From: Candidatus Polarisedimenticolaceae bacterium
Lineage (GTDB): Bacteria > Acidobacteriota > Polarisedimenticolia > Polarisedimenticolales > DASRJG01
Assembly: GCA_036376135.1 (NCBI GenBank)
Contig: DASVAW010000001.1
Coordinates: 1 to 35,019 of the forward strand
Length of the DNA stretch: 35,019 nt
Direction: 5' to 3'
A model generated the notes under the pieces. It ran no database searches. It had not been told where the DNA came from and worked only from the letters and a program-made list of their open reading frames with translations. Numbering within the stretch: position 1 is the first letter of the stretch; each line of letters begins with the position of its first letter. Positions 1-35,019 of this stretch are shown here, piece after piece. Made by a program: the position numbers and the translations under genes.

Positions 1-60
1 GCGCGGATTCAAGGAAACCGGCTACGCTAGGCGGTCCCTGGACTCCCGAAGGAGCGAACG

Positions 61-1338
61 ATGCCCGTCTTCGACGAAGCGACCGCGACCGCGCGGCGGC
101 AACGCGCGGAACAGGCCCTCGGAGCGAACGCACCCATCCTCGTGGTCGGGGCGGGAGAGCCGATCGGCGTCCCCGGCGGCCTCGACCGGACCTACCCGTT
201 CCTCGCCCATCCCGAGTACTACTGGCTGACCGGCGCGAGGCGCGCCGGCGGGGTCGTCGTCTTCGAGCCGGGGGCCGGCTGGACGCACTTCGTCCGTCCC
301 GCCAGCGCCGAGGAGCGCCTCTGGGAAGGGGAGCCCGACGTCCCCGAAGGGGAGGACCTCGCGAAGTTCGAGGCGTGGGCGAAGGCCCGCGCGGGCCGGA
401 AGATCGCGGCCCTCGGCGTGCCGCCGAAGGAGGTCGCCGCGGACCCGGCATCGACGGCGGCGGCCCAGGTCGCCCTCGACGCCGCGCGCCGCCCGAAAGA
501 CGACGCGGAGATCGCGCTCCTTCGCCGCGCGGCGGCGGCGACCGCCGCGGGGTACGCCCGGCTCCCCGAGTGGATCCGCCCCGGCGTGACCGAGCGGAGG
601 ATCCAGGTCGAGCTGGAGGCGGAGTTCTACCGCGCCGGGTGCGACGGTGTCGGATACGGCACCATCGTCGGCGCCGGGACGCATGCCGCCGTCCTGCACT
701 TCGAGCCCGGCGACCGCGTGGTCGGTGAGGACGACGTCGTGCTCATCGACGCCGGGGGCCACGTGGCGCAGTACACCTCCGACGTCACCCGGACCTTCCA
801 CGCGAAGGGCAGGCTCAACCCGCAGCAGAAGGCGATCTACGACGTCGTGCTCGCGGCGGAGGTCGAGGGGATCGGCCTGTGCACGATCGGGCGCGAGTGG
901 CACGACGTGCACCGCGCCTGCGCGCGGGTGCTCGCGCAGGGGCTGAAGGACCTCGGGCTGCTGCGCGGCGAGGTGGACGGCCTCCTCGAGTCGGAGGCGA
1001 TCACCTGCTTCTTCCCCCACGGCATCGGCCACATGGTCGGGCTCTACGTCCGCGACGTGGGCGGCCGCGCGCCGGGGCGCGAGGAGGGGCGCAAGTGCTG
1101 CGGGACGAAGGTGCGCGTGGACCTTCCGCTCGGCGAGCACTTCGTGATGACCGTCGAGCCGGGGATCTACTTCGTGCCGGCGATCCTCGACGACCCCGAG
1201 CGGCGCAAGCGTTTCCCCGATGCGGTGGCGTGGGACGCCGCCGAGCGCTGGCGCCCGGTGGGCGGCGTCCGCATCGAGGACAACATCCTCGTCACGAGGT
1301 CGGGGCCGGAGAACCTGACGGCGGCGATCCCGAAGTAA
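61..1338 (+). CDS. M24-family Xaa-Pro aminopeptidase (aminopeptidase P/prolidase-like)
   Basis: A 425-residue metallopeptidase of the M24B 'pita-bread' family, which removes N-terminal residues preceding proline or splits X-Pro dipeptides; no signal peptide is seen, so it is probably cytoplasmic. The N-terminal half (about 1-150) is the creatinase-like domain and the C-terminal half is catalytic. All five dinuclear-metal ligands are visible: D230 (LIDAGG), D241 (TSDVTRTF), H324 (HGIGH), E366 (TVEPGIYF) and E406 (GVRIEDNI). H320 matches the upstream active-site His of PepP. The conserved VHD motif seven residues after the metal His reads VRD here (R331). An AAGGAG box at 49-54, six bases before the ATG, supports the start. 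It converges on mtnA with only 3 bp between the stop codons. The family call is firm; aminopeptidase P versus prolidase specificity is not decided. Confidence 0.9.
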   Translation: MPVFDEATATARRQRAEQALGANAPILVVGAGEPIGVPGGLDRTYPFLAHPEYYWLTGARRAGGVVVFEPGAGWTHFVRPASAEERLWEGEPDVPEGEDLAKFEAWAKARAGRKIAALGVPPKEVAADPASTAAAQVALDAARRPKDDAEIALLRRAAAATAAGYARLPEWIRPGVTERRIQVELEAEFYRAGCDGVGYGTIVGAGTHAAVLHFEPGDRVVGEDDVVLIDAGGHVAQYTSDVTRTFHAKGRLNPQQKAIYDVVLAAEVEGIGLCTIGREWHDVHRACARVLAQGLKDLGLLRGEVDGLLESEAITCFFPHGIGHMVGLYVRDVGGRAPGREEGRKCCGTKVRVDLPLGEHFVMTVEPGIYFVPAILDDPERRKRFPDAVAWDAAERWRPVGGVRIEDNILVTRSGPENLTAAIPK

Positions 1339-1341
1339 GGG

Positions 1342-2385
1342 TTACCGGTCGCCGAGGTCGCGCAGCGAGGCGTCGTACGGCGCCCGCGCGATCCCGCGCT
1401 CGGTCACGATCGCCGCGATCAGCCGCGACGGGGTGACGTCGAAGGCGGGGTTGCGCACCGCCACCCCCGCCGGCGCGGTCCGCGTGCCGAACAGCTCGGT
1501 CACCTCGGAGGGGTCGCGTTCCTCGATCGGGATGCGATCGCCGTCGGGGCAGGCGGGATCGACCGTCGACCAGGGCGCCGCCACGTAGAAGGGGATGCCG
1601 TGCTCCTTCGCGAGCACCGCGACCGAATAGGTCCCGATCTTGTTCGCCACGTCGCCGTTCGCGGCGATGCGGTCGGCGCCGACGACCACGAGGTCGATCT
1701 CGCCGCGGCGCATGAGGCTCCCCGCCGCGACGTCGGCGATCAGGGTCACGTCGATCCCGTCGTGCATGAGCTCCCACGCCGTCAGCCGCGCTCCCTGCAG
1801 GAACGGGCGCGTCTCGTCGGCGAGGACACGGACTTTCTTCCCCGCTTCGTGCGCGGCGCGGATGACGCCGAGCGCGGTGCCGTAGCCGGCGGTCGCGAGC
1901 CCTCCCGCGTTGCAGTGCGTGAGGATGCGCGCCCCCACGGGGACGAGCGTCGCGCCGTGGCGTCCCATCGCACGACAGGAGGCGAGGTCGTCCTCGCGGA
2001 TCGTCCGGGCCTCGCGCTCGAGCCGCGCGGCGGCCTCCGCCGGGGAGGCTCCGCCCTCGCGCGCCGCGCGCAGGACGTCGCCCATCCGGTCGACCGCCCA
2101 CATGAGGTTCACGGCGGTCGGCCGCGCGGCGCGCAGCACGGCGAGCGCGTAGCTCATCGCGGCGTCGAACGGGGCGGGGGGCAGGAACGCCAGGCGCGTC
2201 GCCTCCACCGCGACCCCGAAGGCCGCGGTCACCCCGATCGCGGGGGCGCCCCGCACCACCATGTCGCGGATCGCGTGGGCGGTCTCCTCCGCGCTCGCGC
2301 AGGTGACGTAGGTCTCGACGACGGGGAGCTTGCGCTGGTCGATCAGGCGCACGCCTTCGGGAGTCCGCTCGACGGTCGTGAACAT
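1342..2385 (-). CDS. mtnA: S-methyl-5-thioribose-1-phosphate isomerase
   Basis: A 347-residue cytoplasmic enzyme of the methionine salvage pathway that isomerises 5-methylthioribose-1-phosphate to 5-methylthioribulose-1-phosphate, on the route recycling methylthioadenosine from polyamine or SAM metabolism. It has full family length and the eIF2B-alpha-like fold. Visible hallmarks are RGAPAIG (45-51) in the substrate loop, the catalytic Cys in THCNAG (C158) and the catalytic Asp in GADRIA (D238). The start is fixed by the family-typical opening ([12 protein letters not shown] near residues 10-21). No Shine-Dalgarno precedes the ATG, but a CATAAT element lies 7 bases upstream, which would fit a leaderless mRNA. 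No other methionine-salvage gene lies in the window. The related ribose-1,5-bisphosphate isomerase is an alternative, but the motif set fits MtnA better. Confidence 0.93.
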
Positions 2386-2453
2386 GACCCGGATTATGGA
2401 GGCTCGGCGCGCCGCGCCGCTATACTCGCGGCGTTCCGGAGGGTCCGAACCCC
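2386..2453. promoter_or_regulatory. Divergent promoter region between mtnA and the mutase gene
   Basis: This 68-bp region must hold the promoters of both divergent genes. On the plus strand TATACT (2421-2426) matches the -10 consensus at five of six positions; it lies 27 bp before the mutase ATG, and GGAGGG (2438-2443) serves as ribosome binding site. On the minus strand CATAAT (complement of 2393-2398) also matches five of six and ends 7 bp before the mtnA ATG. No convincing -35 hexamer is seen for either, so the call rests on the -10 boxes and geometry. Confidence 0.4.
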
Positions 2454-4088
2454 ATGGCCGACTCCCGCAAGCGCTGGGAAGACGACGTCCTCGCCAAGTC
2501 GCTGGCGAGAAGCCCCGAGCGCAAGGACCGGTTCGAGACGACCTCGGGGATCCCCGTGGAGCGCGTCTACGCCGGCGACGATTCCGACGGGCTGGGATTT
2601 CCCGGCGAGTATCCGTACACCCGCGGCGTCCAGCCGACGATGTACCGCAGCCGCTTCTGGACGATGCGGCAGTACTCCGGGTTCGGGAACGCCGTGGAGA
2701 CCAACCGGCGTTTCCGCTACCTCCTCGAGCAGGGGCAGTCGGGGCTGTCGGTCGCCTTCGATCTTCCCACGCAGATGGGGTACGACTCCGACCACGCGAT
2801 GGCGATGGGGGAGGTCGGGAAGGTCGGCGTGGCGATCTCGTCCCTCGAGGACATGGAGGAGCTTCTCGCCGAGATTCCGCTCGACCGCGTCTCGACGTCG
2901 ATGACGATCAACTCCACCGCGTCGATCCTGCTCGCGCTCTACGTGGCGGTCGCGAAGCGGCGCGGGATATCGCCGTCGAAGCTCTCGGGGACGATCCAGA
3001 ACGACCTGCTCAAGGAGTACATCGCCCGGGGCACGTACATCTATCCCCCCGAGGCGTCGATCCGGATCACGACCGACCTTTTCTCCTGGTGCGCGGAACG
3101 CGTGCCGCGGTGGAACACGATCTCGATCTCCGGTTACCACATGCGCGAGGCGGGGGCGACCGCCGTGCAGGAGGTCGCGTTCACCCTCGCGAACGCCGTC
3201 GCGTATTGCGAGGCGGCGCTCGCGCGGGGTCTCAAGTTCGAGCAGTTCGGCCCGCGCCTCTCGTTCTTCATGAACGGCCACTCGAACTTCTTCGAGGAGG
3301 CGGCGAAGTTCCGCGCGGCCCGTCGCCTGTGGGCGAGGCTCGTGCGCGAGCGTTTCGGCGTCGACGATCCCGAGTCGGCGAAGTTCCGCTTCCACACGCA
3401 GACCGCCGGCTCGACCCTCACCGCGCAGCAACCCGAAGTCAATCTCGTCCGCACGGCGCTGCAGGCGCTCTCGGCCGTTCTCGGGGGAACCCAGTCGCTG
3501 CACACGAACTCGATGGACGAGGCGCTCGGCCTCCCCACCGAGCACGCGGCCCTGCTCGCCCTGCGGACGCAACAGGTCCTCGCCCACGAGACCGGCGTCG
3601 GCGACACGGTCGACCCGCTCGCGGGGTCGTATTTCGTCGAGGCGCTGACCGACGCGATCGAGCGCGGCGCACGCGCGTACCTCGACAAGATCGACGCGAT
3701 GGGGGGTGCGACGCGCGCCCTCGAGAAGGGGTTCCAGCAGCGCGAGATCCACGAGGCCGCGTACCGGTGGCAGAAGCAGGTCGAGCGCGGGGAGCAGGTC
3801 GTGGTGGGCGTGAACCGGTTCACCGAAGGGGACGCCGCCAAGCCCCCGATCCTGCGGATCGATCCCTCCCTCGAGCCCGCCCGCGTGGAGCGGTTGAAGG
3901 CCCTTCGCGCCCGGCGGGACGCCGGAGCGACGTCGCGGGCGCTTCAGGGGGTCGAGGACGCGGCCCGCTCCGACTCCAACGTGATGCCGGCGATCCTCAC
4001 GGCGGTGGAGTCGCAGGCGACCCTCGGCGAGATCGCCGACCGCATGCGCGCCGTCTTCGGCGTGTACCACGAGACCTTCGCGTTCTAG
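2454..4088 (+). CDS. Methylmalonyl-CoA mutase, large (catalytic) subunit
   Basis: A 544-residue protein covering the substrate-binding TIM barrel of adenosylcobalamin-dependent acyl-CoA mutases, which interconverts (R)-methylmalonyl-CoA and succinyl-CoA in propionate and branched-chain metabolism. Family landmarks are [13 protein letters not shown] with Y64 (equivalent to Y89 of the Propionibacterium enzyme), GTIQND with Q182, R192 (equivalent to R207, which binds the substrate carboxylate) and SGYHMREAG with H229. Tyr plus Arg at these positions argues for methylmalonyl-CoA rather than isobutyryl-CoA mutase, which carries Phe and Gln. The C-terminal cobalamin-binding domain (DxHxxG) is absent: the protein ends at GVYHETFAF, as in split two-subunit mutases. 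The partner subunit is not in the window. GGAGGG lies 10 bp before the ATG. The next gene starts 8 bp downstream and is probably cotranscribed. Confidence 0.93.
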
Positions 4089-4096
4089 GAGGCGCC

Positions 4097-5083
4097 ATGG
4101 AGCTCCGACTCGACCCCGCGACGCGAGAGACGCTCGCGGACCGGAGGGAGCGGCTCCGCTCGATCCAGGCTTCCGGCCCCGCTTCCCCCGAGATCGCGGA
4201 CCTGCTCTCGCGCGTGGATGCCGCGCTGGGGCGCTGGGAGGCCGGCCGTTACGGCCTCTGCGAGATCTGCGGGGACCCCGTGGAGGAGGATCGGCTGCGC
4301 GCCGATCCTCTGATCCGGTACTGCGTCGACGACATGGACGCGGCCGAACGGGCGGCGCTCGAGCGCGACCTGGGCACCGCGGCCCGCGTGCAGCGCGCGC
4401 TCCTCCCTCCGCAGGACGTCGGCGCCGCGGGGTGGGACGTGCGGTGGGAATGGCGCCCGCACGGCGCCGTCAGCGGGGACTACTGCGATCTCGTGCCGTC
4501 GCGCTCGGGAGCCGGCGATTTCCTCTTCGCCGTCGGGGACGTCGCGGGGAAAGGCGTCGCGGCCTCCATCCTCAGCTCCCACCTCAACGCGTTGTTCCGC
4601 ACGCTCCACGACCTCCAGCTCCCGGTCGGCGACATGCTGTTCCGCGCGAACCGCGTCTTCTGCGAGAGCACGGGGGAGTCCCACTACGCGACGCTCGCGG
4701 TGGGGCGCGCGGCGCCCGACGGCGCGGTGGAGTGGTGCAACGCCGGACAGACGCCGCCGCTTCTGGTCTCGGAGGCCGGGGTGGAGGCCTGTCGCGGGTC
4801 CGGCCTGCCGCTGGGGCTGTTCTGCGACGTGCCGTACCTCCCCGTCTCGAGGCGTCTGCGCCCCGGGGAGTCGCTGGTGCTCGCCACCGACGGCGTGACC
4901 GAAGCGCCGGACCAGGCGGGGGACGAGTTCGGGAGCGAGCGCCTCGGACGCGCCGCCTTCCTCGCGCGAGCCGGGAGCGCCCGCGAGATCGCCCGCGCCT
5001 GCCTCGGCGCCCTCGACGCCCACCGCGGCGGCGTCCCCGCGCACGACGACGTGACGCTGCTGGTCCTGAAGCGAGCCGGATAG
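4097..5083 (+). CDS. DksA/TraR-like zinc finger fused to RsbU/SpoIIE-type PP2C phosphatase
   Basis: A 328-residue two-domain protein. Residues about 1-90 resemble the C-terminal part of DksA/TraR proteins: an acidic helical stretch, then RYGLCEICGDPVEEDRLRA and RYCVDD. The finger has the C-x2-C-x17-C spacing (C55, C58, C76), but the fourth ligand position is Asp (D79). Residues about 90-328 form a PP2C-type Ser/Thr phosphatase of the SpoIIE/RsbU class: RVQRALLPP linker, VSGDYCDL, VGDVAGKGVAAS, LATDGVTEA and HDDVTLLVL supply the metal-binding Asp residues. Such phosphatases usually dephosphorylate anti-sigma-factor antagonists; no anti-sigma factor or antagonist lies nearby. A strong AGGAGG (4087-4092) precedes the ATG by 4 bp and overlaps the mutase stop. 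The domain calls are solid; whether the finger contacts RNA polymerase is unknown. Confidence 0.85.
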   Translation: MELRLDPATRETLADRRERLRSIQASGPASPEIADLLSRVDAALGRWEAGRYGLCEICGDPVEEDRLRADPLIRYCVDDMDAAERAALERDLGTAARVQRALLPPQDVGAAGWDVRWEWRPHGAVSGDYCDLVPSRSGAGDFLFAVGDVAGKGVAASILSSHLNALFRTLHDLQLPVGDMLFRANRVFCESTGESHYATLAVGRAAPDGAVEWCNAGQTPPLLVSEAGVEACRGSGLPLGLFCDVPYLPVSRRLRPGESLVLATDGVTEAPDQAGDEFGSERLGRAAFLARAGSAREIARACLGALDAHRGGVPAHDDVTLLVLKRAG

Positions 5084-5096
5084 AATCCGCGATCGG

Positions 5097-6068
5097 ATGA
5101 CCCCTCTCCTCGAGATCCGCGACCTGCGCGTGGTGTACGACTCCCCCCGTGGGCCGGTGCGGGCGGTGGACGGTCTGACGATGTCGCTCCGACGCGGGGA
5201 GACCTACGCGCTCGTCGGCGAGTCCGGGTGCGGGAAGTCGGCGACGGGGCTCGCGGTGATCCGGCTCGTCGAGCCGGGGCGGGTCGCGGGCGGGAGCGTC
5301 GTCCTGGAGGGACGCGACCTCCTCGCCCTCTCCGAGAAGGAGATGTGCAAGGTCCGCGGGGCGCGGATCGGCATGGTCTTCCAGGAGGCGGTCGCGTCGC
5401 TCAACCCCGTGATGCGGATCGGCACGCAGGTGGGGGAGGCGCTGCGCATCCACAAGGGTCTTTCGCGAAAGCAGGCGTGGGCCGAGGCGGTGCGCCTGCT
5501 GGGGGTCGTCGCCCTCCCCGATCCCGCGCGCCAGGCGAAGGCGTACCCGCACGAGCTCTCCGGCGGGATGGCGCAACGGGTCATGCTCGCGATCGCACTC
5601 TCGTGCTCCCCGGCGTTGCTCGTCGCCGACGAGCCGACCTCCGCCCTCGACGTCACCGTGCAGGCGCAGGTGCTCGCGCTCCTGCGCCGGCTGAAGGCGG
5701 AGTACGCGTTGACGGTGCTCCTGATCACCCACGACTTCGGCGTGGTCGCGGAGAACGCCGATCGCGTCGGCGTCATGTACGCGGGGCGTCTCGTCGAGGA
5801 GGCGCCGGTTCGCGAGCTCTTCGACACGCCCGCCCACCCGTACACGAAGGGACTGCTGCGCGCGCAGGTCGGCCGACCCACGAGCGGCCGCCGGCTCGAG
5901 GCGCTCCCCGGCGCCGTCCCCGACCCGGTCGAGCCGCCGGCGGGGTGCCGCTTCCATCCCCGCTGCGACGCGCGCTTCGAGCCGTGCGACCGCCGCGAGC
6001 CCCGGGACACGGCGCTCGGCGCCGAGCGGCGGGTCGCCTGCTTCCTGCACGAGCGGGAGACCGCGTGA
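5097..6068 (+). CDS. Oligopeptide/dipeptide ABC transporter ATPase (OppD/DppD-like)
   Basis: A 323-residue ATP-binding subunit of a peptide/nickel-type (Opp/Dpp) importer, expected on the cytoplasmic face of the inner membrane. Walker A is GESGCGKS (41-48), the signature is ELSGGMAQR, Walker B is [12 protein letters not shown] and the H-loop is LLITHDFG. The C-terminal family-specific extension begins HPYTKGLL and contains GCRFHPRC with two further cysteines (C-x5-C-x6-C then a fourth Cys). In at least one structurally studied homologue such a Cys set binds an iron-sulfur cluster. Only 13 bp separate it from the phosphatase gene, and it overlaps the next ATPase by 4 bp (GTGA). No permease or substrate-binding protein is encoded in the window, so the substrate is open. 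Confidence 0.9.
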
Positions 6069-7030
6069 GCACCCCGCTCGTCGAGGCCCGAGGGCTCGTG
6101 AAACGGTTCTCGACCGCCGCGTCGTTCTGGGGAGGCGGGCCGAAGGTGCGGGCCGTCGACGGCGTCGACCTCGAGATCCGGCGCGGGGAGACGCTGGGGC
6201 TCGTGGGGGAGTCGGGATCGGGGAAGTCGACGCTCGGGCGGTTGCTCATCCGCCTCGTCGAACCCGACGCCGGCTCGGTGCGTTTCGACGGAACCGACCT
6301 CCTCGCGCTGCGCCCGCGCGAGCTTCGCCGGATGCGGCGACGGTTCCAGATCGTCTTCCAGGACCCCTACGGCGCCCTGAACCCCAGGATGAAGGTGGCC
6401 TCGCTCGTCACGGAGCCGATGGAGATCCACGGGATCGGGGCGTCGAAGGCGGACCGTCGCGAATCGGCGGCGCGCCTCATCGAGGAGGTCGGGCTCGACC
6501 GGAGCGCCCTCGACAAGTACCCGCACGCGTTCTCCGGGGGCCAGCGCCAGCGGATCGGGATCGCGCGGGCGATCGCCTGCGGTCCCGAGTTCGTGGTCTG
6601 CGACGAGCCCGTCTCCGCCCTCGACCCGCCGATCCAGGCGCAGATCGTCAACCTGCTCGTCGACCTCCAGGAGCGACACGCCCTGTCGTACCTGTTCATC
6701 GCCCACGACCTGCGCCTGGTCCGCCACCTCGCCGACCGGGTCGTCGTGATGTACCTCGGGCGCCTCGTCGAGGAGGCGCCGACGGCCGCCCTCTACGCGG
6801 AGCCGCTCCACCCGTACACGAAGGCCCTGCTCGCCTCCACCCCGTCCACCACCCCCGGCGCGCCGACCGCCCCCGCGCTCCAGGGCGAGCCCCCGTCGCC
6901 CATCGCCCCCCCGCCCGGCTGCCGCTTCCACACCCGCTGCCCCGTCGCGGTGGAGGTTTGCTCGAAAGTCGAGCCGCCCCTCGTCACGATCGGTGCGCGC
7001 ACGGCCGCCTGTCATCTTTTGAAGACCTGA
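6065..7030 (+). CDS. Oligopeptide/dipeptide ABC transporter ATPase (OppF/DppF-like)
   Basis: A 321-residue partner ATPase forming a heterodimeric nucleotide-binding pair with the preceding gene. Walker A is GESGSGKST (from residue 48), the Q-loop is [14 protein letters not shown] (typical of OppF/DppF), the signature is FSGGQRQR, Walker B is [12 protein letters not shown] and the H-loop is IAHDLRLV. The C-terminal extension repeats the GCRFHTRC motif with two more cysteines before the end at HLLKT. I chose the GTG at 6065, which overlaps the upstream stop (GTGA), because translation from there opens directly into the family N-terminus ([13 protein letters not shown]). The 168 bp that follow (7031-7198) contain no gene and no clear terminator, only a TAGGAT box (7106-7111) with no matching -35. 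Confidence 0.9.
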
Positions 7031-7198
7031 CCCCGGGCCGCCGACCGTTCGCGGCGCAGACCCCGCCGCTCATCGGGATTCCTCGCGGGGGACGACGTCG
7101 AAAGCTAGGATGCGCGCGTTCGTACACCCTGAAACCGGATCCGCACTTGGCGCGTAGTAACGGCCTCGGGCCGGGATCGCGGTTGGGAGGAACGTGTC

Positions 7199-8746
7199 GT
7201 GATGCGTAGGTGGATCGCAACCGTGGCCGCCGGGCTGTTCATTCTCATCGCCGTCCCTTCCCTTCGTGCCGAGGAGGAGCTGCGCCTGTCGCTGGCGGAG
7301 GCACTCCGGATCGGACTCGAGAACAACCTCGACCTCGTCGTGGAGCGGAAGAACCCGGCTATCGCGGGGAACGATGTCATTTCCCAGGAATCGGCTTTCG
7401 ACCCGGGCTTGGCGGCGAACGCGACGGCCGGCGGCTCGAAGTCCGAGCCGGAGAACCGGTTCGTCGCGCCGGGACGCGCGAAGAGCTACGGCGCCAACGT
7501 CTCCTGGACCGACCGCCTCCAATTCGGGAGCTCCTACGCCGTGGGCTTCGGCACCGCCCGCCGTGAAGGTGCCGGCTTGTTCTACGACCCTTCGTACAAC
7601 AGCGGCGTGAGCTTGAACTGGACGATGCCCCTGCTGAAGGGTTTCGGCACAGAGGTCAACACCGCCGACATCGTGATCGCACGCGAGGGTCTCGAGATCT
7701 CGAAGTCCCAATTGAGCGATCGGGCGCAACGGACGATCAAGGAGATCGAGGACGCCTATTGGGACGTGCTCGCCGCGCGTGCCGGACTCGATGTCGCCCG
7801 CGAGTCCTTGAAGCTCGCCCAGGACCTGCTCGATCTCAATACGAAGAAGGTCGAGGTCGGCACGCTGGCACCGATCGAGATCACCCAGGCCGAGGCGGGA
7901 GTCGCCTCGCGAGAGGAGGGGGTCATCGTCGCGGAGACTGCGGTCTGGAACGCCGAAGACAACCTCCGGCGCCTGCTCGCGATCCCGCCGCAGGATCCCC
8001 GGTGGAACCTGACGATCGTTCCGACCGATGCCCCGCGCTTCGATGTTCAAGCCGTCGATCTCCAGGCGTCGATCGCGAGTGCGCTCGAGCGTCGCGCCGA
8101 GCTCGATGCGGCGAGGAGACAGGTTTCGACCCGTTCGCTGGCGGAGAGGGTCGCGCGGGCGAACCTGAAGCACGAACTCAACCTCGTGGCCGACATGAAC
8201 CCCGCCGGCAACAACCTGAAGGAGATCATCCCGACTCCGGGGGACGACGGGATTCTGGGAACGGACGACGACGGGGCCGACTTCGTGACCGAAGGCTGGT
8301 CCTCCTCCGTCTCGGAGATCCCGAAACTCAACAACTACGACTGGAGCGTCGAGCTGCAGTACAAGTTCCCGATCGGCAACCGGGCCGCGAAGGCCGCGGC
8401 GGCCAATGCGACTCTCGAGCGCGAGAAGGCGGAGGCTTCGCTGCTCAACGCCGAGCAGACCGTCCGCGTCGACGTGCGGACCGCGGTCCGAAACGTCGAA
8501 TCCGGGGCCAAGCGCGTGAAGGCGGCGGAGGCGTCGACGATCCTCCAGCGCAAGACCCTCGACGCGGAGCAGAAGAAGTTCGACAACGGCATGTCGACGT
8601 CCTTCGAGGTGCTGCGCATCCAGACCGACCTCTCGAACGCGCGGGTCGCCGAGATCCGGGCGAAGCTCGACTACATGAAATCGCTCGCCGACCTCGAGCG
8701 CGCCCAGGGGACGCTCCTCGAGGCGCGCGGGCTGAAGCTCGAGTAA
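7199..8746 (+). CDS. TolC-family outer-membrane efflux protein
   Basis: A 515-residue outer-membrane channel component of a tripartite exporter. A Sec signal peptide spans about residues 1-25 (MMRRWIATVAAGLFI, ending near LRAEE). The mature protein opens with the TolC hallmark LSLAEALRIGLENNLDL and has two related halves of long helices plus beta strands (AYWDVLAARAGLDVARESL, then ERAELDAARRQV and VRTAVRNVESGAKRVKAAE). An unusual acidic loop, GDDGILGTDDDGAD (348-361), lies between a coiled-coil stretch and the following strand. GGGAGG (7185-7190) is 8 bp before GTG 7199 and 11 bp before ATG 7202; either may be the start. It is the first gene of an operon with a Yip1-like protein, adaptor, ATPase and permease. 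The substrate is unknown. Confidence 0.9.
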   Translation: MMRRWIATVAAGLFILIAVPSLRAEEELRLSLAEALRIGLENNLDLVVERKNPAIAGNDVISQESAFDPGLAANATAGGSKSEPENRFVAPGRAKSYGANVSWTDRLQFGSSYAVGFGTARREGAGLFYDPSYNSGVSLNWTMPLLKGFGTEVNTADIVIAREGLEISKSQLSDRAQRTIKEIEDAYWDVLAARAGLDVARESLKLAQDLLDLNTKKVEVGTLAPIEITQAEAGVASREEGVIVAETAVWNAEDNLRRLLAIPPQDPRWNLTIVPTDAPRFDVQAVDLQASIASALERRAELDAARRQVSTRSLAERVARANLKHELNLVADMNPAGNNLKEIIPTPGDDGILGTDDDGADFVTEGWSSSVSEIPKLNNYDWSVELQYKFPIGNRAAKAAAANATLEREKAEASLLNAEQTVRVDVRTAVRNVESGAKRVKAAEASTILQRKTLDAEQKKFDNGMSTSFEVLRIQTDLSNARVAEIRAKLDYMKSLADLERAQGTLLEARGLKLE

Positions 8747-8773
8747 CCGTTCGCGTTCCGGAAAGGGGGGGCC

Positions 8774-9547
8774 ATGACGGAAGCGGGGACCGGGGCGCCG
8801 TCGGCGCCGTCGATGGGGCTCGTCGAGAAGCTCACCGGCATCTTCTTCTCGCCGGCGAAGGTGTTCGCCGCCGTGGCGGGGAAGCCCGGGTGGGACTGGA
8901 TCGTCCCGCTCGTGTTCCTGGCGGTTTGCGTCCTCACCTACCAGGGGATCCTCCAGAAACGGTTCGACAAGGAAGCGGCCATCTCCGAGACGATGGCGAA
9001 GATCGAGGCGAATCCCAGGATTCCCGCCGACCAGAAGGCGGGCATCGAGGAGCGTGTTCGGGGTCAGTTCGAGTGGGGGGAGAAGCCGATCGGCAAGGTC
9101 ATCAGCGTCCTCACGATGCTGATCCCGGTCTTCGTGGTGCCGCTCCTCTACAAGGGGATCTCCGCGGCGTTCGGGCTCAAGGCCGGGTACATGAAGCTCG
9201 TCGCCGGCTACGCGTGGTGCATGGTCGTCACCGGGCTGTACTGGCTGCTCGGCGGCGTCGTCGCGCTGCCGCGATCGGACATCCCGCTCTTCGAGATGCA
9301 GCACATGCTCGTCTTGAAGTCCAATCCCGCCGCCTTCATGGGACAGGCCTCGAGCGTGGCGCTCGTCACGATGCTGTCGTTCGTCGACGTCTTCGTGATC
9401 TGGGGGCTGTTTCTCCGGGCGACCATGCTCGAGAAGGTCGCGGGGTTCGGGAAGGGAGCGTCGTGGGCGGTGGCGGGGACCGTCCTCGGCTTGTGGATCC
9501 TGATCCGGGCCGCGCTCGCGGCGCTCGGCCAGATGTTCGGCGGCTAG
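8774..9547 (+). CDS. Yip1-family multi-spanning membrane protein
   Basis: A 257-residue integral membrane protein with the opening typical of bacterial Yip1-domain proteins: a short N-terminus, then LTGIFFSPAKVFAAVAGKPGWDWIVPL. About five hydrophobic spans are visible (near residues 41-60, 105-127, 133-160, 190-213 and 228-252). Between the first and second lies a charged stretch (RFDKEAAISETMAKIEANP). GGGGGGG just before the ATG serves as ribosome binding site. It lies 27 bp after the TolC-like gene and 10 bp before the adaptor gene, so it is an integral member of the efflux operon. Bacterial Yip1 proteins have no established biochemical role; a part in assembly or placement of the exporter is inference from position only. 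Confidence 0.75.
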   Translation: MTEAGTGAPSAPSMGLVEKLTGIFFSPAKVFAAVAGKPGWDWIVPLVFLAVCVLTYQGILQKRFDKEAAISETMAKIEANPRIPADQKAGIEERVRGQFEWGEKPIGKVISVLTMLIPVFVVPLLYKGISAAFGLKAGYMKLVAGYAWCMVVTGLYWLLGGVVALPRSDIPLFEMQHMLVLKSNPAAFMGQASSVALVTMLSFVDVFVIWGLFLRATMLEKVAGFGKGASWAVAGTVLGLWILIRAALAALGQMFGG

Positions 9548-9557
9548 GAGCACGCGC

Positions 9558-10928
9558 TTGACCAACCTCCAGAAAGGGCTCGTCGTCGGCGGGGCGGTCG
9601 TCGTCCTCGGCGCGATCGTCGCGGCGTCGATGCTCAGCAAGGGCGCCGAGAAGGGGATCGAGGTCTATTACGGCAAGGCCGAGAAGCGCGACCTCGCCTC
9701 GGTCGTGACCGCGACCGGCCAGATCCAGGCCCGCACCAAGGTCAACGTCCAGTCGTCGGTGATCGGCGAGATCGTCGAGCTCCCGGTCAAGGAAGGGGAC
9801 GTCGTCAAGAAGGGCGACCTGCTCGTGCAGATCGACCCCGAGCGGTACCGCTCCGAGGTCGACCGGCTGGAGGCGAACCTGCGGGTGCAGGAGATCGCGC
9901 TCGGGCAGGCCCGGCTCGACTACGCCGACGCCGAGCGCACCCTCAAGCGCCAGAAGCAGCTGTTCGAGTCCAGCGGGCTCGTCTCGCAGGAGCTGCTCGA
10001 CCGATCGGAGCTCGCCTACAGGACCGCCGAGATCAGCCTGCGCACCCTCGCCGAGCGGATCGAGCAGGCGAAGGCCGACCTCGCCAAGTCGCGCGACGAC
10101 CTCTCCAAGACGACGCTGCGCTCGCCGATCGACGGCACGGTCACCCAGCTCAACGCCGAGAAGGGCGAGATCACCCTGACCGGGACGATGAACAACCCCG
10201 GCACCGTGATCATGGTCGTCTCGGACATGGGCGAGATCCTCGCGGAGGTGGACGTCGACGAGACCCGCGTGGCACGGGTCGAGAAGGACCAGAAGTCCCG
10301 GATCGTCGTGGACGCCATCGGGGAGTCCGAGCCGTACCCCGGGAAGGTGGACGAGATCGCGGGCAGCGCGGTGACCCGGCAGGGGACCGCCGTGCAGGTC
10401 TTTCCCGTGAAGATCCTCCTCGACGACGTGGACGCACGGCTTCGCCCGGGCATGACCGCGCGGGCGCGCATCGAGACGAAGACGGCCGACGACGCGCTCG
10501 TCGTCCCGATCCAGGCGGTGCTGCTGCGCCCCGTGAGCGAGATCGACAAGGCGCTCGCCGGCGACAAGAAGGAAGAGAAGAAGGAAGAGAAGAAGGAAGA
10601 GGCGAAGTCGGACGGCGCCGAGGAGGCGAAGGTCGAGGCTCCGGCGGCCGAGGAGAAGAAGTCCGAGGACAAGAAGGCCGGGGGCGACCGGGAGATCGTG
10701 TTCCGCGTCGTCGACGGGAAGACGGTCCTGACCCCCGTGAAGACGGGGCTCAGCGACGAGACCAGCGTCGTGATCCTCGAGGGGCTGAAGGAGGGGGAGG
10801 TCGTCGTCACCGGCCCCTACCGGACGATCAAGACCCTCAAGCACGGGACGGCGGTCCGCGAGAAGAAGGAAGAGGAGAAGAAGGAAGACAAGGACGGGGA
10901 ATCGGGGGTTCAGGTCGAGGTCGACTGA
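9558..10928 (+). CDS. HlyD/MacA-type periplasmic adaptor of an efflux pump
   Basis: A 456-residue membrane-fusion protein linking inner-membrane transporter and outer-membrane channel. It has an N-terminal membrane anchor (about 7-25), a lipoyl-like half ([26 protein letters not shown]), an alpha-helical hairpin (about 98-175), the second lipoyl half ([12 protein letters not shown]) and beta-barrel and membrane-proximal domains. The start is TTG at 9558, 7 bp after AGGAG (9546-9550); no in-frame ATG lies close. A Lys/Glu-rich low-complexity insert begins at residue 337 and runs about 45 residues within the membrane-proximal region, and a second Lys/Glu-rich tail ends the protein. These inserts are absent from standard MacA. 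The stop overlaps the ATPase start (TGATG). Confidence 0.9.
10566..10601 (+). repeat. Three perfect 12-bp tandem repeats (AAGAAGGAAGAG)
   Basis: AAGAAGGAAGAG occurs three times without mismatch at 10566-10577, 10578-10589 and 10590-10601, in frame with the adaptor gene and coding for KKEE three times. A fourth identical copy lies at 10863-10874 near the 3' end of the same gene. The repeat number could vary by slippage, and recombination with the distant copy would delete about 270-300 bp in frame. Confidence 0.9.
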
Positions 10929-11635
10929 TGGAAGCGCTCATCGACATCCGGGACGTCACGAAGACCTACGACATGGGCGCGGAGGCGCAGGTGCGCGCGC
11001 TCGACGGCGTGACCGTCTCGATCGCGGGCGGCGACTACGTCGCGATCATGGGACCGTCGGGGTCCGGGAAGTCGACGCTGATGAACCTGATCGGCTGCCT
11101 CGACACCCCCACGAGCGGCTCCTACCGGCTCAAGGGGGTCGAGGTCGCGAGCCTCAACGACGACGAGCTCGCCCGGATCCGCAACCGCGAGATCGGCTTC
11201 ATCTTCCAGACGTTCAACCTGCTCCCGCGCGCCGACGCCCTGCAGAACGTCGAGCTGCCGCTGATCTACGCGGGGCTCGGGCGCCGCGAGCGGCGCCAGC
11301 GCGCGGTCGAGTCGCTCGGCGCGGTGGGCCTGGGCGACCGCATGCACCACCGCCCGAACGAGATGTCCGGAGGTCAGCGCCAGCGCGTCGCGATCGCGCG
11401 CGCGCTCGTGAACAAGCCGTCGATCCTCCTCGCCGACGAGCCGACGGGAAACCTCGACTCGAAGACCGGCAAGGAAATCCTCGGCCTGATGGACGAGCTC
11501 CACGCGCAGGGGAACACGATCATCCTCGTGACGCACGACGAGGAGCTTTCCCACCGGGCGGCGCGCGTCGTGCGCCTGCGCGACGGGTTGATCGTCTCGG
11601 ACGACCGGAACCACGCGCTCCGGACCGGGGCCTAG
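10928..11635 (+). CDS. MacB/LolD-type ABC transporter ATP-binding protein
   Basis: A 235-residue stand-alone ATPase of the MacB/LolD/FtsE class. Walker A is GPSGSGKST (42-50), the Q-loop is [21 protein letters not shown] (family-typical), the signature is MSGGQRQR, Walker B is [16 protein letters not shown] and the H-loop is LVTHDEE. The family drives mechanotransmission rather than classic substrate passage: ATP hydrolysis in the cytoplasm moves periplasmic domains of the permease. The start overlaps the adaptor stop by one base (TGATG), and the permease follows after 7 bp. ATPase and permease are separate genes here, whereas E. coli MacB fuses them. Confidence 0.93.
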
Positions 11636-11642
11636 GAACCCG

Positions 11643-12857
11643 ATGTTCCTCGAGAACTTCTTCCTCGCCCTGAAGGCGATCTGGGCGAACAAGATGCGCT
11701 CGCTGCTCACGACCCTCGGGATCGTGATCGGGACCGCCGCGGTGATCGCCGTCGTCTCGATCGTCCAGGGGCTCAGTCGCGTCATCACGAGCGAGATCGA
11801 GGGAATCGGATCCACCGCGATCTTCGTCTCCCCCTACCGGCCGCCCGGGAAGGAGGGGGAGAAGCTCCAGCGCGTCGAGCTCACCTGGGACGACGGCGCC
11901 GCGCTGCTCGAGCGCGTCCCTTCGATCAACGAGGCGACCCCGTTCCTTCAGCGGTTCGGCAAGATCAAGTTCGGGGAGAACGCGGGGGACTACCCCATCC
12001 TCGGCGTGCAGCCCTCGTTCCAGGACATCCGACAGTACTTCGTGGACCGCGGCCGGTTCTTCGGGGCGATCGACGACCGGGAGCGCCAGAACGTCTGCGT
12101 CATCGGGCACGCCGTCGTGCAGGATCTCAAGCTGCCCTCGGAGCCGATCGGGGAGTCGCTCTCGGTGGGCGGGCGCACGTTCCGGATCATCGGGATCATG
12201 GAGAAGCGGGGCGAGCTGTTCGGGCAGCAGTTCGACAAGTTCGTGATGATCCCGTTCGCGACCGCCGTGGGGATGTACGGCGACGAGGCCTCGAAACAGA
12301 TCGCGTTGCTGGTGCGCGCCCGTGCCCCGGAGCTGGTCGACCGGGCGGTGGACGAGATCGAAAACGTCCTGCGGGCGCGGCATCGCCTGCGCTCGGACCA
12401 GCCCAACGACTTCGAGATCGGCACCCAGAAGGAGTTCCTGAAGTCGTTCAACAAGGTCGCCAACGGGGTGACCTACATCGTCGCGGGGATGGTCTCGATC
12501 GCGCTGTTCGTCGGGGGGATCGGGATCATGAACATCATGCTGGTCTCGGTGACCGAGCGGACCCGGGAGATCGGCGTCCGCAAGGCGGTCGGGGCCCGGC
12601 GATCCCACATCCTCCAGCAGTTCGTGATCGAGGCGATCACCCTCGCCCTCGTGGGGGGGCTCGTCGGGATCGTCATGGGGTACGGGGTCGGCCAGCTCGC
12701 GGCCAAGCTCATCCCCAACTGGCCGGGGTCGTTCGTCCCCCTCTGGGCGGTGATGCTCGCCTTCGGGTTCAGCTCGGCGGTGGGGCTGTTTTTCGGGATC
12801 TACCCCGCTGCCAAGGCCTCCCGGCTCGACCCCATCGAGTCCCTCCGGTACGAATGA
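11643..12857 (+). CDS. MacB-type ABC transporter permease
   Basis: A 404-residue inner-membrane permease with the MacB topology: one N-terminal span (about 18-40, in MRSLLTTLGIVIGTAAVIAV), a periplasmic MacB-PCD domain of roughly 220 residues (GIGSTAIFVSPYRPPG through LRARHRL), and three C-terminal spans (near 278-300, 328-352 and 364-388). The FtsX-like motif GGIGIMNIMLVSVTERTREI and the coupling stretch GVRKAVGARRSHILQQFVIEA are clear. It ends with the usual ASRLDPIESLRYE. With the preceding ATPase, adaptor and TolC-like protein it completes a tripartite efflux system; antibiotics, lipids or peptides are possible substrates, and nothing here decides which. Confidence 0.93.
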   Translation: MFLENFFLALKAIWANKMRSLLTTLGIVIGTAAVIAVVSIVQGLSRVITSEIEGIGSTAIFVSPYRPPGKEGEKLQRVELTWDDGAALLERVPSINEATPFLQRFGKIKFGENAGDYPILGVQPSFQDIRQYFVDRGRFFGAIDDRERQNVCVIGHAVVQDLKLPSEPIGESLSVGGRTFRIIGIMEKRGELFGQQFDKFVMIPFATAVGMYGDEASKQIALLVRARAPELVDRAVDEIENVLRARHRLRSDQPNDFEIGTQKEFLKSFNKVANGVTYIVAGMVSIALFVGGIGIMNIMLVSVTERTREIGVRKAVGARRSHILQQFVIEAITLALVGGLVGIVMGYGVGQLAAKLIPNWPGSFVPLWAVMLAFGFSSAVGLFFGIYPAAKASRLDPIESLRYE

Positions 12858-12868
12858 CCGGTTGCCAT

Positions 12869-12897
12869 TTGACCCATCGCGGACGGCGCCCCATCTT
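12869..12897 (+). promoter_or_regulatory. Candidate sigma-70-type promoter upstream of the duplicated-domain gene
   Basis: TTGACC (12869-12874) matches the -35 consensus at five of six positions. At 17 bp spacing it is followed by CATCTT (12892-12897), a weak -10. It sits just after the efflux operon and about 70 bp before the TTG start at 12969, so it would begin a new transcript. Pattern match only. Confidence 0.35.
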
Positions 12898-12968
12898 CTG
12901 ATCGACTTCAGGCAGCGTTCAGGGTCCGGTGGTCGGGCCGAGGGGACGACGCGGCCGCGGAGGCGAAA

Positions 12969-13526
12969 TTGGCGGCCAACCCCGGCGCGGGTCGCGTCTT
13001 TCGGCGCGTTCGCGTGCAGCTGGCACATGGGGCCCTCGAAGGGGGGCTGTGCGTCGGGGAGCAGGTCCGCACCCTGGACGATCTCAACATGGCCTCCGTC
13101 CGGTTCGTGACCCTGGTCGATGCCGTCGGGGAGGGGGCCGGGTTCCCGCTTGGCGACTCCCCCGTCGCCGTCCACAAATCCAAGATCCTCTTCCTGGTCG
13201 AGACCGGGGAGCCGCCCGCCCGTCTCGGCAGGAGCGCGATCGCCCAGCGGATGCACCGGGCCCGGATCCGGCTGCGGGTGGCCGACTTCCTGGTCGAAGG
13301 GTCGGTTCACGTTCCGTACGGCGGGCGACCGCTGCTCCGGCTCAAGCAGGAGGGGCACCCCTTCCTCGCCCTGACCGACGCCCGGGTGGTCGGCCCGTAC
13401 GCCACCCTCGAGGCGGGGTTCCTCGCGGTCCACAGGGACCACGTGATCGTCGGCCAGGACGTCACGGACGGGAGCCCCCCGGCGATCGAGATGGATCCGG
13501 CCCAGACGGACCACGCCGGGGCCTGA
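12969..13526 (+). CDS. Uncharacterised protein made of two similar ~65-residue halves
   Basis: A 185-residue protein I cannot assign to a named function. It has no signal peptide or membrane span and looks beta-rich. Its two halves resemble each other. Near residues 13-80: RVRVQLAHGALEG, then FVTLVDAVGEG, then VAVHKSKILFLVE. Near 96-165: RIRLRVADFLVEG, then FLALTDARVVG, then LAVHRDHVIVGQ. This R-[VI]-R-[VL] ... [LV]-E-G ... F-[VL]-x-L-x-D-A ... A-V-H-[KR] pattern implies an internal duplication. The start is TTG at 12969, five bases after GGAGG (12959-12963); no better ATG precedes the first repeat. It lies between the MacB permease (111 bp upstream) and exbB (53 bp downstream) on the same strand. 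Two small beta-barrel modules (for example PilZ- or OB-like) would fit, but that is speculation. Confidence 0.75.
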   Translation: MAANPGAGRVFRRVRVQLAHGALEGGLCVGEQVRTLDDLNMASVRFVTLVDAVGEGAGFPLGDSPVAVHKSKILFLVETGEPPARLGRSAIAQRMHRARIRLRVADFLVEGSVHVPYGGRPLLRLKQEGHPFLALTDARVVGPYATLEAGFLAVHRDHVIVGQDVTDGSPPAIEMDPAQTDHAGA

Positions 13527-13579
13527 GCGCCGCTGCGCCCCATGCAGCCCCGGAAGGGGTGGGGTATTCTCCACCGGTC

Positions 13580-14215
13580 ATGGGGTCCAATCTCGGCAGC
13601 TTGTACGCCGCGGGCGGTTGGGCGATGCACCCGATCAGCGCCTGCGCGCTCGTCGCGCTCGCCGTCGTCGCCTTCAAGCTCCTGCAGCTGCGCGCCGCCA
13701 GACTCGACGTCCCGACGTTTCTCGCCGGGGTGCGGGCGAGCCTGCTGAACGGCCGCGTCAAGGACGCCCTCGACCTGGCCGGGCGGTCCCGGTCTCCCGT
13801 CTCCGCCCTCGTGCGGGCCGGACTCCTCAAGCAGGGTCAAGCCCGCGCGGAGGTCGCGGACGCGATGGAGGCGGTGGCCCACTACGAGCTCGGCCGCCTC
13901 GAGAAGGGGCTGGGGGCGCTGGCGACGCTCGCGAACGTCGCCCCGTTGCTGGGATTCCTCGGCACCGTGTGGGGGATGATCGTCGCCTTCGACGTCGTCC
14001 ACCGGCAGGGGCTCTCGAACCCGGGGGCCGTCGCCGGCGGGATCGCCCAGGCTCTCGTGACGACCGCCTGGGGGCTCGCCGTCGCCTTGATCGCGGTCCC
14101 GTTCCACAACCTGTTCGCGGCACGGGTCTCGGCCCAGGCCCGGTCCATGGAACTCGCCGCGTCGACGCTCCTCGAGACCTTCTCGGAGATGGAGCGCATG
14201 GGCACGAAGGCCTAG
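13580..14215 (+). CDS. exbB: MotA/TolQ/ExbB proton-channel family protein
   Basis: A 211-residue inner-membrane protein forming the pentameric channel of a TonB- or Tol-type energiser that uses the proton motive force. Three spans are visible: about 16-38 (PISACALVALAVVAFKLLQL), 112-137 (ANVAPLLGFLGTVWGMIVAF) and 152-178 (IAQALVTTAWGLAVALIAVP). The cytoplasmic loop between spans one and two carries the charged region usual for the family. The GTVWGM and TTAWGL motifs are the ExbB/TolQ signature. The ribosome binding site is weak (a G-rich run upstream of the ATG). It heads an overlapping operon with two ExbD proteins, TonB and a TPR protein, which favours ExbB over TolQ. Confidence 0.88.
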   Translation: MGSNLGSLYAAGGWAMHPISACALVALAVVAFKLLQLRAARLDVPTFLAGVRASLLNGRVKDALDLAGRSRSPVSALVRAGLLKQGQARAEVADAMEAVAHYELGRLEKGLGALATLANVAPLLGFLGTVWGMIVAFDVVHRQGLSNPGAVAGGIAQALVTTAWGLAVALIAVPFHNLFAARVSAQARSMELAASTLLETFSEMERMGTKA

Positions 14216-14224
14216 GCGGTCCCC

Positions 14225-14680
14225 GTGACCCTGCCGAAGCCCCGACCGCTGCCCGTCGCGATCCCCACCGTCCTTCTCGCGGATCTCGTCCTGCTCGTCG
14301 TCCTGTTCTTCGTGTTCACCACGACCGACGACGTCGACGGCTCGAGGGTCCTGCTCCCGGAGGCCCCGGCCTCCGCCGTCGCCGAGCTCGGCTCCGCTCG
14401 CGCGGTCCTCGAGCGGCGCGCCGAGCCGGGCGGGCGCGTGCGCTGGATCTGGAGTTTCTCGGACGGGGAGCACCGACGGACCGAGGTGGACGCCGTCGAG
14501 GGCCTGTTCGCGCCGGTCGCGGCGGTCGCGGCGAAAGACCCCGGGCGAACCTTCGTGATCAAGGCCGACGCCGAGGCCCACTGGTCCGACGTCGACCGCA
14601 CCGTGGAGGTGCTCCGCGGCGCGGGTGCGCGCAACCTCGTGTTCTGGACGCGCGAGCCGCAGGCGGGGGAGATCCGATGA
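14225..14680 (+). CDS. exbD: ExbD/TolR-family protein (first of two)
   Basis: A 151-residue bitopic inner-membrane protein with a short cytoplasmic N-terminus, one span (about 11-33) and a periplasmic domain of about 115 residues. D20 in LLADLVLLVVLFFVF corresponds to the single intramembrane proton-carrying Asp of ExbD. The periplasmic part ends with the family pattern FVIKADAEAHWSDVDRTVEVLRGAG. It starts with GTG at 14225, 9 bp after the exbB stop; the next gene's ATG overlaps its stop (ATGA). It is about as long as E. coli ExbD (141 residues). Confidence 0.85.
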   Translation: MTLPKPRPLPVAIPTVLLADLVLLVVLFFVFTTTDDVDGSRVLLPEAPASAVAELGSARAVLERRAEPGGRVRWIWSFSDGEHRRTEVDAVEGLFAPVAAVAAKDPGRTFVIKADAEAHWSDVDRTVEVLRGAGARNLVFWTREPQAGEIR

Positions 14681-15144
14681 AACTGCGCGCGCGCGGTCCC
14701 CGGATCTCCATCGCCGCCGTTCCGATGGCCGACGTGGCCCTCACCCTGTTCGCGATCGTGGTGTGCGCCGGGATGTTCTCGGCGGTGCGCGGAGTCGGCG
14801 TCCGGTTCGAGACGACGGAGTCGGGGGAACGCCCCGTTCCGGTCGTGTGGGTGCGGGTGCTCGCGGACGGCACCGCCCGCGTGGACGGGGAGCGCGTCTC
14901 CCCGTCGGCCGTCGCGGAGACGGTGCGCCGGCGACTCGACGCGGAGCCGTCGCTGCGCTGCGTCGTGCACATCGTGCCGGAGGCGACCTACCAGACCGCG
15001 ATCGACGCCCTCGCGCGTCTGACGGAGGGACCGAACGCGGTGGCGCTCGCCGTCGGAGCGCGACTTTCGATCCCCACGCAGCGGGAGGTCGAGGCGTTCG
15101 TGGCCGCGGCCGGGTACGACCCCTTCGAGTCGGGGACGCGCTGA
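14677..15144 (+). CDS. ExbD/TolR-family protein (second, divergent copy)
   Basis: A 155-residue bitopic protein similar in layout to the preceding ExbD: basic N-terminus, one span (about 17-38) with an intramembrane Asp (D19 in VPMADVALTLFAIVV), then a periplasmic domain with TARVDGERVS and VHIVPEATYQTAIDALARL, the usual ExbD/TolR strand-helix pattern. Sequence identity to the first copy looks low, so this is an old paralogue rather than a recent duplication. The start overlaps the upstream stop (ATGA) and its own stop overlaps the tonB start (TGATG), implying translational coupling. A hetero-ExbD assembly with the single ExbB is a reasonable inference. Confidence 0.8.
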   Translation: MKLRARGPRISIAAVPMADVALTLFAIVVCAGMFSAVRGVGVRFETTESGERPVPVVWVRVLADGTARVDGERVSPSAVAETVRRRLDAEPSLRCVVHIVPEATYQTAIDALARLTEGPNAVALAVGARLSIPTQREVEAFVAAAGYDPFESGTR

Positions 15145-15887
15145 TGCGAACGCGGCCGATCCTGCGGTTGGAAGAGAAGATCGACGGCGAGCGCGGGCTC
15201 CTCGAGGCGCTCGAGCGGCGCGAGGAGCGGAAGTTCGTCGTCGTCGCGGTCGTGGGATCGGCGGCGTTGCTTTCGGCCCTCGCGGCGGCGCCGATCTCCT
15301 TCGGGGTCTCCCCCGCGGACCGCGGGGTGGGGGCGTCGGGAAACTGGGTGACCCTCGTCCGCTGGATGCCGGAGCCGCTCCGGCCCGCCCCGCCGGTGCC
15401 GCCTTCCGGTGGCGTCCCCCAGGTGGCCGCCGCGTCCGCTCCGGCGCCGATCTCGCTCGATGCCTTCCGGGAGCCGGAGCCGATCCCCGAGCCCCCCGCG
15501 TCGGCGTTTCTTTCCGCGCCGGTCGTCCGCGAGCCCGAGCCGCCGCTGGGCGTCCCCGAGCCGCCCCCCGCTCCCGCCGAATCCGCGATCTCGGCCGAGC
15601 CCGAAATCCCGATCCTGCCGCCGCGACCGGCCCCCGGGGGAAAAGTCGCCCCGACCTACCCCCTCGCCGCCCGCTCCTTGCGCCTATCCGGGAGCGTGCA
15701 GGTCGAGGCCCAGGTCGACGCCACCGGCGCCGTCACCTCCGTCCGGGTGCTGGGAACGAACCGGCCGGGGGTCGGGTTCGAAGAGGCGGCCTCGCGGGCG
15801 GTGGAGCGCTGGCGCTTCGTTCCTGCCACGCGGGGATCGGTTCCCATCCCGGCGACGACCGTCGTGGTGGTGGAGTTCGAGTGGTGA
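15144..15887 (+). CDS. tonB: TonB-family energy transducer
   Basis: A 247-residue TonB-like protein that would transmit proton-motive-force energy from ExbB-ExbD to outer-membrane receptors. It has a basic cytoplasmic N-terminus (about 1-30), one span (about 31-53), a long Pro/Glu-rich periplasm-spanning linker (about 75-170, with repeated EPEP and PEPP units) and a C-terminal TonB domain (about 172-247) with PTYPLAARSLRLSGSVQVEA, GAVTSVRVLG and AVERWRFVPA. The start overlaps the upstream stop, and its last bases overlap the start of the TPR gene. No TonB-dependent receptor is in the window. Confidence 0.9.
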   Translation: MRTRPILRLEEKIDGERGLLEALERREERKFVVVAVVGSAALLSALAAAPISFGVSPADRGVGASGNWVTLVRWMPEPLRPAPPVPPSGGVPQVAAASAPAPISLDAFREPEPIPEPPASAFLSAPVVREPEPPLGVPEPPPAPAESAISAEPEIPILPPRPAPGGKVAPTYPLAARSLRLSGSVQVEAQVDATGAVTSVRVLGTNRPGVGFEEAASRAVERWRFVPATRGSVPIPATTVVVVEFEW

Positions 15888-16984
15888 GGCGCCTTCTCGC
15901 CGTCGCCGCGCTCGTCCTCGTCGCGAGCCGCGCCGCGGCCGACGCCGATCAGGCCCAGGCCTGGTTCAAGGCCGGGCGGTATCTCGAGGCGGCGGCGGAG
16001 TACCAGTCGCTCGTCGAGAGGAGCCCCGGCTGGCACTACGGCTGGTTCATGCTCGGCCACTGCCTGCTCAAGATGGATCGCCCCGCCGACGCGGAGCCCG
16101 CGTTCCGGCGCGCGCTGGCGATCTCGGGAGAGAAGGCGGAGTACTACTACGGGCTGGCGGCCGCCCTGCGGGACGGCGGGAGGCCCGGCCCCGCCATCGA
16201 GGTCCTCTCGATCGCCGAGCCGTTCGCCCGTGAGGCCAAGGCGCGTTACGCGATCTTCTACCTGCGGGGAACGCTCCTCGCCGCCGTCGAGCGGTGGTCG
16301 GAGGCGGTGATCGACCTCGAGCGCGCGCGGGCGCTGCACCCCGACCCGGCCGTGCTCGACCAGCTCGGGCGGGCCTACGCGGCCCTCGGCCGCTGGGACC
16401 GGGCGGCGAGCATCCTCGCCGAGTCGCTCGTCCGCGACCCGGACAACGAGGAGAATCGACGGCTGCGGATCGACGCCCTGCTCCGTCTGGGCGCCGGAGC
16501 GGTCGACGAGGCGGCCAAGCGCGCCGCGTACGCCGAGGCGTTCGAGCAGGCCCAGATACACGCCCGCGCGCACCCCGAGGACACCGAGGCGGCGAACCTC
16601 TTGGGCCGCGCGGCGATGGGGGCGGGGCGTTACGAGGTCGCGGAGCAGGCACTGCGGCGCGTGCTCGAGATGAACCCGCGCTACTGCCCCGCGACGATCA
16701 ATCTGGGCCGCGTGCTGCTCGCCCGCGCCGAGCTCGAGCGGGCGATCGAGGCGCTCCAGCGCGGGGTCGAATGCGCGCCCCGGCTCCCCGCGGCCCACGA
16801 GGCGCTCGGGCTCGCTCTGCTGCGGGTCGGCCGCTTCCAGGACGCCCTCGCGGTGTTCGGGCGCGCGCAGGCGCTCCACCCCTCGCCGGTTTCGCAGGCG
16901 GGGATCGACGAGGCCCGGCGGCGGCTCGGGGCGAGCGATCCCAACCTGCGCACGGTGGACGGCCCCCCCGCGCCGCGTCGCTGA
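15881..16984 (+). CDS. Secreted/periplasmic tetratricopeptide-repeat protein
   Basis: A 367-residue protein with a signal peptide (residues about 1-21, VRRLLAVAALVLVASRAAA). About eight TPR units follow (for example AWFKAGRYLEAAAEYQSLVE, LGRAYAALGRWDRAASILAE, LGRAAMGAGRYEVAEQALRR and LGLALLRVGRFQDALAVFGR). TPR solenoids mediate protein-protein contacts; a periplasmic scaffold for the TonB-ExbBD complex is the natural inference from its place as the last gene of that operon. Two consecutive GTG codons (15881 and 15884) can start it, the first overlapping the tonB stop. The C-terminal 20 residues are disordered and proline-rich. Confidence 0.8.
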   Translation: MVRRLLAVAALVLVASRAAADADQAQAWFKAGRYLEAAAEYQSLVERSPGWHYGWFMLGHCLLKMDRPADAEPAFRRALAISGEKAEYYYGLAAALRDGGRPGPAIEVLSIAEPFAREAKARYAIFYLRGTLLAAVERWSEAVIDLERARALHPDPAVLDQLGRAYAALGRWDRAASILAESLVRDPDNEENRRLRIDALLRLGAGAVDEAAKRAAYAEAFEQAQIHARAHPEDTEAANLLGRAAMGAGRYEVAEQALRRVLEMNPRYCPATINLGRVLLARAELERAIEALQRGVECAPRLPAAHEALGLALLRVGRFQDALAVFGRAQALHPSPVSQAGIDEARRRLGASDPNLRTVDGPPAPRR

Positions 16985-16994
16985 CCCCCGCGCC

Positions 16995-17024
16995 TTGCCC
17001 CTGCGGATTCGCCTGTGTTAGGTT
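16995..17024 (+). promoter_or_regulatory. Candidate promoter of the nuo operon
   Basis: TTGCCC (16995-17000) and TAGGTT (17019-17024) are spaced by 18 bp. The latter is preceded by TGT, giving an extended -10 layout (TGnTAGGTT). The pair lies between the TPR stop and the nuoA start, the only sizeable gap before the eleven nuo genes, which otherwise run with little or no spacing. Supported by pattern and location only. Confidence 0.4.
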
Positions 17025-17068
17025 GGCCCGTCCTCAACCCAAGTGTCGGTAACGAAAGGGCTACGGGC

Positions 17069-17446
17069 GTGGCGGACAGCGTCTATCCCCTGCTCATGAT
17101 GCTCGGGGTCGCGATGACGGTCGCCTCCTCGATGCTCGTGCTGAGCGCCCTGCTCGGCAGACCGGACCGTTCGTCGGCGAAGGCCGTCGACATGACGCCC
17201 TACGAATGCGGCGCGCGTCCGTTCGAAGCGGTCGAGCGGCACCGGTTCTCGGTGAAGTTCTACCTCGTCGCGATGTTGTTCATCCTCTTCGACATCGAGA
17301 CCGCGTTCCTCGTCCCGTGGGCGGCGACCTTCCAGAGCTTCACGGGGCAGAAGGTCTTCGTCCTCGTCGAGATGGGCGTCTTTCTCGGCATGCTCGCCGT
17401 GGGCTACCTGTACGTCTGGTGGCGCGGCGCGCTGGAGTGGGACTGA
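17069..17446 (+). CDS. nuoA: NADH-quinone oxidoreductase subunit A
   Basis: A 125-residue membrane subunit of respiratory complex I (ND3 homologue) with three spans. The diagnostic loop PYECGARPFE between spans one and two carries the conserved Cys that lies near the quinone cavity, followed by RFSVKFYLVAMLFILFDIETAF. I chose GTG 17069 (VADSVYPLLMM), 8 bp after AAAGGG, rather than an upstream in-frame start whose extra residues (PVLNPSVGNERATG) do not resemble the family. It is followed after 2 bp by nuoC; nuoB, which usually sits here, is missing. Confidence 0.93.
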   Translation: MADSVYPLLMMLGVAMTVASSMLVLSALLGRPDRSSAKAVDMTPYECGARPFEAVERHRFSVKFYLVAMLFILFDIETAFLVPWAATFQSFTGQKVFVLVEMGVFLGMLAVGYLYVWWRGALEWD

Positions 17447-17448
17447 TC

Positions 17449-17907
17449 ATGGCCGAAGGCTCGGAGGCCATCGGCCGGATGCGGGCGAGCTTCCCCGACG
17501 CGGTTCTCGGCGAGGGGGAGTTCCGCGGGCAGTGCTGGGCCGTCGTGAAGGCGGAGCGCCTGCTCGAGGTCGCGAAGTGGCTTCGCGACGATCCGGCCAA
17601 CGCCTACGACGTGTTGCTCGACGTGACGGCGGTGCATTGGCCGGAGGAGCCGCTGCCGATGCACGTGGTGATCCACCTGCACAGCCGCGAGCGGAACGAC
17701 CGGCTGCGCCTGAAGGTCCCGACCGGCGACACCGGTCCCGTCCCGTCGCTGACGGGGCTGTGGAGCTCGGCGGACTGGAACGAGCGCGAGTGTTTCGACA
17801 TGTTCGGGATCGTCTTCGAAGGGCATCCCGACCTGCGCCGGATCCTGATGCCCGACGACTACACCGAATTCCCGCTCCGCAAGGAGCTTCCGCTGTTCCG
17901 CGGCTGA
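17449..17907 (+). CDS. nuoC: NADH-quinone oxidoreductase subunit C
   Basis: A 152-residue peripheral-arm subunit (30-kDa homologue). It has no cofactor and packs against NuoD and NuoB in the connecting module. The signature region HLHSRERNDRLRLKV followed by WSSADWNERECFDMFGIVFEGHPDLRRILMPDDY is the classic complex I 30-kDa motif, and the protein ends at the family-typical FPLRKELPLFRG. NuoC and NuoD are separate here, not fused as in E. coli. The ATG is 2 bp after the nuoA stop, with no room for nuoB. Confidence 0.95.
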   Translation: MAEGSEAIGRMRASFPDAVLGEGEFRGQCWAVVKAERLLEVAKWLRDDPANAYDVLLDVTAVHWPEEPLPMHVVIHLHSRERNDRLRLKVPTGDTGPVPSLTGLWSSADWNERECFDMFGIVFEGHPDLRRILMPDDYTEFPLRKELPLFRG

Positions 17908-17929
17908 TCGCGGCGGAGCCGGAGAGGCG

Positions 17930-19138
17930 ATGGCGCAGTCGAAGATCGAGACGTTCGAGTACTCGGCGGACCACCCCGAAATCCTCACCGTCAACATGGG
18001 CCCGTCGCACCCCGCGACGCACGGCGTCCTCCGCGTCGTCCTGAAGCTCGACGGGGAGACGGTCGTCCAGGCGGTTCCGCACCTCGGTTATCTGCACCGC
18101 GGGATGGAGAAGATCGCCGAGAACCGCACGTACCTGCAGTTCATCCCGTACACCGACCGCATGGACTACCTGAGCCCGCTCGCCGCGAACGTGGGGTTCT
18201 GCCTGGCGGTGGAGGAGCTGCTCGGGATCCGCGTTCCCCCGAGGGGCGAGTTCCTCCGGATCCTGTGCGCCGAGCTCGCGCGGATCGGCTCGCACCTGGT
18301 GTGGCTGGGCACGCACGCGCTCGACCTGGGCGCGGCGACGATGTTCTTCCACACGTTCAAGGACCGCGAGTGGCACTACGACCTCGTGGAGGACCTCACG
18401 GGCGCGCGCCTGACCACCTCGTTCACGCGCGTCGGCGGCGCCGCCCACGACGCCACGCCCGACTGGCTCTCCCGCCTCGACGAGTTCGTGCGGGCCTTCC
18501 CCGCGCGCGTGGACGAATACGAGTCGCTGCTCACGAAGAACACGATCTGGGTCGACCGCACGCAGAACGTCGGCGTGATCTCGGCGAAGGACGCGATCGC
18601 GCAGGGTCTCACCGGCCCGCGGCTCCGCTCGACCGGCGTCGCCTACGACGTCCGCAAGGCGCGTCCCTACCTCGGCTACGAGAAGTTCGAGTTCGACGTC
18701 CCCGTCGGCTCCGCCGGCGACGTCTACGACAGCTACCTCGTCCGCATGGAGGAGATGCGGCAGTCGACGCGCATCCTCCGCCAGGCGATCGACAACATGC
18801 CCGACGGCCCGGTCAACGTGGACGACCCGAAGATCTTCCTTCCCGCGAAGAAGAAGGTCCTCACGAGCATGGAGGAGCTGATCCACCAGTTCATGATCGT
18901 GACCGAGGGGTTCGAATGCCCCGCGGGCGAGGTCTACCACGCGACCGAGGTCCCCAAGGGCGAGCTCGGCTTCTACATCGTCTCGACGGGCGGGAAGTGC
19001 CCCTACCGGCTGCGGATCCGCTCGTCGGCGTTCAACAACCTCTCCGCCCTGGCGCGCATGTCCGAGGGCGAGCTCGTCGCGGACGTCGTCGCGATCATCG
19101 GCTCGCTCGACCCGGTCATGGGCGAGGTGGATCGCTGA
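17930..19138 (+). CDS. nuoD: NADH-quinone oxidoreductase subunit D
   Basis: A 402-residue 49-kDa homologue that forms most of the quinone-binding cavity next to the N2 cluster held by NuoB. The N-terminus carries NMGPSHPATHGVLRV with the His residues near quinone, then HLGYLHRGMEKIAENRTY and YTDRMDYLSP with the conserved Tyr. The C-terminus has the family motif GELGFYIVSTGGKCPYRLRIR and ends MGEVDR, matching normal length. GGAGAGG precedes the ATG. The stop overlaps the nuoE start (TGATG). NuoD depends on NuoB for function, and NuoB is not encoded here. Confidence 0.96.
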   Translation: MAQSKIETFEYSADHPEILTVNMGPSHPATHGVLRVVLKLDGETVVQAVPHLGYLHRGMEKIAENRTYLQFIPYTDRMDYLSPLAANVGFCLAVEELLGIRVPPRGEFLRILCAELARIGSHLVWLGTHALDLGAATMFFHTFKDREWHYDLVEDLTGARLTTSFTRVGGAAHDATPDWLSRLDEFVRAFPARVDEYESLLTKNTIWVDRTQNVGVISAKDAIAQGLTGPRLRSTGVAYDVRKARPYLGYEKFEFDVPVGSAGDVYDSYLVRMEEMRQSTRILRQAIDNMPDGPVNVDDPKIFLPAKKKVLTSMEELIHQFMIVTEGFECPAGEVYHATEVPKGELGFYIVSTGGKCPYRLRIRSSAFNNLSALARMSEGELVADVVAIIGSLDPVMGEVDR

Positions 19139-19602
19139 TGTTCTCGAACGTGTTCGAAAGCCGCGTGGACGCGATCGTCGCGCGATACCCCGAGAAGAAG
19201 GCGGCGCTGCTTCCCGTGTTGTGGGAGGTCCAGCGCGAGCGCGGGTTCGTCGATCTCGATTCCGAGGAGTGGGTCGCGACGAAGCTCGGGGTGTCGCCGG
19301 CGCACGTCCACGGTGTCGTGACCTTCTACACGATGTACAAGCAGAAACCGACGGGGAAATACCACTTCCAGGTCTGCACGACGCTTTCGTGCATGCTGCG
19401 CGGCTCGGACGAGCTGATGAAGCACCTCGAGAGGCGCCTGGGCGTGAAGCCCGGCGAGGTCACCGCGGACGGCCGCTATTCGCTCTGCCGCGTGGAGTGC
19501 CTGGGCTCGTGCGGCACCGCGCCGATGTTCCAGCTCAACGACGATTACCACGAGAATCTCGACCTCGAGAAGGTGGACGAGATCCTCAAGAGCCTGCCGT
19601 AG
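19138..19602 (+). CDS. nuoE: NADH-quinone oxidoreductase subunit E
   Basis: A 154-residue 24-kDa homologue of the NADH-dehydrogenase module carrying the binuclear cluster N1a. All four ligands are present in the thioredoxin-like domain: C80 and C85 (VCTTLSC) and C121 and C125 (ECLGSC). The N-terminal helical part has the expected GVSPAHVHGVVTFYTMY motif. The start overlaps the nuoD stop. Length and residues are normal. Confidence 0.96.
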   Translation: MFSNVFESRVDAIVARYPEKKAALLPVLWEVQRERGFVDLDSEEWVATKLGVSPAHVHGVVTFYTMYKQKPTGKYHFQVCTTLSCMLRGSDELMKHLERRLGVKPGEVTADGRYSLCRVECLGSCGTAPMFQLNDDYHENLDLEKVDEILKSLP

Positions 19603-19628
19603 GCGAAAGGCGCCGGGACACCCACACG

Positions 19629-20927
19629 ATGGAACGCATCCTCACCCGCAACGTCGGCAAGGAGAACTCGACGTCCCTCGCGGTCTACGAGGCCGGCGGC
19701 GGCTACCAGGCGCTCCGCAAGGCCGTGAAGACGATGACCCCCGACGCCGTCACCGACGAGGTGAAGAAGTCGGGGTTGCGCGGGCGGGGCGGCGCCGGTT
19801 TCGGGACCGGCCTCAAGTGGTCGTTCATGCCGAAGGAGGTCGACCCGCGCCGGCCGCACTTCCTGCTGAACAACGCCGACGAGTCCGAGCCGGGGACCTT
19901 CAAGGACCGGCTGCTGATGGAGCGCGACCCCCACCTCGTGATCGAGGGGACGCTGCTCGGCGCGTACGCGATCCGCGCCTGCGTCGCGTACATCTACATC
20001 CGCGGCGAATACGTCTTCGGCGCCGGCGTGCTCGAGCGGGCGCTCGACGAGGCGCGCGCGAAGGGGCTCGTCGGGAAGAACATCCTCGGCAGCGGCTGGG
20101 ACTGCGAGGTCTGGGTGCACCGCGGCGCGGGCGCCTACATCTGCGGCGAGGAGACGGCGCTGATGTCGTCGCTCGAGGGGAACCGCGGCTACCCGCGGCT
20201 GAAGCCCCCGTTCCCCGCGCAGGCGGGCGTCTGGGGCTGCCCGACGACGATCAACAACGTCGAGACCCTCGCGAACGTGCCGTTCATCGTGGAGCGCGGC
20301 GCCGACTGGTTCCAGTCGATCGGCAAGGCGCCCAGGAACACCGGCCCGAAGCTGTACTGCCTGAGCGGACACGTGAAGCGCCCCGGCGTCTACGAGGCGC
20401 CGATGGGGCTGCCGATGATGGAGCTCATCCACGAGCTCGGCGGCGGGATGCTGCGTCCGGAGTTCCCGCTCAAGGCGGTGATCCCCGGCGGCTCGTCGGT
20501 TCCGGTGCTGCGCGCCGACGAGTGCGAGGTCGACCTCGACTTCGACTCGCTCGCCGCCAAGGGAACGATGCTCGGCTCCGCGGGGCTCATGGTGATGGAC
20601 GCCTCGACGTGCATGGTGGCGGCGATGGAGCGGGTCGCCCACTTCTACCACCACGAGTCGTGCGGGCAGTGCACCCCCTGCCGGGAGGGATGCGGCTGGC
20701 TCGAGCGGGTGCTCCACCGGATCGAGTCCGGCCGCGGGCTCGCGCAGGACCTCGACCTCCTGATGAGCGTCTCGCGGAACATCATCGGGAACACGATCTG
20801 CGCCCTCGGCGACGCCGCCGCGATGCCGTGTTTGTCGTTCGTCGAGAAGTTCCGCGACGAGTTCCGGCACCACATCGACCACAAGAGCTGCCTCGCCGGG
20901 ACGTCCGCCCTGCAGGGGGTTTGCTGA
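19629..20927 (+). CDS. nuoF: NADH-quinone oxidoreductase subunit F
   Basis: A 432-residue 51-kDa homologue that binds NADH, FMN and cluster N3. It shows the nucleotide-binding glycine loop SGLRGRGGAGFGTGLKW, the FMN-site stretch GAGAYICGEETALMSSLEG and the N3 ligands C345, C348 and C351 (SCGQCTPCREG) plus C391. Length is typical (E. coli 445). It begins 26 bp after nuoE and its stop overlaps the nuoG start (TGATG). The presence of NuoE, F and G shows that the operon encodes an NADH-oxidising module, not only the membrane part. Confidence 0.96.
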   Translation: MERILTRNVGKENSTSLAVYEAGGGYQALRKAVKTMTPDAVTDEVKKSGLRGRGGAGFGTGLKWSFMPKEVDPRRPHFLLNNADESEPGTFKDRLLMERDPHLVIEGTLLGAYAIRACVAYIYIRGEYVFGAGVLERALDEARAKGLVGKNILGSGWDCEVWVHRGAGAYICGEETALMSSLEGNRGYPRLKPPFPAQAGVWGCPTTINNVETLANVPFIVERGADWFQSIGKAPRNTGPKLYCLSGHVKRPGVYEAPMGLPMMELIHELGGGMLRPEFPLKAVIPGGSSVPVLRADECEVDLDFDSLAAKGTMLGSAGLMVMDASTCMVAAMERVAHFYHHESCGQCTPCREGCGWLERVLHRIESGRGLAQDLDLLMSVSRNIIGNTICALGDAAAMPCLSFVEKFRDEFRHHIDHKSCLAGTSALQGVC

Positions 20928-22528
20928 TGCCGAAGGTCGTGATCGACGGCAAGGAGATCGAGGTCGCCGCCGGGACCACGATCCTCCAGGCCGCGCTCTC
21001 CGAGGGGAGCGAGATCCCCCACTACTGCTGGCACGAGGGCCTGTCGGTCGCGGGCAACTGCCGCATGTGCCTCGTCGAGGTCGAGAAGGCCCCGAAGCTC
21101 GTCATCGGCTGCTACACCCCCGTCGCCGACGGGATGGTCGTGCACACGCAGAGCGAGAAGGTGAAGCAGGCCCGGGCGGCGATGATGGAGTTCTTCCTCA
21201 TCAACCACCCGCTCGACTGCCCGATCTGCGACCAGGCGGGGGAGTGCAAGCTCCAGGATTACGCCGTGGAGCACGGCACCGGCGTCAGCCGCTACACCGA
21301 GCCCAAGCTCGCGCTGAACAAGGCGGTCGACATCGGCCGCCACGTGATGCTCGACCAGGAGCGCTGCATCCAGTGCTCGCGGTGCATCCGGTTCTGCGAC
21401 GAGATCACGAAGACCGGGGAGCTCGCCTTCTTCCAGCGCGGCGAGCGCAGCCAGATCGGGATCGTGCCGGGGCGACGCCTGGACAACGCGTATTCCGGGA
21501 ACGTCGTCGACCTGTGTCCCGTCGGCGCGCTCACGCTGAAGGAGTTCCGCTTCCAGACGCGCGTCTGGTACCTGAAGAACACGCCGACCGTGTGCGCGGG
21601 GTGCTCCCGCGGCTGCAACGTCGTGGTCGGCGTCGGCCAGCAGCAGACGCTCATGACGACCCGCGGACAGATGGACGATCGCGTGAAGCGGATCGTCGCG
21701 CGCTCGAACGAGGCCGTGAACGGACCCTGGATCTGCGACGAGGGGCGCCTGAGCTACCAGCCGGGCGCCGCCGCCAAGCGGCTCGACGCCGCCGAGTCCC
21801 CCGCGGGGACGGCGTGCGACTGGGACGCGGCGATCGAGAAGGCCGCCGGCCTGCTGAAGGCCGCGGCGGCGAAGGGGGCGCTCGCGATCGTCGCGTCCCC
21901 GCGCCTGACGACCGAGGATCTCTTCGCGTGGCGGAAGCTCGCGCAGGGACTGGGCGGCGCGACCTTCGCCGTCCGGCGCCTCGTGCGCGGCGAGGACGAC
22001 CGCCTGCTCCTGCGCGCCGACAAGGGCGCGAACGCGACCGGCGCGGAGTGGCTGCTCGGCGACACCGCCGAGTCGGCCGTGCTCGACAAGGCCGCGCGCG
22101 GCGAGGTCCAGGCGCTTCTCGTGCTCGGGGACAACCTCGACCCGGCCGACACGCTCGCCCTCGACCCCGGCGTCCGGGCGAGAATCGGCGCCATCGTCTT
22201 CGCCGGAGCGTTCGTCTCGGGGACGGCGGAGTCGGCGACGGTGCTCCTCCCCACGACGGCGTGGGCGGAGGAGGACGGCACGATCGTGAACTTCGAGGGA
22301 CGCATCCAGCGCGTGCGCCGCGCGCGCACGCCGTGGGGCGAATCGCGGCCCGGTTGGAAGGTCGCCGCGGAGCTCGCCCAGGCGGCGGGGGCCGCGATCC
22401 TGCCGTGGACCCGCTTCGAGCAGGTCCTCGACGCGCTCGCGGCCGAGGTCGCGCCGTACGCGGGGCTCGACGCCGACGCGATCGGCCTTCTCGGGACGGC
22501 CCCGGCTTCGGCCGGGGCGGGGGCTTGA
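20927..22528 (+). CDS. nuoG: NADH-quinone oxidoreductase subunit G, shortened form
   Basis: A 533-residue 75-kDa homologue. Residues 1-80 form the 2Fe-2S domain (N1b ligands C34, C45, C48, C62). HPLDCPICDQAGEC gives the His-Cys3 ligands of N5, and ERCIQCSRCIRFC plus VDLCPVGAL give N4. CAGCSRGC with a later WICDEGR forms the extra N7-type site found in many bacteria. The molybdopterin-oxidoreductase-like domain is much reduced: after N7 only about 270 residues remain, against about 650 in E. coli, yet the usual last section (ATVLLPTTAWAEEDGTIVNF, then EGRIQRV) is kept. The shortening is therefore internal, not a frameshift or a loss of the end. The stop is 5 bp before the nuoH start. Confidence 0.93.
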   Translation: MPKVVIDGKEIEVAAGTTILQAALSEGSEIPHYCWHEGLSVAGNCRMCLVEVEKAPKLVIGCYTPVADGMVVHTQSEKVKQARAAMMEFFLINHPLDCPICDQAGECKLQDYAVEHGTGVSRYTEPKLALNKAVDIGRHVMLDQERCIQCSRCIRFCDEITKTGELAFFQRGERSQIGIVPGRRLDNAYSGNVVDLCPVGALTLKEFRFQTRVWYLKNTPTVCAGCSRGCNVVVGVGQQQTLMTTRGQMDDRVKRIVARSNEAVNGPWICDEGRLSYQPGAAAKRLDAAESPAGTACDWDAAIEKAAGLLKAAAAKGALAIVASPRLTTEDLFAWRKLAQGLGGATFAVRRLVRGEDDRLLLRADKGANATGAEWLLGDTAESAVLDKAARGEVQALLVLGDNLDPADTLALDPGVRARIGAIVFAGAFVSGTAESATVLLPTTAWAEEDGTIVNFEGRIQRVRRARTPWGESRPGWKVAAELAQAAGAAILPWTRFEQVLDALAAEVAPYAGLDADAIGLLGTAPASAGAGA

Positions 22529-22533
22529 CGCAC

Positions 22534-23598
22534 GTGAGCGAAGGGCTTTTCTACTTCCTCGCCACCTTCCTGAAGATCTTCCTGACGATCAACGTGCTGA
22601 TGCTCGCCGTGTCCCTCATGACCTGGGTCGAGCGGCGGGTGTCGGGGGTGATCCAGTACCGCTGGGGCCCGAACCGGGTCGGTCCGTTCGGCCTGCTCCA
22701 GCCGATCGCCGACGGCATCAAGTTCGTCATGAAGCAGGACATCATGCCGGCGGACGCGCACAAGCCGTTCTACGTGCTCGCCCCGGCGTTCGCGCTCGTC
22801 CCGGCGTTCGTCTCGTTCAGCGCGATTCCCTTCGGTCCGGAGATCGAGGTCTTCGGCCGCCCCGTGAAGCTGCTGATCGTCGACCTGGACGTGGGCCTGC
22901 TGATCTCGTTCGCCGCGGGCTCGCTGGGCGTCTACGGCATCGTCCTCGCGGGCTGGTCGTCGCGCTCGAAGTACTCGCTGATGGGGGGGCTTCGCTCGAC
23001 GGCGCAGGTGATCTCCTACGAGCTCCCTTTGCTGGTCTCCTTCGCCGCGGTCGTGCTGATCGCGGGGACGCTGCGTCCCTACGACATCATCGAGCAGCAG
23101 GCCGGATGGTTCTGGAACTGGAACGTCTTCTACGGAGGCTGGCAGATCGTCGGCTTCCTCGTCTTCGTGATCTCCGGGTTCGCCGAGACCAACCGCCTGC
23201 CCTTCGACCTCCCCGAGGCCGAGGCCGAGCTCGTCGCCGGCTACCACACCGAGTACTCCTCCATGAAGTTCGCGATGTTCTTCATGGCCGAATACATCAA
23301 CATGATCACGATGTCGGCGATGGCGGTGACGCTGTTCCTGGGCGGCTACCACCTGGGCTTCCCGGCGCCGGAGTGGCTGACCGGCTGGCCGCTGTGGCTG
23401 CTGCAGGTCGGCGCCTTCGCGACCAAGGTCGCCCTCTTCCAGTTCGTCTTCGTGTGGGTGCGCTGGACGCTGCCGCGGTTCCGCTACGACCAGCTCATGC
23501 ACCTGGGGTGGAAGCGCCTCATCCCGCTGGCGTTCGCGAACCTCGCCCTCACCGCGGTCCTGGCCGCCTTCGACGTCGTCGGGCGCACGGTCAAGTAG
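22534..23598 (+). CDS. nuoH: NADH-quinone oxidoreductase subunit H
   Basis: A 354-residue membrane subunit (ND1 homologue) with eight spans that closes the quinone chamber. Family motifs are ERRVSGVIQYRWGPNRVGPF, LQPIADGIKFVMKQD, GWSSRSKYSLMGGLRSTAQ and ISGFAETNRLPFDLPEAEAE with its string of acidic residues, then GYHTEYSSMKFAMFF. I chose GTG 22534, 9 bp after a G-rich run; a TTG at 22525 in the same frame overlaps the nuoG stop and cannot be excluded. The next gene starts 11 bp downstream, where nuoI would normally lie. Confidence 0.95.
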   Translation: MSEGLFYFLATFLKIFLTINVLMLAVSLMTWVERRVSGVIQYRWGPNRVGPFGLLQPIADGIKFVMKQDIMPADAHKPFYVLAPAFALVPAFVSFSAIPFGPEIEVFGRPVKLLIVDLDVGLLISFAAGSLGVYGIVLAGWSSRSKYSLMGGLRSTAQVISYELPLLVSFAAVVLIAGTLRPYDIIEQQAGWFWNWNVFYGGWQIVGFLVFVISGFAETNRLPFDLPEAEAELVAGYHTEYSSMKFAMFFMAEYINMITMSAMAVTLFLGGYHLGFPAPEWLTGWPLWLLQVGAFATKVALFQFVFVWVRWTLPRFRYDQLMHLGWKRLIPLAFANLALTAVLAAFDVVGRTVK

Positions 23599-23609
23599 GG
23601 GGGCGCGGC

Positions 23610-24104
23610 GTGATCCTCACCGTCGTCTTCTGGGGACTCGTGGTCGCGGCGATCGCGTCGGCGCTCGTCGTCATCGTCCACCGCAACCCGATCGTCAGCG
23701 CGATGGCGCTCGCCGTGAACCTCGTGACGATCGCGTGGCTGTTCGTGCTGCTCGACGCGAAGTTCATGGGCCTGCTCCAGATCATCGTCTACGCCGGCGC
23801 GATCATGGTGCTGATCCTGTTCGTGATCATGCTGCTGAACCTCCGCGAGGAGGCGAAGGAGCACCCGATCGGCTCGATCCAGAAATGGCTCGCCCCGGCG
23901 GGGGCGATCCTCTTCGGCGGCGCGATCGTGTGGGCGATCCTGAAGCAGGACTACCCGATGCCCGCGATCGCAGCCGACTACGGCACGGCGTTCACCGTGG
24001 GGCGGACGTTGTTCGCGAACTTCTATTACCCGTTCGAGGCGATCTCGCTCCTGCTCGTGGCCGCGATGGTGGGAGCGGTGATCCTCGCGAAGAGGAAACT
24101 GTAA
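23610..24104 (+). CDS. nuoJ: NADH-quinone oxidoreductase subunit J
   Basis: A 164-residue membrane subunit (ND6 homologue) with five spans. The conserved span LLQIIVYAGAIMVLILFVIM contains the pi-bulge helix that couples the quinone site to the proton path. The start is GTG at 23610 (VILTVVFWGLVV) after GGGGGGCGCGG. It ends 2 bp before nuoK. Length is close to E. coli NuoJ (184). Confidence 0.95.
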   Translation: MILTVVFWGLVVAAIASALVVIVHRNPIVSAMALAVNLVTIAWLFVLLDAKFMGLLQIIVYAGAIMVLILFVIMLLNLREEAKEHPIGSIQKWLAPAGAILFGGAIVWAILKQDYPMPAIAADYGTAFTVGRTLFANFYYPFEAISLLLVAAMVGAVILAKRKL

Positions 24105-24106
24105 CG

Positions 24107-24406
24107 ATGAACCCGACCGCGATGCTCGTCGTCTCGGCGGTGTTGTTCACGATCGGCGTGTACGGGGTGCTCACCCGGCGCGGCGCGATCACGATCCTCA
24201 TGTGCGTCGAGCTCATGCTCAACGCGGGGAACCTGGCCTTCCTCACCTTCGCGCGGATGCACGCGGGGGAGGAGGCCCACGTCTACGTCTTCCTGGTGAT
24301 GACCCTCGCCGCCGCCGAGGCGGCGGTCGGGCTCGCCGTGGTGCTCGCGTTGTGGCGCCTGCGCGAGACGACCGACGTCGACGACATCAACCTCATGAAG
24401 TGGTAG
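24107..24406 (+). CDS. nuoK: NADH-quinone oxidoreductase subunit K
   Basis: A 99-residue membrane subunit (ND4L homologue) with three spans. E35 in MCVELMLNAGNLAFL and E71 in LAAAEAAVGLAVV correspond to the two intramembrane glutamates (E36 and E72 of E. coli) needed for proton transfer. Full family length. It lies 2 bp after nuoJ and 10 bp before nuoL. Confidence 0.96.
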   Translation: MNPTAMLVVSAVLFTIGVYGVLTRRGAITILMCVELMLNAGNLAFLTFARMHAGEEAHVYVFLVMTLAAAEAAVGLAVVLALWRLRETTDVDDINLMKW

Positions 24407-24416
24407 CGGGGACGCG

Positions 24417-26378
24417 ATGCTCGAGCTCATCTGGCTGATCCCGCTGCTCCCGATCGTCGGCGTCGCGATCAACGGCCTGTTCGGGAACCGCATGTCCCGC
24501 CGCGCCGTCGGGCTCGTCGCGTGCGGCGTCGTGGCGGCGTCGTTCCTCGTCTCGCTCGGCGCCGTCCTCGAGCTCGCGGAGCTTCCCGAGCACGCGCGTT
24601 TCTCCGAGACCGAGGTGCTGGGCACCTGGCTTCCCATGGGCCCCCTCGCCGACGGCGGCGAGGCGCTGCGCGTCTCGTGGGGATTCGCCCTCGACGCCCT
24701 GTCCGCGGTGATGGTGCTGGTGGTCACCGGCGTCGGATTCCTGATCCACGTCTACGCCACGGGGTACATGGAGCACGAGGACGGGTTCGCCCGCTTCTTC
24801 GTCTACATGAACCTCTTCATGGCGATGATGCTGACGCTCGTCCTCGGCAACAACATGCTCGTGACGTTCGTCGGGTGGGAGGGGGTGGGCCTCTGCTCCT
24901 ACCTCCTGATCGGGTTCTTCTACGACCGGCCGTTCGACGAGCGCACGGGGCTCTCGTGCGCGGACGCCGGGCGGAAGGCGTTCATCGTCAACCGCATCGG
25001 CGACTTCTTCTTCATCGTCGGGATGTTGTTCCTGGCGGTGACCTACGGCACGCTGAACTACCGCCCGCTGCTCGAGGCGATCGCCGGGGCCGGGCCGGCG
25101 AGTCACGGAATGCTCGTGACCGTCGGGATCCTGCTGTTCCTCGGGGCCTGCGGCAAGTCCGCGCAGATCCCGCTGTACGTGTGGCTCCCGGACGCGATGG
25201 CGGGCCCGACGCCGGTCTCCGCGCTGATCCACGCCGCGACGATGGTCACCGCGGGCGTCTACATGGTCACGCGCATGTCGGGGCTGTACGCCCACGCCCC
25301 GGAAGCGATGTTCCTCGTCGCCTGCGTGGGCGCGGGGACCGCGATGTTCGCGGCCCTGATGGGCATCGCGGCGACCGACATCAAGAAGGTCCTGGCGTAT
25401 TCGACCGTCTCCCAGCTCGGATTCATGTTCGCGGCCGCGGGGACCGGGGCGTACGTCGCGGCGATCTTCCACCTGATGACGCACGCCTTCTTCAAGGCCC
25501 TGCTCTTCCTCGGGGCGGGATCGGTGATCCACGGCCTGCACGGCGAGCAGGACATCACCCGGATGGGCGGCCTCAAGGAGAAGATGCCGGTGACCTTCCG
25601 GACCTTCCTGATCGGCGCGATCGCGATCGCCGGGATCGTCCCGTTCGCCGGGTTCTTCTCGAAGGACGAGATCCTCTGGGGCGCGTGGTCGAGCGGGAAC
25701 AGGGCCGTCTGGGCGGTGCTCGCGATGACCGCGGGCATTACGGCGTTCTACATGTTCCGACTGGTCTTCCTGACCTTCTACGGGACGTTCCGCGGCGACC
25801 GTCACGCGTGGGACCACGCGCACGAGTCGCCGAAGTCGATGACGGTTCCGCTGATGGTCCTGGCGCTGCTCTCCTTCGTCGGCGGCTGGATCGGGATCCC
25901 CAAGGCGCTGACCGGGGTCGACGTCAACGTCTTCCATCACTGGCTCGGCCCGGCGGTCGTCGCCCCGCACGCCGCGGAGGGGGCGCACCATTCGACCCTG
26001 CTCGAGCTGTCGCTCATGGGCGCGGCCCTCGCGATCGCGGGTGCGGGGATCGGGTTCGCCTGGCACGTCTACCGCCGGAGCGAAGGGCTCGCCGACGCTC
26101 TCGCGAAGGGCTTCGGCCCGGCGTACACCCTCGTCCGCAACCTGTTCTGGGTGGACGAGCTCTACGAGGCCTGGATCCTCAAGCCCTTCTACCGCGTGAG
26201 CCGCTGGTTCACGGGATTCGACAAGTGGGTCGTGGACGGACTCGTGAACGCCTCGGGGATCGTCACGGAGATCACGGGGCAGATCGTCAAGCTCTTCCAG
26301 ACCGGGTACGTCCGCAACTACGCGCTGGCGATCCTCATCGGCGCGATCGCGGTCGTCTACTTCTTCGTGACGCTGTGA
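24417..26378 (+). CDS. nuoL: NADH-quinone oxidoreductase subunit L
   Basis: A 653-residue antiporter-like subunit (ND5 homologue), the distal proton pump, with about 16 spans including the C-terminal lateral helix and anchor. The proton-path residues are visible: the Glu in FVGWEGVGLCSYLLIGFFY, the Lys in CGKSAQIPLYVWLPDAMAGP, and the HAATMVTAGVYMVTR helix. The segment SCADAGRKAFIVNRIGDFFF and the C-terminal stretch near YRVSRWFTGFDKWVVDGLV mark it as NuoL, not NuoM. It is followed by nuoN after 16 bp. Confidence 0.96.
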   Translation: MLELIWLIPLLPIVGVAINGLFGNRMSRRAVGLVACGVVAASFLVSLGAVLELAELPEHARFSETEVLGTWLPMGPLADGGEALRVSWGFALDALSAVMVLVVTGVGFLIHVYATGYMEHEDGFARFFVYMNLFMAMMLTLVLGNNMLVTFVGWEGVGLCSYLLIGFFYDRPFDERTGLSCADAGRKAFIVNRIGDFFFIVGMLFLAVTYGTLNYRPLLEAIAGAGPASHGMLVTVGILLFLGACGKSAQIPLYVWLPDAMAGPTPVSALIHAATMVTAGVYMVTRMSGLYAHAPEAMFLVACVGAGTAMFAALMGIAATDIKKVLAYSTVSQLGFMFAAAGTGAYVAAIFHLMTHAFFKALLFLGAGSVIHGLHGEQDITRMGGLKEKMPVTFRTFLIGAIAIAGIVPFAGFFSKDEILWGAWSSGNRAVWAVLAMTAGITAFYMFRLVFLTFYGTFRGDRHAWDHAHESPKSMTVPLMVLALLSFVGGWIGIPKALTGVDVNVFHHWLGPAVVAPHAAEGAHHSTLLELSLMGAALAIAGAGIGFAWHVYRRSEGLADALAKGFGPAYTLVRNLFWVDELYEAWILKPFYRVSRWFTGFDKWVVDGLVNASGIVTEITGQIVKLFQTGYVRNYALAILIGAIAVVYFFVTL

Positions 26379-26394
26379 GCCGGACGGAGACGCG

Positions 26395-27852
26395 ATGGAA
26401 CTGACCTTCAATTGGGTCCTGGTCGCTCCGGTCGCCGTCCCGGCGATCTTCGCGCTCCTCGTCCTGCTGATGTCCCCGTTTTTCCGCGGAGCCAGCAGCC
26501 TGCTCGGCTGGACCACCGTCGCGGGACTCGCCGTGACGCTCTTCGCGACCGTGCACCTGTGGGACGACGCCGCGACCTCGGACCTCTCGACGGCCGCTGG
26601 ACTCCTGCACCTCGACCCCTTCGGCCTGGCCTTCAGCACGATCGTGATCGTGGTGGCGATGCTCAGCGCCCTCGTCTCCGTGCGGTTCCTCGAGCGGGAG
26701 GACGCCGACCACGGCGAGTTCTACGCGCTGTTCCTGATCACCGTGACCGGGATGTTGATGATGCTCAACACCCGGCACCTGATGATGATCCTCGTCGGCC
26801 TCGAGGTCTTCTCGGTCTCGCTGTACGCCCTGTGCGGGCTGACCCGCTCGCGCGTCCGCTCGATCGAGGCGGCGCTGAAGTACTTCCTGCTCGGCGCGTT
26901 CTCGTCCGGCTTCCTCGTCTACGGACTCGCGCTGATCTACGGCGCGGCCGGCTCGCTGGACCTCGCGCGGGTCGGCGAGACGGTGGCCGCCGGACCCACG
27001 CCGCTCCTCTGGATGGGGCTCGCGCTCACCTTCGTCGCCTTCGCCTTCAAGATCGCCGTCGTCCCGTTCCATCACTGGGTCCCGGACGTCTACCAGGGCG
27101 CCCCCACCAACGTCACCGGCTTCATGGCCGCGGCGACCAAGACCGTCGCCTTCGCCGCGCTCCTGCGCCTGCTCCTCGGGTCCTTCGGCGGGGAGACCGC
27201 GAGGTGGGCACCGATGATCGGGGCCTTCGCGATGTTGACGATGACCGTGGCGAACCTCGTCGCCCTCGCCCAGACCAACGTGAAGCGCCTGCTGGCCTTC
27301 TCGTCGATCTCCCATGCGGGGTACCTGCTGATCGCCGTCGTCTGCGACCGCATCGCCGGTGTGCAGGCGATCACGTTCTACCTGATCACTTACGGGTTCA
27401 TGACCGTCGGCGCCTTCGCGGTCGCGGCGGCGGTGGGGCGCGGCGACGCCGACAAGGAGACGGGGTACGACCTGGCCTCCTGGCGGGGGCTCGCCTCGCG
27501 CCGGCCGTACCTCGCCGCGGCGATGACGGTGTTCCTCGTCTCGATGGCGGGGATCCCCCCCACGGGCGGGTTCCTCGGGAAGTACCTCATCTTCCAGGCC
27601 GCCATCGAATCGAAGCTCTACACCCTCGCGATCGTCGGCGCGCTGAACGCGGTGATCGCGGCCTACTACTACCTCCGCATCGTGATCGCGATGTACATGC
27701 AGCAGCCCGACGAGGAGCCCGCTCCGTCGGCCTGGCTCGGACCCGAGACGACGATCGCCCTGGCGGTGGCCGTTTTCGCGGTGATGGCGCTCGGTCTCGT
27801 GCCGGCCCCGATCCTCACGGCGACGAAGGCGCTCGCGAGTTATCTTTCCTGA
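26395..27852 (+). CDS. nuoN: NADH-quinone oxidoreductase subunit N
   Basis: A 485-residue antiporter-like subunit (ND2 homologue), the same length as E. coli NuoN, with about 14 spans. Diagnostic regions are LVGLEVFSVSLYALCGL (proton-path Glu), EAALKYFLLGAFSSGFLVYG (a NuoN hallmark), FKIAVVPFHHWVPDVYQGAP (central Lys) and AATKTVAFAAL. GIPPTGGFLGKYLIFQAA near the C-terminus is also NuoN-specific. It directly follows nuoL, so nuoM is absent between them. The EIIA-like gene begins one base after its stop. Confidence 0.95.
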   Translation: MELTFNWVLVAPVAVPAIFALLVLLMSPFFRGASSLLGWTTVAGLAVTLFATVHLWDDAATSDLSTAAGLLHLDPFGLAFSTIVIVVAMLSALVSVRFLEREDADHGEFYALFLITVTGMLMMLNTRHLMMILVGLEVFSVSLYALCGLTRSRVRSIEAALKYFLLGAFSSGFLVYGLALIYGAAGSLDLARVGETVAAGPTPLLWMGLALTFVAFAFKIAVVPFHHWVPDVYQGAPTNVTGFMAAATKTVAFAALLRLLLGSFGGETARWAPMIGAFAMLTMTVANLVALAQTNVKRLLAFSSISHAGYLLIAVVCDRIAGVQAITFYLITYGFMTVGAFAVAAAVGRGDADKETGYDLASWRGLASRRPYLAAAMTVFLVSMAGIPPTGGFLGKYLIFQAAIESKLYTLAIVGALNAVIAAYYYLRIVIAMYMQQPDEEPAPSAWLGPETTIALAVAVFAVMALGLVPAPILTATKALASYLS

Positions 27853-27853
27853 C

Positions 27854-28306
27854 GTGACGTCCCCCCGACCCGACCTCGTCCGACTCGGACTGTTCGTCGC
27901 CGACTCCTTCGAGTTGTTCCGCACCCTCGCGTCCGAGCTCCGAGCCGCCGGCTTCGTCGCCGACGCGGACGCGGTCGCCGAGGCGCTGCGCGCCCGCGAG
28001 GCGGTGCATTCGACGGCGATCGGCGACGGCCTCGCCATGCCGCACGCCCGCACGGCGGCCGCGACGGAGCCGAGATTCGTGGCGGCGCGTCTGGGCAGGG
28101 CGCTCGACCTCGGGGCCGCCGACGGCGTTCCGGTGGACCTCGTCTTCCTGCTCGTCAGCCCCCCGTCCGACCCGGGGGCGCACGTGAAGCAGCTCGCGCT
28201 CCTCGCGCGCCGGCTTCAGGCTCCCGAGGTCGTCGAGGCGTTGCGGCGGGCCCCCGACGAAGCGAGCTTCCGAAGGGCGCTCGAGGGCGCGAAGGCGGTG
28301 GCGTAG
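27854..28306 (+). CDS. PTS EIIA type-2 (PtsN/fructose-like) domain protein
   Basis: A 150-residue single-domain protein resembling the EIIA of fructose/nitrogen-type phosphotransferase systems. The active-site region AIGDGLAMPHAR includes H64, the expected phospho-acceptor, and the following pattern (DLVFLLVSPPSDPGAHVKQLALLARRL) is the family core. PtsN-like proteins are usually regulatory, adjusting potassium transport or metabolism according to their phosphorylation; no EI, HPr or sugar permease is nearby. The GTG start follows the nuoN stop by one base, so it is very likely translated with the nuo operon, an unexpected partner. It converges on the minus-strand gene with 4 bp between. Confidence 0.82.
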   Translation: MTSPRPDLVRLGLFVADSFELFRTLASELRAAGFVADADAVAEALRAREAVHSTAIGDGLAMPHARTAAATEPRFVAARLGRALDLGAADGVPVDLVFLLVSPPSDPGAHVKQLALLARRLQAPEVVEALRRAPDEASFRRALEGAKAVA

Positions 28307-28310
28307 GCCT

Positions 28311-29174
28311 TCATCCCTCGACGATCCCCGGCGTCAGCTCCGTGAATCCGGTGACCCGCTCGACCAGCCGCTCCGCGCCGGCACCCCACGCCAGCAGCGG
28401 GGCGGGGTTGCGCGTGTGCCGGTCGTGATGCGCCTCCTCGAGATTGCCGTGATCGCTCACGACGGCGACGCGATGACGGGCGAGATCGACGCCTTCGATG
28501 CAGGCGTCCACGAGCGTTTCGACGCGGCGGGCCTGGTCGAACCGCTGATCGCGCGTGCCGCGGTGCGCCGCGAGGTCGGTGAGGAAGTACTCGTAGAGGA
28601 CGAAGTCGTGTTCGTCGAGGAGCGACGCGAGCACCCACGCCGCCGCACGCGCGTCGCGACGCTTCGAAGGGATCCCTCGCGCCTCCAGCCACTCGCCGGT
28701 GTAGTCGTGGGGGAGTGCCGCGTCGCGCGCCTCGTCGTCCTCGAGGGTTCGAAGCCGCTCCCCGGAGGCCATCACGACGCGCGTCGTTGCGCCGAACCGC
28801 CTCCGTTTCGCCTCGAAGTAGGCGCGGGGGTACGCGTTGGCGAACGCCGGCCGCGCCCCCGTGCGCACGAGCTTCAGGAACAACGACTCCCGCTCGATCA
28901 ACGGCCAGAGGCTCGGGCCGGGAAGCCCCGTCTGGTGCCGGCCGATCTCGGCCGCCGCATTGACCCCCGTGAACAACGTGGTCTGGCCGGTCGCGGACTG
29001 CGGCAAACCGGGAACGCCGAGGGTCGCGTCGAGCGGGCGGAATGCGGCACCGTCGACCGGCTCCCGTCCCGCCAGCGGCGCGAGACGCCGGATCCCGTCG
29101 GCGGCGAACGGATTCGTCTCCGGGTCGTCCCTGCCGACGCCGATGCCGTCGAGGAAGAGGAGGAGCGTGGCCAT
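28311..29174 (-). CDS. Alkaline-phosphatase-superfamily metalloenzyme (phosphoglycerate mutase-like)
   Basis: A 287-residue protein with the metal-site pattern of the iPGM/phosphopentomutase branch of the alkaline phosphatase superfamily. It shows an N-terminal Asp ligand (D9 in FLDGIGVG), LPQSATGQTTLFTG with S60 at the nucleophile position by analogy with NSEVGH of iPGM, a D-x3-H pair (D200, H204 in TDLAAHRG), SDHGN (D241, H242) and H253 in RHTRNPAPLL. It is much shorter than iPGM (about 510 residues), lacking the inserted transferase domain, so mutase activity is doubtful; a phosphatase or phosphotransferase role is more likely. No Shine-Dalgarno is evident before the ATG. It is separated from the upstream kelch gene by 78 bp on the same strand. 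The substrate is unknown. Confidence 0.75.
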   Translation of the reverse strand: MATLLLFLDGIGVGRDDPETNPFAADGIRRLAPLAGREPVDGAAFRPLDATLGVPGLPQSATGQTTLFTGVNAAAEIGRHQTGLPGPSLWPLIERESLFLKLVRTGARPAFANAYPRAYFEAKRRRFGATTRVVMASGERLRTLEDDEARDAALPHDYTGEWLEARGIPSKRRDARAAAWVLASLLDEHDFVLYEYFLTDLAAHRGTRDQRFDQARRVETLVDACIEGVDLARHRVAVVSDHGNLEEAHHDRHTRNPAPLLAWGAGAERLVERVTGFTELTPGIVEG

Positions 29175-29252
29175 CGCGCTACGCGGCGAGCAGGAGGAGA
29201 CCGCGGAGACTCCACGCGGCCTCGCTCGCCGATTCCCTCCAGGCCGCCGCGG

Positions 29253-32171
29253 TCAGGGGCAGGCGACTCCCGATGCCGCGATCTCCCCGTCGCGACTCCC
29301 GACCTGCTTCGCCGCACCGGAGTCGTAGCTCCCGGACGAACCTCCGAACGACGCCCGCACCAGGTACCAGAATCCCCCCGGCGCGGGCGCATTCCCGTCC
29401 GTGAACGAGGTCGAGGTCGTGTCGTTGGCGAGGCAGGTGCCGGTCGCCAAGACGAAGTCCCCGCCCGTCGAGCGCAGGGTCGCAAGATCGCCGCGCACGA
29501 GGTCGTAGCCCACCGCCGCCGGCGCGACGAACCAGGTGAGCCGATCCTTCGCGCCCGTCCCTCCGGCGAACAACGTCACCCGCGCCCCTGCGGGTCCGTC
29601 CGAGCAGCCGCAATACGCCTCCCCGTTGTCCCCGGGCCAGACGAGAAGGCGTGACCCCGCGGCGACGACGTCCCGATTCTGGGCGAGCCACGGTGCCTGC
29701 GGGCTCTTGGCGATGGGGGTCCATCGGTCGAGGCCGGGGTCGTAGGAGGCGTTCCCATCGCCGATGGAGCCGATCGAATAGGCACGATCACAAGCCCACT
29801 CGATCCCGCGTGGAGGGGAAGTCGTCGCGGGCTCGCCGACCTCGGTCATGGGGGTCCACGCGTCCGCGAGTGCGTCGTACGCGAACCCGCGCCAACGATT
29901 GGAGGAAGATTCCCCGAAAACGAACATCCGGAGACCCGACCACGCCGCATCGAGCGAAGCGATCTGCTGGTTGAGGGGGGCGATCGGCGACCAAGCGTTC
30001 GCCGAGGGGTCGAATCGCGCGCCCGTGTTCGGGAACCCCCCGTCGAAGCCCCCCCAGACCAGCATCGACGAGCCGGTCCAGGCGCTCGCATGGAGGGCAC
30101 GGGGCGACGGAGCTCCGCTTCCCGGAAGCGGGTTCCACGTGCCGGCCGCGGGGTCGTAGCTCCAGCCGTCGCCGAAGTACGTCGGAGTGCCGGACGTCGA
30201 ATCCCGGCCGCCGAACAGGAGCATCCTCGATCCGCTCCAGACCGCGCGGTGATCCATACGTGCGGGAACCGACGGCGTGGAGGGGATCGGCGTCCAGACG
30301 TTTGAAGCGACCGCGTACACGCCCCCCGTGTCGAGCGGAACGCCGAATGCGGTACTCCCTCCCCAGACGATCATCGCCGTGCCGGTCCATACCGCCGAAT
30401 GCAGGGTGCGGGGCGCCGCGGGCTCGTTCGTGAGGGACATCGGCGTCCACGCGTCGAGCGCGGGATCGTAGCGCCCCCCTGCGCCGAGCTCGTGCCCGCC
30501 CGTGAGATTGCCTCCCCAGATCAGGAGCTCGCTTCCACTCCAGACGGCGCTGTGCGCAACCCTGGGGAGCGGGCGGTTCGAAGGGTGCGTCGGGATCCAC
30601 GTGTCGGTTGCGGGGCGATACCGCGCGCCTGTGTCGAGCGTGTCGCTTCCGTCCTGCCCTCCCCAGACGATCGCTTCCGTTCCGCTCCAGACGAGCGTGT
30701 GCGTCACGCGCGGCGTCGGCGAGCCCGCGACGGAGAGCGGGAACCAGCGGTTCGACGCGTCGTCGTAACGCGCGCCGCCGGCCGCGAAGTCTTCGCCCTC
30801 CGTGTAGCCGCCGAAGACGATCATGTCGGTCCCGGTCCAGACTGCGGGAGCTCCGTGGCGGGCGGGAGGAGCGTTGGTCGTCATGCGCGACCAGCTGTTG
30901 GCCGCGGGGTCGTACTTCGCACCGTCGTTCAGGACCTCGCAGACGCCGGTATCCGCGTCGCAGTCGATCCCCGCCCAGACGATCATCCGGGAACCCGTCC
31001 AGACGCTCGTCGCGGCCACGCGCGGCGAAGGCGCGTTCTGCGTCGCCATCGTCGCCCATGTGTCTGCGACGGGGTCGTACCTCCCGCCCGTGTCGGTTCC
31101 CACCCTGTTCTGCGGCGTCGTGTCGCCGCCGAAGACGACCATCCGGCTTCCGGTCCACGTGGCGGCGTGGAACGAGCGGGCCGAGGGGGCACCGAGGGTC
31201 GAGGTGGGGGCCCACGTGTCCGTGGCGAGATCCCAACGGAGTCCCGTTTGGACGGGTTGGAACGTGACTCGGTCGAGACCCCCCCAGACGAGGACCCCGG
31301 AGCCCGTCCAGACGACGCTCGCACCGCTCCGTCCGTTGGCGCCGGCGGGGGCGCTACCCGACGACCAGGTGTCGGTCGTCGGGTCGTAGAAGACGTTCGG
31401 GGGGAACGAGGTCGAACTTCCGCCGCCGACGACGAGCAGGCGCGAACCGGTCCAGAAGGCGGAAGCGTCGCCTCGGGGCGCGGGTTCCCCGAGCGTGCTC
31501 ATCGGGGTCCAGGCGTCCGTGGCCGGATCGTACCGGAAGCCTCCGGGACGATCTCCCCAGATCAGCATCTCCGATCCGGTCCAGACGGCCACGTGTCCGG
31601 CCCGCCGCGTCGGGAAGTCGCGCAACATCGCCGACCAGGTGCCCGGAGTGCACGCCGCCTCCCCGATCTCCGGAATCGAGTGCCCGACGACAGGGGGCGG
31701 CGGCTCGTCGGCGACGTTCCGCGCGCGCTCGGCCCACCAGCGGTCGAAGTCGGGGGTTTCCGAGGCTGCGTACGCCCGAAGGAGCCGATCCGCGAGCAGC
31801 GGCCGGACGACGACGTCGCCGAAGGCGTCGGCGTCGTTGCCGAGGGCGGCGAGGATCTCCCGCAGTCTCGCGGGATCCTGCGTGGATCTCGCGATCCGGC
31901 CGATTTCGGCCTGGATCTCGACGGCGGCGATCGTGCGCCCGAACAGCCGCTCGAGCACGAGGACCTTCCTGTCGCCGTCGAGCAGCCGTTCGCGCAGGCT
32001 CGCGGCGGGCAGCACCCCCTCGAGCGGCGGCTTCGGGCCGGAGTTCTCCGCGGGCCAGATCCGGTGCCGCCAGTAGACCTCCTCGATCGCCCGCTGCGCC
32101 TCGACGCGCGTTTCGAACGAGGGTCCCTCCGCCGCGGCGATCGCGGCGGCGATCGCGATCGAGATGAGCAT
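29253..32171 (-). CDS. Large secreted kelch-type beta-propeller repeat protein
   Basis: A 972-residue exported protein. I chose the ATG at 32171 because GGGGGAGG lies just upstream and translation opens into a short signal peptide (MLISIAIAAAIAAAEG). Residues about 15-170 are helical. Then come repeats of roughly 55-60 residues, each with a core like AVWTGSRMIVWGG followed by RYDPATDTWTPM: I count 12 clear copies and one degraded copy, enough for two six- or seven-bladed kelch propellers. The C-terminal ~90 residues (LTWFVAPAAVGYDLVRGDL to WYLVRASFGGSSGSYD) form a fibronectin-like module common at the ends of acidobacterial secreted proteins. Its function is unknown; binding or surface display is inference. 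The lipoprotein gene lies 108 bp upstream on the same strand. Confidence 0.85.
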   Translation of the reverse strand: MLISIAIAAAIAAAEGPSFETRVEAQRAIEEVYWRHRIWPAENSGPKPPLEGVLPAASLRERLLDGDRKVLVLERLFGRTIAAVEIQAEIGRIARSTQDPARLREILAALGNDADAFGDVVVRPLLADRLLRAYAASETPDFDRWWAERARNVADEPPPPVVGHSIPEIGEAACTPGTWSAMLRDFPTRRAGHVAVWTGSEMLIWGDRPGGFRYDPATDAWTPMSTLGEPAPRGDASAFWTGSRLLVVGGGSSTSFPPNVFYDPTTDTWSSGSAPAGANGRSGASVVWTGSGVLVWGGLDRVTFQPVQTGLRWDLATDTWAPTSTLGAPSARSFHAATWTGSRMVVFGGDTTPQNRVGTDTGGRYDPVADTWATMATQNAPSPRVAATSVWTGSRMIVWAGIDCDADTGVCEVLNDGAKYDPAANSWSRMTTNAPPARHGAPAVWTGTDMIVFGGYTEGEDFAAGGARYDDASNRWFPLSVAGSPTPRVTHTLVWSGTEAIVWGGQDGSDTLDTGARYRPATDTWIPTHPSNRPLPRVAHSAVWSGSELLIWGGNLTGGHELGAGGRYDPALDAWTPMSLTNEPAAPRTLHSAVWTGTAMIVWGGSTAFGVPLDTGGVYAVASNVWTPIPSTPSVPARMDHRAVWSGSRMLLFGGRDSTSGTPTYFGDGWSYDPAAGTWNPLPGSGAPSPRALHASAWTGSSMLVWGGFDGGFPNTGARFDPSANAWSPIAPLNQQIASLDAAWSGLRMFVFGESSSNRWRGFAYDALADAWTPMTEVGEPATTSPPRGIEWACDRAYSIGSIGDGNASYDPGLDRWTPIAKSPQAPWLAQNRDVVAAGSRLLVWPGDNGEAYCGCSDGPAGARVTLFAGGTGAKDRLTWFVAPAAVGYDLVRGDLATLRSTGGDFVLATGTCLANDTTSTSFTDGNAPAPGGFWYLVRASFGGSSGSYDSGAAKQVGSRDGEIAASGVACP

Positions 32172-32279
32172 GGCGCCTCCCCCGTGCTCGTCGCCGTCGA
32201 AGGGCGACACCCATGCGGGAGGTTTACGCCGTTCGGTGTCTTCTGTAAAGGGGGAAGCCCCGACACCCGGAGCGCGCGG

Positions 32280-32924
32280 CTACCTCCTGGCCCAGCTCGC
32301 CTGGAACGGCCTCGAGACCTGCGAGACGAGCTCATCGACGAGCCCGCCGTACGCCTCGTCGGGGTTCCCCGCGTCGAAGGCGAAGTTCTTCCCGCCCCAC
32401 ACGCTCACGTGCCCCACCGACTGGCTGGAGCGACCCGAGCGGTTCCACAACGCGGCCCCGGTCTCGGTCTCGTAGAGCTGGACGTTGAGGGTCGCGTCCA
32501 CGGTGGCGGTCACGGAGCCGGAGCGGAACAACGCGTCCACGCTCACGTTGGGCTTCACGTTCGACACGACGAGATCGCCGACGATCAGCGACTTCAGCCC
32601 GTGCTTCGCGCCGATCGCCTTGACCGCCTCGGGATCGAGCGACGTGCGCCCGACCGAGCGAAGGACCTCGGCGGCGGTGCCGAGCTCGACGATCTTCACG
32701 AGTCCCTGGTCGCGTCGCGCCGCCTCGGTGAACCGGCGCGTCGCCATCGGGCCGAGTTCTCCCTTCGCCGCGGAGTCGAACCGGATGACCCCGATCGTCT
32801 CGTGCGGGTGAAGGTCGATCTGCGGGGGAACGAGGACCGGCGCGGGGCGCGCGGCCCCTCCACCACAGCCCCAGCTCAGGGCGACGAGGACGAGCAACGA
32901 CGCGGCGAGGGCGAAGCGACGCAT
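32280..32924 (-). CDS. Putative lipoprotein, possibly CsgG/LpoB-like fold
   Basis: A 214-residue protein with a signal peptide MRRFALAASLLVLVALSWGC; the Cys at position 20 probably carries the lipid, although Trp at -2 makes the lipobox (LSWGC) atypical. The mature part alternates beta strands and helices: ETIGVIRFDS, MATRRFTEAARR, LVKIVELG, AIGAKHGLKSLIVGDLVV, then strands TATVDATLNVQLYETETGAALW. This order recalls CsgG/LpoB-type periplasmic lipoproteins, but I see no decisive motif. AGGAGG upstream of ATG 32924 fixes the start over a longer open frame that runs into the region next to ssrA. It is transcribed divergently from ssrA and towards the kelch gene. Confidence 0.75.
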   Translation of the reverse strand: MRRFALAASLLVLVALSWGCGGGAARPAPVLVPPQIDLHPHETIGVIRFDSAAKGELGPMATRRFTEAARRDQGLVKIVELGTAAEVLRSVGRTSLDPEAVKAIGAKHGLKSLIVGDLVVSNVKPNVSVDALFRSGSVTATVDATLNVQLYETETGAALWNRSGRSSQSVGHVSVWGGKNFAFDAGNPDEAYGGLVDELVSQVSRPFQASWARR

Positions 32925-32982
32925 GGGATCCTCCTGCGCCGGAAGTTGGGTCCGGGGGAGAGGATGCGCAAATCCGGGGCGG

Positions 32983-32996
32983 TTGCATTCCTGCAA
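32983..32996. promoter_or_regulatory. Inverted repeat TTGCA-N4-TGCAA between lipoprotein gene and ssrA
   Basis: A perfect 5-bp inverted repeat with a 4-base spacer sits in the 127-bp region between two divergently transcribed units, about 60 bp upstream of the lipoprotein ATG and 55 bp upstream of ssrA. It could be an operator or part of a promoter; the arms are short and could occur by chance. Confidence 0.3.
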
Positions 32997-33051
32997 TCGA
33001 CGGTCGCGTCCCCTTGGGCCGGGTGTTACCTTTCCTTTTGCCATGCGCCAT

Positions 33052-33405
33052 GGGGGCGAACATGGATTCGACGGAAAGGCAGAGGCGGGAGTAGCACGCC
33101 GAGGGTCACCTCCTCGTTAATCCGGTGAACCTAAAGTAGCTGGCAACTCCAACTACGCCCTCGCGGCTTAACTGACCGCGACGTTCCTCCGGTAGCCCGG
33201 CCCGAGGCGACCGGAAGGAACGACGCAAATTCGGGCTGGATATCGGCGGTACGCCCGTAGCGCCGGATCGAGACAAACGGGCTGGCCGGAACCAGGTTTG
33301 CCACTGAGCTCGGAACCGGCGAGATAAAAGACCAGTCGGCTAAGCGTGTAGAAGCTTCCGTACGAACCTTTTCGGACGCGGGTTCGATTCCCGCCGCCTC
33401 CACCA
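33052..33405 (+). ncRNA. ssrA: Transfer-messenger RNA (tmRNA)
   Basis: A one-piece tmRNA of about 354 nt that rescues stalled ribosomes and tags the unfinished protein for proteolysis. The 5' end GGGGGCGAACATGGATTCGA and the 3' end GGGTTCGATTCCC followed by GCCGCCTCCACCA are textbook: GGGGGCG pairs with CGCCTCC to form a 7-bp acceptor stem with one G-U, the T-arm is complete and CCA is encoded. The tag reading frame (33139-33171) starts at GCT after AAAGTA and reads AGNSNYALAA then TAA. The YALAA end is the normal ClpXP/AlaAA-type degron. The pseudoknots downstream of the tag (about 33172-33330) were not folded base by base. SmpB is not in the window. Confidence 0.97.
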
Positions 33406-33417
33406 TCCATGGCGCCG

Positions 33418-33453
33418 CTCCGGTCGCGCGGATCGGAGGCTCCGCTTTCGTTT
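33418..33453 (+). terminator. Candidate intrinsic terminator of ssrA
   Basis: CTCCG (33418-33422) can pair with CGGAG (33434-33438). Downstream is a T-rich run (CTTTCGTTTCTT) within the 75 bp between the tmRNA 3' end and the kinase gene. The stem is only 5 bp and the T-run is interrupted, so this is a modest candidate supported mainly by position. Confidence 0.35.
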
Positions 33454-33480
33454 CTTCGCTCCCCATGACATCCTCCGCCG

Positions 33481-35019
33481 ATGGTCGTATGCGCGGTCTG
33501 TGGGGAGCGAGCGCCCGACGGAAGCCGATTCTGCCCGAAGTGCGGCGGCGCGCTCGAACTGGGATCCGTCGATCCGACGCGCACCTCGTTCCCGCGCGTC
33601 GAGCCGGAGCGGGCAGCATCGACGTCGTTCGACGAGGGACGGTTCCTCCCCGGCACGGTCGTCGCGGAGCGATACCGGATCCATGGGCTGCTCGGGCGCG
33701 GTGGCATGGGGGAGGTCTACCGGGCGGATGACCTGAAGCTCGGGCAGAGCGTGGCCCTCAAGTTCCTGCCGCGCGATGTCGAGCGCGACGGGGCACGGCG
33801 GGCGCGCTTCCTCGACGAGGTCAAGATCGCACGGCAGATCTCCCATCCGAACGTCTGCCGCGTCTACGACGTCGGCGACGTCGACGGGCGCCACTTCCTC
33901 TCGATGGAGTACGTCGACGGCGAGGATCTCGCCGGGCTGCTCCGGCGCATCGGACACCTACCGAAAGACAAGGCGGTGCAGATCGCCCGGCAGCTCTGCG
34001 CGGGACTTGCAGCGGCGCACGAGCAGGGAGTGCTGCATCGCGACCTGAAGCCGGCAAACGTCATGATCGACGGGCGGGGCCGCGCGAAGGTCACCGACTT
34101 CGGCCTGGCCGTGCTCGGCGAAGGAGGTGGCCAGGAACGAGGCGCCGGGACGCCGGCCTATATGGCGCCGGAGCAGCTCGCGGGCGGCTCGGCCACGGTC
34201 AAGAGCGACCTGTACGCGCTCGGGCTGGTCCTGTACGAGCTCTTCACGGGGCATCGTCCCTTCACCGCGTCGTCCGCCCAGGAGCTGGCGCGGCTGCAGC
34301 GGGAATCGATGCCGACGAACCCCTCGGTGCATATAGAGGGGTTCGTTCCTGCCGTCGAGCGAGTGATCCTGAGATGTCTGCGCCGGGATCCGGACGAGCG
34401 TCTATCGAACGCGCTTCAGGTGGCTGCGGCCCTGCCGGGAGGCGATCCGCTCGCCGCGGCGCTCGCGGCGGGGGAGACGCCGTCGCCCGAGATGATCGCC
34501 GCGGCCGGCGCGGAAGGCGCGCTGTCGCCGGCGAAGGCATGGGTGATGTTCGGGGCGACCGTCGTGCTCGTCCTCGGATGCCTCGGCCTCGCCCGATTCA
34601 CGATGGATCAGGGCTTGGCACCCTTTCCAAAGAGCCCGGATGCGCTCGAGGATCGAGCGAGGGAGCTGATCCGGTCGTTCGGATACACGGACGAGCCCGC
34701 GGACGCGGCGTCGTGGTGGGTGCGTCGAAGCGGCTATCTGGCCTATCGAGCCGCGCGCGAGCCATCGACGACCTGGTGGCCGAGCCTTGCAGGGAGCGAT
34801 CTGCACCCCTGGGTGTTCTGGTACAGGCAGAGTCCACGGCTGCTCATCGCCGAGAACCCGTTTGGCGATCCTCCGATACGCTCGAACGATCCGCCGATGG
34901 AACTTTCGGGCATGGTGAGTATCGCGATGGACGCCAGGGGCAATCTGTTGCGCCTGCGCGCCGTCCCTCCGCACACGGAAACGCAAGGTGCGCCGGAGAC
35001 ACCGGACTGGAAGCCGCTG
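33481..35019 (+). CDS. Zinc-ribbon Ser/Thr protein kinase, membrane-anchored (3' end outside window)
   Basis: An open frame of 513 codons that runs off the window. It begins with a zinc ribbon (C4, C7, C18, C21; CAVC and CPKC). A eukaryotic-type (PknB/Hanks) kinase domain spans about 65-325: Gly-loop LGRGGMGEVYRA, Lys94 in VALK, catalytic HRDLKPAN (D188), DFG (D206-G208), then TPAYMAPEQL and the CLRRDPDERLSNA ending. A membrane span follows (about 353-372, WVMFGATVVLVLGCLGLARF), then an outward-facing region with FGYTDEPADAASWWVRRSGY that I do not recognise. The ATG is chosen because it just precedes the first Cys; no clear Shine-Dalgarno is seen. It lies 75 bp after ssrA. All catalytic residues are present, so it should be active; the signal and target are unknown. 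Confidence 0.9.
   Translation, partial: MVVCAVCGERAPDGSRFCPKCGGALELGSVDPTRTSFPRVEPERAASTSFDEGRFLPGTVVAERYRIHGLLGRGGMGEVYRADDLKLGQSVALKFLPRDVERDGARRARFLDEVKIARQISHPNVCRVYDVGDVDGRHFLSMEYVDGEDLAGLLRRIGHLPKDKAVQIARQLCAGLAAAHEQGVLHRDLKPANVMIDGRGRAKVTDFGLAVLGEGGGQERGAGTPAYMAPEQLAGGSATVKSDLYALGLVLYELFTGHRPFTASSAQELARLQRESMPTNPSVHIEGFVPAVERVILRCLRRDPDERLSNALQVAAALPGGDPLAAALAAGETPSPEMIAAAGAEGALSPAKAWVMFGATVVLVLGCLGLARFTMDQGLAPFPKSPDALEDRARELIRSFGYTDEPADAASWWVRRSGYLAYRAAREPSTTWWPSLAGSDLHPWVFWYRQSPRLLIAENPFGDPPIRSNDPPMELSGMVSIAMDARGNLLRLRAVPPHTETQGAPETPDWKPL

Follow-up and report, generated by a model that had tools for sequence, protein, structure and literature searches.

The protein encoded at positions 12969..13526 (+) of the window, i.e., the whole stretch of 35,019 nucleotides analysed from Candidatus Polarisedimenticolaceae bacterium (assembly GCA_036376135.1, contig DASVAW010000001.1), consists of two tandem domains of the DUF6812 family (PF20660), each predicted to form a small Sm-like beta barrel. 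Genes of this family are repeatedly found next to genes of type IV pili, and the protein can tentatively be viewed as a tandem Sm-fold, probably cytoplasmic, adaptor or scaffold of the pilus machinery that would bind a motor ATPase or its regulator. The interest of the gene lies in this predicted fold and in the neighborhood of the family rather than in its own locus.

Gene and Homologs

The gene begins with a TTG codon at position 12969, its stop codon ends at 13526, and the product comprises 185 aa. A probable ribosome-binding site, GGAGG (12959..12963, +), was recognized by reading the sequence 5 nt upstream of the TTG, and the start codons of the homologs (ATG, GTG or TTG) are located within 1–2 residues of it, which bears out the TTG start chosen in the initial annotation. 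The GC content at the three codon positions (0.78/0.47/0.91) is coding-like. The open reading frame, the Pfam match, the homologs and the common start mark 12969..13526 (+) as a real gene. The likely promoter of its own that had been attributed to it was not recovered by a scan of 12600–13700, limited to promoters of the sigma-70 type.

A search of 149 genomes yielded matches in nine, and a search of the phylum sample of 396 genomes again in nine, the source genome being counted in both cases. The homologs, nine genes in eight other genomes, cover 157–170 of the 185 residues with 32–43% identity and are collinear with the window protein from end to end. Their distribution is patchy (matches in 8 of 395 genomes when the source genome is excluded from the phylum sample); a genome of the same family as the source, G001, has no match, and the source genome itself has a single one in a whole-genome search. 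The plasmid and phage collections contained no match at E 1e-3, and there is therefore no sign of a mobile-element gene.

Internal Duplication and Family Membership

The two-fold internal duplication proposed for the protein is confirmed by profile self-comparison. In hhalign, with profiles of residues 8–91 and 92–169 built from 10 sequences each, residues 12–81 pair with residues 98–167 over 70 gapless columns (probability 97.4, score 59.9); in the window sequence, 26% of the paired residues are identical. The scores of 200 column-shuffled controls averaged 10.1 and never exceeded 17.0, and the reversed control scored 8.1. The N-terminal repeat (residues 12–81; 13002..13211, +) is below Pfam detection, and the C-terminal repeat (residues 98–167; 13260..13469, +) carries the DUF6812 match; both are predicted to be Sm-like small beta barrels. 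Two outcomes that had been named beforehand as contrary to a duplication, a self-alignment at the level of shuffled sequence and unlike folds of the halves, were looked for and neither was obtained.

The initial annotation could name no family for the protein; the DUF6812 match, however, passes the curated Pfam cut-off (29.8 versus 27.1 bits) at residues 109–159, and DUF6812 is matched by all 10 members of the close-homolog alignment. This match is confined to the C-terminal half, and the N-terminal half alone hits no Pfam family, the loose cut-off included. Profile comparison shows that the N-terminal half is homologous to the C-terminal one despite the missing match. The NCBIfam search of the window protein found no family. 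No literature naming DUF6812 or PF20660 was found. The family is known by name, its function is undescribed in Pfam, and the window protein is a further member.

Distant DUF6812 genes of the phylum mostly encode proteins of 150–215 aa, and three of these (L045, L048, and L049) contain two Pfam DUF6812 stretches each. The tandem arrangement is thus common to the window protein and the family, being a normal form of DUF6812 and not a peculiarity of this protein. The differences are that the N-terminal half of the window protein escapes Pfam, and that some family members comprise one domain only (82 aa in L043, 101 aa in L044). Outside the phylum, matches at a loose threshold occur in a Thermus, a Deinobacterium, a Synechococcus and two archaeal control genomes, one of these matches exceeding the cut-off.

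Two further genes of the family may be mentioned here. A gene of locus L050 (5378–6589, +) apparently carries a DUF6812 pair fused behind pentapeptide-like repeats, as judged by eye from the translation. The genome containing the window encodes a second, weaker tandem DUF6812 protein (G000:C116, L022 6258–6785, –), below the Pfam cut-off, whose gene is divergent from a DUF4388-TPR gene.

Predicted Fold

AlphaFold2 models of the whole protein and of the N-terminal half were built from four sequences each. The best of five whole-protein models reached a pLDDT of 73 and a pTM of 0.70, three of the five having a mean pLDDT under 42. Both halves of this model show the order strand, strand, helix, strand, strand, strand, comprising residues 9–18, 22–30, 35–39 (helix), 46–55, 66–69, and 73–78 in the N-terminal half and residues 95–104, 107–116, 121–127 (helix), 132–141, 146–155, and 159–165 in the C-terminal half. 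The N-terminal half modeled alone (pLDDT 79) has an identical order. The earlier expectation of two like small beta domains is backed by the profile self-comparison, the whole-protein model and the separate N-half model.

In a Foldseek search of the PDB with the whole model, the best 50 rows were all Sm/LSm proteins by entry title, chains of spliceosome entries being classified by these titles rather than singly, and the top match was SpLsm3 (4emg; E 7.4e-3, TM 0.69 by target length). With the N-terminal half alone, 48 of the best 50 rows were Sm/LSm by title. VIA-align gave Z 5.0 for the C-terminal half (rmsd 2.0 A, 59 residues) and a best Z of 6.9 for the N-terminal half (rmsd 3.2 A, 62 residues). 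No Foldseek match had E <=0.001 and every VIA-align Z was under 8, both beneath the level of a safe match. Circular permutation of the Sm fold, prompted by a chance-level helix alignment, was considered and dropped because the sequential structural match covers most of the domain.

At the sequence level, neither a single-sequence search of the PDB nor HMMER with a 12-domain profile (E<=10) returned a match. The hhalign comparisons with three archaeal Sm and nine Hfq sequences were no better than shuffles (100 for each of six comparisons), and Pfam scans of the window protein and its homologs found no Sm/LSm (PF01423) or Hfq (PF17209) match. The Sm2 signature is I-R-G before the last strand; it is present in none of the 10 alignment rows, and most homologs carry A-[VI]-[NH]-[KR] at the comparable place. 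Two groups of polar residues are conserved: R-x-L-D-x-L-N, which separates strand 2 from strand 3, and [NH]-[KR], which precedes the last strand. We take their sites to be comparable to those of the loops by which Sm proteins contact RNA. In the C-terminal half of the window protein, the first motif has lost its D and N.

The DUF6812 domains would resemble Sm/LSm proteins and Hfq in the small five-stranded beta barrel predicted for both halves and in its comparable strand order. They differ in the modeled helix, which is located between strands 2 and 3, whereas in the Sm layout it precedes strand 1, in lacking the Sm2 I-R-G and any sequence similarity found to Sm or Hfq, and, in the window protein, in having two domains per chain. 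The Sm-like fold, supported separately by both halves, is a prediction and not a statement of homology.

Such a fold would suit an RNA-binding post-transcriptional regulator, i.e., a tandem Sm protein that, like Hfq, targets mRNA or small RNA, all the more as both halves are predicted to be Sm-like and the two conserved polar motifs occupy sites presumably comparable to RNA-contacting loops. This role is, however, unlikely, given the missing Sm2 signature, the degenerate first motif of the C-terminal half, the lack of a sequence link to Sm or Hfq in the HMMER search of the PDB and in hhalign, and the canonical Hfq already encoded by the same genome (G000:C76).

Linkage to Type IV Pilus Genes

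A pilin-type (N_methyl) gene is located 1.8–3.2 kb from six of the nine close homologs, and such pilin-near regions make up at most 1.0–4.5% of each genome. The distances to pilin genes are 143 kb, 8.4 kb, and 8.9 kb for the remaining three (G005 copy 1, G009, and G026, respectively). One gene order is common to four of the six pilin-linked homologs, and a fifth (G007) keeps most of it. Since this gene order is shared by inheritance, the pilin-linked homologs represent few independent events, and perhaps two independent arrangements. In G028, the DUF6812 gene closes the second minor-pilin set of a pilus locus; the same contig carries pilB and pilT (T2SSE matches) and both minor-pilin sets.

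A conserved gene whose product has a CxxC zinc-ribbon-like N-terminus also neighbors close homologs (L019 7479–8756, L015 7005–8114, L018 6828–8093, L020 8429–9613, and L021 5681–6961); the products from L021, L019, and L015, scanned against Pfam, had no match.

Local profiles were used to scan 31 DUF6812 loci, a subset made up mainly of the highest-scoring sites detected, with six close homologs among them. A PilT-type ATPase is encoded within 1.5 kb at five of them (L031, L037, L039, L115, and L116) and a DUF4388 protein within the same distance at six (L012, L029, L032, L033, L111, and L117), while the other 20 have neither; in the control, 0 of 10 exbB loci have PilT or DUF4388 within 1.5 kb. 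One family-level group, f5, supplies five of the six DUF4388 cases, which therefore amount to about two events. The count of 3/13 loci within 1 kb has a probability of 2.7e-4 at a 1% background, ignoring shared ancestry. At L053 the stop of the DUF6812 gene overlaps the start of a T2SSE/PilT gene, and at L052 the gene order is GGDEF-EAL response regulator, DUF6812, PilT. The evidence for a pilus link of the DUF6812 family is moderate.

DUF4388 is presumably the cyanobacterial PATAN domain; no literature joining the two names was found, and DUF4388 itself was found, by title, only in the context of nitrite reductase.

The presence of a GGDEF-EAL response regulator beside DUF6812 at L052 and of DUF4388 proteins among the neighbors of the family could also point to a regulator that binds a ligand or second messenger, e.g., cyclic di-GMP, and sets pilus activity, with the barrels as the sensor. 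Small beta barrels of the PilZ type are known to bind cyclic di-GMP. Such a sensor is nevertheless improbable: PilZ had no match in the Pfam scans, and neither PilZ nor any other small-barrel family was recognized among the listed fold matches, the latter being a weak point since folds beyond those listed may apply.

Some other features of these neighborhoods were recorded. Genes beginning like those for SAM hydroxide adenosyltransferases, as judged by eye, are located near two DUF6812 genes (L047 7703–8512 and L022 2347–3129). A parallel to DUF6812 is offered by the canonical hfq genes of Acidobacteriota: at 11 of the 30 loci scanned (L078, L079, L084, L086, L089, L091, L095, L099, L101, L102, and L103, the Hfq stretch of L103 being unconvincing), a PilT-type ATPase is encoded no more than 1.5 kb away, and this adjacency includes the genome containing the window (G000:C76). 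No literature connecting twitching, PilT and Hfq in Acidobacteria was found, nor, by title, any on tandem Sm-like proteins at type IV pili. A tandem Hfq presumably occurs in Novosphingobium, although no literature on it was found.

Proposed Role in the Type IV Pilus Machinery

On the most parsimonious reading, the gene product would be a small, probably cytoplasmic, non-enzymatic protein with two tandem DUF6812 domains, each forming an Sm-like small beta barrel, and would serve the type IV pilus machinery on its cytoplasmic face, as an adaptor or a scaffold. The bound partner would be a pilus component, most likely a motor ATPase of the PilT/PilB family or its regulator. With the duplication, a single chain would hold two barrels that differ from each other, and fewer, asymmetric subunits could suffice for a ring or half-ring.

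The binding may be comparable to that of Hfq on PilB1 in Synechocystis. Pili of this cyanobacterium require Hfq, which binds to the pilus base via PilB1 (PMC4390875); PilB1 also interacts with a PATAN-domain regulator (PMC7690835). The likeness consists in an Sm-fold protein at the base of the type IV pilus on the one side and DUF6812 genes adjoining those of PilT-type ATPases on the other; the interaction in Synechocystis is experimental and depends on a cyanobacterial C-terminal part of PilB1 (PMC4390875), whereas that of DUF6812 is a proposal.

The wider proposal that DUF6812 is a bacterial family of Sm-fold adaptors for type IV pilus motors, mostly tandem and partnering PilT/PilB ATPases and DUF4388 signaling proteins, is more doubtful than the role suggested for the window protein. 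If it is true, Sm-like recruitment to pilus ATPases, known for one cyanobacterial Hfq, would be a general theme. Should both the predicted fold and the association with pili be borne out, docking of a small Sm barrel on a pilus ATPase would also be a trait of a family present across Acidobacteriota. For DUF6812, the analysis provides a fold prediction, a domain architecture and, with the type IV pilus, a setting that can be tested.

Position of the Gene in the Window

The DUF6812 gene is located 111 bp downstream of a gene for a MacB-type ABC permease (11643..12857, +) and 53 bp upstream of exbB (13580..14215, +), both named by eye, so that the placement on one strand between an efflux operon and the ExbB-TonB operon, as originally described, is correct. 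The macB gene is directly adjacent to exbB in G001 and G002, and the DUF6812 gene between them therefore looks like a lineage-specific insertion. Another gene separates macB and exbB in G004, only the ATPase half of macB is present near exbB in G003 and G005, and no macB occurs near it in G009.

The exbB gene is conserved in relatives lacking the DUF6812 gene: by tblastn, the DUF6812 protein was absent from all six exbB loci of relatives examined. Conversely, none of the nine homologs has an exbB-like gene nearby, the sole case on the same contig being ~36 kb away in G007, with the assemblies fragmented apart from that of G005. A linkage of DUF6812 to ExbB/TonB, which the initial annotation proposed to survey, was rejected on these two counts and looks accidental to the lineage of the window. 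The suggestion of a cytoplasmic regulator or ligand-binding protein for envelope functions survives in part: a cytoplasmic location is plausible, no hydrophobic N-terminus being visible by eye, while the tie to ExbB/TonB or to efflux is unsupported.

No N_methyl or T2SSE domain is among the listed matches (for N_methyl, the stronger ones) on contig C1, which carries the window, and the type IV pilus locus of the same genome is found on contig C94. At the site of C94 equivalent to that of G028, the gene for PilR (60.6% identity) is followed directly by that for ornithine carbamoyltransferase (61.3%), with neither the second minor-pilin set nor a DUF6812 gene. This arrangement is consistent with relocation of DUF6812 from the pilus locus, or with its loss at C94 and retention elsewhere. 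On the pilus-adaptor reading, the window gene would stand outside the pilus locus, the home of most of its close relatives, and its position between macB and exbB would be incidental.

The gene could also be a lineage-specific leftover that left the pilus locus and is heading for loss, with no present role. Its occurrence in so few genomes of the phylum sample, and its absence from G001 of the same family, agree with this; the full length, the conservation of motif positions, the good ribosome-binding site and the coding-like codon positions speak against it and make it quite unlikely. An accessory role in the adjacent ExbB-ExbD-TonB or MacAB system, for which co-transcription would be possible given the common strand, the short gaps and the lack of a sigma-70-like site between the genes, is very unlikely, since the gene is missing from the exbB loci of all relatives examined and no close homolog is near exbB.

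The frame 11520–13574 (–) and other long antisense open reading frames of the window are unlikely to be genes and appear as a product of the high GC content; the codon-position GC agrees with the sense frame instead.
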